Part shown: piece by piece, positions 1 through 64,000 of the stretch
How positions within the stretch are numbered: the stretch's first letter is position 1
Layout: every line of letters begins with the position of its first letter
DNA from: Verrucomicrobiota bacterium
GTDB taxonomy: Bacteria; Verrucomicrobiota; Verrucomicrobiia; Verrucomicrobiales; Akkermansiaceae
Assembly: GCA_004293445.1 (NCBI GenBank)
Contig: RDYP01000021.1
Span: 62,001-126,000, forward strand
DNA length: 64,000 nucleotides
Direction of reading: 5' to 3'
Notes under the pieces: generated by a model
What the model was told of the DNA's origin: nothing
The model's input: only the letters and a program-made list of their open reading frames with translations
Database searches by the model: none
Translations under genes and position numbers: made by a program

Positions 1-702
1 GCCAGAAACCAGCAGTTCGCCGGTCTGAGTATCGAAAAATCCGACATCATGCTTCACGGGTCGGAGCGCTTTCACATCACGACGGTAGTCGTCATCGAAG
101 ACCTCGACCCTCTTGACCCGTTCGCCATGGCGAATGAGCAACGCGTAACCTGCCGCCTCGGGGAAGGCCATCACTTCACAGATCGGAATGTCGAAGAGGT
201 CTGAGCAATCGAATTCCAGTTCCTTGGCAATAGAGTTGCAGACGTGCCAGTTTAGCTCGCTAGACTGTTGCATGATCTCGGGACGAAACGACTTCATCGT
301 CCGGTTCCGTTTGAGGCTGAACTTGGTGTAGATTCGCTGGATCGCATTCGAGTCGAGGATCCAGACTTTCAGCACGATGTCACCAACCGTGTCGCCCTTT
401 TCTTGAACCTTTTTGACGAGGTCAGGCACCACCACTCGGAGTTCGTCGATGCCAGGGCCCGAGGTGAGCATTTCAAGCAAGTCCACCGCAGCGAGGAAGT
501 CTCCCGGACAATGGGTGGGCGGTGAGACGATGATCGCCGACAACTGCTCAAGCTCGGCACTGCTGAGCTCGCCACCGCTGACGTTGATTCCCCTCGATTC
601 AAAGAATACGGCGAACTTGCGCAAGAGACACATGAGGTTCTTGGGCTTGATTTTCCGGAGGAAACCGGGATTGCCGAATCGTCTGAACGCGGGATTGCTC
701 AT
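1..702 (-). CDS. Hypothetical protein, third gene of repressor operon (partial)
   Basis: An open frame starts at ATG 702 and runs off the left edge; 234 residues are visible without a stop. I do not recognise the family. The N-terminus is basic (MSNPAFRRFGNPGFLRKIKP); the rest looks like a soluble mixed alpha/beta protein with no obvious membrane segment or catalytic motif. It begins 19 nt after the ImmA/IrrE-like gene stops and is very probably co-transcribed with it and the XRE repressor. Such third genes can be immunity or defence functions carried by the lysogen, but nothing here proves that. Confidence 0.7.
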   Translation of the reverse strand, partial: MSNPAFRRFGNPGFLRKIKPKNLMCLLRKFAVFFESRGINVSGGELSSAELEQLSAIIVSPPTHCPGDFLAAVDLLEMLTSGPGIDELRVVVPDLVKKVQEKGDTVGDIVLKVWILDSNAIQRIYTKFSLKRNRTMKSFRPEIMQQSSELNWHVCNSIAKELEFDCSDLFDIPICEVMAFPEAAGYALLIRHGERVKRVEVFDDDYRRDVKALRPVKHDVGFFDTQTGELLVSG

Positions 703-721
703 TGCTGCATCGTGAGAGTAG

Positions 722-1435
722 TTAGAAAAGTGAGGGTTGGTCTGATTGTTCGATCCACCATGAACCGAGTCGGATGGAAACCATCCTTCGGCTGACGGTG
801 AAAAGCGTGGAAAGTTCTCGTTCTGCTTCGGCTACCCGATCCTCGAATGATCCGGGGCCGGATAGGACACGCGGCAACTCGGCGCGGGCGGCTTCGATCA
901 GCAGATGCTTGGGGAGCAGGAGTGCCGCCATGGCGAGATTCGCCTGGTATTCCCACCATTCAAACTTGGGCACGCTCTGCATTCCTCCCTCGGCGCGGCA
1001 CAGGAAACCGTCCTTGGTGACACTATCGAAAATGCCTGCTTCCTCGCCGAACAACTGCCCGGCGGATTCTACGTTGAGTTTCTCAACAAAAAGATCGGTG
1101 TGAAAAAGCCCGTGGCCGGCCTCGTGTGCCAAGGTCGAGCGCACCCGGAACTTGCTCACCATGTCATCCTGCTCCGCGAGCTGGCGGTTGATGATGATGC
1201 GCTTGAGGCCTTGCCGTGTGAACTTGGCGCAACCCATGATGTGCTCAGGCAATGACTCGAATTCCTCCTCGATGCCGAAATGCAGGAAGATGAAGCGTTC
1301 GATCCGAATGGGGCCCGGCGATGAGGGCATGAGATCCACCGCGGAGAGCGCAGTGCGACACGCGTCCTCGATGCGGTTTTCGTGTAGGTAAAGTCGCCGA
1401 CAAAATGGGCCGGCCGTATTTCTTACGGAGCTCAT
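722..1435 (-). CDS. ImmA/IrrE-family zinc metallopeptidase
   Basis: This 237-residue protein has the zinc site HEAGH at residues 104-108 and the downstream WEYQAN segment (residues 161-166) followed by ALLLP, the usual ImmA/IrrE layout in which the Glu is the third ligand. In ICEBs1 and related prophages, ImmA cleaves the partner XRE repressor and triggers induction; that role is inferred here from the neighbour. The ATG overlaps the stop of the XRE gene by 4 nt (ATGA), so the two are translationally coupled. The C-terminal part (residues 190-237) resembles no named domain to me. Confidence 0.88.
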   Translation of the reverse strand: MSSVRNTAGPFCRRLYLHENRIEDACRTALSAVDLMPSSPGPIRIERFIFLHFGIEEEFESLPEHIMGCAKFTRQGLKRIIINRQLAEQDDMVSKFRVRSTLAHEAGHGLFHTDLFVEKLNVESAGQLFGEEAGIFDSVTKDGFLCRAEGGMQSVPKFEWWEYQANLAMAALLLPKHLLIEAARAELPRVLSGPGSFEDRVAEAERELSTLFTVSRRMVSIRLGSWWIEQSDQPSLF

Positions 1436-1848
1436 TGGTCTTCTTTTTTGTTCGGCAGGTTCTCCGTGAGATCGAGAATCTCGGACGGCGGGATGTTCTT
1501 CTCTCGCACCGCATCGACGAATTTGCGGAAGGCGAGGCTGTATTGGGTGTCTTGCTCGATGAGTTCCTCCATCTGCCTCGATGGCGGACGGGTGGAATAC
1601 TTGAGCAGGTCGTCTAGATCGGTCCCCAGGGCGGCGGCCATTTTCTCGACCAGAGCTTCAGACGGCTGGCGGTTTCCGATCTCCACATCGCGGACGTGCG
1701 GGGCAGATGCGCCAACCTTTTCACCCAGTTCACGCAACGACAGACCCGCTTCGTGACGAAGCTCTGCCAGACGTTCTCCAAGTGACTTGTGAAGCATGTA
1801 AGCAGACTTGCTAACTACACCCAAATCGTCAACCGGAAATGTCGCCAT
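1432..1848 (-). CDS. XRE-family repressor (cI/ImmR-like)
   Basis: The 138-residue protein has an XRE helix-turn-helix at about residues 24-81 (LGERLAELRHEAGLSLRELG, then GASAPHVRDVEIG). A 57-residue C-terminal tail probably serves in oligomerisation or protease recognition. It is divergent from the replication operon and faces a control region full of GTGTGAA/TTCACAC half-sites, so it is the likely lysogeny repressor. ATG 1848 gives the full frame; an internal ATG at 1797 (MLHKSLGERL) begins right before the HTH and is an alternative. It is coupled to the ImmA-like protease, suggesting induction by proteolysis rather than RecA-driven self-cleavage. Confidence 0.88.
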   Translation of the reverse strand: MATFPVDDLGVVSKSAYMLHKSLGERLAELRHEAGLSLRELGEKVGASAPHVRDVEIGNRQPSEALVEKMAAALGTDLDDLLKYSTRPPSRQMEELIEQDTQYSLAFRKFVDAVREKNIPPSEILDLTENLPNKKEDQ

Positions 1849-1860
1849 AAATCACAAAAA

Positions 1861-2030
1861 TTTTCACGGAGAAATCCGGTTTTCACACCCCGAGGCTGGC
1901 ATGTGTGAAAATTTCACACCACCCCGCGCCGCCAGTGGCGAGACTCCAAACCATTGACCGTCAATGGTTCTAGGGGCTGGCGGTGGCCATGTGTGAAAAA
2001 ATCCGGTCTCTCTGTGAACGTTCACACAGA
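1861..2030. promoter_or_regulatory. Repressor operator array GTGTGAA/TTCACAC
   Basis: The divergent spacer carries repeated half-sites: TTTTCAC at 1861, TTTTCACAC at about 1880, the near-perfect palindrome GTGTGAAAATTTCACAC at 1903-1919, GTGTGAAAAA at 1991-2000, and TGTGAACGTTCACA at 2013-2026 embedded in the larger palindrome 2011-2030. The sites flank both outgoing genes, as expected for a lambda-like two-way switch bound by the XRE protein. The consensus is read directly; the bound protein is inferred. Confidence 0.7.
1949..1969. promoter_or_regulatory. 21-nt perfect palindrome in control region
   Basis: Arms AACCATTGAC and GTCAATGGTT surround a single C. The sequence differs from the GTGTGAA operators and lies between them, so it is probably a site for a second regulator such as a Cro-like or anti-repressor protein. 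No T-run follows, so it is not a simple terminator. Confidence 0.5.
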
Positions 2031-2074
2031 GGCGAAGCGACGGCGGTCATTTGACACCCCGCCGCATTCGCCAG

Positions 2075-3100
2075 ATGCAAACTACACCGAAATCCACAAA
2101 TCCCCTGGCCATCCGCCGGGGCAGAATCGCGCGGCCTCAGAAGGTCGTCATTTACGGACCCGAAGGCGTCGGAAAATCGACGCTCGCCGGTCAGACACCC
2201 GAACCCGTCTTCCTCGACACCGAAGGCGGCACTCACCACCTCGACGTCGCTCGCTTCGATGCGGTGACGACTTGGGAGGAAATCACCGCTGCCGTCACCC
2301 AACTCGTGAAGGCGGATCATCCGTTCAAGACGCTGGTCGTGGACACGGCCGACTGGCTGGAAAAGCGCCTGGCCGAACATCTGTGCCGGAAGTCCAACAA
2401 GGACTCCATCGAGGATTTTGGCTACGGCAAAGGCTGGGTCATTCTCACCGAGGAGTTTGCCCGGTTCCTCAGCTCGCTCGATGCCCTGCTTGCACGCGGC
2501 ATGAACGTCGTCTTCCTGGCCCACGCCACGGTCAAGAAGTTCGAGGCTCCGGATCAGGCGGGCAGCTACGACCGGTTTGAGTTGAAACTGAGCAAGTCGG
2601 TCGCGCCGCTGCTCAAGGAATGGGCCGACGTGGTCCTCTTCGCGAACTACGTCACCAAGATCGCTGAAAAGGACAACGGCAAAATGCGCGGCGTTGGCGG
2701 CAAGGAGCGGGTGCTCTTCGCCACCCATACGGCGGCCTACGACGCGAAGAACCGCCATGGACTTCCGGACAAACTTCCGTTCACCGCCGATGCGTTGACC
2801 CCGGTTTTCGGTGCGGCAGTGGAGGCAGCGGGCGCGGTGGCCGCCAAACCGGAGCCAGCAGAACCGGCAGCTTCGTTGACCGACCGGGTTTTTGCCGCGT
2901 TCCAGCACAAGGCCGACATGGCCAACGTGGTCGATTTCTTGGTCGCCCGTGGCCAGCTCAGCTACACGCAGGAAGGTTCGCTCGAATCCATCGACAACCT
3001 GGATCCGGCATACGCCGCTCGGATGCTGAGTGAGCCTGATCGTTTCGTCGCTGCCGTCAACGAGTGGGCCGCCGCCAATCAGAAGGAGGTGGCGCAGTGA
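2075..3100 (+). CDS. Sak4-like RecA-fold ATPase (phage recombination)
   Basis: This 341-residue protein has a P-loop GPEGVGKST at about residues 28-36, DTEGG at 48-52 and a Walker B-like TLVVDT near 86-91. That is the RecA/KaiC-core arrangement of AAA_24/Sak4 phage proteins, which promote single-strand annealing. The C-terminal 100 residues form a separate small domain. The open frame can begin at TTG 2051, but that TTG is the first part of a TTGACA element 18 nt before ATG 2075, which I prefer. It heads the rightward early operon and overlaps the nuclease gene by GTGA. Confidence 0.8.
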   Translation: MQTTPKSTNPLAIRRGRIARPQKVVIYGPEGVGKSTLAGQTPEPVFLDTEGGTHHLDVARFDAVTTWEEITAAVTQLVKADHPFKTLVVDTADWLEKRLAEHLCRKSNKDSIEDFGYGKGWVILTEEFARFLSSLDALLARGMNVVFLAHATVKKFEAPDQAGSYDRFELKLSKSVAPLLKEWADVVLFANYVTKIAEKDNGKMRGVGGKERVLFATHTAAYDAKNRHGLPDKLPFTADALTPVFGAAVEAAGAVAAKPEPAEPAASLTDRVFAAFQHKADMANVVDFLVARGQLSYTQEGSLESIDNLDPAYAARMLSEPDRFVAAVNEWAAANQKEVAQ

Positions 3101-4098
3101 GCGCCCTTCGTCCATCCAACCTGCCAAAGCTGGCAGTGTGCCCGTGCTACGAGAGCAATCCCGTGGCCGGCCCCGCTGCCGAGCGCGGCACTCTGCTCGA
3201 TAACGCATTCCGAGCCGAACTGCTTGGACTCGAAGACCGCTTCGTGATCGCCAACAAGTTGACCGCCGATGAAATCGCCGCTGTTGCCTGGTCGGTGTCG
3301 ATGGTGCGGGCGATGTCCGGACGCGAGCGAGTGCTTGCCCGCGAGGACGACTGCCGCGTGAAGATTCTGAATCTCACCGGCACAGCGGACGCCATCGTCC
3401 CGATGAAGTTCACCCACTTCGATCTGAAGACCGGTGCGCGACGCAACTACCGCGAGCAGATGGCGGCCTACGCGCTGGGACTCATGGGCGCACACTTTGC
3501 CTCGTCGTGGACTGCGCACCTGTTGTTCTGCGACCAGCGCGAGATCGAGACGCACACCTTCACCTACGAGGAGGCACACGCCATCGTCGATCAGGTCGTC
3601 AAGGCGTTCAACGATCCGGCGAAGCAGCCGAATCCCTGCGAATACTGCTCGTGGTGCGCGAAGGCGGATACCTGTCCGGCGCGGCTTGCCATGGTCGATG
3701 AGACACTGACCGTCACTGAACCCGGCTTCGACTTCGACGCGCTGCTCGCGGACCCGGAAAAGCTCGGACGATTTCTCGCTGCCAGCGCGGTGGTCGAAGA
3801 CTTCCGCGAGCGTGCCAAGAAGATCGCCATCGAGCGGATCAAGACCGGCGGCGAGGTCCCCGGCTGGAAGCTCTTCACGCGCAAGGGCAGCGAGTTCGTC
3901 GATTGCGAAACCGTCGGCCACCACATCCAGCGCATCGGATTCGGCCCGGTTCTCCATGCCTACGGAAATCTCTCCGCGTCCAAGTTCCGCGACCTGTGGA
4001 GCCAGCGGATGCCCAGCGAAAAACCCTTCCCGGAAGAGTCGGTGAAACACGCCGCGCCTTCCACCTATCTCAAACAATCCAAAACCAAACCAAACTAA
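3097..4098 (+). CDS. DUF2800 / Cas4-like PD-(D/E)XK exonuclease
   Basis: The 333-residue protein has nuclease signatures: D98 in TADAIV, DLKTG (D109 and K111) and the following QMAAYALGL motif (Gln about 121), typical of RecB/Cas4-family nucleases. A C-terminal cysteine group CEYCSWC...C (about residues 182-196) could hold an Fe-S cluster with an N-terminal Cys. GTG 3097 overlaps the previous stop, and a strong Shine-Dalgarno AAGGAGG sits at 3083-3089. With the Sak4-like ATPase and SSB-like protein it forms a recombination module resecting DNA ends for annealing. Confidence 0.85.
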   Translation: MSALRPSNLPKLAVCPCYESNPVAGPAAERGTLLDNAFRAELLGLEDRFVIANKLTADEIAAVAWSVSMVRAMSGRERVLAREDDCRVKILNLTGTADAIVPMKFTHFDLKTGARRNYREQMAAYALGLMGAHFASSWTAHLLFCDQREIETHTFTYEEAHAIVDQVVKAFNDPAKQPNPCEYCSWCAKADTCPARLAMVDETLTVTEPGFDFDALLADPEKLGRFLAASAVVEDFRERAKKIAIERIKTGGEVPGWKLFTRKGSEFVDCETVGHHIQRIGFGPVLHAYGNLSASKFRDLWSQRMPSEKPFPEESVKHAAPSTYLKQSKTKPN

Positions 4099-4102
4099 CA
4101 TC

Positions 4103-4546
4103 ATGCCATCCTACACTGCATCCACCCCAACCGAACGCCCTGATTTCCTAGATCCTGGCGACTATCAGGTCGAAGTCATCGACGCCATCGAGACGGTCTC
4201 CAAGACCGGCCACGAAATGATCGAGCTCAAGCTCCGAACATCACCCGGCAGCTACCTCTACGACTTCCTCGTCTTCATCCCGAATGCGTTCTGGAAGATC
4301 GACAGCTTCCGCGCCGCCACCGGCGAAGTCGTTTCACCGGAAGAGGACGTCGAAATCACCGCTGATGACCTGATCGGTCGCACCGGCAAGGCCCGCCTCA
4401 GCGTCGAGGAATACAACGGGAAGAAGCGCAACAAGGTCACCGCATGGCTCCCGCCTAAGCCCGGTGAATCCACCGCGCCGAAGTCCACCTCCAAGCCCGC
4501 AACCCAATCCCAACCCGCACGCCGTAGTGACAACGAACCATTCTGA
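4103..4546 (+). CDS. SSB-like phage single-strand binding protein (DUF669-like)
   Basis: This 147-residue protein has an OB-like N-terminal domain (to about residue 110) followed by a Pro/Ser/Thr-rich linker. It ends in the acidic-aromatic tip RRSDNEPF, resembling the DDDIPF tail of bacterial SSB used to recruit partner proteins. It starts 4 nt after the nuclease gene and precedes the helicase by 4 nt. The fold assignment rests on context and the tail, not on detailed sequence matching. Confidence 0.7.
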   Translation: MPSYTASTPTERPDFLDPGDYQVEVIDAIETVSKTGHEMIELKLRTSPGSYLYDFLVFIPNAFWKIDSFRAATGEVVSPEEDVEITADDLIGRTGKARLSVEEYNGKKRNKVTAWLPPKPGESTAPKSTSKPATQSQPARRSDNEPF

Positions 4547-4550
4547 GACG

Positions 4551-6053
4551 ATGGGCCTACGGGCCTATCAGATGAAAGCCCGGCAGGAGATCCACAAGGG
4601 ATTTGAGGACTTCAACCGCCAGCTCGGCATACTCCCGACCGGTGGTGGCAAGACCATCTTGTTCAGCCGCTTGGCGCAGGACTACCAGCCGCAGCGCACG
4701 TTGATCCTCGCTCACCGCGAGGAACTCATCACCCAGGCGGTGGACAAGCTCCGCAGTTCCACCGGCCTCCAAGCCCAAGTGGAGATGGGCGATGACCGTG
4801 CGTCGCTTGATGCCCCCGTCGTGGTGGCCTCGGTCCAGACGCTCATGCGTGAAAAACGTCGTGAGCGATGGCCGCGGGATCACTTCGGCCTGGTGGTCGT
4901 CGATGAGGCTCACCACGCGCTCGCCGACAGCTATCTCAACACGCTCGGGCATTTCGACGATCATGCGAAGGTGTTAGGGGTCACCGCGACGCCTGACCGG
5001 GGAGACAAAAAGAACCTCGGTCGCTACTTCGAGAACATCGCCTGCGAAATCAGCCTGCTCGAATTGATCCAGCAAGGATGGCTCGCGCCGATCAAGGTGA
5101 AGACCGTGCCGCTTGGCATGGATCTCCGGGGCGTGCGCACCACGGCGGGCGACTTCAATGCGGATGACCTCGGCCATGCGCTCGAACCGTATCTCGAACA
5201 GATCGCCGACGTGTTGGTCGAACACCGGCACCGCAAGACGCTCGTGTTCCTGCCGCTCATCGCGGTGTCGAAACGCTTCGCGGAAATCTGCCGCGAGCGT
5301 GGGTTGTTAGCCGAGCACATCGACGGCCAGAGCACTGAGCGTCAGGCGACACTGGAGCGGTTCCGCAAGGATGAGATCCGTGTGTTGACCAACGCGATGC
5401 TCCTCACCGAGGGCTACGACGAACCGTCGATTGACTGCGTCGTGTGCCTGCGACCCACCAAGGTGCGGGCTCTGTATTCGCAGATCATCGGTCGTGGCAC
5501 CCGGATGTATGGAGGCAAAGACCACCTGCTGGTTCTCGATTTCCTCTGGCAGGCCGAGGAACACAGCCTGATGCGGCCGGCCAACTTGATCGCCGAAGAC
5601 GAGGCGGATGCGAAGGCACTCACGGAAAAGCTCGGTGGCGAGGGCGACCTCGAAGAGGCCCGCGAGGAGGTGAATGCGGATCGCACGCGCTCGCTCACCG
5701 AGCGACTCAGCCAGAACCGGACCCGGCGCGGCAGCGTGCTCGATCCCCTGGAGCTCGCCGTCACGCTCAACGAGGCCGCCTTGGCCGAATACGTCCCGAC
5801 CATGGCGTGGCAGGCTCAGTCGCCCACGTCCAAGCAGCTCGATGTGCTGAAGAACTTCGGCCTCGATACCATGGGAGTCCTCAGCAAGGGGCACGCCTCG
5901 CTGCTGCTCGACCGCCTGATCACCCGCCGAAAGCTCGGCCTGGCGACACCCAAGCAAGTCCGAGTCATGCGCCGCTACGGCCATGGCCGCCCGGAAACCG
6001 CCACGTTCGAGGAGGCCAAGGCATTCCTCAACGCCCAATTTGCCAACCACTGA
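4551..6053 (+). CDS. Superfamily 2 DEAH-box helicase
   Basis: The 500-residue helicase has Walker A PTGGGKT (residues 29-35), DEAH (118-121), GVTATP (motif III region), and the C-terminal motifs TNAMLLTEGYDEP and QIIGRGTRMY with the arginine finger. It resembles the type III restriction/UvrB-like phage helicases used in replication or recombination. An open frame extends upstream to 4464 inside the SSB-like gene, but that part is low-complexity Pro/Asn and overlaps, so ATG 4551 is chosen. The C-terminal 130 residues form an additional helical domain of unknown role. Confidence 0.88.
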   Translation: MGLRAYQMKARQEIHKGFEDFNRQLGILPTGGGKTILFSRLAQDYQPQRTLILAHREELITQAVDKLRSSTGLQAQVEMGDDRASLDAPVVVASVQTLMREKRRERWPRDHFGLVVVDEAHHALADSYLNTLGHFDDHAKVLGVTATPDRGDKKNLGRYFENIACEISLLELIQQGWLAPIKVKTVPLGMDLRGVRTTAGDFNADDLGHALEPYLEQIADVLVEHRHRKTLVFLPLIAVSKRFAEICRERGLLAEHIDGQSTERQATLERFRKDEIRVLTNAMLLTEGYDEPSIDCVVCLRPTKVRALYSQIIGRGTRMYGGKDHLLVLDFLWQAEEHSLMRPANLIAEDEADAKALTEKLGGEGDLEEAREEVNADRTRSLTERLSQNRTRRGSVLDPLELAVTLNEAALAEYVPTMAWQAQSPTSKQLDVLKNFGLDTMGVLSKGHASLLLDRLITRRKLGLATPKQVRVMRRYGHGRPETATFEEAKAFLNAQFANH

Positions 6054-6068
6054 CCACTCACCCACTAG

Positions 6069-8087
6069 ATGCCAAAATACCGATCCAATGGGCTCTCGCT
6101 GCCCCGACGCACCCTCGACTACCTGCAACGCGGGGCTGCCGAGGGAATGCGCAATGCCGAACTCTTTGATGCGACCTGTCAGTTCCGTGACGCCGGCCAC
6201 CCGCTGGAAGACACGGAAGGTCAACTTCTCGCCCGCGCACTGGCCGACGGGCTCACCGAATCCGAAGCGCGAACGACGATCCGCTCGGTCTATGCGCGGA
6301 CCTCCCGGGAACCGCTCGGAGCATCCGGGCCAATGCCCACCGCGCCATCACCTGCACCGCGTCGTTTCACGCCCGCTCCGGTCCACCGCGAGCGATCCAC
6401 CATGGCTCTGCCAGTCACCATCGACGACGGCTTTGTCAGGCTCATCGACAAGTGTTTCCAGCCAGATGAATTCGTCGCCATCGCACCGGCGGCGGAGAAC
6501 GAAGAGGGCGAAATCGTTCCTCGACGCGGTGTCACGCTGACGGCCGCCGAATGGAAATCCAAGGTGGCGGCAAAGGGCGGCGTGGACCGTGTCTTCGGCA
6601 CCAAGCTCGGGTTGTTCCTGCGCATCAACCCGATGACCAAGGGCGGCGCGAAGAACGAGGATGTGACCGCATTCCGCCATGTGCTGGTCGAGTTCGATCG
6701 CGATGAGACTGGCAAGCTGATCCCGAAGGAGGAGCAATACCACGCGGTCGTCGCCAGTGGCATGCCGGTCGCGGCCTTGATCGACTCGGGCAACAAGAGC
6801 CTGCACGCATGGATCCGGGTCGATGCGCCGGATGAGAAGGAATACAAGCGTCGGGTCGAGATCATCTGGGAATGGTTTTCCGGGATCAACCTGGACAAGC
6901 AGAACCGGAATCCGTCGCGCCTGTCGCGCTGTCCGGACGGCTGGCGGACGGTCGATGGGGAACTCCATCGCCAGGCATTGCTCGCGCTGGAATTCGGCGC
7001 GGAATCGTGGACGGCATGGGAGGCGGCACACTCGAACTCTGACCTGCCGCCGATCCTGCCCGGTCATGCCTTCATGGGCCAGCCGGAACCTGAGCCACCA
7101 CAGCTTGTCGAGGGCGTGCTTCATCAGGGGGCGAAGATGGTCCTCGGTGGCCCGTCGAAGGCGCGCAAGAGCTGGTCGCTCATCGACCTCATGCTCTCGG
7201 TGTCCACCGGCTCGCCGTGGTGGGGATTTCCGACGCGCCTGGGCCGTGCCCTGTATCTCAACTTCGAGCTGCCACCATTCGCGCTCCAATACCGGATCAC
7301 CCGGATCGCGGCGGCGAAGGAGATCGAGGACTTCACCGGCTTCGACATCTGGAACCTGCGCGGCCATGCCACCGACTTCTCCGCGCTCATCCCGAAGATC
7401 CTCGGGCGCATCCGCGACACCGGGTATTCCCTGATCCTGATCGACCCGATCTACAAGGGCCTCGGCGCACGGAATGAGAACGACGCCGGCGACATCGCCA
7501 GCCTGCTCAATGAGGTCGAGCAACTCGCGGCGAAGTCCGGAGCTGCGGCTGTCTTCGGCGCGCACTTCTCGAAGGGCAACCAAGCGGGCAAGGAGTCCAT
7601 CGACCGGATCGGTGGCTCTGGTGTGTTCGCTCGTGACCCGGATGTGATTCTGACGATGACGCCCCACGAGGACGATGATGCCCACGTCATTGACCTCACC
7701 CTGCGCGCTCTGCCGCCTGTGAAGCCGTTTGTCGTCCGCTGGTGCGAGTCGATCTTCATCACCGACCGCAACGCTGATCCTGCGGCTCTCAAGGCACCCC
7801 AGACCAATCCCAAGAGCGAGAAGGCGAAGGCGACCTACAAGATGGGCAGCGCGGCCGACCGCTACGCCAGTGCCGTCGAGACGATGCCGCCCTTGGCCAA
7901 TGGCAAGATCCCCCAGGATTCCGCCGTGCTGGCCTATGTCTCCGACCGGATTGCCGAGATCGAGGGCGACTGCACGCTCAAGGAAGCCCAGCGCGTCTTC
8001 TACTGCCTTGCCAACATGAAGAAGGGCTCACCCTTCATTTTCGACAAAGCAACTCGCCTGTGGAGGGGGCAGCGCCATGGAATTTGA
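6069..8087 (+). CDS. Primase-helicase (AEP-like primase plus RepA/AAA_25 ATPase)
   Basis: This 672-residue fusion has an N-terminal helical segment (1-90) and a primase-like domain (about 115-315) with LVEFDRD at 206-212, SGNKSLHAW at 240-248 and NPSRLSRCPDGWR at 281-293. The last three match archaeo-eukaryotic/PrimPol-type primases. A RecA-fold ATPase follows, with Walker A LGGPSKARKS (359-368), Walker B LILIDP and sensor region VFGAHFSKGN, typical of RepA-like hexameric helicases. It is the likely replication initiator, directly followed by the iteron/palindrome region. Confidence 0.85.
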   Translation: MPKYRSNGLSLPRRTLDYLQRGAAEGMRNAELFDATCQFRDAGHPLEDTEGQLLARALADGLTESEARTTIRSVYARTSREPLGASGPMPTAPSPAPRRFTPAPVHRERSTMALPVTIDDGFVRLIDKCFQPDEFVAIAPAAENEEGEIVPRRGVTLTAAEWKSKVAAKGGVDRVFGTKLGLFLRINPMTKGGAKNEDVTAFRHVLVEFDRDETGKLIPKEEQYHAVVASGMPVAALIDSGNKSLHAWIRVDAPDEKEYKRRVEIIWEWFSGINLDKQNRNPSRLSRCPDGWRTVDGELHRQALLALEFGAESWTAWEAAHSNSDLPPILPGHAFMGQPEPEPPQLVEGVLHQGAKMVLGGPSKARKSWSLIDLMLSVSTGSPWWGFPTRLGRALYLNFELPPFALQYRITRIAAAKEIEDFTGFDIWNLRGHATDFSALIPKILGRIRDTGYSLILIDPIYKGLGARNENDAGDIASLLNEVEQLAAKSGAAAVFGAHFSKGNQAGKESIDRIGGSGVFARDPDVILTMTPHEDDDAHVIDLTLRALPPVKPFVVRWCESIFITDRNADPAALKAPQTNPKSEKAKATYKMGSAADRYASAVETMPPLANGKIPQDSAVLAYVSDRIAEIEGDCTLKEAQRVFYCLANMKKGSPFIFDKATRLWRGQRHGI

Positions 8088-8147
8088 ACCCGTCATTTTA
8101 GCAGGGTTTGAACCTCGGGTGCAAATTGGTTTGAACCCATTTGAACC
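8083..8147 (+). repeat. Four TTTGAACC iterons (candidate phage origin)
   Basis: TTTGAACC occurs at 8083-8090, 8107-8114, 8130-8137 and 8140-8147, mostly extended to TTTGAACCC; two copies read TTTGAACCCGTC. They begin at the very end of the primase-helicase gene and run into the spacer. Direct repeats beside a replication gene suggest iterons bound by the primase-helicase or by the HTH protein at 8319. Confidence 0.6.
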
Positions 8148-8177
8148 CGTCGAATCTAACAGAAAAGGCCGGATTAT

Positions 8178-8259
8178 AGTAAGGCACCTTACTGTAATGC
8201 TTATGGTTTACCTAAAGGTAAACAGAGCGCGAATCGGTAAACCGAGATTCGCGCGCTCT
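8178..8259. other. Cluster of palindromes, candidate origin or regulatory hairpins
   Basis: Four inverted repeats are packed in 82 bp: AGTAAGG-CA-CCTTACT (8178-8193), GTTTACC-TAAA-GGTAAAC (8206-8223), an outer stem AGAGCGCGAATC with GATTCGCGCGCTCT (8224-8259), and within it TCGGT-AA-ACCGA (8235-8246). GGTAAAC recurs three times. The 231-bp spacer 8088-8318 has no convincing gene. An origin, a transcription-control hairpin array or both are possible. Confidence 0.6.
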
Positions 8260-8304
8260 GGTTCACCCTTGAGGGGACCAGCGCCATCAGTTTCAGATCG
8301 GCTG

Positions 8305-8324
8305 AAAGGAGGTTCAAATTGAAC
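8305..8324 (+). promoter_or_regulatory. Shine-Dalgarno and GTTCAA palindrome over a TTG start
   Basis: AAAGGAGG lies just before TTG 8319, giving one of the two strong Shine-Dalgarno sites of the prophage. The palindrome GTTCAA-A-TTGAAC (8312-8324) overlaps the ribosome-binding site and start codon and uses the same core as the TTTGAACC iterons. Binding by the product of the following HTH gene would give autoregulation; this is inference. Confidence 0.5.
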
Positions 8325-8867
8325 TCCGACGACTACTCCAAAAAGCAGTCGCTTCGGGATGCTCAGTACGAACGCGAATACGAGGCATGGGTGAAGTCCA
8401 TGACCCCGCAGGAACGGCGCGAGGCTGAGAAGCTAGGCGTGCTCAAACCCTGCGTCCAACGACACGGCAATGGAGGAGCAGAGCAAGACATGGCCGACTC
8501 AGCTGCGGCCAGCCATACGCCCGACATCGCGGCGTTGATTGACCAAGAAGGCGACCAGTCGAACGACCCACACGCTCGTGATGCCATCGAGGTGCTCCGT
8601 CACTTCGTCGCCGACCTGATCTCGGAAGGCAACACCCGGCTCACCGTCGAGTGCCTGGCCGTCGCTCTCGGACTCAGCGCCTACAACGGCGAAAGCATGA
8701 CCTCGATTGCCAAGCGCCACGGGGTCACTCGTGCCGCCGTCTCGAAGCGCTGTGTTGACATCACGCGGCAGATGAACCTTCCGCCCTCCAGGGCAATGCG
8801 CAGCGAGAAAGCGCGCAAGACTTACCGCAACTCTCAACTCAAACGATACCAGTCACAAAAATCATGA
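8319..8867 (+). CDS. Helix-turn-helix (sigma-70 region 4-like) regulatory protein
   Basis: This 182-residue protein starts at TTG 8319 behind a strong AAAGGAGG. Residues about 128-150 (SMTSIAKRHGVTRAAVSKRC) form a clear helix-turn-helix, followed by a basic tail. The N-terminal 60 residues are charged and helical. The family is not recognised. It may bind the GTTCAA/TTGAAC sites around its own start and in the flanking arrays. Its stop overlaps the next start (ATGA), so the two are coupled. Confidence 0.7.
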   Translation: MNSDDYSKKQSLRDAQYEREYEAWVKSMTPQERREAEKLGVLKPCVQRHGNGGAEQDMADSAAASHTPDIAALIDQEGDQSNDPHARDAIEVLRHFVADLISEGNTRLTVECLAVALGLSAYNGESMTSIAKRHGVTRAAVSKRCVDITRQMNLPPSRAMRSEKARKTYRNSQLKRYQSQKS

Positions 8868-9469
8868 ACACACTTACCATCAACGACCCGAAATTCTCTA
8901 TCACCCCAACCGGCATCCAGTTCAACGAGGACCTGACCTTCGAGGAATGGGACAGTCTCGGTCAAAAAATCGCTCCTATCGGAAAGTCCATCGGATTCAT
9001 TATCGGTGACTGGATCAATTATGGCGAGAACCGCTATGGTGAAATGTATGAGCAAGCACTAAAGCGCACAGGAATGGCCTACAACACCTTGGCGAACTTT
9101 GCCTATGTGGCGCGTAAGATTGAAAGTTCATTGCGCAATGAAAACCTCGACTTCACTCAGCACTACGTCGTAGCAAAACTGAAGACTGATGACGAAAAGC
9201 AACACTGGCTCAACATGGCTGAGAAGCACAATCTGAGCATCCGACGTCTGCGCAAGTCCATCAACTTCGGACGCCTCGCCACTGAAGAGGAAGCTCAGGG
9301 AGATCCCGCCGACCGTGGCTACGTCACCTACCTTGCATTGCTCAACCGCATCCGCCGTTGGTGGGCGCGTGAAACCCAGAAGGCACCCGTCGATGAATGG
9401 GACGATGATCGACGCGAAGGACTCAAGAAGGACTTCAAGCTGATCCTCGACATCTACGAGGCGCTCTAA
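8864..9469 (+). CDS. Conserved phage/plasmid-type protein of unknown function
   Basis: The 201-residue protein contains GKSIGFIIGDWINYGENRYG (about residues 41-60), then YNTLANFAYVARKIESS and an arginine/lysine-rich region. This pattern recalls a widespread family of mobile-element proteins that I cannot name with certainty. It is soluble, with no membrane segment. It is coupled to the HTH gene by ATGA and precedes the tRNA-like element by 5 nt. Composition is slightly more AT-rich than its neighbours, hinting at separate acquisition. Confidence 0.65.
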   Translation: MNTLTINDPKFSITPTGIQFNEDLTFEEWDSLGQKIAPIGKSIGFIIGDWINYGENRYGEMYEQALKRTGMAYNTLANFAYVARKIESSLRNENLDFTQHYVVAKLKTDDEKQHWLNMAEKHNLSIRRLRKSINFGRLATEEEAQGDPADRGYVTYLALLNRIRRWWARETQKAPVDEWDDDRREGLKKDFKLILDIYEAL

Positions 9470-9474
9470 CCAAA

Positions 9475-9545
9475 CGCGGGGAGGAATGTTCCAAGCGAGA
9501 TTCATACCCTCGCCCCTGCGGGTTCAAATCCCGCCCCCGCAACCA
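9475..9545 (+). tRNA. Initiator-like tRNA(CAU) with truncated D-arm, CCA encoded
   Basis: The 5' acceptor CGCGGGG pairs with CCCCGCA (9535-9541) except for a C1-A72 mismatch, the hallmark of bacterial initiator tRNA. A discriminator A and encoded CCA follow. The T-arm GCGGG-TTCAAAT-CCCGC is perfect. The anticodon loop TTCATAC (9501-9507) carries CAU on a stem CGAGA/CCTCG (four of five pairs). Only 14 nt remain for the D-arm, so it is reduced to a tiny GGAA-TG-TTCC. The 3' end matches the E. coli tRNA-fMet end closely as I recall it. It is either a functional D-arm-poor phage tRNA or a decayed one. Confidence 0.55.
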
Positions 9546-9557
9546 CTCACGATCACC

Positions 9558-9785
9558 ATGCCTCTCAACACCACGACACCAGTCCACAGGGTCACACGCA
9601 TCCTCCGCGAAGGAGCGCGGCTGATCGCTGTGCAACATGGGCAAGCCAGCATCGACGTGACACCCGACATCATCGCCATGCTGGACGGGGTTCAATCGGG
9701 TTCAAATGGATTCGAACCCATCAAGGAATCTATTGAACCCTTGATAGCTGGCAGGGAGGTCCGCACCGGTGTCCATTTCCCGTGA
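9558..9785 (+). CDS. Small hypothetical protein
   Basis: A 75-residue frame from ATG 9558 begins shortly after the tRNA-like element. Its N-terminal half (VHRVTRILREGARLIAVQHG) reads like a real protein. Its C-terminal half is encoded by DNA carrying GGGTTCAA/TTGAACCC repeats, so sequence there may serve DNA binding as much as coding. No recognisable domain. No Shine-Dalgarno was seen. Confidence 0.4.
   Translation: MPLNTTTPVHRVTRILREGARLIAVQHGQASIDVTPDIIAMLDGVQSGSNGFEPIKESIEPLIAGREVRTGVHFP
9688..9740. repeat. Second GGGTTCAA/TTGAACCC cluster
   Basis: GGGTTCAA occurs near 9688 and 9698 and in the opposite orientation as TCGAACCC (about 9712) and TTGAACCC (about 9733). Arms TCAAGG (9721) and CCTTGA (9739) form a further inverted repeat. 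This mirrors the 8083-8147 iterons, with the pair flanking the 8319-9469 genes. Confidence 0.5.
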
Positions 9786-9848
9786 AATGTGCCATTGGCG
9801 TTTCCCACATAACGGAGCCCGGAATCGTTGACTCCGGGTGCCAGGGAA

Positions 9849-10211
9849 ATGGCTCATTCCAAGTTGGAATCAAGGTTTCTCTTTCTCTGGCGCGTGGCGC
9901 AAGGTCCTCCCCTGGAGCGGGAAGTTCAGTTCCATCCTTCCCGTCGGTGGCGCGCTGATTTCGCACACCTCGAAAGCCGAACGCTGATCGAGGTCGAGGG
10001 CGGAATCTTCATGGCGAAGGGTGGCCGGCACAACCGCGGAGCAGGCTACGCCAAGGATGCCGAGAAATACCTCGAAGCAGTATTGGCAGACTGGACGGTC
10101 ATTCGTCTGACCGAACGTCAGCTCGAACTCGACTTCATCGAGCGAATCGTTGCGTGGATCAATACTCCTCGGGCAGGAGGATGCACGTCGAGCTGCGATC
10201 TGCCTCGGTGA
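9849..10211 (+). CDS. DUF559/VSR-like endonuclease
   Basis: The 120-residue protein shows a short PD-(D/E)XK fold: RRWRADFAH (Asp about residue 36), then LIEVEGGIF (Glu-x-Glu) and the tail DWTVIRLTERQL, matching phage endonucleases related to VSR/DUF559. It may act as a Holliday junction resolvase or nicking enzyme in replication. ATG 9849 is chosen because TTGACT lies 15 nt upstream (9828-9833); the frame itself could begin at that TTG. Its 3' end overlaps the convergent gene 10159-10437 by 53 nt. Confidence 0.75.
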   Translation: MAHSKLESRFLFLWRVAQGPPLEREVQFHPSRRWRADFAHLESRTLIEVEGGIFMAKGGRHNRGAGYAKDAEKYLEAVLADWTVIRLTERQLELDFIERIVAWINTPRAGGCTSSCDLPR

Positions 10212-10437
10212 TGATGTAGATTCGCCGACCGTTGCCCACCTGATAGCAACTCAGGATTCGAAAGCCCTCTGCGAGAGCCTCTTCGTTCGCCTGCTTGTCC
10301 TCGTCGCAGAGGTCGCCCCAGTCACCGCAGTGGTGACGGCGCATGTAGGACGCAAGGTCGATCTTCAGCGCCATCGCTCCGGGTGTGGCAACTGTCCTTC
10401 CGAGCGGGAAGCGTGGTTCCATGATTCGGTATGCCAT
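10159..10437 (-). CDS. Conserved mobile-element protein (92 aa)
   Basis: Features FPLGRTVATPGA near the N-terminus, RHHCGDWGDLCDEDKQAN in the middle and ITEADRSSTCILLPEEY at the end. This is a small family common in plasmids and integrative elements, with no established function that I know. It is the last gene of a reverse-strand trio with the 92-residue protein at 10444 and the amidoligase. Confidence 0.75.
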   Translation of the reverse strand: MAYRIMEPRFPLGRTVATPGAMALKIDLASYMRRHHCGDWGDLCDEDKQANEEALAEGFRILSCYQVGNGRRIYIITEADRSSTCILLPEEY

Positions 10438-10443
10438 GGTCGT

Positions 10444-10722
10444 TCAGTCGTTGGTGGTTCCCCATTCTGGATGACGCTTGCCGGTGGCGATCAGTCCGGA
10501 GGCAAGCATGTCTTCGACCAGCGCCTTGGGGGGCCAGGCGCGGTGCGGTTTGCCGGTCTGCATCCTGGACGCCCTGGCGGTGGCGCGACAGTAGGACGGC
10601 AGGTCGGCTTCCGGGTTGAAGCTGTCCTGCCGGAGCTTGGTCATCAGTTCGCTCGGGTCGATGGCCGTGAAGGTCGCCCCGTCGATGGTGTGGTATTCAG
10701 TGTTCATGGTTTCGTTTGGCAT
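10444..10722 (-). CDS. Hypothetical protein in amidoligase operon
   Basis: A 92-residue protein with no domain I recognise; the sequence has a basic, Pro-rich middle (SYCRATARASRMQTGKPHRA). It lies 8 nt after the amidoligase gene and 6 nt before the next reverse-strand gene, so all three are one operon. ATG 10707 (MNTEYHTIDG) is an alternative start. It could be a substrate or partner of the amidoligase, by position only. Confidence 0.6.
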   Translation of the reverse strand: MPNETMNTEYHTIDGATFTAIDPSELMTKLRQDSFNPEADLPSYCRATARASRMQTGKPHRAWPPKALVEDMLASGLIATGKRHPEWGTTND

Positions 10723-10730
10723 GGTGAAAA

Positions 10731-11537
10731 TCAGGCAGCGAGCTTCTTTGCCCGCTCGGTGTAGAATTTGGTGAGGCCCTTGGCGTCAATGGCTTGGAAG
10801 AACCACTTCATGCGGTTCATCCCGAGGCCGGTATCCACCGGGCGGTTGCGGACCGTAGCGGCGGCCTCGGCGGCGTCGAATAGGCGGGCCATCAGTCGCA
10901 CCCAGTTGGTGATCTTGGCGGGATCGGTCGTTCCCGAGTGGTGGCGGACCTCCAGCGTCTGATGGCGGAAGTAGGATTGGACGTTCAGCTTGCGATAGCG
11001 GCAGGGGTAGAGCTGCTTCATCTGATCCATGTTCTTGCAGGCGTCGATCTTGCGGAAGACCCGAGAGCATTGGCCTCTGTGGTCTTCGCTGTCGGAGACT
11101 CCGCTTTCGAGGTTCGTGCGGCAGTAGGTGTTGGTGTTCCCCCGGCGGGACTGCGGCTGGAACGCGTCCAGAACATCCTCGAATTTGAGCCAGAGTTTGA
11201 AGAGGTTCTTCACCGCTTTGAGATTCATCGAGCGGGCATCGAAGTGGACATGAAGTCCGCATCGCTTGTCCACCTTGGCTCCGGCGGCTTCGAGTGCGGC
11301 GGCGGCGATTCTAACTTCCTCGATACCGGCTTCACCTTCGAGGACTGGTGAGACGAGCTCCAGACCGCAGGAACCATCAGTGACGACCTTCCAATAGGGC
11401 GTGGTGTCGTGAGTGTAGTGAGTGGATTCGACTCGAATGCCTGCGGCTCTCAGGCTCATGACGGCTTGCTCTTTGGTGATGGTGGAGAGGAATTCGATCT
11501 CGACTCCGAAGCGGCGGGACATTGTCGGCGTTGTCAT
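10731..11537 (-). CDS. Putative amidoligase (ATP-grasp-like, PF12224 type)
   Basis: The 268-residue protein begins with RFGVEIEF, then DGSCGLELVSPVLEG, CGLHVHFDA, TNTYCRTN, and YRKLNVQSYFRHQTLEVRHH. These are the conserved blocks of the COOH-NH2 ligase/glutamine-synthetase-fold amidoligase family, predicted to form amide bonds on peptides or cell-wall material. ATG 11537 (MTTPTMSRRFG) is preferred; the frame is open to 11561. It runs against the flanking phage genes, as expected for an acquired accessory cassette. Upstream (11562-11802) lie paired hairpins rather than a gene. Confidence 0.8.
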   Translation of the reverse strand: MTTPTMSRRFGVEIEFLSTITKEQAVMSLRAAGIRVESTHYTHDTTPYWKVVTDGSCGLELVSPVLEGEAGIEEVRIAAAALEAAGAKVDKRCGLHVHFDARSMNLKAVKNLFKLWLKFEDVLDAFQPQSRRGNTNTYCRTNLESGVSDSEDHRGQCSRVFRKIDACKNMDQMKQLYPCRYRKLNVQSYFRHQTLEVRHHSGTTDPAKITNWVRLMARLFDAAEAAATVRNRPVDTGLGMNRMKWFFQAIDAKGLTKFYTERAKKLAA

Positions 11538-11614
11538 GGTTAATATCTGCCATGGTGCCACCTCACGTCTATGGCTAAGTGGAGTTAGACAACGAAAGAT
11601 GGAAAAACATTACG

Positions 11615-11719
11615 TTGGCATGGATCGTGTGACTCATGATCCATGCCAATCGTTAGAAAATGGGACAATCCGAAGGATGCCGAGTTGGCATGGATTATGT
11701 GACTCACGACGCATGCCAA
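11615..11719. repeat. Two 35-nt hairpin repeats, 70 nt apart
   Basis: Copy 1 (11615-11649) has arms TTGGCATGGATC and GATCCATGCCAA around GTGTGACTCAT. Copy 2 (11685-11719) has TTGGCATG...CATGCCAA around the near-identical core ATGTGACTCACGA. Loop conservation as well as arms suggests a protein site or a structured RNA motif. They sit upstream of both the leftward amidoligase operon and the rightward small gene at 11803. Confidence 0.65.
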
Positions 11720-11753
11720 GTCGGTGTCATCGGGATAAAAACGTTTCCGAAAG

Positions 11754-11806
11754 AAAGACGAAAAATGACATAGACGTGCCCACTCAGACTGGCAGATGAG
11801 GGATGA
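11754..11806 (+). repeat. Leader direct repeat, copy 1
   Basis: From AAAGACGAAAAATGACAT through GGCAGATGAGGGATGATG this stretch matches 12713-12765 at roughly 85% over about 53 nt. Both copies end at the start codon region of a small gene, so the repeat is a duplicated leader (promoter or ribosome-binding context) rather than coding. Confidence 0.65.
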
Positions 11807-11976
11807 TGAAAGCAAACATCCTATCCATTGAAGCCCACGGAGTAAAAGGAATGAAGTCCACTCCCTGGCGTAAGACCTTCAAGAGCATCGAGGCACTGAA
11901 CGCCTGGGTCGAGAAGACCGGAGCAGAGATCTACGCCATCCGTGAGATCGCAGCCGATGAAATGACTTTCCGCTGA
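11803..11976 (+). CDS. Small hypothetical protein (57 aa)
   Basis: ATGATGAAAGC opens a frame of 57 residues reading MMKANILSIEAHGVKGMKS, then a segment with KSIEALNAWVEKTGAEIYAIRE. It starts at the end of leader repeat copy 1, behind a GATGAGGG that may serve as a weak Shine-Dalgarno, and ends 20 nt before the DUF2786 gene. The helical pattern and tight packing support a real gene. Function unknown. Confidence 0.6.
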   Translation: MMKANILSIEAHGVKGMKSTPWRKTFKSIEALNAWVEKTGAEIYAIREIAADEMTFR

Positions 11977-11996
11977 ATTTCCTAACCAAACCAACC

Positions 11997-12698
11997 ATGA
12001 GAAACCAAAACGACATCCTCGATAAAATCCGCAAGCTCCTCCGACTGGCCGACCGCTCACGCGGATCCACGGAGAACGAAGCCAAGGTGGCGCTCGCCAA
12101 GGCGCAGGAATTGATGACCCGCCACAACATCGACTCGGCGCTGCTCCGCATGGAACGCGGCGAATCCGGCGGCGCTTCCTTCACCGTCAACAAGGGCAAG
12201 GTCGATCTGCCTAAGACTCTCAACCCGGCTGACATCATGATTCTGTCGCTGCTCCAGTCGCACTTCAACGTGAAGACAATCCTGATGCCCAACGGCCGGG
12301 GAACTCCGGTGGACATCATCGGCGCTGCGGCCGACATCGACTTTGCGATCTATGCCTTCCACTACCTGCGCCAGACATTCTTCCGCTGTTGGAACGAATT
12401 CAAACGGACCCACGCCAGTCCCGACAAGGCATCCTACTACCGGGGCCTGCGCGACGGACTGAACGCCGAACTCAAGGCGGCGAAACAACGCGCCGAGCAA
12501 TCCTATGCCAGCGACCAGCGCCAGGCATACGGACTAGTCGTGGTGGACCAGCAGGCGGTCATCACCCGCTACGTCGAGGACAACTACGGCAAGCTCCGCA
12601 ATCGCAACACCCGTTCACGCCGCCTGCATTCCGGCAGCTATGTCGCCGGGGAAACCAAAGGCCGGACCATCCAAATCAACCGCCCGCTTCCATCATGA
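11997..12698 (+). CDS. DUF2786 domain protein
   Basis: The 233-residue protein starts with the DUF2786 signature ILDKIRKLLRLADRSRGSTENEAKVALAKAQELM (positions 7-40), followed by a DUF7168-like domain with LQSHFNVKT, PVDIIGAAADIDFAIYAFHYL and RGLRDGLNAEL. Such proteins are frequent in phages and mobile elements; their activity is not established. It starts 20 nt after the 57-residue gene in an ACCAACC-ATG context without Shine-Dalgarno. Confidence 0.8.
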   Translation: MRNQNDILDKIRKLLRLADRSRGSTENEAKVALAKAQELMTRHNIDSALLRMERGESGGASFTVNKGKVDLPKTLNPADIMILSLLQSHFNVKTILMPNGRGTPVDIIGAAADIDFAIYAFHYLRQTFFRCWNEFKRTHASPDKASYYRGLRDGLNAELKAAKQRAEQSYASDQRQAYGLVVVDQQAVITRYVEDNYGKLRNRNTRSRRLHSGSYVAGETKGRTIQINRPLPS

Positions 12699-12712
12699 AA
12701 ACCCGACAACAG

Positions 12713-12765
12713 AAAGACGAAAAAAGACATGGACGTGCCCGATCAGAAAGGCAGATGAGGGATGC
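12713..12765 (+). repeat. Leader direct repeat, copy 2
   Basis: AAAGACGAAAAAAGACATGGACGTGCCC and GGCAGATGAGGGATG repeat the sequence of 11754-11806 with a few substitutions. Placed between the DUF2786 gene and the small gene 12755-13009. Conservation of GATGAGGGATG at the end suggests it matters for translation start. Confidence 0.65.
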
Positions 12766-13009
12766 TATGACAAAAGCATCATGCACTGACAGCTACCTGA
12801 CTAAGGCGATGCAACAAGGCATTCGCGAATTGGAGAAAAACGGCTTCACCGCCCGGCGCATCCTGCCGGTCGATCTGATGGCCGGAGTCCACGCCCGCGA
12901 GTTCCAAGCTGATTTCGCCAAGCAAACCCAAACCGGACTGCTGGTCTTCAGCGTCCGGATCGACACCGACGGCAACGTCACCAACCACAACCAACAACCA
13001 ACCAAATAA
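12755..13009 (+). CDS. Small hypothetical protein (84 aa)
   Basis: Frame MRDAMTKASCTDSYLTKAMQ; ATG 12755 or the in-frame ATG 12767 can start it, and the leader repeat points to this neighbourhood. Contains a helical first half and HAREFQADFAKQTQTGLLVFSVRIDTDG, which looks like a small alpha/beta domain. A longer open frame upstream overlaps the DUF2786 gene and is rejected. Stop is followed 4 nt later by ATG 13014. Confidence 0.6.
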   Translation: MRDAMTKASCTDSYLTKAMQQGIRELEKNGFTARRILPVDLMAGVHAREFQADFAKQTQTGLLVFSVRIDTDGNVTNHNQQPTK

Positions 13010-13013
13010 CATC

Positions 13014-13532
13014 ATGAACAAACTGTATTGGATCGTCTGCGACGACAAGGAAACCAACGTATTCGAAGGCCGCTACCAGGGTCGCACCCGAGGCGAAGCT
13101 CTGAAATTCCTCAAGCAAGCCCTCGGGCGCAAGACGCTCAACGGACTGGTCTTCACCATCACCGAAATCCCGGTGCCACTGATCCGCGAGATCGTGGCGG
13201 AGATCCTCGCTGGAGGCGATGGCAGCAACGTCACGCCCGCTGCGAACGTCGTGCCGATTCCCCGCCCAGAACCGCAAGCCAGCCCGGGACGCTACGACGC
13301 ATTCGCCGATGCGGCAGAGCCCGAACCAACGCAAGCGGAAACAAAGCCAACCAAGGCAAAGGCATCCAAGCCCGCGAAGAAGGTCGGCAATCCCGGCCAT
13401 GGTGACGACCACTGGTCGCAGGTCCGGGCCCATTGGGAGGAATGCCGCAGCGTGAAGCAGACCGCCGATCACTTCGGCCTTTCGCCCAACACGCTGAAAA
13501 CCCGCATCCGCAGGGAGGGCTGGAACAAATGA
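13014..13532 (+). CDS. Phage protein with C-terminal helix-turn-helix
   Basis: This 172-residue protein has an N-terminal alpha/beta domain (1-70), a Pro/Ala/Lys-rich linker (80-125) and a C-terminal homeodomain-like HTH, HWEECRSVKQTADHFGLSPNTLKTRIRREGW. It is probably a DNA-binding regulator or a terminase-related recognition protein. It overlaps the next gene by ATGA. Confidence 0.65.
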   Translation: MNKLYWIVCDDKETNVFEGRYQGRTRGEALKFLKQALGRKTLNGLVFTITEIPVPLIREIVAEILAGGDGSNVTPAANVVPIPRPEPQASPGRYDAFADAAEPEPTQAETKPTKAKASKPAKKVGNPGHGDDHWSQVRAHWEECRSVKQTADHFGLSPNTLKTRIRREGWNK

Positions 13533-13864
13533 GCGCACCTGACTGGAACCCGACCGTCGGTGACGGCGCGACGATTTGCCACTACTCTGACCGAACTGCC
13601 TGCACGGTGATCCGAATCAGTCCGAGCGGAAAGACCGTCTGGATGCAGCAGGACACCGCCGTCCGCGACGATTGGAAACCCGAGTTCATCCCTGGCGGAT
13701 TTTCCGGCCACTGCGTGAACAACTCCGAACAGTGTTATGCCTATCAGCCAAACCCGGACGGACTGGTTCACCGCGCAAGCCTCCGTAAGGACGGATGGTT
13801 TCGCACCACTAACGGCGAACGGGTCATCACCGGTCGCCACCAATTCCACGACTACAATTTCTGA
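13529..13864 (+). CDS. Hypothetical phage protein (111 aa)
   Basis: MSAPDWNPTVGDGATICHYSDR begins a small beta-rich protein with many Trp, Asp and His residues (KDGWFRTTNGERVITGRHQFHDYNF at the end). The opening resembles a small SH3-like beta barrel, a guess only. It is coupled to both neighbours: ATGA with the previous stop, and TGATG with the next start. Confidence 0.6.
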   Translation: MSAPDWNPTVGDGATICHYSDRTACTVIRISPSGKTVWMQQDTAVRDDWKPEFIPGGFSGHCVNNSEQCYAYQPNPDGLVHRASLRKDGWFRTTNGERVITGRHQFHDYNF

Positions 13865-14103
13865 TGAAAATCGCAGTCGAAAAATACCGCAAACCCGATG
13901 GCTACGTCACGCGCTACTGGTCGGTGATGGTCGATGGCGAACTTCTCGCCGTCACCCTCTACCGCAAAGGCGCGGTGGCCGTCGCCAGAGCTATCACCAA
14001 CCGCACCCCATATTCGTATGTCACGATCCTTGAAGATTCTCCCAACCCCGCAGCCAAACCCCACAAGCCCACCGCTGGCGTGGCGACCTACCGGACCCGG
14101 TGA
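13864..14103 (+). CDS. Hypothetical phage protein (79 aa)
   Basis: MKIAVEKYRKPDGYVTRYWSV begins a small basic protein with a beta-hairpin-like first half (VDGELLAVTLYRKGAVAVARAI). Starts at TGATG 13862-13866. The AAA+ gene that follows overlaps its 3' half in another frame, depending on that gene's true start. Confidence 0.55.
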   Translation: MKIAVEKYRKPDGYVTRYWSVMVDGELLAVTLYRKGAVAVARAITNRTPYSYVTILEDSPNPAAKPHKPTAGVATYRTR

Positions 14104-14683
14104 CCTCTGCGGTCCCGCCGCCACGGTTGCAGCTCGCCTCGTCGCCAAGGGGAAGAGGCTCTACCACAATCCAACAGTTCCGGTGAAGATCCTGCTCTAC
14201 GGCCCGCCCGGTGTTGGCAAGACCAGCATCGCCGACATGCTAGCCGACGCATTGGCCGGCACACGCTTCGCTGTCGAGGAGTTCAACGGCAAGCTCGTCA
14301 CCGTCGAAACCGTGAAGCAGTGGATGGGCAACCTTGCCACCAGCTCCCTGTTTGGAGTGTATTCGGTGAAGATCATCAACGAGATGGACCGCTGCACGCG
14401 GGACGCACAGGACCTGCTCTTGAGCTACCTCGACCGCTTGCCTCCGGGGCGGGCCGTAATCGGCACCAGCAACCTGCAACTCGACCTGCTCACCGAGCGG
14501 TTCCAGACACGTTTCCAGTCGATCAAGCTCGCGGCTCCGAGCACCGAGGACATTGCCGCCATGCTGCGCAGCCACTGGCCCGTCGATGAAGCGACCTCAC
14601 TGCGGATCGCTGTCGGCAGTGGGGGATGCGTCCGGGCCGCGCTCGCCGATTTGGAATCCTGGCTGGATGCCAGCGAGTGTTGA
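14018..14683 (+). CDS. AAA+ ATPase, clamp-loader/RuvB-like
   Basis: The protein (221 residues from ATG 14018) carries Walker A LLYGPPGVGKTS, Walker B INEMD and sensor 1 VIGTSN, and an arginine-finger-like RFQTRFQ, as in replication factor C/RuvB-type AAA+ proteins. It could load a replication factor or remodel phage DNA complexes. The frame opens further upstream (from 13934), overlapping the 79-residue gene; no start has a Shine-Dalgarno, so the true N-terminus is uncertain. Its TGA stop forms part of the TTGACA preceding the ParB-like gene. Confidence 0.75.
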   Translation: MSRSLKILPTPQPNPTSPPLAWRPTGPGDLCGPAATVAARLVAKGKRLYHNPTVPVKILLYGPPGVGKTSIADMLADALAGTRFAVEEFNGKLVTVETVKQWMGNLATSSLFGVYSVKIINEMDRCTRDAQDLLLSYLDRLPPGRAVIGTSNLQLDLLTERFQTRFQSIKLAAPSTEDIAAMLRSHWPVDEATSLRIAVGSGGCVRAALADLESWLDASEC

Positions 14684-14700
14684 CACCAGCCAAAGCGACG

Positions 14701-15357
14701 ATGACGGATGACACCCCAAAAGCACGGACCCTCGCCAATGGCATCGAAGTGTGGTGCAGCTTCGACAAGCTCGTGCCGGTCGGTGAGCTGAAACCAAACC
14801 CGCGCAACCCGAACACGCACCCGCAGCGGCAGATCGAACTTCTCGCCAAAAACATCCGCTATTTCGGATGGCGGCAAACGATCACCGTTTCCAATCTCAC
14901 TGGACTGATCGTTTCCGGCCACGGTCGGTTGATGGCCGCAAGGCATCTCGGTGTTGAGGTCGTGCCGGTGGACTATCAGGATTTCGCCAGCGAGAACGAT
15001 GAACTTGCGGTGCTGGTCGCCGACAACAGGCTGGCCGAACTCTCCACGGTCGATCTCAACGAGCTGGAAAAGATCGCCAGCGAGTGGAAGTCCATCGACT
15101 TCGACACGATCCTCGCGGGTTTCGAGCCTGCCGACATCGAAGGCCTGCTCAATCCGGGCGGCAATGACGAGGACGATGATGAGGACGACCGGCATGACAA
15201 GGAACTCGACAAGAGTGACGTCACGGTCGCGGTCGGCCTCTATCGGTTCCGTATCACCCAGGAAGAATTCATCGCGTGGTGTGACCGCGTGAAACAGGAC
15301 GCCGGTTTCGACAAGGAAAGTGTCCTCAACGAAATCCGCAACCGCCTCGGACTATGA
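14701..15357 (+). CDS. ParB/Srx-type nuclease-fold protein
   Basis: Contains the ParB N-terminal fold: DKLVPVGELKPNPRNPNTHP, then QTITVSNLTGLIVSGHGRLMAARHLG, with the GHGR box that binds CTP/nucleotides in this family. An acidic stretch (GGNDEDDDEDDRHDKE, about residues 155-172) links to a C-terminal domain. ATG 14701 lies 15 nt after TTGACA. It overlaps the next ParB-methyltransferase gene by ATGA, so the two products probably work together in phage DNA modification or partition. Confidence 0.8.
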   Translation: MTDDTPKARTLANGIEVWCSFDKLVPVGELKPNPRNPNTHPQRQIELLAKNIRYFGWRQTITVSNLTGLIVSGHGRLMAARHLGVEVVPVDYQDFASENDELAVLVADNRLAELSTVDLNELEKIASEWKSIDFDTILAGFEPADIEGLLNPGGNDEDDDEDDRHDKELDKSDVTVAVGLYRFRITQEEFIAWCDRVKQDAGFDKESVLNEIRNRLGL

Positions 15358-16868
15358 ACATCACTCTCGAATCCATCGACGCCATTAGGCCATCGACTTA
15401 CAACCCACGTTCTGCAGTTGCCGAGCGTCTTGATCTGATCGAGCTGTCGCTGCGCAAGCTCGGCTTCATCGCTCCGATCTTCGCCGATGCCGAGGGAGAG
15501 ATCCTTTCCGGTCACCAACGCCACCTCGTTGCAACGCGCATGGGTGCCACGCACGTCCCAGTGTTCCGCACCAAGGCGCTCGACCTCGAACAGCGAAAGG
15601 CACTCAACATCGTGTTCAACCGGGCGACCAACGACTTTGATTTCAACAGCACGCCCGGACGGGTCACCAGCGAGCTTCAATCGCTCGACATCCAGGCGCT
15701 CGCCGCCCGGATTCCCGACAAACAGGTCGGCAGCGAGGGATTCCTGCGCTGCCTCAAGCCCGCGGAAGTCGCCGTCAAGGACCTCTGCCGGGTGAACTCA
15801 GGACGTTGGATCCAGTATGCTCGCAACCTCGCCCGCACTCTGCATCGCCACGGCATCCTCATGCCCATCGTCTGCCGCGAGGATCTCACGGTCATCAACG
15901 GCATCGGCAGGCTTGAAATGCTGGCAGAGAAAGGCGCTGCCTTCGCGCCAGTCGTGTTCGTCACCGAGGAAGAAGCGGAATTCGCCCGGGCCATGATGAA
16001 TCTGCTGTCGATGGACTTCGACATCCACACGCGCTACGCCGACATGCTGCGCTTCAATTCGTTCCGACGCGCACGCCGCGTGAGGCGTGAACTTGGCAAC
16101 GGCTTCATCTTCGCCACCCATGGTGCGAAGCCATGCAAGGACTTCGACATCGGCAAATCATCTGACCGCGCTCGCTGGGTGAAGGAACACGGCACGACCA
16201 TCCTCGACTTCGGTGCCGGCCACCTGACGGAAACCTTCCTCCTGCGCCAGGCTGGTATCGACTGCACGCCTTTCGAGCCCTACCGCCTTGGGCCAGGGGG
16301 CATCAACAAAGCTGAGAGCGTGGAACTGGCACGTGCATTCCTCGCGGAAGTAGCAGCGGGCAAGGAATGGACCAGCATCTTCATCGCGAGCGTGCTGAAC
16401 TCCGTGCCGTTCCGCGAGGACCGCGAACACATCGCCTGCCTGTGCGCGGCTCTCTGCAAGCCGTTCACCAAGGTCTATGCCTGCGCTTCGTCCGCTGGCG
16501 AGTCAGGCTGGCGGCAGGTCAATGGCAAGGCGTTCATGAACGAGTCCAACGCCGGGAACATCGCGTTCCGCCTCGACTACGAACCGGGCATCCGCATCGG
16601 CGATTTTCAGGACAAACCCAAGGTCCAGAAGTATCACACCGAGTCCGAGTTCCGCGATCTCTTCGGCCCGTTCTTCCGTTCGGTGAAGGTCGCTGATTTT
16701 TCCAACAACATCAACGCGGCCTGCGCGTCGGCGCGTCCACTCGATCTGGGGAAACTGCGTTCGGCCATCGAGTTCGAATTCGATCTGCCCTACCCGGACG
16801 GCACCCGCATGGATCTCGTGAAATGCGCCATGGACGCCTTCTCTCAACGTCTTCAGACTACCCTATGA
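15354..16868 (+). CDS. ParB-like domain fused to SAM methyltransferase-like domain
   Basis: The 504-residue protein begins with a ParB-like domain (SIDAIRPSTYNPR, then GEILSGHQRHLVATRMG). A second ParB-like segment may lie at about 145-205 (ILMPIVCREDLTVINGIGRL). The C-terminal half has TTILDFGAGHLTETFLLRQ (about 282-300), a Rossmann motif I, and downstream acidic motif TPFEPYRLG. The target (DNA, RNA or protein) is unknown. It overlaps the previous and next genes by ATGA. Confidence 0.7.
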   Translation: MNITLESIDAIRPSTYNPRSAVAERLDLIELSLRKLGFIAPIFADAEGEILSGHQRHLVATRMGATHVPVFRTKALDLEQRKALNIVFNRATNDFDFNSTPGRVTSELQSLDIQALAARIPDKQVGSEGFLRCLKPAEVAVKDLCRVNSGRWIQYARNLARTLHRHGILMPIVCREDLTVINGIGRLEMLAEKGAAFAPVVFVTEEEAEFARAMMNLLSMDFDIHTRYADMLRFNSFRRARRVRRELGNGFIFATHGAKPCKDFDIGKSSDRARWVKEHGTTILDFGAGHLTETFLLRQAGIDCTPFEPYRLGPGGINKAESVELARAFLAEVAAGKEWTSIFIASVLNSVPFREDREHIACLCAALCKPFTKVYACASSAGESGWRQVNGKAFMNESNAGNIAFRLDYEPGIRIGDFQDKPKVQKYHTESEFRDLFGPFFRSVKVADFSNNINAACASARPLDLGKLRSAIEFEFDLPYPDGTRMDLVKCAMDAFSQRLQTTL

Positions 16869-17317
16869 TCATACTACTGGATCTCAACTACACGCTGGTA
16901 GCCAATAATCCGGCACGCGGCACCACGCCCGAGCGCATGGAGAAGCGGCTTGCCAACGAGCAATACCGGCAATGGCTGGTGGAGCTCGTGCGGCCTCACA
17001 CCGTCATTCTCATCACCGCACGCCCGGAAACGTGGACGGCCAAAACGCTCGACCGCATCGAGGAGCAAACTGGCTGGCGACCCCAGGACGCGTGCTTCGC
17101 GCCGAAGGGCTGGTGGAATCCACCGGCGATCAAGGAACACCTGCTGAAGAAGGATGTGTTCCCGATCCATGGAGAAGAAGCGCGCTACCTCGCGATTGAG
17201 AGCAACCCACGGACCCGGGAGATGTATGCCCGGTTCTCCATCCCGTGCTTCTGGGTGACGGCGGAAGGAACCTGCCTGACCGAAGGGACGCGGATCGTAA
17301 AGCGGCTGCCGCGTTGA
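16865..17317 (+). CDS. HAD-superfamily hydrolase-like protein
   Basis: A 150-residue protein starting MIILLDLNYTLV, in which the HAD nucleophile Asp is kept but the second Asp of DxD is Asn (DLN). Motif II LITARPE follows, and a C-terminal KEHLLKKDVFPIHGEEARYLAIES region replaces motifs III/IV. Phage HADs of this type resemble nucleotide or polynucleotide phosphatases; the DLN substitution might change activity. The start overlaps the stop of the ParB-methyltransferase gene (ATGA). Confidence 0.75.
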   Translation: MIILLDLNYTLVANNPARGTTPERMEKRLANEQYRQWLVELVRPHTVILITARPETWTAKTLDRIEEQTGWRPQDACFAPKGWWNPPAIKEHLLKKDVFPIHGEEARYLAIESNPRTREMYARFSIPCFWVTAEGTCLTEGTRIVKRLPR

Positions 17318-17333
17318 CATCCGCCACGCGGGC

Positions 17334-18056
17334 ATGAGTGAAGCCCAACGTGATGAGGTGATCCCCCGTGGTGCCTGGCAGTTCGATCAGGAAGTGACTG
17401 CGGTGTTCGACGACATGCTCCAGCGGAGCATCCCGCAATACAACGCGATGCGCATGGTGACCTTTGAGGTGGGTCGCCGCTTCGTGCAACCCGGCACGGC
17501 CATCATCGACATGGGATGCTCTCGCGGGCAGGCGCTGTTGCCGTTCGTTTCCAACTTCGGTGCGGCCAACGATTACATCGGCCTGGAGATCAGCGAGCCG
17601 ATGATCGAGGCGGCGCGAGAGAACTTCGCTTATCACCAGCACGGCAATCGCGTCACCATCCAGTCTGCCGACCTTCGCCGCGAGTTCCCAGGTGTAACTT
17701 CCAGCCTCGTGCTCTCGGTGCTCACGCTTCAGTTCACCCCCATCGAATACCGCCAGCAGATCATCCGCCGCGTGTTCGAATCGCTCGCTCCGGGCGGGGC
17801 CTTCATCCTCGTGGAGAAGGTTCTCGGTGCCACGGCCAAGCTCGACGAAGCGTTCGTGAATCTCTTCCTCAACATCAAGCGGGAGAATGGATATTCCGAA
17901 AGCCAGATCGACCGCAAGCGGCTGTCGCTCGAAGGCGTGCTGGTGCCCGTCACCGCCCGCTGGAACGAGGAGCTTCTCCATCAGGAAGGCTTCACCTCGG
18001 TCGATTGCTTCTGGAGGCACCTGAACTTCGCCGGATGGGTGGCTGTGAAACCATGA
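17334..18056 (+). CDS. Class I SAM methyltransferase, CmoA-like
   Basis: This 240-residue protein has AIIDMGCSRGQAL (motif I), YIGLEISEPMIEAAREN (motif II) and LTLQFTPIEYRQQIIRRVFESLAPGG; its N-terminus (VFDDMLQRSIPQYNAMR) resembles CmoA, which makes carboxy-SAM for tRNA wobble modification. A modified-nucleotide role in phage tRNA or DNA is possible but unproven. TTGACA stands 14 nt before ATG 17334. Last gene before the inverted hipBA cassette. Confidence 0.8.
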   Translation: MSEAQRDEVIPRGAWQFDQEVTAVFDDMLQRSIPQYNAMRMVTFEVGRRFVQPGTAIIDMGCSRGQALLPFVSNFGAANDYIGLEISEPMIEAARENFAYHQHGNRVTIQSADLRREFPGVTSSLVLSVLTLQFTPIEYRQQIIRRVFESLAPGGAFILVEKVLGATAKLDEAFVNLFLNIKRENGYSESQIDRKRLSLEGVLVPVTARWNEELLHQEGFTSVDCFWRHLNFAGWVAVKP

Positions 18057-18091
18057 ATCTCGATCTGATCCTGATGAACCCAAAATTCGAT

Positions 18092-19360
18092 TCAGGCTTC
18101 GAACGCTGCCACCATGATTTCTTGCTCGGTGCGAGCGATTCCGAGATCACTTGCCTGTTTCTTCCAGGTTCCCACGGCATCCTTGACCTCTCGCAGAATT
18201 GCTTTGGCCGCTGGCTGCTTGAGCCGGAAGTAGGAAGCGACTTCCATGGCCAGATCAAAGCTCAATGCATTGTCGGCTTCCGAGATATTGAGGCTCAGAC
18301 CGGTCCCGGTAGGATCGGGGTTCAGATCATAGGCAGGAGACAGAAGCCATCCTCCATCCGTGAGCAAGAAACCGTGGTTGCGAAGATGATCGTCGGTGTT
18401 TCGAACCGCGATGGAGAAAACGATCCGTCTCCACAGTTCCACAAGATCGCTCACTGGTTCGGCTCCCTGGCGGGAGAGAAACTCGACGATTTCCAAGTAG
18501 CTTGCCCCGACATGATGATTGTCTCCATCGGTGTGCCCGAGCAGGGTCATCGCCGAGGCGAAGTGGACTCGTTGCGTCCCGTTGCTACCTCGCACCCGGT
18601 CGAAGCGGCGGGTCATGAACGTACGATGACCGCTTCCGAATTGTTGCAGTTCGGCCTCGGCGACGCGAAGGCCCGCCTTGACTGCGAGTTGGTGGGCAAG
18701 CATCTCCCAAGCGGCCATGTCCCGATCATCGGTGCGTCCGGGGAACTTTGCGATCCACAGATCACCATCAGGATCCCTGACCCCGGCTTTCGGTCGTGCG
18801 CCGCCGATCGACGAACCCGGTGCGATCAAGAGGTTGAGCCATTCAAGATAATGAGGGTCGTCGTTTGCGGAAGCGTCTTGAACCTGCCAACTTGCATGTT
18901 CCAGTTCCCTCAAGGATGTCCACGGCGGGGTTCGCATCGAGGATTCGTTGTTGAGCCAGCTATCGCCCGATTCGCGCTCCTTAAATCGCAAGGCGCCGGA
19001 GCGCTGCTCATCATGCACCCCAAGAAGGTAATCGGTTTCCTGCAAGCGATGGGCAGGACGATTGGCCTCTCGCGCAAGGGCAGCCTCCCGCCGTTGCATG
19101 AGGAGCCGCCCCCATCGGTCCGGGGACGAGTCCAGAAACAAACCGAAGTTCGGTCGTTCCGCGGAGTTCAGATATTGAGGTCCACTAAAGAGACGCAAAT
19201 CAGGATCGAGCTGCCGCGCGGCACCACTCGCCAACCATTCGCCCTCGTAAGAGAAGGAAAAAACCTCCTTCCCTCGGGTCAGAGTGGTACGCAGATGCCC
19301 CATCAGGATCGGCGCACCGTGTACCAGCCAGTCAGCCCATACTTCAATTTCCCTGCTCAT
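18092..19360 (-). CDS. hipA: HipA-type serine/threonine kinase toxin
   Basis: The 422-residue protein has GSSIGGARPKAG (glycine-rich ATP-binding loop), WIAKFPG (ATP Lys), NTDDHLRNHGFLL (catalytic Asp) and SPAYDLNPDP (metal-binding Asp), all conserved in HipA. HipA of E. coli phosphorylates GltX and slows growth; a similar role is likely. Length is near the E. coli protein (440). It is on the reverse strand among forward structural genes, and overlaps hipB by 4 nt. Confidence 0.88.
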   Translation of the reverse strand: MSREIEVWADWLVHGAPILMGHLRTTLTRGKEVFSFSYEGEWLASGAARQLDPDLRLFSGPQYLNSAERPNFGLFLDSSPDRWGRLLMQRREAALAREANRPAHRLQETDYLLGVHDEQRSGALRFKERESGDSWLNNESSMRTPPWTSLRELEHASWQVQDASANDDPHYLEWLNLLIAPGSSIGGARPKAGVRDPDGDLWIAKFPGRTDDRDMAAWEMLAHQLAVKAGLRVAEAELQQFGSGHRTFMTRRFDRVRGSNGTQRVHFASAMTLLGHTDGDNHHVGASYLEIVEFLSRQGAEPVSDLVELWRRIVFSIAVRNTDDHLRNHGFLLTDGGWLLSPAYDLNPDPTGTGLSLNISEADNALSFDLAMEVASYFRLKQPAAKAILREVKDAVGTWKKQASDLGIARTEQEIMVAAFEA

Positions 19361-19683
19361 TGCTTGAGTTTCCTTTTCGGCGCGCGTCGTCGGGTTTCCG
19401 TGAGACGAGCGTCTTCCAGCTTGCGGCCCAGAACATCGTCGCTGCCTACAGCGGCGAGATCTTGCTCAAGTCCGAGCACAGCCAACACCTGCACGAGCTT
19501 ACCCAACGAAATACCGGCGGACCCGTTTTCCATCAGATGGAGCGTCGAACGGCTGATTCCTGCTCGCTCTGCGGCCTGTTCGGCACTCAGCTGTCGCCTC
19601 AGCCGCGCCAATCGAAGATTCTCTCCCAAATCGGCGAGAAGACGCTCGTGCTTGGGCAGTAGTGTGCTGGTTTCTCGTCCCAT
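19357..19683 (-). CDS. hipB: HipB-like antitoxin (XRE HTH)
   Basis: A 108-residue DNA-binding protein with HTH at about residues 20-75: LGENLRLARLRRQLSAEQAA, then GISRSTLHLMENG. It neutralises HipA and represses the operon by analogy. ATG 19683 (MGRETSTLLP) is preferred; the frame opens at 19713. On the reverse strand, TTGACA (complement of 19725-19730) stands about 40 nt before that ATG, a spacing suitable for a -35 box rather than the start element used elsewhere in the prophage. Confidence 0.8.
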   Translation of the reverse strand: MGRETSTLLPKHERLLADLGENLRLARLRRQLSAEQAAERAGISRSTLHLMENGSAGISLGKLVQVLAVLGLEQDLAAVGSDDVLGRKLEDARLTETRRRAPKRKLKQ

Positions 19684-19834
19684 AATGTCTTTTACTCTGG
19701 ACAAGAAAATCAAATTTTGTGCGACATGTCAAACATTATGAAGCTAGGCCTCTTCTGCTGTGTGGCTAGGGAAGACGGACCGCCCCGCTTTGGGCTCCGG
19801 GTTTTTCGGCTCATTTTGACACCTCTCCGCCCAC

Positions 19835-20431
19835 ATGGAATCAAAAGAGCTATCGCCCGATGTCGCTGAGAAAATCCTCGATGCGGATTTTCAAAACGTC
19901 GTTCGCAAAGTGGCGGCAGGCAAACCTCTCACCGTCGCTGAACGTGCGCGTATCGAGTCCCGGGCGGCCGGCAGTGAGGAATCGCTCGCTTATGCGAAAA
20001 CCCTAGTCGAGCTCGCGGCCGTTTTGGGCGTGACTCGCAGAACGCTCACCACCTGGCAGAAGATGGAGGGGGCTCCCAAGCCGCTCTCCAACGGGCTCTG
20101 GCCGGTGGCCGACTGGCGTGAGTTCGTTCGGCTGCGCGGCTTGAAGGCGGGCAAGGTGCCGGTCGGAAATGAGGAGGCACTCAAGGCCCGCAAGTTGCTC
20201 GCTGAGGTCGAGGAGCGGGAACTCCGAATCGCCGTGAAAAAGGGCGAATTCGTTCCGATCCATCAGGTGAAGAGCGAATGGATCGGTTTGGTCGCCCAAG
20301 CGACATCCATCCTCCGGGCCAAATTTGAGAACGAGCTTCCGCCGATCCTATCAGGGCTCGACGCCACGGGCATCCAGAGAGAATGCCGCCAGGCGATTGA
20401 TGAGGTGCTTCTCTGTCTTCATGAGAGCTGA
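19835..20431 (+). CDS. Terminase small subunit (Nu1-like)
   Basis: The 198-residue protein has a winged-helix/HTH region (LVELAAVLGVTRRTLTTWQ, about residues 69-87) and a long helical C-terminal part. Lambda Nu1 uses such a domain to bind cos DNA. Its place just before the GpA-type large terminase supports the call. TTGACA stands 13 nt before ATG 19835. Confidence 0.8.
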   Translation: MESKELSPDVAEKILDADFQNVVRKVAAGKPLTVAERARIESRAAGSEESLAYAKTLVELAAVLGVTRRTLTTWQKMEGAPKPLSNGLWPVADWREFVRLRGLKAGKVPVGNEEALKARKLLAEVEERELRIAVKKGEFVPIHQVKSEWIGLVAQATSILRAKFENELPPILSGLDATGIQRECRQAIDEVLLCLHES

Positions 20432-20458
20432 CCCGCCGTTGACGTGGGTGGAAGGACT

Positions 20459-22279
20459 GTGAATGTCCTGAAAGCAATTTGGCGAGAGGCGTGGCAACCG
20501 CCTGACAGAAGGCCTCCGTGGGAGTGGTGTGAGGATCACATCGAGGGCATTCCGTATTCGCCCAACCCAGGCCGATTCCGGTCGGAAAACTCGCCATGGA
20601 TTCGCGAGGTGATGGAGACCTTGGTCGATCCCCGTGTGCGCCTGGTTTCGATCATCGCGTCGGTCCAGTCATCAAAGACCACGGCCCCGGAGCTGACGCT
20701 CTGCTACATCATCGCCAACCTGCCCGGGCCGACGCTCTGGCTTGACCAGACGGACGAAGACGCCCGCGACTATTCCGAAGCGCGACTCCAGAAACTCTTC
20801 GACCAATGCCAGCCGGTAGCGCGGCTCATGCCCACCGGCATTCATCGCCACAAGCGCAAGAACAGCGCCATCCATTTCAACAATGGCATGGTGCTCTGGA
20901 TTCTCGGGGCGCACAACAAGACCAACCTGCAGCGCCGTTCGATTCGCTGGTTGGTCGGCGATGAAACCTGGCGATGGCCAGAAGGTCACATGGCGGAAGC
21001 CGAGGCCCGCGTCACCGCATTCGGCTGGCTTGGCAAGTGCATCTTCATGAGCCAAGGCGGAGAGGAGGATGACGACACCCACCGGAAATTCCTCACCACC
21101 GACCAACGCGAGTGGACGTTTGCCTGTCCCGAGTGCGGTCACCGCCAGCCGTTCAAGTGGGAATGCGTCGAGTGGAGCAAGTCGGCCAGGGATGAATTCG
21201 GCGATTGGGATTTCGACGAAGTCCGGCGCACCACCGCTTTGCGCTGCGAGTCGTGCAACCACTACTTCAGCGATGGCGAGCGCACCCGCCGCGAACTCAA
21301 TGCCACCGGTGCCTTCGTGGCGAAGAATCCAAAGGCATCAAAGGAAAACGTCGGCTTCCACTGGAACGCGCTGTGCGCAATGAGCTGGGGACAGTTGGCC
21401 GAACTCTACCTGCGGGCGAAGTCGGCTGCACGGAAGGGAGACGTTTCGCTGCTCCAGCAGTTCTATCAGAAGCGCCTCGGCCTGCCATGGCGCGAATACG
21501 TCGAGGACTACAAACTCGAAATCACCAAGTCCGGATACAAGCGCGGTGAGACCTGGGAAGAGGAAGGCGCGATCGATCCGAAGACCGGTCGCATTCTCGC
21601 CGCCCCGTTGCCCGAACGCACCGGCCTGATCCCACTGCGCTTCATCACCGTTGACTGCCAGATGGATCACTTGTTCCTGGTGGTCCGCTCCTGGTCGGCT
21701 GAGGGATCAAGCCGCCTGATGTGGAACGAGCGCATCCTGACCTTCACGGACATCGACGTGATTCAGGAACGCTTCGGCGTGCATTCGAGCCTCGTGTTCC
21801 TGGACGCCGGCTATGCGACTTACGACGTCTATCGCGAGTGTGCCAAGCGCGGTTGGGTCGCGCTTATCGGAGACCGCCGCCCGGTCTATGCTCACAAGGG
21901 ACGCGACGGCAAAACCGTCCAACGATTCTACTCGCCCCGGCGCAAGGTGGTGCTGTCGCATAAACAGTCGTGCCATGTCCACTACTGGAGCAACCTCAAC
22001 ATCAAGGACACCCTCGCTCGCCTTCGCCGCAATCAAGACCCTTCGCAAGGCCCGACGTGGGAGGTTCCTGACGACATCGACGACGACTACCTCGCCCAGA
22101 TGGAGAGTGAGCAGCGAGTGAAGGAAAAAGGCCAGTGGATGTGGAAGCAGATCGGCTCGCGACCGAATCACTACCTGGACTGCGAGGCGGAACAGGCTGC
22201 TGCCGCAACCATGCTCAAGATCGTCGGGCGCGAGGCTGTAGCGGCAGTGCCCGTTGACAGCTCCGACGGGGAGTCATGA
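20459..22279 (+). CDS. Terminase large subunit (GpA family)
   Basis: The 606-residue protein has ATPase and nuclease parts: ASVQSSKTTA (Walker A-like), RWLVGDETWRW (Walker B), FMSQGGEEDDDTHRKF, a zinc-ribbon CPECGH...CESCNH, and nuclease residues FITVDCQMDHLF and SLVFLDAGYATYD. It packages DNA into the prohead. GTG 20459 is preferred because TTGACG stands 14 nt upstream; the frame opens from GTG 20444. It overlaps the next gene by ATGA. Confidence 0.92.
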   Translation: MNVLKAIWREAWQPPDRRPPWEWCEDHIEGIPYSPNPGRFRSENSPWIREVMETLVDPRVRLVSIIASVQSSKTTAPELTLCYIIANLPGPTLWLDQTDEDARDYSEARLQKLFDQCQPVARLMPTGIHRHKRKNSAIHFNNGMVLWILGAHNKTNLQRRSIRWLVGDETWRWPEGHMAEAEARVTAFGWLGKCIFMSQGGEEDDDTHRKFLTTDQREWTFACPECGHRQPFKWECVEWSKSARDEFGDWDFDEVRRTTALRCESCNHYFSDGERTRRELNATGAFVAKNPKASKENVGFHWNALCAMSWGQLAELYLRAKSAARKGDVSLLQQFYQKRLGLPWREYVEDYKLEITKSGYKRGETWEEEGAIDPKTGRILAAPLPERTGLIPLRFITVDCQMDHLFLVVRSWSAEGSSRLMWNERILTFTDIDVIQERFGVHSSLVFLDAGYATYDVYRECAKRGWVALIGDRRPVYAHKGRDGKTVQRFYSPRRKVVLSHKQSCHVHYWSNLNIKDTLARLRRNQDPSQGPTWEVPDDIDDDYLAQMESEQRVKEKGQWMWKQIGSRPNHYLDCEAEQAAAATMLKIVGREAVAAVPVDSSDGES

Positions 22280-22653
22280 ACAACGTCACCATCCTCCGAC
22301 TTCTCACCGCAGTGGCTTCCGGTCTCTCGACTCTCGCCGCTCTCGATCTGGCCGGCATCGCCCAACTCTTCGATCCCGCCACCGCGAAATACCTGCTCGC
22401 CGTCGGTCCCGCCGCGCTCGCCGTGAAGGAGATCGTCGTCGTGCTTGGCGATCTCTTCGACGACGGCAAGCCCAACAAGTCCTTCAAGCTCGGCTTGTTC
22501 GGTTTTGCGCTCGCAATTCTAACCCTTCCGTTCGTCGTGTCCTGCACTACGCCGCCAGCCGTGCAGGGTGAATTCATCAGCAAGGACGGGCGCATCAAGG
22601 TTCATCCGGACGGCCGTTTTGAAATCATCGTTGAGCCCCGCACCGGCAAGTGA
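22276..22653 (+). CDS. Putative holin / lysis membrane protein
   Basis: This 125-residue protein has three hydrophobic segments (about 8-30, 38-58 and 72-92) and a hydrophilic 33-residue tail. The last membrane segment ends in FVVSCTTPP, a possible lipobox. It lies directly before the endolysin gene and overlaps it by GTGA, the usual holin-endolysin arrangement. TTGACA stands 16 nt before ATG 22276. Holin assignment is positional. Confidence 0.6.
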   Translation: MNNVTILRLLTAVASGLSTLAALDLAGIAQLFDPATAKYLLAVGPAALAVKEIVVVLGDLFDDGKPNKSFKLGLFGFALAILTLPFVVSCTTPPAVQGEFISKDGRIKVHPDGRFEIIVEPRTGK

Positions 22654-23258
22654 GTCTGGCCCCCAAGTTGCCACCCATCATGAGTGCGACGCATTGGACA
22701 AGAATCCAGAAATTCCTGGGAATCACAGCCGATGGAGTTCCGGGCAATCAGACCGCTCAGGCCGTGGCATCCAGGCTTGGGATTGATGCCGCCACCCCAG
22801 CGGCCATCCCATCCAGTGCCATCATTGATCCCAGATCCGAGGCGAACATCGCTACCCTCGCGCCCAGCGCACAGGCAAAGGCCCGCGAGTGGCTGGCAAA
22901 ATGCCGCGCTGAGGGAATCAACGTGAAGGTGATCTGCGGGCTGCGGAGCTATGACGAGCAAGCCGGTCTCTACGCGCAAGGCCGGACAAAGCCCGGCCCA
23001 AAGGTCACCAACGCCATGCCCGGCTATTCGTGGCACAACTTCGGCGTGGCATGGGACTTCGTTGTCTTCGACGCCAACGGCCGACCACAATGGGAAAGCC
23101 CACTGATGGAACGCTGCGGAATGATCGGCGAGGAACTCGGCCTCGAATGGGGCGGACGCTGGAAGAGCCCACAGGACACTCCACACCTGCAACTCAAGAC
23201 CGGAATCACCCTTGCGGAGGCGCGTCGGCGTCGGAAGAACGGCGAACAGATTGCCTGA
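22650..23258 (+). CDS. M15 peptidase endolysin with peptidoglycan-binding-like domain
   Basis: A 202-residue protein with an N-terminal PG-binding-type motif (WTRIQKFLGITADGVPGNQT) and a C-terminal M15/VanY-type peptidase: GLRSYDEQAGLYAQGRT, SWHNFGVAWDF (zinc His and Asp) and TPHLQL (zinc His). It would cleave peptide cross-links of the cell wall at lysis, as in the CwlK/Ply500 group. GTG 22650 overlaps the previous stop; ATG 22680 fits the domain start equally well. Confidence 0.87.
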   Translation: MSLAPKLPPIMSATHWTRIQKFLGITADGVPGNQTAQAVASRLGIDAATPAAIPSSAIIDPRSEANIATLAPSAQAKAREWLAKCRAEGINVKVICGLRSYDEQAGLYAQGRTKPGPKVTNAMPGYSWHNFGVAWDFVVFDANGRPQWESPLMERCGMIGEELGLEWGGRWKSPQDTPHLQLKTGITLAEARRRRKNGEQIA

Positions 23259-23280
23259 CCGTTGACACCCGCCGCCGTGC

Positions 23281-23541
23281 ATGGCTCGCGGACTCTTCAT
23301 CACCGGATTCACTGTTTCCGAAGTGCTCGCCATCCAGAAGCGGGCAAAGGACCTGCTCCTTGAAGGCAAGACGATCATGAACTGGAACGACGCGGATACG
23401 TCCACCGCCAAACAGTTCACCATGCCAGTCGATCAGGTGCTTGAGGAATGCGGTCACGCGCTCCGTGTGCTTGATCCGACCACCTACGGAAAATCCCGCA
23501 TCGCCACCGCATCCTTCGTCTCCGGCTATCTCCCGAAATGA
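23281..23541 (+). CDS. Putative head completion protein (gpW position)
   Basis: An 86-residue protein (MARGLFITGFTVSEVLAIQK, then YGKSRIATASFVSGYLPK). It occupies the position and size class of lambda gpW between terminase and portal. Helical N-terminal half fits gpW, but sequence similarity is not clear to me. TTGACA stands 13 nt before ATG 23281; the portal start overlaps its stop. Confidence 0.6.
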   Translation: MARGLFITGFTVSEVLAIQKRAKDLLLEGKTIMNWNDADTSTAKQFTMPVDQVLEECGHALRVLDPTTYGKSRIATASFVSGYLPK

Positions 23542-24998
23542 CCAGTCTCAAACATATCGCGATGCGCTTGTTGCCGCCCGTCCTTGTGCCGAAGGCGTGG
23601 GGGTCTCCGTTTGAGGCCGCCAACTGGTCGCCACGTCGTGGCATGGTGCCTGGAGCTTCACCCACCGACGCACGCAATGAACTCACACCGGGTGTCCGCA
23701 CCGAGTTGGTCCGGAAGTCCCGCTACATGCACAAGAACAGCGGCTTCATGCGGGAGCTGGTCGCCAACATGGCGATTTACTCGACCGGCGACGGTATCCG
23801 CGTCCAGGCGCAATCGCCCAAGCCGGAATGGAACCGTGCCGCTGAAGCCTACTTCGCTCTGTGGTCGGCCCGCTGCGAGGTGACGCGCCGGTTCTCGTTC
23901 GAGGAATGCCAAGCGCTCGTCTGCCGTGGCATGGACATCGACGGCGAATACTTCATTCACAAAACCCGCGATGCTGAAGGTGAACCGCGCATCCAGTTGA
24001 TCGAATCTCACCGCATTGGTGATGATTACGGATCAAAGGATACCATCGACGGTGTGGGACTCGATGCCTGGGGCGCTCCGGTTTTCTATCGGGTGTTGGA
24101 AGACAGCAGCAAAACCCGCGATCTCCCGGCCGAGGCCATCCTACACATCCACGAGCCCGAATGGGCGGGGGGAGTGCGCAGTCATCCGACGATCCAGCAT
24201 TCCATCAACCACGTCCTCGACGAAATGGAACTCCTCGCGCTGGAGAAGCATGCGGTGAAGGACAACGCCGACGTCTCCCGCGTCCTCAAAACGGCCCGTG
24301 GTGAGATCGACGATAACGGTGACTTCGTGGTGGGTGGTGCGGGCACTAGCAATGATCCAAGTGACCCGGTCTCCCTTCAGCGCATCGTTGGGGGCAAACT
24401 GGTAGCCCTGAAACCCGACGAGTCGCTCGACAGCTTTCAGTCGAACCGCCCATCGCCAACCTTCACGGGGTTTCTGGAACACCTGCGGCGTGACTCCGCG
24501 CTTGGGATGATCCCCTTCGAGTTCGCTGCGGATTCGAGCAAAGTCGGCGGAGCGGGTGTGCGCTTGATCGTTGCCAAGGCGGATCGTCGATTCTCGTTCC
24601 GCCAGATGATCCTCGAACGCCGCCTGATCCGCCCGGTGTGGGCCTACGTCATTGGCGATGCGATTGCCCGCGGACTTCTGCCGCCTATCGCGGAATGGTG
24701 GAAGATTTCCTCCGTGCCTCCAAAGCGCGTGACGGTGGACGCCGGACGAGAAGCCCAACAGAACCGCGCCGACGTGGAGATGGGACTCAAGACCCTATCC
24801 GATCACTTCCAGGAACTCGGTGCCGACTTCGGCGAGGAAATCGAACGCCGCGCCAGCGATGCCAAACTCATCCTCGACACCGCCCTCAAATACGGTGTGC
24901 CCGTCGAGATGCTCTGGAAGCCTTCCGGCACGGCGTTGACACCGACGACCGGGCGTGAATCCGGTTCTTCATCATCGCGAGTGGCTCATCCAGCCTGA
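23538..24998 (+). CDS. Portal protein (lambda gpB family)
   Basis: The 486-residue protein shows the lambda portal pattern: RKSRYMHKNSGFMRELVANM, CRGMDIDGEYFIHK, IQLIESHRIGDD, GAPVFYRV and SFRQMILERRLIRPVWAYV. It forms the dodecameric DNA gate at one capsid vertex. Starts at ATGA overlap with the upstream gene and its last 44 nt overlap the protease gene in another frame. Confidence 0.92.
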   Translation: MTSLKHIAMRLLPPVLVPKAWGSPFEAANWSPRRGMVPGASPTDARNELTPGVRTELVRKSRYMHKNSGFMRELVANMAIYSTGDGIRVQAQSPKPEWNRAAEAYFALWSARCEVTRRFSFEECQALVCRGMDIDGEYFIHKTRDAEGEPRIQLIESHRIGDDYGSKDTIDGVGLDAWGAPVFYRVLEDSSKTRDLPAEAILHIHEPEWAGGVRSHPTIQHSINHVLDEMELLALEKHAVKDNADVSRVLKTARGEIDDNGDFVVGGAGTSNDPSDPVSLQRIVGGKLVALKPDESLDSFQSNRPSPTFTGFLEHLRRDSALGMIPFEFAADSSKVGGAGVRLIVAKADRRFSFRQMILERRLIRPVWAYVIGDAIARGLLPPIAEWWKISSVPPKRVTVDAGREAQQNRADVEMGLKTLSDHFQELGADFGEEIERRASDAKLILDTALKYGVPVEMLWKPSGTALTPTTGRESGSSSSRVAHPA

Positions 24999-26226
24999 TG
25001 CCCTGCAATCCATGGCCGCATCGCTGCGGGGCCTTGTGGATCGCGGTGGATCGCTTCCCAATCAACAGCCGTCCAGTTCCCTCCTATCCGTCGAGGATGG
25101 CATCGGCGTTGTGGCCATTGAAGGTCCTATCCTTCGCAAGGCCGATCTGTTTGCCCGTGTGTTCTTTGGTGCCACCGGTTCCGAGGACATCGGCGCGGCA
25201 CTCCGTGAGGCTGGTGCGCGCGACGACATCAAGGCGGTGTTTCTCAACATCGACTCACCTGGTGGAACCGTGGCCGGCACGCCGGAACTCGCGGCGGCGG
25301 TCGCCTCGTTGAACGAACAAAAGCCGGTCTATGCGTTCTCGTCGGGGCTGATGTGTTCTGCCGCCTACTGGGTGGCAAGCCAGGCCCGGGCCATCTACGC
25401 CACGCCATCCGCGCAAGTCGGATCCATCGGCGTCGTGCAGGCGGTGATCGACAACAGTGCCGCCCTCGATAAGGCGGGCATCAAGGTCGAGGTCTTTTCC
25501 GTCGGCAAATACAAAGCGATGGGCGCGCTGGGCACTCCGCTCACTGACGACCAGCGCGAACTTATCAGTTCCAACCTCGCGGAAATCGCCGGGGAGTTTC
25601 ATGCCGCCGTGCTTGCCAGGGGACGCGCCATTCCTGCCGACGCGATGGAAGGCCAGACGTTCAGCGGCAAGCAGGCCCAGCGACACAATCTTGCTGGCAT
25701 GGTCCCGGATCGTGCCGAAGCCATGCGCCGTCTTCGCATCTATCACGCGGCGGTTGACACGGGAGCACGGGCGATGAGCACCGCTCCCGAAGACCTACTA
25801 CTCGAAGCCCGCACCCAGGTCTCTGACCTTCAGCGGGATTATCAAGCACAGACCCAACTGCTCAATGAGGCGTCCGCCAATGCGGATTCCCTGCGAGGTG
25901 AGGTCGAGTTGCTCACTGCCGAAATCGACACGCTCAAGGCCGAACGCGACACGGCAACCGCCGATGTCACCACGCTGCGCAAACAGGTCACCGACCTCCA
26001 ATCGTCGCAGGCCGATTTTGACACCCGCGTCCAGACCGAGGTCGCCCGCGTCGTCGCATCTACCGGCACCACGCTTCCAGCCCGCGTCACTCCCGCAGGC
26101 GATGCCACCCAGGCCGCCGACCTCCATGCGCAGTTCGCCGCGATCACCGACCCGGCCGCGCAGACCGCCTTCTGGCGGAAACTCACGCCCGAACAACAAG
26201 CCCTCATTCTCAAACACCAAGCCTGA
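24955..26226 (+). CDS. Head maturation protease (S49/SppA type) with scaffold domain
   Basis: The 423-residue protein has an S49 fold in its first 270 residues: VFLNIDSPGGTVAG, SSGLMCSAAYWVASQA (nucleophile Ser) and SVGKYKAMGALG (catalytic Lys). The last 150 residues are a coiled-coil scaffold. This is the lambda gpC/Nu3 arrangement. GTG 24955 lies 13 nt after TTGACA at 24936. Prohead assembly and later scaffold clearance are expected roles. Confidence 0.9.
   Translation: MNPVLHHREWLIQPDALQSMAASLRGLVDRGGSLPNQQPSSSLLSVEDGIGVVAIEGPILRKADLFARVFFGATGSEDIGAALREAGARDDIKAVFLNIDSPGGTVAGTPELAAAVASLNEQKPVYAFSSGLMCSAAYWVASQARAIYATPSAQVGSIGVVQAVIDNSAALDKAGIKVEVFSVGKYKAMGALGTPLTDDQRELISSNLAEIAGEFHAAVLARGRAIPADAMEGQTFSGKQAQRHNLAGMVPDRAEAMRRLRIYHAAVDTGARAMSTAPEDLLLEARTQVSDLQRDYQAQTQLLNEASANADSLRGEVELLTAEIDTLKAERDTATADVTTLRKQVTDLQSSQADFDTRVQTEVARVVASTGTTLPARVTPAGDATQAADLHAQFAAITDPAAQTAFWRKLTPEQQALILKHQA
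25774..26226 (+). CDS. Nested scaffold protein (Nu3-like), internal start
   Basis: An in-frame ATG at 25774 inside the protease gene begins MSTAPEDLLLEARTQVSD, exactly at the junction of peptidase and coiled-coil parts. It is preceded by TTGACA at 25754-25759 with 14 nt spacing, identical to other prophage starts. The 150-residue product would be a free scaffold: long coiled coil (about residues 10-95), then linker and C-terminal helix for capsid binding. Lambda Nu3 is produced the same way from within gene C. Confidence 0.7.
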   Translation: MSTAPEDLLLEARTQVSDLQRDYQAQTQLLNEASANADSLRGEVELLTAEIDTLKAERDTATADVTTLRKQVTDLQSSQADFDTRVQTEVARVVASTGTTLPARVTPAGDATQAADLHAQFAAITDPAAQTAFWRKLTPEQQALILKHQA

Positions 26227-26235
26227 TAGACAGCC

Positions 26236-27129
26236 ATGCCCAACACTCTCACTAACGTCAAAGACATCAAGGTCGCCCAGAAGGCGCTCATGCCCTTCAT
26301 GGCGAACCTGATGCCCGTGTCCTCGTTCTCCACCAACTTCGGCCCTCAGCAGGCCGACAAGGGCGACACCGTCCGCGTCCCGCTGGTCGGCGCTCCCACA
26401 GGTTCAAGCGACTTCGCCGGGGACTACACCGCCAACGCCGATTCGACCGTCACCACCATCCCGGTGACGCTCAACCGTCACAAGTTCAAGACGGTCCACG
26501 TCACCGCCCGCGAGGCGTCTGAAACCGCAATGGACCTGCTCGACACTTTGGTGGCTGGAGCTGCCCAACAACTCGCCCAGGATGTGCTGCTCGACATCAT
26601 GTCGGTCATCACCCAGGCGAACTTCGGTGCTCCACTCGCCGCTGTTGCTGCGACCAACTTCAATTACAAGAAGGTCCTTGAAGCCCGCGAGAAGTGCGGG
26701 GAGGCGAAGATGCCTGCCGCGCCTCGCTCGCTCGTGCTCGACGCTGGTTACTACACCAACCTGCTTGCTGACGACGTGGTGGCCAAGAGCTTCAACCTGA
26801 ACCTCAGCGCCCCCGGCGTCACCGAGGGACTCATCAAGCGCCTCGCCGGATTCGATCTCCACGAAACGGTGGTCATCCCGGCCGACCATGCGGAAAAGCT
26901 CGTCGGATTTGCGGTTCACCCGAGCGCGGTTGCCGTGGCGATGCGCTACCTTCAGCCCGTCGCCGAATACCAGCAAGCCGGTGCTGTCACCGACCCGCAG
27001 ACCGGCATGACCTTCGGCTACCTGCGATTCACCGACACCCGTGCCAACAAGGTGTTCGTCACCATCGAGTGCCTCTACGGCTTCACGTTGGGCAAGAGCG
27101 ACGCCCTCAAGCGCCTCGTCAAAGCCTGA
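26236..27129 (+). CDS. Major capsid protein (HK97-type fold)
   Basis: A 297-residue protein directly after the protease/scaffold gene. Blocks such as DKGDTVRVPLVG, NRHKFKTVHVTAREASE, LVLDAGYYTNLLAD and GFDLHETVVIP match the capsid families of P22/HK97-like phages. It would form the T-shell and be assembled on the nested scaffold. No TTGAC element or Shine-Dalgarno precedes it; the gap from the protease stop is only 9 nt, suggesting re-initiation. Confidence 0.85.
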   Translation: MPNTLTNVKDIKVAQKALMPFMANLMPVSSFSTNFGPQQADKGDTVRVPLVGAPTGSSDFAGDYTANADSTVTTIPVTLNRHKFKTVHVTAREASETAMDLLDTLVAGAAQQLAQDVLLDIMSVITQANFGAPLAAVAATNFNYKKVLEAREKCGEAKMPAAPRSLVLDAGYYTNLLADDVVAKSFNLNLSAPGVTEGLIKRLAGFDLHETVVIPADHAEKLVGFAVHPSAVAVAMRYLQPVAEYQQAGAVTDPQTGMTFGYLRFTDTRANKVFVTIECLYGFTLGKSDALKRLVKA

Positions 27130-27162
27130 GCCATTCTAACCAACACCTAGCAAAACATCGCC

Positions 27163-27678
27163 ATGATTCCTTTTAGCTTTACCGGCAATGCCGGATCCAC
27201 TCTCAGCCATGTAGTCGTCCCCGCCAGCGGATTCGACCGTGTCCGTGTCCAGTATGCGAGCGCCACCTCCGACAAGGCGGCATCGTTCCTGACCTTCCGC
27301 TCGCAGTCGCGAGTGACAACCGTCACGGCCGCCAGCGCTGCCAACCAGACCGTCATCAACGCGCCTCCTTACATCGGTGCCGCTGCGAACGATGTGGTGG
27401 TTCTGTTCTCCAATGCCACCGGAACCGGCGTGCGTGGAGTCATTTCCTCGGTCGATGCTGTGGCCGGCACGATCACCCTGAGCGCCAACCTCGGCCTTGC
27501 ACTGGCCTCCGGTGACACGGTCTCGCTCATGGCGACTCGCGGCCAGGTGCCGGTCGGTGCCGCGACCAAAGAAGTCAACGCTCCCACGGTCTTCGCCGCG
27601 AACGAGGGTCCCGCCCTCATCGAACTCGATGGCACCGCAGCCTGCCGCATCAATCTGGTGGCAGGCGAATACTCCTGA
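27163..27678 (+). CDS. Putative capsid decoration / head protein
   Basis: A 171-residue beta-rich, Ala/Thr/Val-rich protein (PASGFDRVRVQYASATSDKA, ANDVVVLFSNATGTG). Located after capsid and before a transcription terminator, as head decoration proteins often are. No family recognised. It is the last gene of the head block. Confidence 0.55.
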   Translation: MIPFSFTGNAGSTLSHVVVPASGFDRVRVQYASATSDKAASFLTFRSQSRVTTVTAASAANQTVINAPPYIGAAANDVVVLFSNATGTGVRGVISSVDAVAGTITLSANLGLALASGDTVSLMATRGQVPVGAATKEVNAPTVFAANEGPALIELDGTAACRINLVAGEYS

Positions 27679-27708
27679 TCTCCAACATCGGCGGATGTGG
27701 TTCATGGG

Positions 27709-27749
27709 ACACCCTCTCTCGGGAAATCGGGAGAGGGTGTTTCATTTTT
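27709..27749 (+). terminator. Rho-independent terminator after head genes
   Basis: Arms ACACCCTCTC (27709-27718) and GAGAGGGTGT (27731-27740) form a 10-bp stem around TCGGGAAATCGG, followed by TTTCATTTTT. The tail gene TTGACA begins at 27748, at the end of the T-run, so tail expression must rely on read-through or antitermination, or a promoter that is not visible. Confidence 0.85.
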
Positions 27750-27766
27750 GACAGCGCAGCATTGGC

Positions 27767-28078
27767 ATGAGCCTAGAATCGGAAATCCTCGCTGACCTAC
27801 GGCAGCTTCTATCAGAGCATGGAGTGAAAGCGCGGTGGAAGGGCATCGACCTGCTCGTGCTCGTAAGCCGGGTGAAGCGCGAACAGCAGATCGACATGGG
27901 GGGATTTGTTGATTCTCCCGATCTCAGCCTGCGCGTGCCGAAATTGGCCTTCGCAGGACCACTGCCCAAGTTCGGTGAACGCATCGAGGTGGACGGTTCC
28001 GAATACCGGATCTCGCAGGTTTCCAGTCATCCGCGCTCGCCCTTGCTCACCCTCAGCCTCTCCACCACCGATGAGTGA
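27767..28078 (+). CDS. Head-tail joining protein (gpFII position)
   Basis: A 103-residue protein (MSLESEILADLRQLLSEHG, then FAGPLPKFGERIEVDGSEYRIS). Position after capsid/decoration and before the Z-like tail protein matches lambda FII. TTGACA stands 13 nt before ATG 27767. Overlaps the next gene by 8 nt (ATGAGTGA). Confidence 0.65.
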   Translation: MSLESEILADLRQLLSEHGVKARWKGIDLLVLVSRVKREQQIDMGGFVDSPDLSLRVPKLAFAGPLPKFGERIEVDGSEYRISQVSSHPRSPLLTLSLSTTDE

Positions 28079-28853
28079 CGTGCGTTTTACTGCCAAGATG
28101 AAGGGCGGCAGCGACGTGGCGAGGTTGCTCAATCGCTATCCGGAAAAGGTGGGCCGCACCATGGAATCCCTGGTGAAGCAGGAAGCCCGCGGACTCGCCG
28201 TCGAACTGGCACGCAATACGCGGCCCTTTGGATTCTCGGAGAAGGCAAAAAAGTTGGGCGAGCGTGCGGTGGCCAAGGACATCAGCGGCGTGTTCGCTCT
28301 GCCATCCGCCGCCTTTGAGGAAATCCGCAAGTCCGACCCGGGAGCGGCAGACAGGTTTTGGTCGAACATCCAGAACCGGCGATTCTCCAGGGCGGAAACT
28401 GCGCTGCGGTCGTCGAGCTCCGGTTGGAAGGATCTAACCGTCGGGCGTCTCGATCCAAAGCTCCACAAGTGGGGGCAACTGGGTGGCGACAAGCCCAAGC
28501 AGATCGTCACCAGCAGCAAGGCGCTCGATACCTACATCGCCAAGATTCAGAAGCGCGTCGGCTTTGCCAAAGGCACCTGGATCAATGCGGCGAAGGCCAT
28601 CGGCGGTCGGGTTCGTGGATCCGTTCAATGGGTGACCCGTCACAAGCTTTCCCCTGGGACAGCCACCGTAAAGACCGGCGACAAGGCTTCGGTCACGCTC
28701 ATCAACAATCTCGATTACATCGAAGAGGTTTCCACCTACACCGGAATCAATCTTGCGCTCCAAGTGGCTGCAGGGCGGCTGCGGAAGGCGTTGTCCACGT
28801 CGTTGACGAAGATCAATGACAAGGTGAATCGTTCGATGCGCAAAGCAGGTTGA
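28071..28853 (+). CDS. Minor tail protein Z-like
   Basis: The 260-residue protein is basic and helical (VARLLNRYPEKVGRTMESLV, later NLDYIEEVSTYTGINLALQ), matching tail completion proteins of the gpZ/HK97 gp10 group. ATG 28071 is chosen: it overlaps the previous stop, whereas the frame from 27906 would overlap a whole gene. The stop TGA lies inside the TTGACT of the next gene. Confidence 0.7.
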   Translation: MSDVRFTAKMKGGSDVARLLNRYPEKVGRTMESLVKQEARGLAVELARNTRPFGFSEKAKKLGERAVAKDISGVFALPSAAFEEIRKSDPGAADRFWSNIQNRRFSRAETALRSSSSGWKDLTVGRLDPKLHKWGQLGGDKPKQIVTSSKALDTYIAKIQKRVGFAKGTWINAAKAIGGRVRGSVQWVTRHKLSPGTATVKTGDKASVTLINNLDYIEEVSTYTGINLALQVAAGRLRKALSTSLTKINDKVNRSMRKAG

Positions 28854-28871
28854 CTCGCCTCGTCGGTCAAG

Positions 28872-29303
28872 ATGCCCAACCTGATCGAAGACCGCCTCTC
28901 ATCACTCTTGGCCGAGTGGATCGACGCCAACCGGCCCGAGGAATTTCCTGATTCAACCGCCCTGCCAATTCATGTCGCCAGACGTGATGAAATCCGCACC
29001 CGCCCGTGCGTGGTCCTCAATCCCTCGGAAGCGAAGCCGATTTCTGCAATGCCGCACTCCGCACGGGTGAAACTCGATGTGCATCTGTTTTCGCAAGTGG
29101 ACGACACGCCAGCCGAAACGCACGCGGAATGGGCAGGAAAGCTGGTGGCATTGCTCGGTGGCAAGGCGGCGATCCAAGGAGCATTGGATTCAGACACCTT
29201 CGTGCTCCACGACCTGCTAGAACGGGAAAGCGTGACTACACCGGACGAGTCTCGGGGGCGTGAATCAGTTCTCAGCTACGAAGCGATCGTGTCTGCGGTG
29301 TGA
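28872..29303 (+). CDS. Tail terminator-like protein (gpU position)
   Basis: A 143-residue protein (MPNLIEDRLSSLLAEWIDAN; VKLDVHLFSQVDDTPAETH) with the size and alternating pattern of phage tail terminators. Located between the Z-like and tail tube genes as gpU in lambda. TTGACT stands 16 nt before ATG 28872. Confidence 0.65.
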   Translation: MPNLIEDRLSSLLAEWIDANRPEEFPDSTALPIHVARRDEIRTRPCVVLNPSEAKPISAMPHSARVKLDVHLFSQVDDTPAETHAEWAGKLVALLGGKAAIQGALDSDTFVLHDLLERESVTTPDESRGRESVLSYEAIVSAV

Positions 29304-29305
29304 AA

Positions 29306-29364
29306 ATCTGGGCGGAGTTTGTCGGCTCCCTCATGACATAGAACCGACATGCCTCCGCCCAGAT
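29306..29364. other. Long two-part hairpin between tail genes
   Basis: Perfect 12-bp arms ATCTGGGCGGAG (29306-29317) and CTCCGCCCAGAT (29353-29364) enclose inner arms TGTCGG (29320-29325) and CCGACA (29344-29349). No T-run follows, so this is not a typical terminator. The rest of spacer 29304-29435 holds no gene I can support. A structured RNA, processing site or protein-binding site is possible. Confidence 0.7.
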
Positions 29365-29435
29365 GGATCGGAACAATCCGACCCTATTGATTTTCCAGTT
29401 TGTGTCGAGTGGGTTGACACGCCGCACGCGGTCAA

Positions 29436-29816
29436 ATGGCCGCGACTTTCCTTGGCACCACCGGCAACTGGGGCATTCCCCAGGATGAAACCGGAATCAT
29501 CATCACCGACCTTTCCTTCGACTACTCCAACCAGGAGAAGACCGTTTTGGACAAGGGCGGTGAAATCATCGGTCTCGCACTCTACCAGGAGAAGGCCGAG
29601 ATCAAGCTGTCCGGCTTGGTGAAGAAAACGGGACCGTTCGCAGGCAAAATTGGTGCGGCTCTGGCTCTCACGAATGCGATTCCCGCCCACATGCAATCCA
29701 GTGGCGGCACTACGATCATCAAGCAGATCAGCCGCGCCCTCAACAACGAGGACTTCGAGAAGATCGACATCACCGCCACCAACTATCCGCTGGTGACCTC
29801 TGGTGGCGGCGCGTGA
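29436..29816 (+). CDS. Major tail tube protein (gpV position)
   Basis: The 126-residue protein begins MAATFLGTTGNWGIPQDETG and contains ITDLSFDYSNQEKTVLDKGG and AEIKLSGLVKKTG, typical of siphophage tube proteins with a short sheet-rich fold. TTGACA stands 16 nt before ATG 29436, just past the hairpin. Confidence 0.7.
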   Translation: MAATFLGTTGNWGIPQDETGIIITDLSFDYSNQEKTVLDKGGEIIGLALYQEKAEIKLSGLVKKTGPFAGKIGAALALTNAIPAHMQSSGGTTIIKQISRALNNEDFEKIDITATNYPLVTSGGGA

Positions 29817-29844
29817 ACCAACCTTTTCCCCACGAGATACCGAT

Positions 29845-30246
29845 ATGAACGCCATCACCCACATTTCATCCACCGCCACCAGCAACACCTGCCTTGCCGC
29901 AGCATTGACGGCAGTGGGCATTCCGCTCGCCGAGAAACCGTTCGTCCGAGTCGTCGGCGATGGCATTCATGGCGAGCGCACCGTTTGGTTCTTCGAGCCA
30001 CAAAGCGCGGATCATCGTTTCCAGACCAAGGAACTCATCGAAGCGTGGAACGACGAGGCTTGGCACCTGGCCAACCCGGAGCACCCGTTCGCCTACATCA
30101 AGTGCGCGCTCATGAACCGCCAGCGTCTCGTGGACAAGGTGAAGCAGGACGTGCCGCTCGGTTGCGTGAGACGCCGTGGCAAGATCGCCTTCATCCCGCT
30201 CGATGCCACACCTGCCACTGAAGACCTTTTCCTCAAATACCTCTGA
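29845..30246 (+). CDS. Hypothetical tail-region protein
   Basis: A 133-residue protein (LAAALTAVGIPLAEKPFVRV; DHRFQTKELIEAWNDEAWH; PEHPFAYIKCALMNRQRLVDK). Sits between tail tube and G-like gene, where lambda has no counterpart. Probably involved in tail assembly; family unknown. No TTGAC element before ATG 29845. Confidence 0.65.
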   Translation: MNAITHISSTATSNTCLAAALTAVGIPLAEKPFVRVVGDGIHGERTVWFFEPQSADHRFQTKELIEAWNDEAWHLANPEHPFAYIKCALMNRQRLVDKVKQDVPLGCVRRRGKIAFIPLDATPATEDLFLKYL

Positions 30247-30252
30247 GATCCT

Positions 30253-30672
30253 ATGAACGACCTTGAACGCCAGAAACTGCTCTCCGCCTCCTTTCACAAC
30301 GTGGAGACCATCATTGCCGGACACTCCATGCGCCCGCTAAATCTGGCAAGCTACGACGTGCTTCTCCGCACCGAGAACCCGCTGGTCAAAGGTGAAATGC
30401 CTGCGGACGGCACAACCGAATTTACTTCGGCCATCATGGGATTTGTCTTCACCCACTGCGCACCCTGGCCCGAGGTGGTGCGGGCTTCGTTCAACGCCCA
30501 GGGATTCCGAGAAGCGGCACTGATCTTTTGCGGTGGACTCACCCCGACCGACTTTCAGACCGCGCTCAAGAGCCTCGAAGAACAAAGCCGGGAGCTGGAG
30601 GCGGCACAGGTCGAAACCATGGGAGACCTCGGCGGAAAAAAGCACCTCCCTGCGACGAACCCGGCTTCCTAG
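30253..30672 (+). CDS. Tail assembly chaperone G
   Basis: A 139-residue protein (MNDLERQKLLSASFHNVETI) just before the tape measure gene. It contains the slippery heptamer A-AAA-AAG at 30636-30642 in frame, after which it ends 10 codons later. This is the G part of a lambda-like G/GT pair, whose chaperones bind the tape measure protein during tail assembly. Confidence 0.8.
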   Translation: MNDLERQKLLSASFHNVETIIAGHSMRPLNLASYDVLLRTENPLVKGEMPADGTTEFTSAIMGFVFTHCAPWPEVVRASFNAQGFREAALIFCGGLTPTDFQTALKSLEEQSRELEAAQVETMGDLGGKKHLPATNPAS

Positions 30673-30896
30673 CCGCCCAGGTATTCGCCATCGCTGCCGA
30701 AACCGGTTGGCCCGAGGAACGGATTCTGTTCATGCCGTTGGCACGGTTGGCGCAGTATCAGCACTGCCTACTGCGGCGGAATGGGGTGCGGACGGAGTGG
30801 AGCCAATCCACTACTACCGGATTGGATTTAGGAGACCAACTTGCGTTGCTTCGACTCAGGTGGAGTCAGTCGGTTGACGCTGATGCAGGATCATGA
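30253..30896 (+). CDS. GT fusion by -1 programmed frameshift
   Basis: Reading slips at A-AAA-AAG (30636-30642) into the -1 frame, which stays open from codon 30642 (GCA) to stop 30894-30896. The product would have 130 plus 84 residues (about 214). The T part reads APPCDEPGFLAAQVFAIAAE and ends as the tape measure ATG begins (ATGA at 30893). The arrangement and slippery site match the gpG-gpGT system of siphophages, so expression of both at a set ratio is expected. Confidence 0.8.
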
Positions 30897-32575
30897 GCGC
30901 CCTGACCGTCACCCTTGGAGCCGACATCTCCGCGTTGCAGCGGTCCATGGCGGGTGCCACCCAGCTCGTTTCCGCATCTGCCAAAAAGATGGCAAGCCTC
31001 ACCGCCGCTGGGTTGAAAGTCGGGCTCGGGGCAGCACTCGCTGGTGGCGGCGTAGCACTAGCCGCAGGAATGAAGGCGGTTACTTCCGCCGCAGATTTCG
31101 AGCAAACGAAAGTGGCCTTTGCGACCCTGATTGGGGATGCGGGCAAGGCGGAGCAAACTCTCGCGCAACTCCGTGAACTTGGGGCAAAGACGCCGTTCGA
31201 GTTCCCTGAACTCGCGGATGCCGGCCGCAAGCTCATCGCCTTCGGTGAAGGTTCAGACACGGTGGCCGCGACTCTCGCCCGCATTGGCGACGTGTCGGCG
31301 GGCGTGCAGGCACCGGTCAACGAGATCGCCGAGCTCTATGGCAAAGCACGGGTCCAGGGACGGCTCTTCGCCGAGGACATCAACCAGCTCACTGGCCGGG
31401 GGATTCCGATCATTGGAGAGCTCGCGAAGCAGTTCGGCGTGTCGGACTCTGAGGTGAAGAAGCTCGTGGAGTCCGGCAAGGTCGGATTCCCCAACATCGA
31501 GCGGGCGTTCATCGACATGACCGCGCAGGGTGGAAAGTTCTCGGGCATGATGGAGGCGCAAAGCAAGACGACCAACGGCTTGTTCTCCACCCTCAAGGAC
31601 ACGATCAACGAGGTCTTCCTGACACTCGGCACGCCAATCAACGATGCGATCCGGCCCCTGGTTGAACAGGCCATCGCCCTTGCCCAGAAGCTCGCTCCGC
31701 TTGCGGCGGAGGCAGGCAACAAAATCCGCGACGCCTTGCAATACGTCATCGCCGTGTTCAAGAGCGGCCAGTTCATCAACCTTGTCGGATCATCGTTGAA
31801 GCTCGGGTTTGCCATGAGCGTGAATTTCCTGTGGGCCACGCTCCGCGCCACCATTGCCGCTGCTGGGCAATACATCGTGGAGATTTTCAAGACGGCCATC
31901 ACCTACTTCCAGGTCCTCACCACTGCCGACTTCTGGAAGGGCATGGGCAATGCGCTGATCGGGATCTTTCTCAGCGCCGTCGGCTTCCTCCAAAAAGGAC
32001 TCGCCGAAGCTATTGAGATCGCTCGCCCGCTGGCCGAGTTGTTCGGGAAGGGTGAATCCATCAATTCCGCGCAAGGAGCCTTGCGCGAATCGGCGGGCAT
32101 TCTCGATGCCGAGGCTGCGGCCCGATTCAGTGATGCGGGCGACCAGCTTGGACCGCTCGCCGCAAAGGTGGGACTCAGGCTCAAAGAGGCCGGCGAAAAC
32201 ATCTCCGCTCGCTTCGGCGACGTATTCTCTAACACCGCCGAGGTCATCGACACGACTGGACTGAGGGAGAGCATGAACAACGTCCTCGGCAGCATCCGGG
32301 AGGCGCTTCCGAAGCCAGAGGATGTGAAACAGGCCGCGACTTCTGCGGCGAAGGTCAAGACAGCCAACACGCCCGCGGCCGTCAGCACGTCAGCCTCCAC
32401 ATTGGCTCCCATCGTCACGTCGCTCGGTAAAGTCGGCGGTGGTGGATATTCGTCCGGCACCCTCGACGCGCAGCGGGAGAACAACAAGCTGACCAGCGAG
32501 ACGAACCGGATTCTCCGCGACATGAGCGAACGCATGAAACCCGGCACCAGCACCTACGGTTCCGCATTCGGTTGA
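30893..32575 (+). CDS. Tail tape measure protein
   Basis: The 560-residue protein has the typical N-terminus (LGADISALQRSMAGATQLVS), a long helical body with TPFEFPELADAGRKLIAFGE, and hydrophobic central segments (VGSSLKLGFAMSVNFLWATL; MGNALIGIFLSAVGFLQ) as in tape measures. At about 1.5 angstrom per residue the tail would be near 84 nm. TTGACG stands 13 nt upstream; the start also overlaps the GT stop. Confidence 0.88.
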   Translation: MSALTVTLGADISALQRSMAGATQLVSASAKKMASLTAAGLKVGLGAALAGGGVALAAGMKAVTSAADFEQTKVAFATLIGDAGKAEQTLAQLRELGAKTPFEFPELADAGRKLIAFGEGSDTVAATLARIGDVSAGVQAPVNEIAELYGKARVQGRLFAEDINQLTGRGIPIIGELAKQFGVSDSEVKKLVESGKVGFPNIERAFIDMTAQGGKFSGMMEAQSKTTNGLFSTLKDTINEVFLTLGTPINDAIRPLVEQAIALAQKLAPLAAEAGNKIRDALQYVIAVFKSGQFINLVGSSLKLGFAMSVNFLWATLRATIAAAGQYIVEIFKTAITYFQVLTTADFWKGMGNALIGIFLSAVGFLQKGLAEAIEIARPLAELFGKGESINSAQGALRESAGILDAEAAARFSDAGDQLGPLAAKVGLRLKEAGENISARFGDVFSNTAEVIDTTGLRESMNNVLGSIREALPKPEDVKQAATSAAKVKTANTPAAVSTSASTLAPIVTSLGKVGGGGYSSGTLDAQRENNKLTSETNRILRDMSERMKPGTSTYGSAFG

Positions 32576-32593
32576 CGCCAAGTCCTGGCCAAG

Positions 32594-33316
32594 ATGCCGA
32601 GACACGTTTCCATTCAACCGGGCAAGCTTTACCCACAGCCGGATTATTCGGTGGCGGTGGATCGCGAGGGCAAGTGGACGGCCACCCAGGTTTTCCTCTG
32701 CCATCGCAATTCGATCACCCAGGTGATGCCGCGTCCCGGGACTCCCCATTCGGACATTCCTTTCATGTGGGTGGATTCCGCTACGGCACAGGTGTCTGAA
32801 GGTGACATCGCCCAGATCACCTGCAACTACGCGGGGACTGACAACAACACGAACGACCCAGCGAAGACGACCTATTCGCTCGGTCTGTCCTTGTCCGAGG
32901 AGCCCTTGCTCTCTCACAAGAAGTTTCGCGATCTCACCGACGAGGAGAAGGAGGCGCTGCAGGCGATCAGCAGCGGCAAGGACAAAGATTCGTCCGGCAG
33001 TTCCTACAAGGACAAGGTGACCAGCGAGCTTGGAAAGAAGGCATTGGAGAAGGTCCTACGGGGGCAAACCTCCTATTACTCGCCGAAGGTTGTCTGGCGG
33101 CAATCCACGGTGCGACGGACATCGGCGGCAACCAACGACGTGCGCAAGATCGGTCAGATCGACAACCCGGATGGGCGACAGCCGACTCTATCAGACGGTC
33201 GCACCTGGCTGCTCAACAGTGTGAGCCAAAGTCAGGAAGGTAACTCTTACCGGATCGAGCGCGAATGGATTTCCTCCGACGCTGGGGGCTGGGACGAAGA
33301 CATTTACAACCTCTGA
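32594..33316 (+). CDS. Tail protein, unknown
   Basis: A 240-residue protein (MPRHVSIQPGKLYPQPDYSV; RIEREWISSDAGGWDEDIYN). Follows the tape measure gene, so a distal tail or baseplate role is likely. A central Lys/Ser/Asp-rich loop (about 125-155) looks flexible. TTGACG stands 16 nt before ATG 32594. Confidence 0.65.
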   Translation: MPRHVSIQPGKLYPQPDYSVAVDREGKWTATQVFLCHRNSITQVMPRPGTPHSDIPFMWVDSATAQVSEGDIAQITCNYAGTDNNTNDPAKTTYSLGLSLSEEPLLSHKKFRDLTDEEKEALQAISSGKDKDSSGSSYKDKVTSELGKKALEKVLRGQTSYYSPKVVWRQSTVRRTSAATNDVRKIGQIDNPDGRQPTLSDGRTWLLNSVSQSQEGNSYRIEREWISSDAGGWDEDIYNL

Positions 33317-33320
33317 AGCC

Positions 33321-33968
33321 ATGCGCCTGCCATCGAAAAAACGCCCCGGCAACCCGATCCTTGCCAAGGACTGGAACCTGCTCATCGAGGCCTTGGAAGC
33401 CCGCACGCCGCGCCCGGGACCAGGGACCGAAATTGTTTCAACCACGGCAGGATTCACCTTCCGCGTAAAGCCCTCCGCTGCGGGTGGAGCTGGGGCCAAA
33501 TCCATTCCGCTCGCCATCATTGGGTCACGCCCGCCCTACATCGCCGCACCCGCCACACCTCCAAGCCAGCAGGAGACAAGCAAGCGGTATTACATCGAAT
33601 GGGGCACGCTCAACAATCTGGTCGCAGAGAACTGGGATGCCTCGTTCACCGTCTCGGCGACTACCTATTTCTTTGCGAAGGCCACGTTGAGGACAACCGG
33701 TTCACTGCTCGTCACCCGATGGGAGATTGTTACCGGCCCGAACTACGATTCTCACGAGATGCCCGACTGGGAAATCGGTGAGAGCCGGCCGAACACGGCG
33801 GTCGTTTCGCTCGGCATGGTCTTCGTTGCGGATGGCGTTCACAGCATTGCTCAGTCGGGGGGCGGATCGTTGGTCGTTAGCGAGCACGTCACCTCGATCC
33901 AATCGGGATCGGGGGCAGGAGAAATTCGTGTTGGCAAGGAGCTCACCTATCACCGGCTGACCTATTGA
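33321..33968 (+). CDS. Tail protein, unknown
   Basis: A 215-residue beta-rich protein (MRLPSKKRPGNPILAKDWNL; WGTLNNLVAENWDASFTVSA). Starts 4 nt after the previous stop and ends 5 nt before the next start, so it is part of a coupled baseplate/tail-tip block. A short basic N-terminal segment is followed by sheet-forming repeats. Confidence 0.65.
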   Translation: MRLPSKKRPGNPILAKDWNLLIEALEARTPRPGPGTEIVSTTAGFTFRVKPSAAGGAGAKSIPLAIIGSRPPYIAAPATPPSQQETSKRYYIEWGTLNNLVAENWDASFTVSATTYFFAKATLRTTGSLLVTRWEIVTGPNYDSHEMPDWEIGESRPNTAVVSLGMVFVADGVHSIAQSGGGSLVVSEHVTSIQSGSGAGEIRVGKELTYHRLTY

Positions 33969-33973
33969 AGCAC

Positions 33974-35926
33974 ATGAACTTCAGCGCAAACGACCTGATG
34001 CCGCCTATACCGGCAGTGCCGATCAAACAAGTGTGGTTCCGCCTGCCACTCACGCCGTTTTTCATCGCTCCAGCGGGGAGCGCAAACTCACGAACGCGCG
34101 GTTTCCACGGTGACGACTTCTACCTCCAATTCAAGAACACCCGGGAGTTCAAGGAGGACGGCACGCTTGAGGACGAGCCGATCTGTGGGTTTGCTGCCTA
34201 CAGAAAATCCACTTCGGTGGACCTGTCGGAAGAGGATGATTGGAGCGGCACGCTCACTCGGTCTTACGTGTTCGATCAGGACGCAAACCAGGTGCGGGTC
34301 GAGACGGTGGAAGACGGCAACCACACCATCGGGCTGACCCATACCCGTACTGCTACCACTGCGAAGCAGAAGGATGCGTTCGAGGATCCTCCAACTCACA
34401 TTGAGATCACTCTCTCCGAGGCCGTGGACAAAGCGTGGCTGGCGGGAGAGTTGCAGCGGTGGATGAGCGAACCGGATGACTTTCGCGATGCAACGGGCAA
34501 TGGTCTCGGCACCTACTCCTACATCGGCCAGGGAGCGACCCGCAGTGAGAGCGACGGATACCTTGGGATCATCGGCGGAGGTGACGCGGTGGCGCTGGGC
34601 CCGTGGTTTTCTGGGGAGCCCTACGGCATGGTCGGTGACGAGGGGGACAAATGGAACGGGCAGTTTTCCACCTGGATCAATCGGGTTCGTCGGAAGAACG
34701 CTCCCGTAATCCATCGGGAAAGCTCCAAGCACGAGGGGGCTGTGTATTCGGGTGGCTCGAATCTGGCGGTCGGCAGTTCCATCTACCGGGACGGATACGC
34801 GGAAATGGCGCTTTCTGATCCGATTGGCGACTTGTGGATGGATGGGCACGGGGTGTTTCAGGAGTCCGAGGCGCTCACATCGTTTCCAATGTCGGCAGCC
34901 TCCTCATACGCATTCTCCAGTCTGATGTCATACACGGGCGACGGCGCAGCCAACGAGCTCACCCTCGTGAGCCGCACGGGTAAGCGCTACCGAGTGACAA
35001 TCCAGGCGGGACGTTACGAATACGGCGAGAACGGTTCTGAATGGGTGACGACCCAGGCCCATGTGCTGACGACTGATGCAGCCACGCTCAAGGCATCACT
35101 CACCCTTGAGCAAGACGAGGATGCTTGGGAAATCCGCGTCGCTCGCATCGAGGAAGAAGTCACCATTGATGGCCAGACGCAATGGAAGGTCGTGGCGGAT
35201 GCGGAAGCCTACGCGCAATACGTGGAGGATCTTCAAGCGTGGCAGACTGCATGGGACGCGTGGGACGACGGTGGTCGGGTGGGAGACGCCCCGATCAAGC
35301 CCGCCGAAAAAAAGAACCCCGACTCCCTCATCGGTCCCGACGTGGTGGGAGGCTACCTACTGCTGGCGGCGATGAAATTGCGAAGCGGTTCCCGGTTTGG
35401 ATTTGCACCGCTCGTGTATTCTGAGGAGACCGCGAACGACCGCTATCGGAAGCGCACGTTCAAGCTTCATCTCACTCCGGGAACCGTGCAATCCCATGAA
35501 GGTGCATGTGGGGTTGGGGCGATCAGCGGCTCGGCCGATTTGGAATGGAGCGAGGAGTTCGACGCAGAAACCGGACTTCAACTTTCCCGTGAGGTTGGTC
35601 AGTGGCAACTCAGCATCAACGGACAGGACTGGACGCAGGAGACTCCAGACGCGTTCGACAGCGTGTTCTTCAGCGGATCGACCTCGGAGGAACAATCTGC
35701 CACCAAGATCCGGCGTGAGGGGACATACGCATGGTCGGGACGCTTCATCGTTGGATTCGATGCTCCGGACCCGTTGGGGAAAGTTGCAAACAGCGATTGG
35801 ACTAAAGTCACGATGTCAGCAGTCGAGGAGAGCAATGAATCGGGGAGCATCACGCTCAATCCACCCGCGTCCGGGACGAGCTTGTTCTTTGAGGGACACC
35901 GGCTGACCTATGACGCGGGCGTTTGA
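33974..35926 (+). CDS. Large tail/baseplate protein
   Basis: The 650-residue protein (MNFSANDLMPPIPAVPIKQV) is acidic and beta-rich (YLQFKNTREFKEDGT; RYRVTIQAGRYEYGENGSE). It is the longest tail gene after tape measure and probably forms the tail tip or host-contact baseplate. ATG 33974 is chosen; the frame could begin at TTG 33965 but that overlaps the previous stop. No domain is named with confidence. Confidence 0.65.
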   Translation: MNFSANDLMPPIPAVPIKQVWFRLPLTPFFIAPAGSANSRTRGFHGDDFYLQFKNTREFKEDGTLEDEPICGFAAYRKSTSVDLSEEDDWSGTLTRSYVFDQDANQVRVETVEDGNHTIGLTHTRTATTAKQKDAFEDPPTHIEITLSEAVDKAWLAGELQRWMSEPDDFRDATGNGLGTYSYIGQGATRSESDGYLGIIGGGDAVALGPWFSGEPYGMVGDEGDKWNGQFSTWINRVRRKNAPVIHRESSKHEGAVYSGGSNLAVGSSIYRDGYAEMALSDPIGDLWMDGHGVFQESEALTSFPMSAASSYAFSSLMSYTGDGAANELTLVSRTGKRYRVTIQAGRYEYGENGSEWVTTQAHVLTTDAATLKASLTLEQDEDAWEIRVARIEEEVTIDGQTQWKVVADAEAYAQYVEDLQAWQTAWDAWDDGGRVGDAPIKPAEKKNPDSLIGPDVVGGYLLLAAMKLRSGSRFGFAPLVYSEETANDRYRKRTFKLHLTPGTVQSHEGACGVGAISGSADLEWSEEFDAETGLQLSREVGQWQLSINGQDWTQETPDAFDSVFFSGSTSEEQSATKIRREGTYAWSGRFIVGFDAPDPLGKVANSDWTKVTMSAVEESNESGSITLNPPASGTSLFFEGHRLTYDAGV

Positions 35927-35950
35927 TCCGGTTGACAGCGGGGCACGAGC

Positions 35951-36772
35951 GTGAAGCTCCACGTCGATCTGGAAAATCTGCAACTCATTGAAGGCCCCGG
36001 CTTCCGCACCGCCGTCACCTTGCTTCGCTTCAAACGTGGGGACGCCGCTCAGCTTGAAGTAAGCTTCCTCACGGGTGGGACCACGCCAGTCGCTATCGGT
36101 GATCCAGCTCAGCTTGAAATCCAGTTTGGGATCAAGCCACGAAACCGCTTTGACGTCGGATACCTCGTACATTCCTCCGACTGGACGATGCCTGCGGCCA
36201 ATGCGGAATCGCCCGTCTATCAATGTTCTCCGAGCTTCAATACGGTGGAACTGGATTCCGCCCTTGGCGTAGGTTCCTCCACTGGTACCGAGCTATCGGA
36301 AATTACGCTGATGGGTGAGATCACCTGGCGCGTAGGGTCCGGCCAACCTACCTCCACCCGCACTTTCCTCGTCGTCGTGGAAAACGACGTGAACCGTGGA
36401 ACCGAGGGTGTGCCACAAACCGCAACGCCTTCTTATCCAGCTGTCACCTCGATCGAAATCAAAGCCAACAAGGGCGTGGCAAATGGATACGCCCCTCTCG
36501 ATGCTGGTGGCAAAGTGCCCGTCGCTCATCTCCCGGGCGGCATTTTGATCGACCCGACCATCACCGCGCTCACCGGAACCGGCACCAACTCGCTTGCGGC
36601 CATCGTTTCCACCACGCTGCCAGTCAGTCGTGTGCTGGGCGTCGTCGTCGGAGGCTCGCTCTCGTTCTACCAGCTCCAGGCGGGGACCAGCGCCACCTCA
36701 GCCCCAGGCATTATCCGCCCCAACGATTACAACGCGACCACCAACGCCCGCGTCTGGAAACAGATTCTCTGA
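35951..36772 (+). CDS. Tail fibre protein
   Basis: The 273-residue protein has an N-terminal beta domain and a C-terminal fibre signature, IKANKGVANGYAPLDAGGKVPVAHLP, widely seen in phage fibres where it repeats as a beta-helix turn. GTG 35951 is supported by TTGACA 13 nt upstream. Likely adsorption apparatus, located just before the signal-peptide genes. Confidence 0.75.
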   Translation: MKLHVDLENLQLIEGPGFRTAVTLLRFKRGDAAQLEVSFLTGGTTPVAIGDPAQLEIQFGIKPRNRFDVGYLVHSSDWTMPAANAESPVYQCSPSFNTVELDSALGVGSSTGTELSEITLMGEITWRVGSGQPTSTRTFLVVVENDVNRGTEGVPQTATPSYPAVTSIEIKANKGVANGYAPLDAGGKVPVAHLPGGILIDPTITALTGTGTNSLAAIVSTTLPVSRVLGVVVGGSLSFYQLQAGTSATSAPGIIRPNDYNATTNARVWKQIL

Positions 36773-36778
36773 AATCCC

Positions 36779-37789
36779 ATGAAGTCCGCACTCATCATCA
36801 CCATCGCTCTCAGTGGCTTTGCCTCCGCTCAGAACGCCGCCGTCACCAAGAACCCGAACAACAACTACCTCACCGGCGATCTCGTCATGCCATGGGGCCG
36901 ATACCTGCGCGTGGATGGCACCCTGCAAACGAGTCAAAGCCCAGTCCTGCTGGGGCGTTCCTACGCCGACGATTGGAATGGTCAGGCTGCATTCACTTCG
37001 ATCCTGTCCTCGGATTACGGCTATCACGGACTCATTTCTCGCACGCAGGGAAATGCGGGAATCGCCGTCATCGGATTGTCGGAAACCGGTGCCTGTGCGG
37101 GCAAGTTCATCCAATTCTACAATTTCAGCTCTCCCACCGTTTACTTGGGGCGTGACGCGACATCGTATCCTTGGTGGTCGCCGCCGACCTCGCCAACACT
37201 CGTCGTCAGCACCCCAGCCGACTGGACGGTCACGCCGATTGCCGAGTTCAAGAAGAACCAGAGCGAAGTGGTGCTCTCTATCGGAAGCGACGGCAGCGTG
37301 ACCGCGCCGTATCAGCAATACACCGACAGCAACGCGCTGATCACCCAGAGCTTTGCGGGAAACAACTTCATCGCCAAAATCGGCGTCAACAACGGAACCA
37401 ATGCCGCTGCTGGAGAGGTCGGAGAATACTCCGCGACGTCCGGGTCCAGCACATCTCTGGTGACGGCGACGGCAAAGACGATCCATTCGGTGACACTGAC
37501 GGCCGGGGACTGGGACATCGAAGGTGTCGCCACTTACACCAAGGCAGCAACGACCGTCGTCACCTACACCCAGCAGGGAATCAGCACGACTAACAACACG
37601 CTCGGCGGCACCGGGACCTTCACCGCCACAGCCGCTGCGATTTCTGATGTGATTCCGTCGGCATTCACGACTCCGGTCGTGCGTCTCAATCTAGCCAGCA
37701 CCACCACGATTTACCTCGTTTCCCGCGCCGGGTTCACGACTTCCACTCTCACTGCCTCCGGCTTTCTCCGCATTCGCCGTGTCCGTTGA
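36779..37789 (+). CDS. Tail fibre/spike-like protein with Sec signal peptide
   Basis: A 336-residue protein that begins MKSALIITIALSGFASAQ, a clear Sec-type signal with A-x-A-like cleavage, then NAAVTKNPNNN. Its C-terminal third (GEVGEYSATSGSSTSLVTAT and TAGDWDIEGVATYTKA) matches tail-fibre trimer domains. A signal peptide on a structural tail protein is odd: the product would be exported from the host cell instead of joining virions in the cytoplasm. Stop codon lies within the next TTGACA. Confidence 0.7.
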   Translation: MKSALIITIALSGFASAQNAAVTKNPNNNYLTGDLVMPWGRYLRVDGTLQTSQSPVLLGRSYADDWNGQAAFTSILSSDYGYHGLISRTQGNAGIAVIGLSETGACAGKFIQFYNFSSPTVYLGRDATSYPWWSPPTSPTLVVSTPADWTVTPIAEFKKNQSEVVLSIGSDGSVTAPYQQYTDSNALITQSFAGNNFIAKIGVNNGTNAAAGEVGEYSATSGSSTSLVTATAKTIHSVTLTAGDWDIEGVATYTKAATTVVTYTQQGISTTNNTLGGTGTFTATAAAISDVIPSAFTTPVVRLNLASTTTIYLVSRAGFTTSTLTASGFLRIRRVR

Positions 37790-37812
37790 CACTTCACCTC
37801 ACAACAGAATCC

Positions 37813-38703
37813 ATGAAACCAAAATTCGTCATCATGATGGCCGTGACCCTGATCGCGGGAAACACCTTGGCTGAAACACCCGAGCCAGGGGAAATTATGC
37901 CGCGCATCATTGAGCTCAATAAGCAATCCCTCCCATCGCCCCGCGATGTGGCCGACATTCTGGAAGTAGCGAAAGCCGCGACACCTACGCCATGGAACGA
38001 GGGAGCGGATCTGACCTACGAGCAAAAGTTCCACAACGAACTCATCGCCGGGACCACAGAACTCATGGCTCGTAAGGTTTCCTTCGCCACAGCATTTGAC
38101 TATGCCAAGGCCCATGCAGCATGGCACCTCGCATACGTTTGGGCAGACCGGATGGGTGACCAGGACGAGGCTCTGGCTTGCGTGGAGAAGTGGGTCCAAG
38201 CCGATCCGACTGCACCTGTGCGGAATGCCGAACGGCTTCACCTGCGGGCAAAATACGGGCAAGATGTCCGGTCTGAGGTAGAGACTTGGTTCCGGGACCG
38301 TCGCGATTTGACGCACTACGCGGCTTGGCGCTTGGCGGCGGCTTGGCAGAGAGCGGCGGAAAAGGCCGATGCCATGAACACTGAATCGTTCAACGTCCTG
38401 CTCGCGGCTGCCGTCAATTCCGTCGTTGCAGCAGACAGGACTCAAACCCGCGTTTCGGCACTGCTTATGCGCTCGACCGCGAGCCAGAATGTGAATGGCG
38501 AAATCATGACCCTACTCTCAGGCATCCAGGGCACGCTACCACTTCAACAGGCATCTGCTCTGTTCAACGCGTTCTCGCCGACCACCGCCACCAATGCGGA
38601 AACGCTGGCATTCTATGACGCACTGCTCCGCTCAGTAGAAGCCAATGCGGGCAGCGCCCCATTTCTTCGCAAGATCCTCGACCAGAAACTCAAACTCCAA
38701 TGA
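37813..38703 (+). CDS. Exported helical protein, unknown
   Basis: The 296-residue protein starts MKPKFVIMMAVTLIAGNTLA, a Sec signal peptide, then long amphipathic helices (AFDYAKAHAAWHLAYVWADR; HYAAWRLAAAWQRAAEK) that resemble TPR-like repeats. It is coupled to the next exported protein by ATGA. TTGACA at 37786 stands 21 nt before ATG 37813; the frame itself opens at that TTG. Function unknown; location points to the host envelope. Confidence 0.7.
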   Translation: MKPKFVIMMAVTLIAGNTLAETPEPGEIMPRIIELNKQSLPSPRDVADILEVAKAATPTPWNEGADLTYEQKFHNELIAGTTELMARKVSFATAFDYAKAHAAWHLAYVWADRMGDQDEALACVEKWVQADPTAPVRNAERLHLRAKYGQDVRSEVETWFRDRRDLTHYAAWRLAAAWQRAAEKADAMNTESFNVLLAAAVNSVVAADRTQTRVSALLMRSTASQNVNGEIMTLLSGIQGTLPLQQASALFNAFSPTTATNAETLAFYDALLRSVEANAGSAPFLRKILDQKLKLQ

Positions 38704-39305
38704 AAACGCTCCATCCCATTTTGCTCGCACTCTCTGTCCTGCCTGCCTCTGCGGAGACCCTAGAAATCAACGGTAAGAAGATCGAGCTGCCCCAAAGCGA
38801 GGTCAGTGGAGTCCTCCACAACCCAAACCTCACCACGAGGATTGAAGCCATCAAGGCCCGCATCTATCAGGGAACCGAGGTCGGGCAAAGGGCGAACGTG
38901 CTTCTCGCAAAGATCAGTCGCGAGGGACCAACGGATGTGAACGTCTCAGCCCTTGCCGAATTGGAGAAGAAGCTGAACGAAACCGCTCCACCTGCGAATG
39001 CTCCAGATCCATCGAAGAACGATCCAAAGCGAGTCGCGTTTAACGTAGCCATTCAAAATGGCTTCGACACCGGTTTGGGATTCAAGCTCGCCATCGGTGA
39101 TGCCGACCGCAACGCATTCACTCAGATGCTGGTCCTCATCAACACGGCAAAGGAAAAGGGCGTTATCACCGACGCGTCCCCGCAGACTATCGCCGACATC
39201 GAGGGCAAGACCCACACGGTCTCCACCGCTCAGTTCACCAGCCTGATGCTGGCCTACGGAAGCTACTACAAGACCCTTTGGGACAAGCAAAGGACCGGCG
39301 ATTGA
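38700..39305 (+). CDS. Exported protein with DUF4376-like C-terminus
   Basis: The 201-residue protein starts MKTLHPILLALSVLPASAET, a Sec signal peptide. The C-terminal part (FTQMLVLINTAKEKG, later FTSLMLAYGSYYKTLWDK) resembles the DUF4376 domain known in phage tail-fibre proteins. The combination is unusual. It is the third signal-peptide gene in a row. Its stop lies in the TTGACA of the next gene. Confidence 0.65.
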   Translation: MKTLHPILLALSVLPASAETLEINGKKIELPQSEVSGVLHNPNLTTRIEAIKARIYQGTEVGQRANVLLAKISREGPTDVNVSALAELEKKLNETAPPANAPDPSKNDPKRVAFNVAIQNGFDTGLGFKLAIGDADRNAFTQMLVLINTAKEKGVITDASPQTIADIEGKTHTVSTAQFTSLMLAYGSYYKTLWDKQRTGD

Positions 39306-39321
39306 CACCATTCACCGGATC

Positions 39322-39510
39322 ATGCGCCAGCACATCGACCTCGATTACGTTTCAAAAGCCTTCGTTGGTTTCACCACGCCTTTGCTGGGCGTCATCACTT
39401 CGTTACAAGAGCAGATCGAATGGCACCTACGAGTGGCGTCGCTCTGCGTTGGCTTAGCCGTGGGCTTGATGTCGTTATTGAGCATGTTCAAGAAACTTCG
39501 TCGGAAGTGA
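39322..39510 (+). CDS. Small membrane protein, holin candidate
   Basis: A 62-residue protein with a hydrophobic N-terminal half (VSKAFVGFTTPLLGVIT), a main membrane span (ASLCVGLAVGLMSLLSMF) and a basic tail KKLRRK. This fits small phage holins. TTGACA stands 14 nt before ATG 39322. It is the last rightward gene before the terminator. Two holin candidates (this and 22276) exist; either could be a holin and the other an antiholin. Confidence 0.6.
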   Translation: MRQHIDLDYVSKAFVGFTTPLLGVITSLQEQIEWHLRVASLCVGLAVGLMSLLSMFKKLRRK

Positions 39511-39518
39511 ACCAATGG

Positions 39519-39558
39519 AAAACCCCGGATGGCTTTCGCCGTCCGGGGTTTACGCTTT
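39519..39558. terminator. Rho-independent terminator between late genes and xis
   Basis: Arms AAACCCCGGA (39520-39529) and TCCGGGGTTT (39542-39551) form a 10-bp stem with a 12-nt loop, followed by ACGCTTTT. On the other strand the stem is preceded by an A-run, so it may serve both the rightward late operon and the leftward int/xis operon. Confidence 0.85.
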
Positions 39559-39564
39559 TAAACA

Positions 39565-39831
39565 TCATGCCACGTCGATTCGGTATTTCTTCCGAATGGC
39601 GTCCATGACCGCATCGACCTCATAGAGGAAGAGTCGAGGCGTCATTTTGATGCAGGGGATTTCCCGACGTTGAACCCACGCATCAATCGTGTGAGGGCTA
39701 ACGGAAAGCAGCTTGGCGAGCTCCTTCTTTTTGATCAGGACCGGCTGATTCGTCACTGGAGCACCGTTCGGAGGATTCGAGTGGCTGCTGTTCATGGTCC
39801 GGTTGGTATTGGATTGGATAATGGCTTTCAT
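39565..39831 (-). CDS. xis: Excisionase-like HTH protein
   Basis: An 88-residue protein with KKKELAKLLSVSPHTIDAWV (HTH_17/AlpA-like helix-turn-helix) and RREIPCIKM, typical of excisionases and small mobile-element regulators. ATG 39831 overlaps the integrase stop (ATGA); TTGACA lies 19 nt upstream on this strand. An internal ATG (MNSSHSNPPN) is possible. It would direct integrase toward excision. Confidence 0.75.
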   Translation of the reverse strand: MKAIIQSNTNRTMNSSHSNPPNGAPVTNQPVLIKKKELAKLLSVSPHTIDAWVQRREIPCIKMTPRLFLYEVDAVMDAIRKKYRIDVA

Positions 39832-41156
39832 TGTTGCGCCGGGTTGGAGTTGTCAACAGATGGTGACCCATGTTTAGCCAGCGCCCGCACCAGGCGGTCC
39901 CGCAGGCTGAGGTTTAGTCCGACCGGCATCCAGCCATCGGGCGGCATTATCCCGAACCATGCCCGGGCGGCTTCCTCGTCCACGATTTCCCGGTAGTGGC
40001 GGAAGATCATTTTCGGGGAGTTGCCAGCCTCCAGAGAGGTTCGAGCGACGTCGCCTGTCAGTGATACTCGATAGCTGATGAACGAGTGTCTGAGGGCATT
40101 TTGACGCCATCCACCGGGGATCCGCGCTTTCACGGCGGTATCACCCAAGGCACCCGATACATCGCTGATGGTGATGATGGGGCCAGTTTCCTGACGCCAT
40201 GGGGCAAGCCAGGCCTTGAGATTCTCGGGGAGGGGGACAAGCCGTCTCGCAGCCGTCTTCGCCTTGTGGCCGGCGATCTCGATGTGGCCGCGATCCCACT
40301 TGATGTCCTGCCAGGTGAGACGTTCGACCTCTGCCGACCGAATTCCGCAAAACCCGCCGATGGCGATGAGCGGCAGAATGCGTGCGTGAGCGGCGAGCAG
40401 GATGTCACGCATCTCGTCTGGCGTGAAAATCTCGATCTCCTTCTCAGGCTCCTTGAACGAGTCGCTCTGCTCTGCAGCCGTCTTGCGGTCTGGATGGAGG
40501 TATCCCTGTTTCTTGGCGAATCCGAACATCGTAACGATGTTGCGCCGGAGGCCGTTCTTGCTGACTGGACCGAGGCTCTTGAGACCATCGAGGAAACGAT
40601 TGATGTCGGCCACGCTCACATCGGCGATGTTGCCCGGCATGGCGTCGGTGAACCGCTTGAGGCTGCCGGTTGCGTTCCTGACGTAGATGTCACTCACGCC
40701 CTTGCGTTTCAGCGACACGACGAACTCAGCGGCCACCTGGACGTTGGTCCGGACTGCGAACAGGTCGGCCCGGTTCGCCTGATAAAATCGCACGGCATCG
40801 GACAGCGGGATTTCACCGGCAGCTTTTCGTGCGCTGGCCCATTCGTCCATCGCGGCGGCAAGACCGACGCCGTGCTCTCGGGCCACTTGCTCGCAGTGGC
40901 GGAACAGGTCGATGTCGCGGCGGGTCACCTCGTCGCCAGCTATCCAGCCGTTGGTCAGTCGGACGCTGGTCTGCTGGGCGATCATCCGAGCTTCTTCCAT
41001 GGACGAGAAGCTGCGAATCTTTCGCTTGCCTGCCTCCTTCCATGCCAGGGTGAACTCGGGGTAGCCGTCCCGACGGTTCATCGTGTAGATCTTGATTCTC
41101 GCGGGACCGTTGCCGATTTCCACGATGCTGCTGCGACGTTTGCGCTTACGGGTCAT
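39828..41156 (-). CDS. int: Tyrosine integrase
   Basis: The 442-residue protein has the catalytic blocks GFCGIRSAEVERLTW (Arg I), AGHKAKTAARRLVPL (Lys), NALRHSFISYR (HxxR region with Arg II) and IFRHYREIV (Tyr nucleophile). ATG 41156 (MTRKRKRRSS) is chosen: TTGACT stands 15 nt upstream on this strand (41172-41177), and the frame's TTG 41177 is part of it. It faces tRNA-Ser about 120 bp away, so it integrates the element there. Confidence 0.92.
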   Translation of the reverse strand: MTRKRKRRSSIVEIGNGPARIKIYTMNRRDGYPEFTLAWKEAGKRKIRSFSSMEEARMIAQQTSVRLTNGWIAGDEVTRRDIDLFRHCEQVAREHGVGLAAAMDEWASARKAAGEIPLSDAVRFYQANRADLFAVRTNVQVAAEFVVSLKRKGVSDIYVRNATGSLKRFTDAMPGNIADVSVADINRFLDGLKSLGPVSKNGLRRNIVTMFGFAKKQGYLHPDRKTAAEQSDSFKEPEKEIEIFTPDEMRDILLAAHARILPLIAIGGFCGIRSAEVERLTWQDIKWDRGHIEIAGHKAKTAARRLVPLPENLKAWLAPWRQETGPIITISDVSGALGDTAVKARIPGGWRQNALRHSFISYRVSLTGDVARTSLEAGNSPKMIFRHYREIVDEEAARAWFGIMPPDGWMPVGLNLSLRDRLVRALAKHGSPSVDNSNPAQQ

Positions 41157-41273
41157 AGACCCCGGCTTTCGAGTCAACTTGTCGGAAAACCTGTCAGAAA
41201 AATCTGTCGCGGTTCGCCCTGAGGGCTCGCAAGTCGTTGATGGTGAGCTGGTTGCAGTGAATTGGCAAACAGA

Positions 41274-41366
41274 TGGCGGAGAGAGTGGGATTCGAACCCA
41301 CGGTAGGTGTTAAGCCTACGTTCGATTTCGAGTCGAGTGCCTTAAACCGAGCTCAGCCATCTCTCC
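41274..41366 (-). tRNA. tRNA-Ser (anticodon CGA), prophage attachment site
   Basis: Acceptor GGAGAGA pairs with TCTCTCC, followed by discriminator G and encoded CCA (41274-41276). Anticodon loop contains CGA, and the long variable arm is characteristic of serine tRNA (90 nt without CCA). The 3' end faces the integrase gene; the attachment core is expected within its T-arm/acceptor, where phage DNA restores the tRNA end. Confidence 0.92.
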
Positions 41367-41421
41367 TTGAATACCAGCTTGTAAAGCCTCCGCTTGGGTA
41401 ATTGCAGGCAAACTAACAAAA

Positions 41422-41703
41422 TCAACGACTCTCGAGTCCCGAATCCGTCGCAGCGCTCACCGCTGAAACTTTGTCTGCGTTCAATGGAACCGGCACCGAG
41501 CCGCTCGAAAGCAACTCAGGATCAAAGCGGCTCCTCGAACGCGCCGAACCAGATAAAAAATCAATCGCCACCCCCGAAACCCACAACGCGGCTGCTGCAA
41601 GCCCGGTCGCCAGCAAACACCAACGCCCTCCCGAGTCACCCGAACTCGAAGGCCGCACAAGGAACCGATCCCGCCCAGCAGTAGCCGGATGAAGTAGTGG
41701 CAT
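41422..41703 (-). CDS. Small membrane protein, uncertain
   Basis: From ATG 41703 the frame encodes 93 residues with one membrane span (CLLATGLAAAALWVSGVAI) and a Ser-rich tail. The frame opens further upstream to 41955 but that extension has no coherent pattern. Codon use looks host-like. It sits next to tRNA-Ser. No domain is recognised. Confidence 0.4.
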   Translation of the reverse strand: MPLLHPATAGRDRFLVRPSSSGDSGGRWCLLATGLAAAALWVSGVAIDFLSGSARSRSRFDPELLSSGSVPVPLNADKVSAVSAATDSGLESR

Positions 41704-42085
41704 CGATTCGAAGGCAGGATGAAGACCTCCTACTCCCACGACTCTCGACGACAATGGCGCAAAACCCTCGGAGGGGTCGGAGAAAGATTCGAAATCACCA
41801 GCCGGCAGTCCGTCGACGCAAGCACGGCTGAATTCCCCCAACAAGAGTCTCCGCACATCTCCCGCACGCACAAAATCATCGCAGGGACCAAAATCCGCCT
41901 CACACGAGTTGCAAGGAGTTACCGGCAAAGGAGCGAGTTCGGATGGAAGAAGCACGGCGATAAAAAGTTACATGGAGATAGCCTCTTTATTTCGTATGGG
42001 TCAATGATCAATTAATCTTAAATAATTGCCTGATTTTTCAAAAAAGACTGCCGAAAGTCGGCTCACCATGCTTGATTGAAGCATC
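41704..42085. other. Intergenic stretch without a supported gene
   Basis: Contains an AT-rich run near 41955-42060 that probably holds the promoter for the ACT-domain gene, and a short hairpin ATGCTT-GATTG-AAGCAT (42068-42084) next to its start codon. Frames here are short or overlap the uncertain small membrane protein; I see nothing else. Confidence 0.4.
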
Positions 42086-42592
42086 ATGGATTCGATCGTC
42101 ATGACCGTCCTCGCCGCCGACCGCCCCGGCCTCGTCAGCATCCTCTCGGAAACCATCGCCATGCATGGTGGAAACTGGCAGGAAAGCCGGATGGCTCATC
42201 TAGCCGGGCAATTCGCGGGGATCCTCAGAGTGGAATGCCCTCCCACCCGGTCCGCGGAACTGCTTGAATCGCTGGCCAAACTCGAGAATCAGGGAATTTC
42301 TGTTCTCACCCGCCGGGAAGCGACGGAAGTGCCTGCGCCCCGCGAGACCCTTGCTCTTGATGTGGTTGGCAACGACAGGCCCGGCATCATTCGCGCGCTG
42401 TCCGCCGCAATCACCACTGCCGGAGCAAATGTCGAAGACCTCGTCACCTCACTGGAGAGCGCCCCGATGTCCGGTCATCCGATTTTCCACGCCACCGGAC
42501 GGGTTTCGCTCGCCCGCGACCGCGATCTCGCGGGACTGATCTCTGCGATCGAGGGCCTCGGACCGGATCTTTCGGTATCCATTACTGCCTGA
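42086..42592 (+). CDS. Two-ACT-domain regulator (GcvR-like)
   Basis: The 168-residue protein has two ACT domains: VMTVLAADRPGLVSILSETI (residues 5-24) and LDVVGNDRPGIIRALSAAI (about 92-110), each with the DRPG loop. GcvR-type proteins sense glycine and regulate gcv genes through GcvA; here only the fold is certain. Ends 5 nt before the convergent amj stop. Confidence 0.8.
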   Translation: MDSIVMTVLAADRPGLVSILSETIAMHGGNWQESRMAHLAGQFAGILRVECPPTRSAELLESLAKLENQGISVLTRREATEVPAPRETLALDVVGNDRPGIIRALSAAITTAGANVEDLVTSLESAPMSGHPIFHATGRVSLARDRDLAGLISAIEGLGPDLSVSITA

Positions 42593-42596
42593 AACC

Positions 42597-43400
42597 TCAG
42601 GCCGGAATGATCCGCGCAATCCACGCAATCATTTGAGCGCCGGGAATCATCAGGAAATGTGCAAGCACCGTGCCCAGCAACCGGCTGCCCGCCATCCCGA
42701 AGACCGCAGCGCGAAGCCTTGAAGCTCCCTCTTCCGCACCCTTGGCAGCTCCGTCCGTGACATAGGAAAGGTAGGGATCAACAAACGCGAAAAGCATGAT
42801 GGTGCCAAAGAAATTGACCACCGCCGAAAGCTGACCAGTCGTCATCCTCAGATCAGGCGCATATACCCCGGCATAAAGCGAACTGAGCACTCCAGTCGCA
42901 AGGAGGGCGGAGCCGATCACGTTCATCGCAAAAATGTTCCACGGCAATCGATGCCGAGCGGCGAGGTAGCTGAAATTCCTTCTTGTCGGCAGAGTCCAAG
43001 AATCACCAAGCGCCTTCAATCCCGGCCCACTGAGCGCATACTTCACCATTCGTGGCAGGGACGGAAAGCGATCAAAGGCACCCACGACGCTGGTCACGTA
43101 ACGCTGGAACATCGGGATCAAGGCTGCTCCCAGCAAGGTCGCGACACTCGCCGAAAGAATCAAAAGATGGAACTCATGCTTCAACGCCTCGGCCGCGGTC
43201 TCGAGACTTGATTCGACCCGCTTCGAAAGAGCCGGAGTCAGCAGGGTATTCGATGTCCGCGAAACGAGAACCAGGATATTGAACAAAGAGAGACAGAACG
43301 CGACCTTACCCGTCCTCGCCCCCGCGATTCTAACCCCGTAGGACAGGGTGGCGATCAGATGGATGATCGCGATGAAGAAGCAGAGGTAATAGATCGACAT
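42597..43400 (-). CDS. amj: Lipid II flippase Amj
   Basis: The 267-residue membrane protein has the Amj (DUF2837) start, IHLIATLSYGVRIAGARTGK then LFNILVLVSRTSNTLLTP, and six predicted spans. Amj is an alternative to MurJ, flipping lipid II across the inner membrane for peptidoglycan synthesis. It ends convergent to the ACT gene with a GCCTGA-AACC-TCAGGC stem between them. Confidence 0.82.
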   Translation of the reverse strand: MSIYYLCFFIAIIHLIATLSYGVRIAGARTGKVAFCLSLFNILVLVSRTSNTLLTPALSKRVESSLETAAEALKHEFHLLILSASVATLLGAALIPMFQRYVTSVVGAFDRFPSLPRMVKYALSGPGLKALGDSWTLPTRRNFSYLAARHRLPWNIFAMNVIGSALLATGVLSSLYAGVYAPDLRMTTGQLSAVVNFFGTIMLFAFVDPYLSYVTDGAAKGAEEGASRLRAAVFGMAGSRLLGTVLAHFLMIPGAQMIAWIARIIPA

Positions 43401-43490
43401 GGAAGCAGAAGCGCTTTAGCCGCCGAGGAGAGCTCCGTCAATCATGCCGCCCGCGCCATGGGCCCAGCCGACGATCGTGCAAACGGACTT

Positions 43491-44669
43491 TCAGAGCATT
43501 TTCATGCAAGCCAGCAAGGCGGAAGAGACAAGTAACCCCAGCGCCGCGCCACCGAGCAGCACGTCCGCCATCGTCGCCCGGGGACGATGCGGAGACGACG
43601 AACTTGGAAAAATCATCGCCGCGTAGCCCATTCCAGCCACCAATCCACCCGCATGAGCGGCGTTATCGATGAATCGATGGAACACGAAACCAATGGCAGC
43701 AGTGAGAAGAACTCCTCCCACCAGACGGCGACGAGAACTCTCCGGAACCAAGGCCCGATGCAAAGTTTCAAACACCAAAAGGAAACCGAGCAAGCCCATC
43801 AAACCGCCGGAAGCACCAATCGAAGGGCTCTGCGTGAAGCGCGCTGAAGCCTCACCTCCAATCCAAGCCGCAATCAAAAAAGTCAGCACAAGATGCGGCC
43901 AGCGCGCGAACGTTTCGACCCTCTTACCCAAGTAAGCGAGAGCCGATACATTCATGAACCAGTGCAGCCAATGGCCATGAAGAAAAGGCGCCGTCAGCAA
44001 CCGCCACCAATCGGCCGCATGACCATCGTGCTTCGTCAATCCCGCCATTGCCACGCTGATCCCAAAGGGCAGTGGTGAACGGAGCTCTACAAACAACTGC
44101 ACGAGCCCGACGAGAGCGATCAAGATGAGCAGAAGTCGGGTCACCGGAGCCCTCTGGATCAAAAGCCAAGTCTCAAAGCGAAGCACAGGAGCATCCGCGG
44201 CCATTTCACCAGCGGCCCATAGCCGAGCCTTTTTAAGCCGCTTGCGCCCCTGATACCAAGGGATGAAACCTAGGATCAAAAATAACAGCAGCGCCAAACC
44301 CATGGTGCCGCTGGCGAGAATTTGTCCGGTCCGCAGGCCGTGCCAAGCGAGCATCAGACCAAGAACGACGCCGAACATCAGCATCTGGCGCTTACCCTCC
44401 GCAATTTCCCAGTTCGCCCACCGAACCCTCGCATCACGAAGCGCTGGATGAAGAGCTGGAATCTCTTCCGGCAGAACCAAACCAGGAGCATCCGGCGTCC
44501 AGACCAAATCAACCCTTGCTCCCGCATCTTTCACGATCGCGCTGGCCAAGTCTTCGAACCCTGCGCAGGTCACTCTTCGACCCTTACGATCCACCCAACC
44601 CCAGCCAGGGCCGCTCGGAGGGAAAGCATCGGGACGCGCCCAAACCGGAAGTTCGGCCTCAGTATCCAT
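43491..44669 (-). CDS. Rhomboid-family intramembrane serine protease
   Basis: The 392-residue protein has [14 protein letters not shown] (HxxxxHxxxN), [13 protein letters not shown] (catalytic Ser in GASG) and [11 protein letters not shown] (catalytic His), plus a cytoplasmic N-terminal domain (1-90) and an early pair of helices before the rhomboid core. Cleaves membrane-anchored substrates in the bilayer; targets unknown. Ends 90 bp before amj's start on the same strand. Confidence 0.88.
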
Positions 44670-44726
44670 TCCGCAAAAGATTCAAGCGCGCTCAAGGCCG
44701 CTGTCCACGGGGAAATCCCCACCCAC

Positions 44727-44758
44727 AAAAAAGGCGCGGGACGAAACCGTCACGCGCC
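44727..44758 (-). terminator. Rho-independent terminator of secG
   Basis: On the reverse strand GGCGCG (complement of 44753-44758) pairs with CGCGCC (44733-44738), with inner GACG/CGTC and GTTT loop, followed by a T-run (44727-44732). It lies 16 bp after secG ends. Confidence 0.8.
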
Positions 44759-44773
44759 CCATTCCTAAATCCC

Positions 44774-45364
44774 TCAAGGCTTGTCCTGTGCGGGAGCCTC
44801 AGCCGGTGCAGGAGCCTCAGCCTGTGCGGGAGCCTCAGCCGGTGCAGGAGCCTCAGCCGGTGCAGGAGCCTCAGCCGGTTCAGGAGCCTCAGCCGGTTCA
44901 GGAGCCTCAGCCGACGCAGGAGCCTCAGCCGGTGCAGGAGCCTCAGCCGGCGCAGGAGCCTCAGCCGGCGCGGGCGCTTCGACAGTTTCTGGCTCCAAGG
45001 GTTTCTCCTCCTTATTCGCCTCCGCAGCGATCGATTCTGTTTTCTCCGGAGTCACCTCGGCGGCAGCGGGAACCGCCGCGACCAAGGTGGCCTTCGCTGC
45101 ATTGCGTTTGGCGATCAGCACCGCGAGCGTCAAAGTCAGGACGAAGAACAGCGTTGCGAGATACACCGTAGCCTTTTGAAGAACATTGGTGGTTCGTGCT
45201 CCGAACAGCTGATCGGTCGTGCCGGAACCGAAAGCGGCACCCAATCCTTCGTTTTTCGGGCGCTGCATCAGGATGATCATGCTCATCAGGACGCAAACGA
45301 TGACGAAGACGAAGAGCAGGAGGTTGATGCTGATCGAGAGGAAATCGGCGGCGAGAACGGTCAT
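44774..45364 (-). CDS. secG: SecG translocase subunit with repeat tail
   Basis: The 196-residue protein has the SecG core: two membrane spans and [24 protein letters not shown] near residues 23-46, then [15 protein letters not shown]. About 85 further residues form an Ala/Glu/Pro-rich tail built from [12 protein letters not shown] repeats. SecG assists SecYEG protein export. Normal SecG is 75-130 residues, so the tail is an extension encoded by the 18-bp tandem repeat. Confidence 0.88.
44791..44975. repeat. 18-bp tandem repeat coding the SecG tail
   Basis: About ten copies of an 18-bp unit close to GAGCCTCAGCCGGTGCAG with substitutions (TTCAG, TGTGCG, CGACGC, CGGCGC variants). Multiples of 18 keep the secG frame. 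Copy number is expected to vary between strains. Confidence 0.9.
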
Positions 45365-45642
45365 GGGGGGCGGACTATAAGAAGCCGACCCCGAGTGTAA
45401 AGCCGGGTTTTCTAGCGACTCGTGGCATTTGTCCTCTTGCCACTAGAAGAATTGGTCACGCGGCGGCCATGCCTACAAGCCATCGCAATGAGGCGCTGCC
45501 CAGAAGACAGGTCGAGAAGCCCTGTTTATCACTCCAGGCAAAAAGACGACGTTCAGCTCATGAGCTCGAATCCCGCCGATAAAGGCATGAGCGATCCGAG
45601 CTTTTCATGCGCTCGAAACACAACTGCATAGACAATGATGAA

Positions 45643-45719
45643 TGGTCGGGGTGGCGGGATTCGAACCCACGGCCTCTTCGTCCCGAACGAAGCGCGCTAC
45701 CAGACTGCGCCACACCCCG
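45643..45719 (-). tRNA. tRNA-Pro (anticodon CGG)
   Basis: Acceptor CGGGGTG pairs with CACCCCG, with discriminator A and encoded CCA (45643-45645). Anticodon loop TTCGGGA gives CGG; T-arm GTGGG-TTCGAAT-CCCGC is intact. 74 nt without CCA. Confidence 0.92.
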
Positions 45720-45775
45720 AATGCCCATCCGAAGCCTAAAAAAGATCTCACGAACGGGGGAGCGAGGCTTCTTCA

Positions 45776-45976
45776 TTACCAAACTACCTGCAAGCGATTT
45801 TTCAAAAACCCACGCGAACCGTTTTGGCCATCCACGACAATCGATGGCTCCTTTGGATTTTCGCTACGGTCCAATCGAGCCACAAAAACCGTCACATCTT
45901 GCTCTCTATCCAAAATTTCAACAAGAAAGAGGGCAGAAAGGTAAATGTAGCTTGAATTTTTTAAAAATTTAAGCAT
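45776..45976 (-). CDS. Small hypothetical protein (66 aa)
   Basis: From ATG 45976: [18 protein letters not shown], then [20 protein letters not shown] and [12 protein letters not shown]. The first 20 residues are hydrophobic; the rest is basic. The frame opens upstream into the antisense of the M50 gene, which is rejected. It might be a small exported or membrane peptide; the pattern reads as coding but no family is named. The rest of spacer 45365-45642 holds no gene I can support. Confidence 0.4.
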
Positions 45977-45988
45977 GTCTTCGTGCCG

Positions 45989-48844
45989 ATGATTGCCGCC
46001 ATCACCGCAACGACCACTGGCTTCGCCCTGCTGGCAGTTGTCGGTGCTGCGGGTCTTCCTTTGATCTGCATACTTATCGCCCTTGCCAAGATTCGTAGGT
46101 ATCGCACCAAGGCACATCCTTGCGAGACAAGCCAAGTCCCCGCGGACCTCAGGCGTCTTATCAGCCCTTGGCTGAATCGATTGGGACACTTCGGCTTCAA
46201 GCAACTGCGCTACGCGCGACTCGAAAACGCTGGCTACGCCGAAGCATTCCGCTGGATCCTGAGCAACGACGAGGAAGCTACCTTCGCTACAGTTGAATGG
46301 ATTGTGCCCATCACTGGCTCTGGACCACGCGTGTCCCTCTCTTTCTTCACGGTCCAGCAGGATGGCACGTGGATCGTCACACTCGACCGACGCTTGGCAT
46401 GTGATCCGCCGGTCAACTGGGATGAGGTGCGGCGGCACTTCGCAACTGTTACCGCCCAGTGGCAGGTGCATTACTCGAGAATCCGCGGAAAAAAGGAGAG
46501 AGTCTTGCCGGAGGTCGATCGCTTCATCGGCATGCTGGCCGACGACGAGGAAGCCCGTTACGACGCTTTTGCGAAAGGAGGGGATTTCGTCCCATCAATG
46601 CGGGATCCAAACGCCCTCCGCATCCGCTTGCTCCGCCTGCCAAACCATACCCTGTCGGTGCTTGGGGATTTCTTTCGGGGACATTATTTTCGATCCTGCC
46701 ACCGCAGCGATCTCGCCGCTCCACCAAAGGCCAAACCTGAAGAAATCGAACGCGTCGGCGGTCTCCTGGGGCTATCGCTCAATCAAGCCGTGGAGCAAGA
46801 TCTCGCTCGCTACCACGCCTTAATCACAGTTGCCTCCGGGCCCCTTCATCATCTTCGTCGTATCTTTTTTCTGCTAGGGTCCACTGGCTTTCTCGTCCTC
46901 CTTTTCGGCAAGGATCAGCCGCTGCAGATCGCTCTGATCGTCATCGCACTCTCCGCGGTTCACGAAGCCGGACACTGGCTTCCAATGCGACTCTTCGGCT
47001 ATCGCGGCATCCGACCTGTCTTCGTCCCTTTCTCAGGCTGCAGTGAGGGAGGGCGAAAACTTCACGCCCCCGCTTGGCAGCAACTGCTGGTGATACTCGG
47101 AGGCCCTCTGCCCGGCCTCATCGGAGGCCTCGCCATTTTGGCGAAGGGCTACTTTTCCCCCGAAACGCCACTTTGGTTACTCGACGCCGCAGGCATCGCA
47201 GTTGTCCTCAACGCTTTGCATCTACTACCCGTCCTACCGATGGATGGCGGCAAAGTGATCGACCTCCTCGTCTTTCGCGACCTACCCCTGCTGCGCCCGC
47301 TTTTCACTGTGACCACGGCACTGTCGGCATTTTTGGCAGCTCTCATCCTGAAATCACGAATCCTTTGCTACATCGCGATGACCATGTTCGGCGGGGTCGT
47401 TTGGGATATTCGGACCATCCAAGTGGTCCGTGGCGCCCGCAAGCTCCCATGGGCCGGCGAAGTCCACGACGAAAACGAAGCTCTCCGCCGGATATTCCGC
47501 GGCCTGCGGCAAGAAGGCCAAGGAGCATTCATCGGTAGCGATGGCTGGCATCGTAAAATCGAAGCACTGCTGACCGAGGTGATACGGAAACGCCCAAGTG
47601 TGATCACGCGCATGAGCGGCGGAGCAATTTTAGGCGCATCCATTGCAATTCCCGCCATCCTCATCACTGCCGTCTTGCTCGGTCCCATACTGGGCGACGC
47701 CGGGCGACTGGTCCGCACCGCAGAATACATCGGCGAGTTTCGAAAGCATTTCCCTCACGAAGCCCAAACGCTCCACCCGGAAGAAGAGAGCCGCTTGCGC
47801 GCATTGGCGGACGAAACGCTCCTCGTCGACAAGCACAGCCGGGAAACGCAGACGCAGCATCGTCAACCTGCCGCATCTCTGCTTGCCCCCCTCATCGGTC
47901 CCCGCCTCGACCAACTCGACTGGCTCAAAGCCAAAATCGCGGCACGAAATCAAGCGATCCCAGAACCGATCCTTCCGCTCTGGATGGAGATCCAATGCCT
48001 CCGGATGGAACAAGCCGCTAGGGAGGAAGATACACCGCAAACCTTGCACAGAGCAAAGGGACTGCTCGATATCCTCAACACTCTGGAGCCAGCCACGAAC
48101 CTCGCTCATCGCCGCATGCTCACGAACGCCGAGTTACGGGTGCTGACCGTGATCGAGCAGGCCTCCGCCAGCGGTCGTTTGGACGAGAACGACCTCACCC
48201 ATTTCGATAGCTCCCTCGCCAGCCGCTATCGAGCACCCGAACCCGACGTCGAGGGAATGATTCTCGTTTCCGCATGGTCGGAACACACCCATAAGGCAGC
48301 GCTGTTCGACGCCGCAGAACAAGCGTCGCTCGATCCGAGATTCTGGCGTGATCTCTACCCGAGGATCCACAAGCTCCGCCGCCTGTTGGAAGCGCATAAG
48401 ACCACCCATCTCCCCGCAACCGTAGCCCTCGCACGTTACTGGCGCCTTTCCAGGCGGGTTGGGGAATTGCCCCCATCCCTTGGAATGACAGTTTCGGTCA
48501 CTCCCGGCGAAGCATCCCTGATTCTCGATTTTTGCGAAGAGCACCGCAGCCTCACATGGCGTAGAGTTGCGACTCTGTCCGCACTCCGCCTTGAAGCCTA
48601 TCGAAAGAAATCCGGCAATTTCCCCCCAGTCTGGAAACATAGCGTGCCCGGCGGAGCGAGCATGGAACTGATCCGGGAAACAGGAAACCTGCTGCGGCTC
48701 ACCGACTGCCGCGATCAGTCCCAGCGACGCCTCCCCGCATGGCTCACCCCGGCCCACCTTCCGCTCCCGCCAACGATCCCAGCTCTCGATTACGACTGCC
48801 GCCTCTTCGGATCTCTAGCGCTACCGGAGTTCTCCGCACATTGA
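45989..48844 (+). CDS. M50 site-2-protease-like membrane protein with large C-terminal domain
   Basis: The 951-residue protein has HEAGHW (zinc site, near residue 325) and LPVLPMDGGK (third ligand Asp, near 417), the M50 pattern. N-terminal 300 residues form a soluble domain after a signal-anchor (LLAVVGAAGLPLICILIALA), and about 450 residues follow the peptidase region with one more span near 550. Most S2P proteins are 350-500 residues, so both ends are extended. Substrate unknown. ATG 45989 preferred over GTG 45983. Confidence 0.78.
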   Translation: MIAAITATTTGFALLAVVGAAGLPLICILIALAKIRRYRTKAHPCETSQVPADLRRLISPWLNRLGHFGFKQLRYARLENAGYAEAFRWILSNDEEATFATVEWIVPITGSGPRVSLSFFTVQQDGTWIVTLDRRLACDPPVNWDEVRRHFATVTAQWQVHYSRIRGKKERVLPEVDRFIGMLADDEEARYDAFAKGGDFVPSMRDPNALRIRLLRLPNHTLSVLGDFFRGHYFRSCHRSDLAAPPKAKPEEIERVGGLLGLSLNQAVEQDLARYHALITVASGPLHHLRRIFFLLGSTGFLVLLFGKDQPLQIALIVIALSAVHEAGHWLPMRLFGYRGIRPVFVPFSGCSEGGRKLHAPAWQQLLVILGGPLPGLIGGLAILAKGYFSPETPLWLLDAAGIAVVLNALHLLPVLPMDGGKVIDLLVFRDLPLLRPLFTVTTALSAFLAALILKSRILCYIAMTMFGGVVWDIRTIQVVRGARKLPWAGEVHDENEALRRIFRGLRQEGQGAFIGSDGWHRKIEALLTEVIRKRPSVITRMSGGAILGASIAIPAILITAVLLGPILGDAGRLVRTAEYIGEFRKHFPHEAQTLHPEEESRLRALADETLLVDKHSRETQTQHRQPAASLLAPLIGPRLDQLDWLKAKIAARNQAIPEPILPLWMEIQCLRMEQAAREEDTPQTLHRAKGLLDILNTLEPATNLAHRRMLTNAELRVLTVIEQASASGRLDENDLTHFDSSLASRYRAPEPDVEGMILVSAWSEHTHKAALFDAAEQASLDPRFWRDLYPRIHKLRRLLEAHKTTHLPATVALARYWRLSRRVGELPPSLGMTVSVTPGEASLILDFCEEHRSLTWRRVATLSALRLEAYRKKSGNFPPVWKHSVPGGASMELIRETGNLLRLTDCRDQSQRRLPAWLTPAHLPLPPTIPALDYDCRLFGSLALPEFSAH

Positions 48845-48852
48845 CGACCGCC

Positions 48853-50073
48853 CTACTGGGTACAGGACTGAAAAGTTCCACCGTCCAATCGGGCCTTGGC
48901 CTCACCCACTAGAAACAGGGAACCCGCAATCAACACGGGAGCCGGCTGATCCAATGCAGCATCAAAAGCCGCGTCGAAAGACTCGTGGAGAACAGGCGGC
49001 ACGGACTCTGGTGGCAAACAGGCAGCCAGATTGTCCGGACTCACTGCCCTCGGCGTATCAACCGGACAAAGGTGGATGCTCTCGGCCAATGGTGCCAAGA
49101 GTCCGAGGATACCCTCGATGTCCTTCGCTGCGACAGCGCTAAAAACCAAGCTCGCCTTCAGGCTTCCGTAACACTCGCGCCAGGCATCGACCAACACCGA
49201 CGCCCCCTGGGGATTGTGCGCGCCATCGAGCACCACCTCCCTGCCCCGATACCTCACGCGCTCAAATCGGCCAGGCCAGCGCACCTGCGATAATCCGTAA
49301 CGGACCGACTCGTAATCCAATCGGAATCCCGCGGCGTGCAGACACTCGAGAGCCAAAGCCGCATTCCAGCGCTGGTGTTCACCCGCCAAAGCGATCGGAT
49401 AGCCTGACAAGGGAGCATCGACAAAGGACAGCGGAACCCGCAACTCATTCGCCTCCCTCTCCAAAACCCGCCTTACCGTCGGAACCTGTGGGGACGAAAT
49501 CGCAGGCTTCCCCGGGACAAAAATGCCAGCCTTTTCCCGAGCAATGAGTTCGACCGTATCCCCCAGCCATTGCATGTGATCCAAACCCACCGGAGTGATC
49601 GCGCAAACATCAGCCGCCACAGCCGTCGTGGCATCCATCCGGCCACCCATCCCGGTCTCCAAAACAATCAATTCACAGCAACTCTCACGAAACCAACGCA
49701 TCGCCAGCGCCAGGGAAATCTCAAAAAACGTCGGATGATATTCCATCGACTCACACAAGTCCCGAAGCTCTGACAACATCCGTGCGCACGATTCCTGCGG
49801 TATCTGTCCGCCAGACACTCGAATCCGCTCCCGGTAATCCATCAGATGCGGCGACGTGAAAAGTCCCGTCCTGACGCCCGATGCCCGAGCCACCGCATCA
49901 ATCATCGAGCAGGTGCTACCCTTACCATTCGTTCCCGCGACGTGGACGACCTTCACCCCAGGTGCCGCATGCGCCAGATAGTCTTTCAACAAGCGCCGCG
50001 GCCCATCCAAGCCCAGCTTGATGCCGAACATCTGGGTCGAAAACAACCAGTCGATGGACTCCGGGTAGGTCAC
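48853..50073 (-). CDS. folC: Folylpolyglutamate/dihydrofolate synthase
   Basis: The 406-residue protein has the ATP loop AGTNGKGST (residues 46-54), GMGGRMDATT, TPVGLDHMQWLG and DGAHNPQGA, typical of FolC. It adds glutamate to folates (and to dihydropteroate if bifunctional). GTG 50073 is the start. Reverse-strand gene following accD by 34 bp. Confidence 0.92.
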   Translation of the reverse strand: MTYPESIDWLFSTQMFGIKLGLDGPRRLLKDYLAHAAPGVKVVHVAGTNGKGSTCSMIDAVARASGVRTGLFTSPHLMDYRERIRVSGGQIPQESCARMLSELRDLCESMEYHPTFFEISLALAMRWFRESCCELIVLETGMGGRMDATTAVAADVCAITPVGLDHMQWLGDTVELIAREKAGIFVPGKPAISSPQVPTVRRVLEREANELRVPLSFVDAPLSGYPIALAGEHQRWNAALALECLHAAGFRLDYESVRYGLSQVRWPGRFERVRYRGREVVLDGAHNPQGASVLVDAWRECYGSLKASLVFSAVAAKDIEGILGLLAPLAESIHLCPVDTPRAVSPDNLAACLPPESVPPVLHESFDAAFDAALDQPAPVLIAGSLFLVGEAKARLDGGTFQSCTQ

Positions 50074-50107
50074 GGAAAAAAAACCGCAGACAAAATCGCC
50101 CCCAACA

Positions 50108-50935
50108 TTACGGCATCATGAAAGCCAGCAACTGCGCCAAACGCTCACGCAACGCCGCACGGGGAACAATCGCATCCACCAAACCATGCTCCAGCATGAA
50201 CTCAGCCGTCTGGAAACCTGGCGGGAGGTTCTGATGGGTCGTCTCCTTGACCACACGGGGGCCGGCGAAACCAATCATGCACTTCGGCTCCGCGAGGTTG
50301 ATGTCCCCGATCGTTGCGAAAGAAGCCGTCACCCCTCCAGTGGTGGGATGGGTCATTACAGAGATGAATGGCAAACGGGCCTCGGACAGACGAGCCAGAG
50401 CTCCGCAGGTCTTGGCCATCTGCATCAGGGAAAGCATCCCCTCCTGCATTCGAGCACCCGAAGATGCGGAAATGATGATCACCCCGCGCTTCTCCAAAAT
50501 CGCCCGCTCAACCGCACGAGTGATCTTTTCCCCCACCACCGAACCCATCGAACCGGCGAAAAACTTGAAGTCCATCACCGCGATCATCGCCGGCTTACCA
50601 CCGATCGACAAACGACCGGTCAGCACGGCGTCGTCCAAATTCGTCTTGTCGCGCATTCCAGCGATTTTCTCGCGGTAGTTGCCGAATCCCAAAGGATTGG
50701 CCGAGATCAAGCCCTGCTCGGTTTCCTCAAAACTCCCGGCGTCGGCCAGCAGGTCGATCCGCTCGCGCGAATCCATTAGGAAATGATAGCCACAATGATG
50801 GCAGGTCTGGAGATGCTGCTTGAGCTCCAAGGTGTGCAGCATGGCGTCGCACTCCGGACACTTGGTCCAGAGACCCTCCGGCATGTCGTCACGGCGCTTC
50901 AGTCGGCGGAGAGGTGGCTTGTCGAAAATGCCCAT
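50108..50935 (-). CDS. accD: Acetyl-CoA carboxylase carboxyltransferase beta subunit
   Basis: The 275-residue protein has the zinc ribbon CPECDAML...CHHCGY (Cys 26, 29, 45, 48) and the carboxyltransferase core (FFAGSMGSVVGEKITRA; ARMQEGMLSLMQMAKT). Forms acetyl-CoA carboxylase with AccA/B/C for fatty acid synthesis. ATG 50935 (MGIFDKPPLR) is chosen; the frame opens to 51034. Confidence 0.95.
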   Translation of the reverse strand: MGIFDKPPLRRLKRRDDMPEGLWTKCPECDAMLHTLELKQHLQTCHHCGYHFLMDSRERIDLLADAGSFEETEQGLISANPLGFGNYREKIAGMRDKTNLDDAVLTGRLSIGGKPAMIAVMDFKFFAGSMGSVVGEKITRAVERAILEKRGVIIISASSGARMQEGMLSLMQMAKTCGALARLSEARLPFISVMTHPTTGGVTASFATIGDINLAEPKCMIGFAGPRVVKETTHQNLPPGFQTAEFMLEHGLVDAIVPRAALRERLAQLLAFMMP

Positions 50936-50967
50936 GGGATCGCAGAAATCGGTCTCGAGGGCGGACG

Positions 50968-51720
50968 CTAACCACGCATGACCGTGACGACAACCACCTT
51001 TTGAACCCCGCCCCGTCGAAGAGCCCTCGCGCACTCGTCCGTCGTCGCACCCGTGGTGAAAACATCGTCCACCAAAACCACGCCCGGCGGCGCGGTCGCG
51101 GCAAAACTTCGCCCCAAACGCGATAGCGCAAAAGCCCCACGCAAGTTTTTCAAACGCTGCGACCGACTCAAACGCGTCTGACTATCCGTGCGCCTTGTCC
51201 TCGTCAGCGCGCGCAGCACCGGCAACCCGACATATCCACCGAGCGCTCGCGCGATCTCCTCCGCCTGATTGAAGTGACGCCAGAGCTGGCGCTTCCGATG
51301 CAGTGGCACCGGAACCAAGGGCCAAAGGCCCGACCGCGCGGCTTCCAAACGCGGATCCTCAAAAAACGCACGCGCCGCCAATCGCCCAAGCTCATTCCCG
51401 AGTTCAATCTTACGACCGTATTTCAAGTCATGGATCAGTTCTAGCAACACCGGATGGTTCGGGAGTGCAGGTCGCGCGAAATCGAATCCGAACTCCAAGT
51501 CCCGACAATTCGGACATTCAAAAGCAGCATCGATTCGTCCCTCGAACTCCTCGCCACAGGTCCGACAGAATGGATCTCGAAGCCCCGGCAAGACCGCATC
51601 GCAATCCCCACAAAGCGCACGATTCCCAGAAATTCCCGCGCCACATGCGTGACAAACGCCGGGATAGATCAAGTCCAAGACCCTCGCGAACCACCTCCGT
51701 CGCTCGATCCATTCCTTCAT
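50968..51720 (-). CDS. comF: ComF-family phosphoribosyltransferase-like protein
   Basis: The 250-residue protein has Cys-rich zinc motifs (CHACG...CGDC, then CRTCG...CPNC) at the N-terminus and the PRPP loop VVLVDDVFTTGATTDECA near residues 213-230. ComF proteins assist DNA uptake in naturally competent bacteria, but the family also occurs in others. Confidence 0.88.
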   Translation of the reverse strand: MKEWIERRRWFARVLDLIYPGVCHACGAGISGNRALCGDCDAVLPGLRDPFCRTCGEEFEGRIDAAFECPNCRDLEFGFDFARPALPNHPVLLELIHDLKYGRKIELGNELGRLAARAFFEDPRLEAARSGLWPLVPVPLHRKRQLWRHFNQAEEIARALGGYVGLPVLRALTRTRRTDSQTRLSRSQRLKNLRGAFALSRLGRSFAATAPPGVVLVDDVFTTGATTDECARALRRGGVQKVVVVTVMRG

Positions 51721-51727
51721 CCGTCGA

Positions 51728-52810
51728 TCAGCTACGCGAATCGTTCGCGACCTCGCGTGGGCGGGTCATTCCATGAACCAACAAGCCGGTGATGATGACC
51801 ATCGACAATGGCAACAATCCTTCCAACAAGCTGCCTCCCACCACCCACTGCGCCGCTTCCGGCAGCCCTGCCACCGCCCAAGTGGCCGATTTGAACACCT
51901 TCATCCCGAGCACCCAGCCAAGATGCAAACCCGCTGGCAACCAAAGCGAGGCAGTCCGATACCGCGCATAGGCCAGCACGATTCCCACCGCGGCCAAGTT
52001 CGAAAAACGCGACAGCATCGAGAGCGGATCGGCGAAGCGCAGAAAAATCTGCCCCAACAAGGCAAACCCCGCACTCCACGATTCGGGATCCAGCAAGCGC
52101 GCAGCCGCGGGCGGCTCGAGGAAATGCACGAAGGCGAACAAGAACGACAGCGACACAATGGCCGGCACCGCTCTCATCGCTCTCAAGAAAATCCCAAGCA
52201 GGACTCCGCGGAAAAGCACTTCCTCAAGCAAGGAAACCAACATCGCCCCCGGCAGCGCCTTGACCAGCGTGGCCGATAGATCGATCTCCTGCACCATTTC
52301 ATTCACCACCCCCCGGGTGGAAACCGCAGCATCCCGCCACATGAAGCAACCCGCCTGCACCAACACCCAGCCCGACAACAGCAGCAACCCGCTCGCAATC
52401 CCAATGCCCACGCCCAAGTGCAACCAACCCTGGGAATTTCGCCGCAAAGGCTGACCGGCACCGGAAATCACGACATACTCGGGCAACCGCAACGACCATG
52501 GCGTGTCCCGATAAGACCCGGGAGGGCGGCCCAAGCGGAGCCAACTCGTGAGGGGAAATAGTAGAATCAAGGCGGAGAGCATCACAGCCCGATCAAAAAA
52601 TCGCGGGAACTCGGCCCGATCCGCCGCCGCAGCCACATACTTGATGACACCGTTTCCTTCCTTATCGGCGAACACCTCGGCCAACCCTTTGCCTAACTGA
52701 TAGAGCGGCGGAGCCAAAATCGCAGCAAGCACCAATGTAGCTGCCACATAGGCGAAAATCTTCCATACATCACTCTGCCACAGTCCGCGCACGGACTCGA
52801 AATTGCGCAT
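51728..52810 (-). CDS. CPBP-family intramembrane metalloprotease
   Basis: The 360-residue membrane protein has LLEEVLFRGVLLGIFLR (EExxxR), SFLFAFVHFLEP (FxxxH) and GLHLGWVLG, the three CPBP/CAAX protease motifs, among about eight spans. ATG 52810 (MRNFESVRGL) is chosen; the frame opens to 53077 without pattern. Such proteins process prenylated or other membrane substrates. Confidence 0.85.
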   Translation of the reverse strand: MRNFESVRGLWQSDVWKIFAYVAATLVLAAILAPPLYQLGKGLAEVFADKEGNGVIKYVAAAADRAEFPRFFDRAVMLSALILLFPLTSWLRLGRPPGSYRDTPWSLRLPEYVVISGAGQPLRRNSQGWLHLGVGIGIASGLLLLSGWVLVQAGCFMWRDAAVSTRGVVNEMVQEIDLSATLVKALPGAMLVSLLEEVLFRGVLLGIFLRAMRAVPAIVSLSFLFAFVHFLEPPAAARLLDPESWSAGFALLGQIFLRFADPLSMLSRFSNLAAVGIVLAYARYRTASLWLPAGLHLGWVLGMKVFKSATWAVAGLPEAAQWVVGGSLLEGLLPLSMVIITGLLVHGMTRPREVANDSRS

Positions 52811-52901
52811 CCGGGAAAAAACTTCCAAGTGCCAATTGCGAATCGTCCGCCGCCGAGGATTGACACTTGGCACCCATCCCGTCGGGCGGCAGGCTCCGCG
52901 C

Positions 52902-53147
52902 ATGGAGTCCCACGAATGGCGCGAACGCAGCGAGGAAGGCCTGCGCTTTTGGCGCGCGAACCGACACGCCGGCAAATGGACCTTCCAGACCACTCTCAAG
53001 ACCGATCCGGATTGGGAGTCGATCGATCCCGTCCCGCGTGAGATTTGGGAAGCCCTGCGCGATGTCCTATGGCGCAAATATCAACGCAAACGCTGCCCCT
53101 GGGAATGGGTCGAAGCCATCGATAAGCTCCTCGAAGAGGAAGCCTAG
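52902..53147 (+). CDS. Conserved small protein (81 aa)
   Basis: MESHEWRERSEEGLRFWRAN, then WTFQTTLKTDPDWESIDPVP and EALRDVLWRKYQRKRCPWEW. Acidic and tryptophan-rich, soluble. Divergent from the CPBP gene. TTGACA occurs 36 nt before the ATG, too far for the prophage element and without an obvious -10. Function unknown. Confidence 0.75.
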   Translation: MESHEWRERSEEGLRFWRANRHAGKWTFQTTLKTDPDWESIDPVPREIWEALRDVLWRKYQRKRCPWEWVEAIDKLLEEEA

Positions 53148-53201
53148 AGAGGCGATCGCATCCACAAGCATCGGGCCTGACCCGGCACCCCAAGTTTCCG
53201 T

Positions 53202-53576
53202 TCACACCGAGCGGGAAGGCGACTTCCAGTTCATCCCTTTCTCAGAACGCCAACGGCGAAAAGCTGCGAACTGTTCGTTCTTCGGCAGAGCACGACGCTG
53301 GGGATCTTCCGCCAAAAAAGCCTCGAACCACTTGGTCGCATCAACAGATGCATCCGGCCCATCGCTTTGCTCGGGGCGAGCCGATAAGTCCAACCGGTCC
53401 GACCGATCAGATCGTTCCCCCATGCCCCGCTCACTGGCCAACTCGGCCCGCGCCGCCACTAAAGCACACAGGTGTGAAACCTGGCTCGAAAGACGAAGCA
53501 GCAAAATCAACAGCACCAGATTGACCACCGCGATCACGGCGACCACAACGGGAACAAACAGCGCGTCTTCCAACAT
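53202..53576 (-). CDS. Small membrane-anchored protein
   Basis: A 124-residue protein with one N-terminal span (VVVAVIAVVNLVLLILLLRL) and a soluble helical part ending with WFEAFLAEDPQRRALPKNEQ and RRWRSEKG. The end may contact nucleic acid or protein. Function unknown; convergent with the 81-residue gene. Confidence 0.65.
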   Translation of the reverse strand: MLEDALFVPVVVAVIAVVNLVLLILLLRLSSQVSHLCALVAARAELASERGMGERSDRSDRLDLSARPEQSDGPDASVDATKWFEAFLAEDPQRRALPKNEQFAAFRRWRSEKGMNWKSPSRSV

Positions 53577-53665
53577 GCCCCGAAAGAATCAGGGCTCCAC
53601 GCCGGTGACAAGGGTGTAGGCTCCCTTCGGCACAGCCGGTGCCCGAAAAGGTCGAGCCCACATTG

Positions 53666-54592
53666 TCACCACTCGATCCCAACACCTTCCTCGGGAATCA
53701 AAATCTGATCACTGATCCCCAATCGATCCGCTTCCATCAACAAGCGCTCGACCGGTTCACCGAGTGGCTCGTTCCCCAGCGGAAAAGTCCCATAGTGCAT
53801 CGGAATCATTACCTTCGCCCCCAACTCGGCGAAGGCACGCACCGCTTCCTCTGGATTCAGGTGCACGTCACGACCACTTGGGGCCTCGTATGCGCCGATC
53901 GGCATCAGTGCGACATCGATATCACCATATCGGCGCCCGATCTCCGCGAACCCGTCGAACCACGCGCTATCGCCACAATGAAAGACACTCTTCCCTCCCG
54001 ACTCGATCAGATAGCCGCCGAATTCGCGATGAACATCGTGCAGATATCGCGCCCCCCAATGGTGGCTCGGGGTGTGAACCACGCTGAGCCGCTCATACTC
54101 AAGGCGATCCCACACCTTCATCTCGTGGATCGCCGGAAATCCAAGCCTCCGCACCAAATTCGCACTCCCCCGGGGAACGACGATCCCGCCACGCGCCTGC
54201 AAGACCTTCAAACTCGGCTTATGCAGGTGATCGAAATGCGCGTGACTCACCAAAACCAAATCCAACTCCGGTATCCCCTTCAAAGGCAGACCCGGCTCCC
54301 GCAAACGCTTCACATACCCGTGCCAGCGCGCCCAATTCGGATCCACCATCACCCGATGCTCCTCAAACTGGAGCAGAAACGACGCATGCCCGATCCACGT
54401 GACCCGCACGCAACCCCGAGCCACACCATCCAAATCGGGCACCTGCTCGCTGCCACCCCGCTTGGAAAAGATCCCCGGCACGATCCGATGCCTGAAAAAC
54501 CGGTAATTCCGCCCCGGCCAGCCCTTTTGCGGCATCAAGCCCGCATATCGGGCTTTCCCTCGAGCAGGCGTGGAATTCGGCTCGTTCGACAT
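53666..54592 (-). CDS. MBL-fold metallo-hydrolase (UlaG/NAPE-PLD-like)
   Basis: The 308-residue protein has WIGHASFLLQ, SHAHFDHLH (HxHxDH), HTPSHHWGAR, FHCGDSAWF and MPMHYGTF, all zinc ligands of the metallo-beta-lactamase fold in the UlaG/NAPE-PLD branch. ATG 54592 (MSNEPNSTPARG) is chosen since the longer frame overlaps pyrF. Substrate unknown. Confidence 0.87.
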   Translation of the reverse strand: MSNEPNSTPARGKARYAGLMPQKGWPGRNYRFFRHRIVPGIFSKRGGSEQVPDLDGVARGCVRVTWIGHASFLLQFEEHRVMVDPNWARWHGYVKRLREPGLPLKGIPELDLVLVSHAHFDHLHKPSLKVLQARGGIVVPRGSANLVRRLGFPAIHEMKVWDRLEYERLSVVHTPSHHWGARYLHDVHREFGGYLIESGGKSVFHCGDSAWFDGFAEIGRRYGDIDVALMPIGAYEAPSGRDVHLNPEEAVRAFAELGAKVMIPMHYGTFPLGNEPLGEPVERLLMEADRLGISDQILIPEEGVGIEW

Positions 54593-54621
54593 CGGCGGCC
54601 CAAGGTAACCCGCATTCAACA

Positions 54622-55401
54622 TCAAGCGACCGCTTCCTCGTAAGCCCGAGCGATCCTCGACGCCCAAATCCGCGCCCGCTCGCCATAGCCACTACCATCT
54701 TCTGCGTAAAGAATGCCGCGGGACACGTTGATCACATCCGGCGCAGCCCGACCCGCCGCAGCCAAATCCGCCAAGTCGCCACCCTGCGCGCCGAGCCCAG
54801 GCACCAACAAAGGCGCATCCGGCATCTTCGACAGCACACCGCTCGCATTCGTCAGACCCACCACATATCCGACATCCGTCGGTAAACCCTTCGCACGCTC
54901 ACCCAGCGCGGTGACCAACTCGAACACGGAACGCCCATCCGCTAGCGTCTGACGCTGAAAATCCGCCGAACCCGCATTCGAAGTCACCGCCAAAAGATAA
55001 ACCCCCTTCCCCTCCCAACCGAGAAAGGGTTCGATCGAATCGTAACCAAGAAAAGGGTTCAAGGTCACCGCATCCACCTTCCAATGGGCGAAATAACTGT
55101 GGGCATAGTATCGCTGCGTCTCGCCGATATCGCTCCGCTTCGCGTCCAGAATGACCGGAACCTCCGACGGCATCATGCCCAACATATTTTCCAAAATCTC
55201 AATCCCCTTCAGCCCCATCGCCTCGAAATAAGCCATGTTCGGCTTGAATGCCGCCGCATGATTCCATGTCTCGTCGACAACCCGCTTGAGGAAATCCGGC
55301 ACCGCCCCGATTCCGCCCTCACCCGGCCGGGGATCCAGACCGACACAGAGCCGGGAACCCGTACTTTCGATCCTCGCCTTCAGTCGCTCGTTGTAACGCA
55401 T
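54622..55401 (-). CDS. pyrF: Orotidine 5'-phosphate decarboxylase (type 2)
   Basis: The 259-residue protein has CVGLDPRPGEGG and the catalytic block ILDAKRSDIGETQRYYAHSY (Lys and Asp pair). It makes UMP from OMP in pyrimidine synthesis. Followed by the MBL gene 29 bp downstream on the same strand. Confidence 0.95.
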   Translation of the reverse strand: MRYNERLKARIESTGSRLCVGLDPRPGEGGIGAVPDFLKRVVDETWNHAAAFKPNMAYFEAMGLKGIEILENMLGMMPSEVPVILDAKRSDIGETQRYYAHSYFAHWKVDAVTLNPFLGYDSIEPFLGWEGKGVYLLAVTSNAGSADFQRQTLADGRSVFELVTALGERAKGLPTDVGYVVGLTNASGVLSKMPDAPLLVPGLGAQGGDLADLAAAGRAAPDVINVSRGILYAEDGSGYGERARIWASRIARAYEEAVA

Positions 55402-55443
55402 GGCCGATGTGTAGCAGCCACCCGCCGCCCGGCAATCCCGCGC

Positions 55444-55920
55444 TTAATCCGGCAGTTTCATCTTCTTCCCGCCAAACACATGGCCACCCCCACGACGCCC
55501 GAGTCGGGCCACCAAAACCATCGCCACCCCATACAGCCCGAACTCCGCGAACTTCCACCCGTAGTGAATCCGCGCAGCGTCCGGATTGCCGTCGCAACCG
55601 CATGCGATGTCGAGATTCCGCAACCACGCCTGCCCCACGCCAAAGGCAAACACCCCCACCAAGCCCGCCAGAGTCCATAAGGCCCCGCGCCTCCAAAAGC
55701 CCAACACAAGACACAATCCCGCCACCATCTCAACCCACGGCACCGCATACGCGAGGACTGCATCCCACGGTGCGACCAACACCCGATAATTCGCAACCGC
55801 CCGCGTAAAGTCATCGAGACCGGTCTCGAAAACCTTCAGCCAGCCGCTGTAAAAAAACCAGCCCCCCAACGCCACGCGCAGGACAGCCCCAAGCCACTCC
55901 ATGGATTTTCGGTTCAGCAC
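55444..55920 (-). CDS. DoxX/MauE-family membrane protein
   Basis: The 158-residue protein has four predicted spans and the start LRVALGGWFFYSGWLKV; a loop with CGCDGN between the third and fourth. Related to MauE/DoxX proteins linked to redox or disulfide handling in the membrane. Exact role unknown. Confidence 0.8.
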   Translation of the reverse strand: MLNRKSMEWLGAVLRVALGGWFFYSGWLKVFETGLDDFTRAVANYRVLVAPWDAVLAYAVPWVEMVAGLCLVLGFWRRGALWTLAGLVGVFAFGVGQAWLRNLDIACGCDGNPDAARIHYGWKFAEFGLYGVAMVLVARLGRRGGGHVFGGKKMKLPD

Positions 55921-56052
55921 GACACCCGTCTAAACCGAATCCCTCCCGCCGCCAAGCCCGCGAAAACCTGCCCAAAAAATCCTCCCGAAAACACCGCGCC
56001 GAATACAGAGTCCGGATTGGACCTTCTCCCCTCCATCGCCTTTTATCATCGC

Positions 56053-57180
56053 ATGACCGGCCCAGTCGAACTCCTCCAGCAACTCGTCCGCATCCCCTCG
56101 GTCAATCCCGACAACCCCGCCGGCACCGACAAGGTTGGCGAAGCCGCCCTCGCCACCTTCCTTCAAGGCTGGATCGAAGCCATCGATGGCGATGTCACCC
56201 TCGAAGAAATCCAACCCGGTCGGCCCAATCTCATCGCCCGCTTCGCCCCGCGCGATGGACGCCCTCGCATTCTCCTCGGACCCCACCTCGATACCGTCGG
56301 AGTCGGTAGCATGAGCATCGATCCCTTCGCAGCCGTGATCGGCGACGGACGCGTCTGGGGTCGGGGCACCTCCGATACCAAAGGCCCCATGGCCGCCATG
56401 CTCTGGGGACTGAAGGAAAACGCCGATCGCCTCGCGAAACTCCACGTCGCCGTCGATTTCGTCGCCTTCATGGGAGAAGAGTCCGGCCAATGGGGCTCCA
56501 AAGACTTCGCAAAACACCACGCCCACGAATACGCCTTCGCCATCGTCGGAGAACCCACCTCCCTCAATATCGTCCACACCACCAAAGGTTCCCTCTGGGC
56601 AACTCTCCGCGCCACCGGCAAAGCGGGCCACTCTTCCATGCCGGAAAAAGGCGACAACGCCGCGATGAAACTCGCCCGCGCCCTCGACGTGCTGGAACGC
56701 GAACTCAGCGCCATCCTCGCCACCTACACCCACCCCCTACTCGGTCGATCGACTCTCAATGTCGGCATCCTGCGCTCCGGCTCCCGACCCAATATCATCC
56801 CCGATCTCGCCGAGGCCGAAATCGATATCCGCATCACCCCCGCCCTGCGCGACGCCGGCGGCGCCCTGGAGTTGCTCCAAAACACCATCAGCCGCCTATC
56901 CCTGCCGCTGGAAATCGTCCGCCCTCACGAAAACCCACCCATGGAACTCCCCGCCTGCCATCCATGGATCGATCGCATCCGCGAGGTCCGCCCCGCCTGC
57001 GAAACGGTGGGCGCGCCTTGGTTCTCCGATGCCGCCCATCTCTCCGCCGCCGGCCTGCCCTCCGTCTGCATCGGCCCCGGTTCGATCGAACAAGCTCACA
57101 CCGCCGACGAGTTCATCGACATCGCAGCGCTCGAAGAGGGCACTACCTTCTTCACCCGGCTCATCCGCTCCCTCGCCTGA
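56053..57180 (+). CDS. M20-family peptidase/deacylase (ArgE/DapE type)
   Basis: The 375-residue protein has LLGPHLDTVG (zinc His and catalytic Asp), GRGTSDTKGPM (bridging Asp), FMGEESGQWGS (catalytic Glu pair) and a C-terminal AHTADEFIDI (zinc His). It cleaves N-acyl or peptide bonds of an amino acid derivative; ArgE, DapE or peptidase cannot be told apart from sequence. ATG 56053 chosen over an upstream start at 56017. Confidence 0.85.
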   Translation: MTGPVELLQQLVRIPSVNPDNPAGTDKVGEAALATFLQGWIEAIDGDVTLEEIQPGRPNLIARFAPRDGRPRILLGPHLDTVGVGSMSIDPFAAVIGDGRVWGRGTSDTKGPMAAMLWGLKENADRLAKLHVAVDFVAFMGEESGQWGSKDFAKHHAHEYAFAIVGEPTSLNIVHTTKGSLWATLRATGKAGHSSMPEKGDNAAMKLARALDVLERELSAILATYTHPLLGRSTLNVGILRSGSRPNIIPDLAEAEIDIRITPALRDAGGALELLQNTISRLSLPLEIVRPHENPPMELPACHPWIDRIREVRPACETVGAPWFSDAAHLSAAGLPSVCIGPGSIEQAHTADEFIDIAALEEGTTFFTRLIRSLA

Positions 57181-57227
57181 CTCCGTTCTTGCGTCTTCCC
57201 GCGCGAAGCCTTCTGTCTCCCCCACAC

Positions 57228-58073
57228 ATGACCACCGTCCTCGAAACCCTCGACAAGGGCAGCGCCTACCTCTCGAAAAAGGGCATCGAAGACGCACGAC
57301 GCAACATGCAGATGCTCGTCGCCCACCAACTCGGTTGCACCCGCATTGACCTCTACCTGCGCTTCGACCAGCCGATCGACGAATCCGATCTCGCCCCACT
57401 CCGCGACCTGCTCAAGCGCCGTGGCGAAGGCGTTCCGCTCCAACACATTCTCGGCACCGTCCACTTTCACCGACGCGATTTTAAAACCGACGCCCGCGCC
57501 CTGATCCCACGCCCGGAAACCGAAGAACTCGCCGCTTGGTTGCTGAAAAACACCACGCTGCCCGATCAGGCCCGCATCCTCGATCTCGGCTGCGGCTCGG
57601 GCGTGCTCGGACTCACCCTCGCCGCAGAAATCCCCGGCTCACAGGTCGTGCTCGCCGACATCTCACCTCTCGCCCTCGACCTCGCCCGCGAAAACGCGGC
57701 CCTGCTGGAAATCACCAATACCACCTTCATCGAAAGCGACCTCTTCTCCGCCCTCACCAGCCAATCCTTCGACCTCATCGTCGCCAATCTCCCCTACGTT
57801 CCGGAAATCGACCGCCCCACGCTGTCCCGCGAAGTCACTCACGACCCCGACCTCGCCCTCTTCGGTGGGCCCGATGGCCTCGATATCATCCGCCGCTTCA
57901 TCCCCACGGCCAAGAATCACCTCGCCCCCGGCGGCTGGCTCGCCCTGGAAATCGGCATCGATCAGTCCCACGCTGTCGAAACCCTCCTCCACGCCGCCTG
58001 CCTGACCGACGTCTCGACTTTCAAAGACCTTTCCGGCATCCCCCGCTTCCCGGTGGGGCGGAAGGAGCGTTAG
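57228..58073 (+). CDS. prmC: Release factor glutamine methyltransferase
   Basis: The 281-residue protein has LIPRPETEELA, DLGCGSGVLGL (SAM motif I) and VANLPYVPE (NLPY/NPPY catalytic), matching PrmC/HemK. It methylates the GGQ glutamine of RF1 and RF2. Begins 48 bp after the M20 gene. Confidence 0.95.
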   Translation: MTTVLETLDKGSAYLSKKGIEDARRNMQMLVAHQLGCTRIDLYLRFDQPIDESDLAPLRDLLKRRGEGVPLQHILGTVHFHRRDFKTDARALIPRPETEELAAWLLKNTTLPDQARILDLGCGSGVLGLTLAAEIPGSQVVLADISPLALDLARENAALLEITNTTFIESDLFSALTSQSFDLIVANLPYVPEIDRPTLSREVTHDPDLALFGGPDGLDIIRRFIPTAKNHLAPGGWLALEIGIDQSHAVETLLHAACLTDVSTFKDLSGIPRFPVGRKER

Positions 58074-58126
58074 GACCCCCATCTCGCTTCTTGCGCTTCC
58101 ATTTCCGCGGAGGATACTGGAACGGT

Positions 58127-58585
58127 ATGGCCGCTCCCAAAACACCCGCGAACTCGATCAAGAAGGCCGCCGCGCGCCTCGTGAGGGACCTCCCCGAAAC
58201 GGCGAGCTGGGAAGACCTCATGTACGAGATCTTCGTTCGGCAAAAGGTCGAAGCCGGACTGGTGGATCTCGAATCCGGACGATCGCATTCCCATACCACC
58301 ATCCGCAAAGAGTTCGGAATCGCATGGGGATCGTCTGGTCGTCCCAAGCGCGGACCGACCTTCGCGCCATCCGTGATTTCATCGGGCGCGACTCGGAGCA
58401 CTATGCCAGCCTGCAAACCGAGCGTTTGGTCGCCAGAGTGGAACGCGCCTCGAAGATGCCGTCACGCGGTCATCCCGTTCATGAATTCATGGATTCCGGC
58501 CTGCGCGAGGTGCACGAAGGCTCCTATCGGATCATCTACCGCGTCCAAGCCGACGAATTCCAAGTGGTCACCCTGGTTCACATGA
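58127..58585 (+). CDS. Antitoxin (RelB-like) with lost stop, extended frame
   Basis: The frame from ATG 58127 reads MAAPKTPANSIKKAAARLVR, then WEDLMYEIFVRQKVEAGLVD and HSHTTIRKEFGIA, a usual RelE/ParE antitoxin of about 66 residues. At the toxin start the codons are GCA-TGG-GGA (58323-58331), where a TGA would be expected; the reading continues 86 residues in another frame through the toxin gene to 58585. A single G/A change would restore ATGA and the stop. Extended tail probably unstable or disabling. Confidence 0.65.
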   Translation: MAAPKTPANSIKKAAARLVRDLPETASWEDLMYEIFVRQKVEAGLVDLESGRSHSHTTIRKEFGIAWGSSGRPKRGPTFAPSVISSGATRSTMPACKPSVWSPEWNAPRRCRHAVIPFMNSWIPACARCTKAPIGSSTASKPTNSKWSPWFT

Positions 58586-58617
58586 AGCAGCGCATCCGCC
58601 GTCGCCGGCTTCGCTAG
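58324..58617 (+). CDS. RelE/ParE-family toxin
   Basis: A 97-residue protein: MGIVWSSQARTDLRAIRDFI, then GLREVHEGSYRIIYRVQADE and LVHMKQRIRR, typical of ParE/RelE. Targets gyrase or the ribosome depending on branch. Starts inside the antitoxin frame. Confidence 0.85.
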   Translation: MGIVWSSQARTDLRAIRDFIGRDSEHYASLQTERLVARVERASKMPSRGHPVHEFMDSGLREVHEGSYRIIYRVQADEFQVVTLVHMKQRIRRRRLR

Positions 58618-58703
58618 GCGGCAGCGGGAAAAGGTTTCGTTCCCCCGAAAACAAAACTTGGCGGCCTTGGCGTCTTGGCGGTTCAATCCCCCTTCCCACT
58701 TCA

Positions 58704-59972
58704 ATGGACAAGCTCATCGTTCACGGCGGCACCCCGATCCACGGCGCCATCACCATCTCAGGCTCCAAAAACGCCTCGCTACCGATCCTTGCCGCCACAC
58801 TCCTGACCGATGAGGACTGCGTGATCCGCCGCGTTCCAGACGTTTCGGACACGAATTACATGGTGCAAATCCTCACCGCCCTAGGGGCCGATGTGGAACG
58901 CTTTTCCGGCACTGTCCGCGTCACCGCCGCCGATATTGCCGACACCGCCGATTACGAAATCGTCCGACGCATGCGCGCCTCGGTCTGCGTGATGGGCCCC
59001 CTGCTCGCCCGCAAGCGCCGCTGCGTGGTCGCCCTGCCCGGCGGTTGCGTGATTGGCGATCGACCGGTCGACCTCCACGTCCGCGGCTTGGAAGCGCTCG
59101 GAGCCAAGGCCAGTATCGAAGGCGGCAACGTCATTCTTTCCGCACCCGATGGCCTCAAAGGCGCAACCATCGATCTCTGCGGGCCGCTCGGACCTACCGT
59201 CCTCGGCACCGACAACGTAATGATGGCCGCTACCCTTGCCGAAGGCATCACCACCATCACCTCCGCCGCCTGCGAACCGGAAGTCGTCGACCTCGCCGAT
59301 TTCCTCAACGCGATGGGTGCCAAGATCAAAGGCGCGGGCACGCCGGTAATCACCATCGAAGGTGTCGAAAAACTCAAGGGCTGCGTTCACAACGTCATCC
59401 CCGACCGCATCGAAGCCGGCACCTTCATGGCCGCAGCCGCCCTCGCCGGCCAAGGCGTCACCCTCCGCCGCATCCGCCCCGAACACCTGACCGCCATGAC
59501 CAACGCCCTCCGCAAGGCTGGCCACCAGGTGCACTTCAACGATGTCGGCGACTCCTGCACGATCCACCGCGGCGACACCCCGATGCCCGCGAATATCATC
59601 ACCGAGCCCTACCCCGGCTACCCGACCGACATGCAGGCCCAGATGACCGCGCTTTTCGCCACTACCCCCGGCACCAGCACCGTCGTCGATACCATCTTCC
59701 CACAGCGCTTCATGCACTGCGCCGAACTCAAACGGATGGGTGCTGACATCCAAGTGAACGACGGCAAGGCCGTCATCAAAGGCGTCCCCCAACTCAGCGC
59801 CGCCCCCGTCATGGCCAGCGATCTCCGCGCCTCCGCCGCCCTCGTTCTCGCCGCCCTCAACGCCAAAGGCTCCACCGAGATCCTGCGCCTGTATCACATC
59901 GACCGCGGCTACGAGCACATCGACGAAAAACTCGCCGCCCTCGGCGCCAACGTCGAACGCGTCCGCGAATAG
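58704..59972 (+). CDS. murA: UDP-N-acetylglucosamine 1-carboxyvinyltransferase
   Basis: The 422-residue protein has SGSKNASLPI (Lys22, Asn23) and LPGGCVIGDRPVDLH with Cys115 at the E. coli position, which fosfomycin attacks. It does the first committed step of peptidoglycan synthesis. Preceded by the toxin gene by 86 bp. Confidence 0.95.
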   Translation: MDKLIVHGGTPIHGAITISGSKNASLPILAATLLTDEDCVIRRVPDVSDTNYMVQILTALGADVERFSGTVRVTAADIADTADYEIVRRMRASVCVMGPLLARKRRCVVALPGGCVIGDRPVDLHVRGLEALGAKASIEGGNVILSAPDGLKGATIDLCGPLGPTVLGTDNVMMAATLAEGITTITSAACEPEVVDLADFLNAMGAKIKGAGTPVITIEGVEKLKGCVHNVIPDRIEAGTFMAAAALAGQGVTLRRIRPEHLTAMTNALRKAGHQVHFNDVGDSCTIHRGDTPMPANIITEPYPGYPTDMQAQMTALFATTPGTSTVVDTIFPQRFMHCAELKRMGADIQVNDGKAVIKGVPQLSAAPVMASDLRASAALVLAALNAKGSTEILRLYHIDRGYEHIDEKLAALGANVERVRE

Positions 59973-60058
59973 CCCCCCCGCGGGGACGCCCCCCAAAAAA
60001 ACGACATTTCACTCCCCCTTCATCACTGCTTCATCCGGGGGCGATTGCTTCCCCGGCA

Positions 60059-60817
60059 GTGATCCGCCGCCTGCTGCAGCCCGATGCCGATTTGCTCGAC
60101 CACCCCTCTCCGGGGAAAATCGCGCGCATCGCTGCTTTAAGCCTCCTCTCCCTCGCGGCTTACGGCTTCTCCACCGGCTACTGGCGTTCCCCCCTCATGG
60201 GCCTGTTCGTCGCGGTGAAAATGCCGCTGCTCATGACCTGCACCCTCGCGTGCAATGGCATCCTCAACGGGCTCCTCGGACTCCTCCTCGGTGGACTCGG
60301 CTTTCGCCAATCCCTCCTCGCCCTGCTGAGCGCTTTCACCGTCTCCGCTCTGATCCTCGCATCGTTGTCTCCTGTCACCCTCATGCTCGCGCTCGACGCG
60401 CCCCGACCAGACTCCCCGCAAGCGACCGGAGCCCACTCGGGTTACCTCCTGTTTCACGTGGTGCTGATCGCCATTGCAGGCAGCGCGGGCGTCCTATCGC
60501 TCCACCGCATCCTCCGCCAGCGATGCACCTCACCCGGAATTGCAGCCGTCACCACTCTCGCCTGGCTGACTGGCAACGGAATGCTGGGCATGCAGTTCTC
60601 CTGGATCCTGCGGCCCTTTTTCGGATCGCCCAAGCTCGATGTCCGCTTCCTCCGCGACGACCCGATGCAAGGCGGCTTCCACGAATCCTTCTGGCGCGCC
60701 CTCGAACTCCTCAGCCATGGCCACCCCACCCTCCTGATCCTCTCCCTAACCGCGCCCTCACTCCTCCTCTTACCCGCACTCCGACGCCTTCTATTTGCCC
60801 GAACCAACACACCATGA
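60059..60817 (+). CDS. Membrane protein, unknown (first of pair)
   Basis: The 252-residue protein from GTG 60059 has five or six spans (LSLLSLAAYGFSTGY; LGGLGFRQSLLALLSAFTVS; VVLIAIAGSAGVLSLH) and resembles its downstream neighbour in layout. It overlaps it by ATGA. Role unknown. Confidence 0.7.
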   Translation: MIRRLLQPDADLLDHPSPGKIARIAALSLLSLAAYGFSTGYWRSPLMGLFVAVKMPLLMTCTLACNGILNGLLGLLLGGLGFRQSLLALLSAFTVSALILASLSPVTLMLALDAPRPDSPQATGAHSGYLLFHVVLIAIAGSAGVLSLHRILRQRCTSPGIAAVTTLAWLTGNGMLGMQFSWILRPFFGSPKLDVRFLRDDPMQGGFHESFWRALELLSHGHPTLLILSLTAPSLLLLPALRRLLFARTNTP

Positions 60818-61551
60818 ACCACGACATCCCACCATCCGGTCCAGCCATGCCGCAACATCCACCTGTCGAAGCCGCAATCCCCGAAAAACTCGATACCCGT
60901 GCACTCTTCGAAGCCCTCCTCCGCAGCCCTCGCGGCCTCGCGTCGCGACTCGCCGAACCCCATCATGGCGCCCTCGCCCGCTTTCTCGCCATCGCGCTCG
61001 GCTCCATGCTGATCTTCGGCCTCGTTCTTGGCAGCTTCGCGATGAACGAACAACTCTGGGCAGCCCCTCTCAAAATCACCGCCGGCCTCCTGATCTCCGG
61101 CCTCATCTGCTTTCCCAGCCTCTACATCTTCTCCTGTCTGGCCGGCTCACGCGCCGAAGCAGGACAAGTCGCCGCCCTGCTCACAGGCATGCTCGCCCTT
61201 GCCGGAGTCCTTCTCCTCGGCTTCGCACCCGCCGTCTGGATCTTCACCCAAGCAACTCGCTCCCACGGCTTCATGGGCTTCCTCGCCCTGACACCCTGGC
61301 TCATCGCCTTGCTTTTCGGTCTCCGATTCTTGCGCAGCGCCATTTCCGCAACCGGTGCCAGCGTCAAAGGCCCCATCACCCTCTGGGCCGCCATCTTCCT
61401 TCTCGTCACCCTGCAAATGAGCACCTCACTCCGCCCCATCATCGGGCGCTCGGAACGATTCCTCACCGATGAAAAGAAATTCTTCCTCCAGCACTGGATC
61501 GATTCCGCCCACATCACACTGCCCGCCAACCCAACCAACTCCACACCATGA
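60814..61551 (+). CDS. Membrane protein, unknown (second of pair)
   Basis: The 245-residue protein starts with a soluble stretch of about 40 residues and then six spans (ALARFLAIALGSMLIFGLVL; ALLTGMLALAGVLLLGFAPA). It is coupled to both neighbours by ATGA and is likely co-expressed with the 252-residue protein. Function unknown. Confidence 0.7.
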   Translation: MNHDIPPSGPAMPQHPPVEAAIPEKLDTRALFEALLRSPRGLASRLAEPHHGALARFLAIALGSMLIFGLVLGSFAMNEQLWAAPLKITAGLLISGLICFPSLYIFSCLAGSRAEAGQVAALLTGMLALAGVLLLGFAPAVWIFTQATRSHGFMGFLALTPWLIALLFGLRFLRSAISATGASVKGPITLWAAIFLLVTLQMSTSLRPIIGRSERFLTDEKKFFLQHWIDSAHITLPANPTNSTP

Positions 61552-61682
61552 AATCACGTCCACCCCGTCCGCCCGCCGCAGCACCCATCCGCCCGGTCAA
61601 AAAACAAAGACCCTCCGGCAAGCCGCGCCGCACCTCACGCGACCCGCTATTCGAAGCCTTGCGCCTCGAGCTCGGGCTTTGA
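61548..61682 (+). CDS. Small basic peptide (44 aa), coupled
   Basis: MKSRPPRPPAAAPIRPVKKQ begins a proline/arginine-rich protein of 44 residues. ATG overlaps the previous stop (ATGA) and the stop is at 61680-61682. Its end overlaps the convergent methyltransferase gene by 36 nt. The coupling supports a real gene; function unknown. Confidence 0.5.
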   Translation: MKSRPPRPPAAAPIRPVKKQRPSGKPRRTSRDPLFEALRLELGL

Positions 61683-62393
61683 ATCCAGCGCCGCCAGGCA
61701 TTCGAACCCTTCCAGCACATCTCCCACCACCCGCTCATCACAAGCAGCCCGCCAAAAAGCCCCCAGCCCCAAGACCGGATCACCCGCCACCAAAGCCCGG
61801 CGCCCCGTGCGCGCCACACGAGGCCCTTGCGAACCCTCTGCCTCACAAGCCACCAGGCGAACCCGAGCCGCCTTCAAGCTCCGCAAAAGCTGCCCACCAT
61901 CCGCAACCCTCACTGGAACCCGGAAAATGCCCCCTGCCGACGCCGCCACCACGTCCGACCCAAAGGGAGACACTCCTTCCGCGCCAAACAGCACGCCCGC
62001 CGCACCCCGCTCGGCCGCCAAGCCGATCAAGCGCCCCGCAAATTCCGCATCCATCGTCCGCGGACAAACCACCAACAAGGCCTCCGGCTCCAAACCAAGG
62101 GCGAAATCAGCAACCTCGGCCCGTTCCGCGGGCAATCGTGCCAAACCCAAAACCCCGCAATGCCGCGCCGGATCCCCCCATTCCGAAAGTTCCACCTCCC
62201 CGCAACGCAGGACCTCCAAACCGCTCCAAACCGGCACCTCCCAAGCCTGCTCTTCCGCCACCATCATTCCAACCACGTCCCACCAAGCCGCCAGCGCCGC
62301 CTCCACGGCTTCCCGACCCTCCAACACCATCCATGGATCCCGACGCTCCCGCAGTTGCTCGCGCAATTCATCGATCCATCGCCACTCCGTCAC
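61647..62393 (-). CDS. TrmH-family RNA methyltransferase-like (SPOUT)
   Basis: The 248-residue protein has a substrate-binding-like start (VLEGREAVEAALAAW) and the SPOUT knot blocks ALLVVCPRTMDAEFAGRLIG, GAAGVLFGAEGVSPFGSDVV, AASAGGIFRVPVRV. The usual NxG of motif 1 is replaced (DAEFAG), so activity may be reduced or altered. It probably methylates rRNA or tRNA ribose. Confidence 0.72.
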   Translation of the reverse strand: MTEWRWIDELREQLRERRDPWMVLEGREAVEAALAAWWDVVGMMVAEEQAWEVPVWSGLEVLRCGEVELSEWGDPARHCGVLGLARLPAERAEVADFALGLEPEALLVVCPRTMDAEFAGRLIGLAAERGAAGVLFGAEGVSPFGSDVVAASAGGIFRVPVRVADGGQLLRSLKAARVRLVACEAEGSQGPRVARTGRRALVAGDPVLGLGAFWRAACDERVVGDVLEGFECLAALDSKPELEAQGFE

Positions 62394-62717
62394 AGCCCTG
62401 TGCTAACAGCACGCAGCCCCCAAACGCAAATGACGAATCCCAGATGAAGGCGACCATCATGCTCCATCATGAAAATTTGCGGCTCGAGACGGACCAAAAA
62501 TCACAAATTAAACAAAAAAATGCCTAAAATCACAAAAGCTCGATCATTCATTTAAATTAAAGCTTTCCAAATCGAGAATATCTGGCATTCCTTCTTGCAT
62601 GCGTTGTCGCTTCGGCGGCTTCCATCCAGTCAATTGGTCCAGCAGACATTTACAGCGTTTCTGAATCCGGGGGGATTTCAGCCGCTGTGCTCCGCTAGGG
62701 AAATTCGCTGGTTCAGA
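62394..62717. other. Intergenic stretch upstream of nadE
   Basis: AT-rich near 62490-62575, then GC-rich. CCGGGGGGATTT (62667-62678) is repeated as CCGGGGGGACTT (62737-62748), 70 nt apart. A reverse frame at 62544-62924 is not convincing. It likely holds the nadE promoter and a leader. Confidence 0.4.
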
Positions 62718-62770
62718 AAGGGCGCGAATTGTAATTCCGGGGGGACTTGCGATTCGCGCCCTTCTTTTTT
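62718..62770 (+). terminator. Terminator-like hairpin in nadE leader
   Basis: Perfect 12-bp arms AAGGGCGCGAAT (62718-62729) and ATTCGCGCCCTT (62752-62763) with a 22-nt loop, followed by CTTTTTT. It stands about 96 nt before the nadE ATG with no gene upstream on this strand for over 1 kb, which suggests attenuation in the leader or the end of a short RNA. Confidence 0.7.
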
Positions 62771-62865
62771 CTCCAAATTCCATTCCCCGAGGAATCGGCA
62801 TTTCCCCGACCGCCCCCTCCCTTCTTGGTTTCCCTCGCCGCGATCCCGTGCTTCCCTCGCCGCCG

Positions 62866-64000
62866 ATGAAGCTTGGAATCGCGCAGATCAACGGGGTGAT
62901 CGGGGACTTTCCCGGCAATGCCAAACGCCTCCTTCAGGCCTACCGCGAGTGCCTCGAACAGGGAGCCGAGCTGGTCATCACTCCCGAACTTTCCCTCGCC
63001 GGCTATCCCCCGCGCGACCTGATCTTTAAGTCCCAGTTCGTCTCAAAGTGCCTGCAAGCCCTCGACTACCTCGCCAGCGAAGTCAAAGATGTCCCGCTTC
63101 TGGTCGGCCACGTCGACCAAAACGACTCGGGCAAACCCGGTAAACCTTTCCGCAACGCCGCCGCCTTTCTCCACCAGGGCAGCATCGCCGCCAAGGTCTG
63201 GAAAACCCTTCTTCCGACCTACGACGTCTTCGACGAGCGCCGCTATTTCGAACCCGGCGACCACTGTGAACCGATCGTCTGGAACGGCCTGCGCCTCGGC
63301 GTGACGATCTGCGAAGACATCTGGAGCGAGGACTTCCTGCAGCGGCCACTCTACGACCGCGATCCTGTCCGCGAACTCCACGCGCAAGGCATCGACCTCC
63401 TCCTCAACCTCTCGGCATCGCCTTTCCACCTCGGAAAACCGGAAATTCGCCGCGAACTCATGGCGGACATCGCCCGCGAGACCGGCGTTCCCGTCGTTTA
63501 CGCCAATTCCATCGGCGGCAATGACCAGCTGGTCTTCGACGGCCACTCGCTCGTCGCCTCACCCGACGGACGGATCGCCGTCCAGCTCGAAGGCTTCGTC
63601 GAGCGCTGCACCACCGTCGACCTGAACGCCCTCCCCTCGGGCGAAGCCCCGCTGCCCCAGCCCGTAGCGGCCGGACAGTTGCACGATGCCCTCGTGCTCG
63701 GACTCCGCGACTACGTCCGCAAATGCGGCTTCCACAGCGTGTGCCTCGGACTCAGCGGAGGGATCGACTCTGCCGTCACCGCCGTCATCGCCGCCGAAGC
63801 CCTCGGCGCGGAAAATGTCCACGGCCTCACCATGCCCAGCCCCTTCTCCTCGGGCGGCAGTGTCGATGACTCCCTCCACCTCGCCACCACCCTTGGCATT
63901 CGCTGCGACACCGTCCCCATCGCCGCCACCTTCACTTCCGTCAAAGAAGCCATGGCGCCCCTCTTCGTCGGCACGCGGGAGGACGTCACCGAGGAAAACA
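62866..64000 (+). CDS. nadE: Glutamine-dependent NAD+ synthetase (partial)
   Basis: The visible 378 residues from ATG 62866 include the nitrilase-type glutaminase domain (Glu in VITPELSLAGYPPRD, Lys in AKVWKTLLPTYDVF, Cys in GVTICEDIWSED) and the start of the synthetase domain with CLGLSGGIDSAVT (ATP loop). It converts deamido-NAD to NAD with glutamine. Runs off the right edge. Confidence 0.93.
   Translation, partial: MKLGIAQINGVIGDFPGNAKRLLQAYRECLEQGAELVITPELSLAGYPPRDLIFKSQFVSKCLQALDYLASEVKDVPLLVGHVDQNDSGKPGKPFRNAAAFLHQGSIAAKVWKTLLPTYDVFDERRYFEPGDHCEPIVWNGLRLGVTICEDIWSEDFLQRPLYDRDPVRELHAQGIDLLLNLSASPFHLGKPEIRRELMADIARETGVPVVYANSIGGNDQLVFDGHSLVASPDGRIAVQLEGFVERCTTVDLNALPSGEAPLPQPVAAGQLHDALVLGLRDYVRKCGFHSVCLGLSGGIDSAVTAVIAAEALGAENVHGLTMPSPFSSGGSVDDSLHLATTLGIRCDTVPIAATFTSVKEAMAPLFVGTREDVTEEN

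Follow-up and report, generated by a model that had tools for sequence, protein, structure and literature searches.

Is the 71-nt element at positions 9475–9545 of the window, within a verrucomicrobial prophage, a genuine tRNA gene, and would its product serve in the initiation of translation? The window, by which we mean the whole 64,000-nt stretch of DNA analysed, had been described in a first-pass annotation as holding at this place a phage-borne, initiator-like tRNA(CAU) with almost no D-arm. The phage setting is borne out by the prophage genes around the element, namely a gpA-type terminase (20444–22276), a lambda-type portal (23538), a P22-type coat (26236, slightly below the Pfam cut-off) and a tape measure (30893). 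A helicase and an AAA/primase-like protein are encoded further upstream of the element, and its immediate neighbours, its parts and the integrase of the prophage are as follows.

8319–8867, forward strand: HTH-like protein (read from the sequence); directly precedes up201 and is a conserved neighbour
8864–9469, forward strand: upstream gene up201, 201 aa; stop codon 5 nt before the element
9475–9545, forward strand: initiator-like mini-tRNA(CAU), whole; 71 nt with the encoded CCA, 68 nt without
9475–9481, forward strand: 5' acceptor strand CGCGGGG; C1 unpaired with position 72
9482–9494, forward strand: reduced D region, 13 nt; linker A, hairpin GGAATGTTCC (9483–9492), linker AA
9495–9513, forward strand: anticodon arm GCGAG / ATTCATACC / CTCGC (from the fold); 9-nt loop, or 7 nt with a 31·39 mismatch
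9503–9505, forward strand: anticodon CAT (CAU), from the sequence
9518–9534, forward strand: T-arm GCGGG TTCAAAT CCCGC (from the fold); all cells paired in 27 copies
9535–9545, forward strand: 3' acceptor strand CCCCGCA, then discriminator A73 and encoded CCA, from the sequence
9558–9785, forward strand: small ORF dn75, 75 aa; starts 83 nt past the first base of the element
39828–41177, reverse strand: phage integrase of the prophage; adjoins tRNA-Ser(CGA) at 41274–41366

Neither up201 nor the HTH-like protein has a Pfam or PHROG match, and a scan for promoters and terminators returned nothing above chance.

Divided into its parts, the element reads CGCGGGG-A-GGAATGTTCC-AA-GCGAG-ATTCATACC-CTCGC-CCCT-GCGGG-TTCAAAT-CCCGC-CCCCGCA-A-CCA, with C at position 1 (9475) opposite A at position 72 (9541) and ACCA encoded at 9542–9545. 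The minimum-energy fold of 9475–9544 (last A omitted) is a four-arm cloverleaf of −30.3 kcal/mol (z −3.95; shuffled sequences have a mean of −19.1 with a standard deviation of 2.8, and 0 of 200 are as good). The presence of a real, initiator-like four-arm cloverleaf at 9475–9545 is thereby confirmed, as are the intact T-arm (9518–9534), the encoded CCA, the CAU anticodon, C1 facing A72 and the length of about 68 nt (68 without CCA) that had been noted earlier. The first-pass annotation also likened the 3' end closely to that of the E. coli initiator. The D hairpin of the window copy forms as GGA(AUGU)UCC in the fold, or alternatively as GGAA(UG)UUCC. Only a single base (A) separates the acceptor stem from the D-arm, so that U8 is absent, and positions 31 and 39 never pair, so that the anticodon loop has either 9 nt, or 7 nt with a closing mismatch.

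Standard tRNA detection does not recover this structure. In the window, ARAGORN called tRNA-Ser and tRNA-Pro and nothing else, and a search with the Rfam tRNA family (RF00005) returned the same two genes alone, leaving the element below the cut-off. A laxer Rfam scan gave at the element only tRNA-Sec, at 16.8 bits on the same strand and 17.9 bits on the opposite strand, against a cut-off of 47. Model R1, which was built partly from the window sequence, scores the window element at 94.2 bits. Run over 79 sources, the covariance model sets 44 matches at or above 73 bits apart from other CAU tRNAs, which score at most 68.1 bits.

Using the up201 protein as query, we collected 11 loci on genome contigs (9 of them verrucomicrobial, on 8 contigs) and 36 on viral contigs. 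The first collection of copies required TCAT; the search was later repeated blind, requiring only a T-arm and a six-pair acceptor stem and leaving the anticodon, positions 1 and 72, and CCA free. The blind search places the element after up201 in 39 of 45 loci, made up of 31 of the 36 on viral contigs and 8 of the 9 verrucomicrobial ones. Every one of the 39 copies has CAU and an unpaired 1·72 (C·A in 38, C·T in 1), and A73 is present in 36 and CCA in 35. The same gene therefore recurs in related phages, and the outcome that would have told against the first-pass annotation, namely scattered fragments in relatives, clearly did not materialize. Locus L052 has lost CCA, pairs G2 with T71 and looks decayed at its 3' end, and three loci (L063, L065, L082) end in CTA instead of CCA. 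The blind search found no element after up201 in L039 (on the same contig as L034), L075, L077, L078 and L081, and model R1 gave no match in the last four, which are distant up201 carriers; L083 was counted as missing, its contig ending 57 nt past the up201 match, too early to tell. As L034/L039 lacks the element, it is dispensable there. The genome carrying this contig (G053) has a full-size extra CAU tRNA with C1·A72 (L036, 1476–1551; L230, 7767–7842), whose anticodon arm and T-arm are nearly identical to those of the mini-tRNA; it adjoins a tRNA-Arg and a terminase-like ORF, and the up201 locus there (L034) is without a mini-tRNA.

A pattern scan enlarged the set of relatives, giving 67 stretches, and a regular expression fits 81 loci with 38 distinct sequences, a contig fetched twice being counted twice. 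Relatives with named records belong to Verrucomicrobiaceae, Akkermansiaceae and other Verrucomicrobia metagenome-assembled genomes. Among 387 genomes of the phylum searched with R1, 11 had matches, close copies (94–98 bits) being confined to the window's own genome and G029; G007, which carries a copy (L033), was not among these matches, being either not drawn or lost to stricter filters. The other nine matches scored 50–61 bits, six of them with D regions of 17–19 nt and one (L172) without assignment. By eye, the remaining two of the nine, from another family of the order, contain miniature-D CAU elements (L165, 1501–1573; L170, 1501–1572), and position 33 of the latter is C, not U. When annotated phages were searched with the window query, 48 records matched it in part; no match reached 80% coverage, and the best one listed covered 48%.

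Sequence comparison marks the element as a genuine phage tRNA gene under selection. In alignment A3, which comprises 27 distinct copies and leaves out L052, 534 of 538 base-pair cells (99.3%) are standard pairs, and 7 of the 20 pairs, with each of the four helices represented, have changed on both sides. Of five covariation measures, four, including the paired fraction and two-sided changes, were reached by 0 of 500 shuffles, while 61 of 500 reached the remaining one (further pair types); when partners were slid as a control, pairing fell to 43–59%. The T-arm helix, of 5 bp with a TTCRANT-type loop, is paired in all cells of the 27 copies (100%), and the D helix in 97.2%, with two-sided changes in three of its four pairs. 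Across the family, the D-arm is a covarying hairpin of 10–12 nt preceded by one base (A in 27/27); its loop contains GG in 22 of 27 copies, the remaining type, to which the window copy belongs (5/27), having TG with a single G. The first-pass annotation was thus right that the D-arm is strongly reduced, the D region having 13 rather than 14 nt, and wrong in calling the tRNA nearly D-arm-less, because a D hairpin, though miniature, is maintained through compensatory changes. Mean pairwise identity is 0.90 for the element versus 0.75–0.78 for up201 (21 loci) and 0.49 at the third codon positions of up201 (ungapped, 18 of the 21 loci).

This pattern bears directly on whether the element could be a degenerate copy, left either by integration at an att site or by capture of a host tRNA that became a pseudogene. 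Phages often leave tRNA fragments on integration, according to the accessible part of PMC9897764, ARAGORN makes no call at the element, and L052 looks decayed. Such an origin would not explain two-sided changes in each of four helices, the D-arm included, or conservation above that of up201, and the integrase adjoins tRNA-Ser(CGA) at 41274–41366, 32 kb from the element; we consider a degenerate copy extremely improbable. An integration remnant was accordingly rejected: the helices covary, the attachment-site tRNA is tRNA-Ser, and the element is not at a prophage end beside the integrase. With that attachment-site tRNA 32 kb away, the element is not a scar of integration. No left attachment site was detected, the tRNA-Ser 3' end occurring once in the window (at most 3 mismatches); elsewhere in the own genome it has a single match, with 2 mismatches, on contig C5. 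A host tRNA origin was also rejected, as none of the 30 compared of 44 own-genome tRNA matches is close and the best BLAST matches are short.

We next compared the element with bacterial tRNAfMet. The two share CAU, an unpaired 1·72, A73, G2-C71, C3-G70, G30-C40 and a standard T-arm. In contrast, the element has a D region of 13–15 nt before the anticodon stem, compared with about 18–19 nt in the initiator, lacks U8, leaves 31·39 unpaired and has a 9-nt anticodon loop. Among the distinct copies, 1·72 is never paired (0/27; C·A 26, C·T 1), as in the full set of loci (0/39), and A73 and the 3' CCA are each present in 26 of 27. Together with CAU in 39/39 loci, this upholds the earlier description of the acceptor end and anticodon as initiator-like.

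The anticodon stem agrees with that of initiators in part. The three consecutive G-C pairs at 29–31/39–41 are not present: pair 30-40 is G-C in 27/27, pair 29-41 is A-U in 26 and G-C in 1, and 31·39 is paired in 0/27. Four initiators, from the own genome (L028) and from others of the order or class (L035, L168, L169), have A29-U41 and keep G31-C39. The unpaired 31·39 is a second oddity of the element, because anticodon stems of four pairs, a feature it shares with some other bacterial tRNAs, are nearly absent from bacterial tRNAfMet, with only 82 such cases among 50,849 in the part of PMC13092985 available, in which reduced D-arms do not come up. Outside the window family, 31·39 is unpaired in L249, G-C in L133, and a T·G pair in L202 and several others. 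The canonical cloverleaf with U8, N9 and a D-arm of about 15–17 nt was likewise not found. An A11-U24 pair in a four-pair D-stem is a feature of bacterial initiator tRNA, and the D-stem of the element is too short for certain numbering of this pair. A stem of three G-C pairs and a D-arm of normal size were both looked for and are absent, and we therefore class the element not with the canonical initiator tRNAs but as a new, initiator-like variant.

The position of the element raises a different possibility, namely that a tRNA shape acts in cis within a polycistronic mRNA, as a mark for RNase P or RNase Z or as a control on translation of the next ORF. In 21 measured loci it begins 5–8 nt past the up201 stop, and matches to dn75, in the loci that have them, mostly set in 77–105 nt past the first base of the element (359–466 in L040, L044 and L048). 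However, the element follows up201 at 122–260 nt in eight loci (L038, L051, L052, L053, L054, L055, L072, L074), in six of which (all except L052 and L053) other sequence separates the two by 122–243 nt; dn75 was undetected in some relatives that retain the element (e.g., the L033 group), and the same form stands amid other genes in L133 and L202. A cis-acting shape would, moreover, need no conservation of the anticodon or of the 1·72 mismatch, and we regard this explanation as very improbable.

We then scanned for C1, GCAACCA, CAU and a short D region, which gave at least 120 matches. A structural filter on the newly fetched loci (L231 on) retained at least 49 elements, 9 of the hairpin type and 40 D-armless. 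The constancy of C1, A72, CAU and CCA in these other-phage and D-armless sets is no evidence, because the search pattern demanded them. One of the nine hairpin-type elements among the matches listed (L318) belongs to the window's own family. The D hairpins vary widely (e.g., GGTGC-TGG-GCACC, GTCCT-TG-GGGAC and GGGC-CGGT-GCCC), and L133, which encodes a portal (phrog_156) and a head protein (phrog_283), and L202 have the same layout as the window element. In a comparison of 2.5–14 kb stretches at an E-value of 1e-5, no protein common with the window prophage was detected in L133, L202, L232, L238, L249, L260, L263, L277, L165, L170 or L354; L257 and L304, which are mutually close, match it weakly once or twice, over about 96 residues. 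G30-C40 is present in 9 of 10 such elements (L133, L202, L232, L249, L257, L260, L263, L277, L304) and broken in L238. Single-sequence folds are weak in some loci (z −0.06 in L238, −1.49 in L235, −1.47 in L249), and the minimum-energy fold differs from the expected cloverleaf in L260, L133 and L267, which argues against a uniform stability. ARAGORN does call several hairpin-type elements (L133, L249, L257, L260, L263, L277, and L232 with shifted ends). The hairpin-type query L277 had no match among annotated phages. The first-pass annotation had also linked the tRNA to an odd start-codon element; we found no evidence for this linkage, and the form also occurs in phage contigs without a detected common protein (e.g., L133, L202, L249).

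The D-armless elements (class B) among the matches listed comprise 40 loci and 26 distinct sequences. They resemble the window element in C1·A72 (demanded by the pattern), CAU, a 13-nt D region and a weak 31·39, and differ in having a conserved NTCAGG linker without a D hairpin, in lying mostly beside other tRNA genes and in belonging to other phages. In alignment A4, which contains 25 of the 26 distinct sequences (L305, 70 nt long, was left out), 96.4% of cells are paired, 12 of 18 pairs show two-sided changes, and all five measures were reached by 0 of 500 shuffles. Among the matches listed, 31 of the 40 class B loci have between 5 and 38 tRNA calls. ARAGORN, run on 27 class B loci, did not report a single D-armless element as a tRNA; its tmRNA calls in L231 and L285 overlap the start of the element. 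Queries of annotated phages with two class B elements matched Limnohabitans phage DC31, and one of them also matched a full-size annotated tRNA-Met of a Rhizobium phage. In DC31, an isolated phage (L329, PQ492658.1), an unannotated D-armless CAU element with A1-U72 and U73 lies at about 3000–3070, between tRNA-Pro and tRNA-Tyr in the annotated tRNA cluster.

These loci also help to judge whether the window element might be an oddly shaped elongator tRNA-Met or a lysidine tRNA-Ile(CAU), to which its CAU anticodon would be suited. The paired 1-72 end expected of an elongator was found in 0 of the 39 copies, whereas 26 of the 29 distinct other CAU tRNAs at class B loci among the matches listed have G1-C72 (24) or G1-T72 (2). 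An elongator is therefore highly improbable. Two of the remaining three start with G and have no CCA end, and one (L305) is full-size with C1·A72. As these other CAU tRNAs mostly have G1-C72 or G1-T72, the D-armless element is the only initiator-type tRNA detected in most of the class B stretches covered.

To what extent is reduction of the D region limited to initiator-type tRNAs? Under one rule applied to viral loci L231–L328, a D region of at most 15 nt was found in 19 of 236 distinct tRNA-like sequences among the matches listed, comprising 17 of the 22 CAU tRNAs with a 1·72 mismatch versus 2 of the 214 others; short-D CAU elements were the basis on which these loci had been picked, which inflates 17/22 and leaves 2/214 as the only fair rate. 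A scan open to any D size gave at least 120 loci, of which 117 were examined, 11 being without a fit and one having two elements. Among the matches listed, 10 of the 107 fitted C1·A72 CAU tRNAs have D regions of 13–16 nt and the other 97 have 17–20 nt. Such full-size viral CAU tRNAs (e.g., L131, L331) share C1·A72, CAU and CCA with the window element, but these features were demanded by the pattern, and some of the contigs may be prophages or flanking host DNA with host initiators. Among the 97 full-size elements listed, G30-C40 is present in 95 and the three initiator-type G-C pairs in 12; thus, the full GGG/CCC stem is not a rule in them, and the 30-40 pair is.

The best explanation of the window element, and one that we consider probable if far from assured, is a phage initiator-type tRNA that would be charged, formylated, barred from taking part in elongation, and employed in the P site. 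The element is probably transcribed together with the upstream replication genes, and its RNA would be cut out by host RNase P and 3' processing, CCA being already encoded. CAU and A73 predict charging with methionine by the host MetRS. Formylation would be permitted by the unpaired positions 1 and 72, and G2-C71 and C3-G70 also match; the same 1·72 mismatch would bar EF-Tu. Binding in the P site may proceed through the retained G30-C40. Links of these signatures to charging, formylation, EF-Tu exclusion and the P site are established for the E. coli initiator in the accessible parts of PMC2268962 and PMC11497404; according to these, mutants of the initiator G-C pairs initiate poorly in E. coli, and the latter adds that C1-A72 is required for formylation and that pairs 30-40 and 29-41 are touched by 16S A1339 and G1338. 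The tRNA could then start phage proteins, replacing the host initiator or acting beside it, for example when the host initiator is limiting or attacked. Initiators are not delivered to the A site; this may explain why loss of the D-arm is tolerated in this class and rarely in the other tRNAs of phages. The small D-arm may reflect relaxed constraint on a tRNA that stays out of the A site, or may serve to evade host enzymes or to alter the choice of start codon, and the missing U8 and tiny D-loop could impair folding or modification. Codon supplementation does not fit, because a tRNA over the Rfam cut-off was found in only 3 of 32 viral records searched whole, each 85–90 nt long, some of the records being fragments.

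Attack on the host initiator also underlies an alternative that we consider unlikely, in which initiation is not the main job of the RNA: with its altered anticodon loop and small D-arm, it would act as a sink for, or a resistant replacement against, host factors that target initiator tRNA, such as VapC-type nucleases or AtaT-type acetyltransferases. The anticodon loop is indeed altered (31·39 unpaired in 27/27), as is the elbow, usually no second tRNA is detected in the phage record, and the part of PMC10264068 available cites a proposal that phage tRNAs escape nucleases through changes in the anticodon loop. The same portion of that source states, however, that phages generally avoid tRNA-fMet where VapC cuts the anticodon. 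A pure decoy would need neither G30-C40 (27/27) nor an encoded CCA (35/39), and the D-armless forms are the initiator-type member beside full-size tRNA sets, which points to use in translation.

If the phage initiator-type reading holds, it may extend further. Tentatively, and with more doubt than confidence, we propose that initiator tRNAs of the phages' own, lacking a normal D-arm, have arisen repeatedly in many phage lineages, initiators escaping the constraints of elongation; this could give the phages a separate initiation channel, with looser choice of start codons and protection from host factors that read the elbow or the anticodon loop of the host initiator. To our knowledge, reduced-D-arm tRNAs are known mainly from mitochondria. 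The D-arm-deficient tRNAs of metazoan mitochondria are a precedent for the reduction, but serve other amino acids and are neither initiators nor phage-borne. Bacterial tRNA-Sec, with a 6-bp D-stem and a 4-nt loop in the accessible part of PMC7609411, is a precedent for a small D-loop, again serving another amino acid and neither an initiator nor of phage origin. Among titles and the beginnings of abstracts in the open-licence literature, there was no report of phage initiator tRNAs with a reduced D-arm.

An initiator-type tRNA with a covarying D-arm of 10–12 nt, together with its D-armless counterpart, would reveal how small a part of the tRNA structure suffices for bacterial initiation, and would let phages influence that step. 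The idea that initiators, unlike elongators, can afford to lose the D-arm is now directly testable. Phage tRNA sets may also be under-annotated exactly at the initiator, because ARAGORN and the Rfam cut-off miss the window element and ARAGORN misses the D-armless elements of the 27 loci.

Several further features of the neighbourhood were noted. The start of the HTH-like ORF is a TTG inside GGTTCAAATTGAAC, directly after AGGAGG (window position 8319), the relatives having ATG or TTG. The words GGGTTCAA and TTGAACCC occur in 10 copies in the 64 kb, versus 1.84 expected in the whole window, and 7 of the 10 lie within 1.7 kb, clustering at 8082–8319 and 9520–9740; one copy is the T-arm of the element itself. 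A similar word occurs 86 times at 1.0–2.0 kb upstream of the element in 27 related loci, and the words are possibly operator or origin repeats. An antisense ORF (9435–9695, reverse strand) reading 'GRDLNPQGRGYESRL' is the translated complement of the tRNA and is probably spurious. About 1 kb downstream, an Amidoligase_2 gene (10734–11561, reverse strand) with two conserved neighbours of 92 aa is present, and these lie near the element in many relatives.
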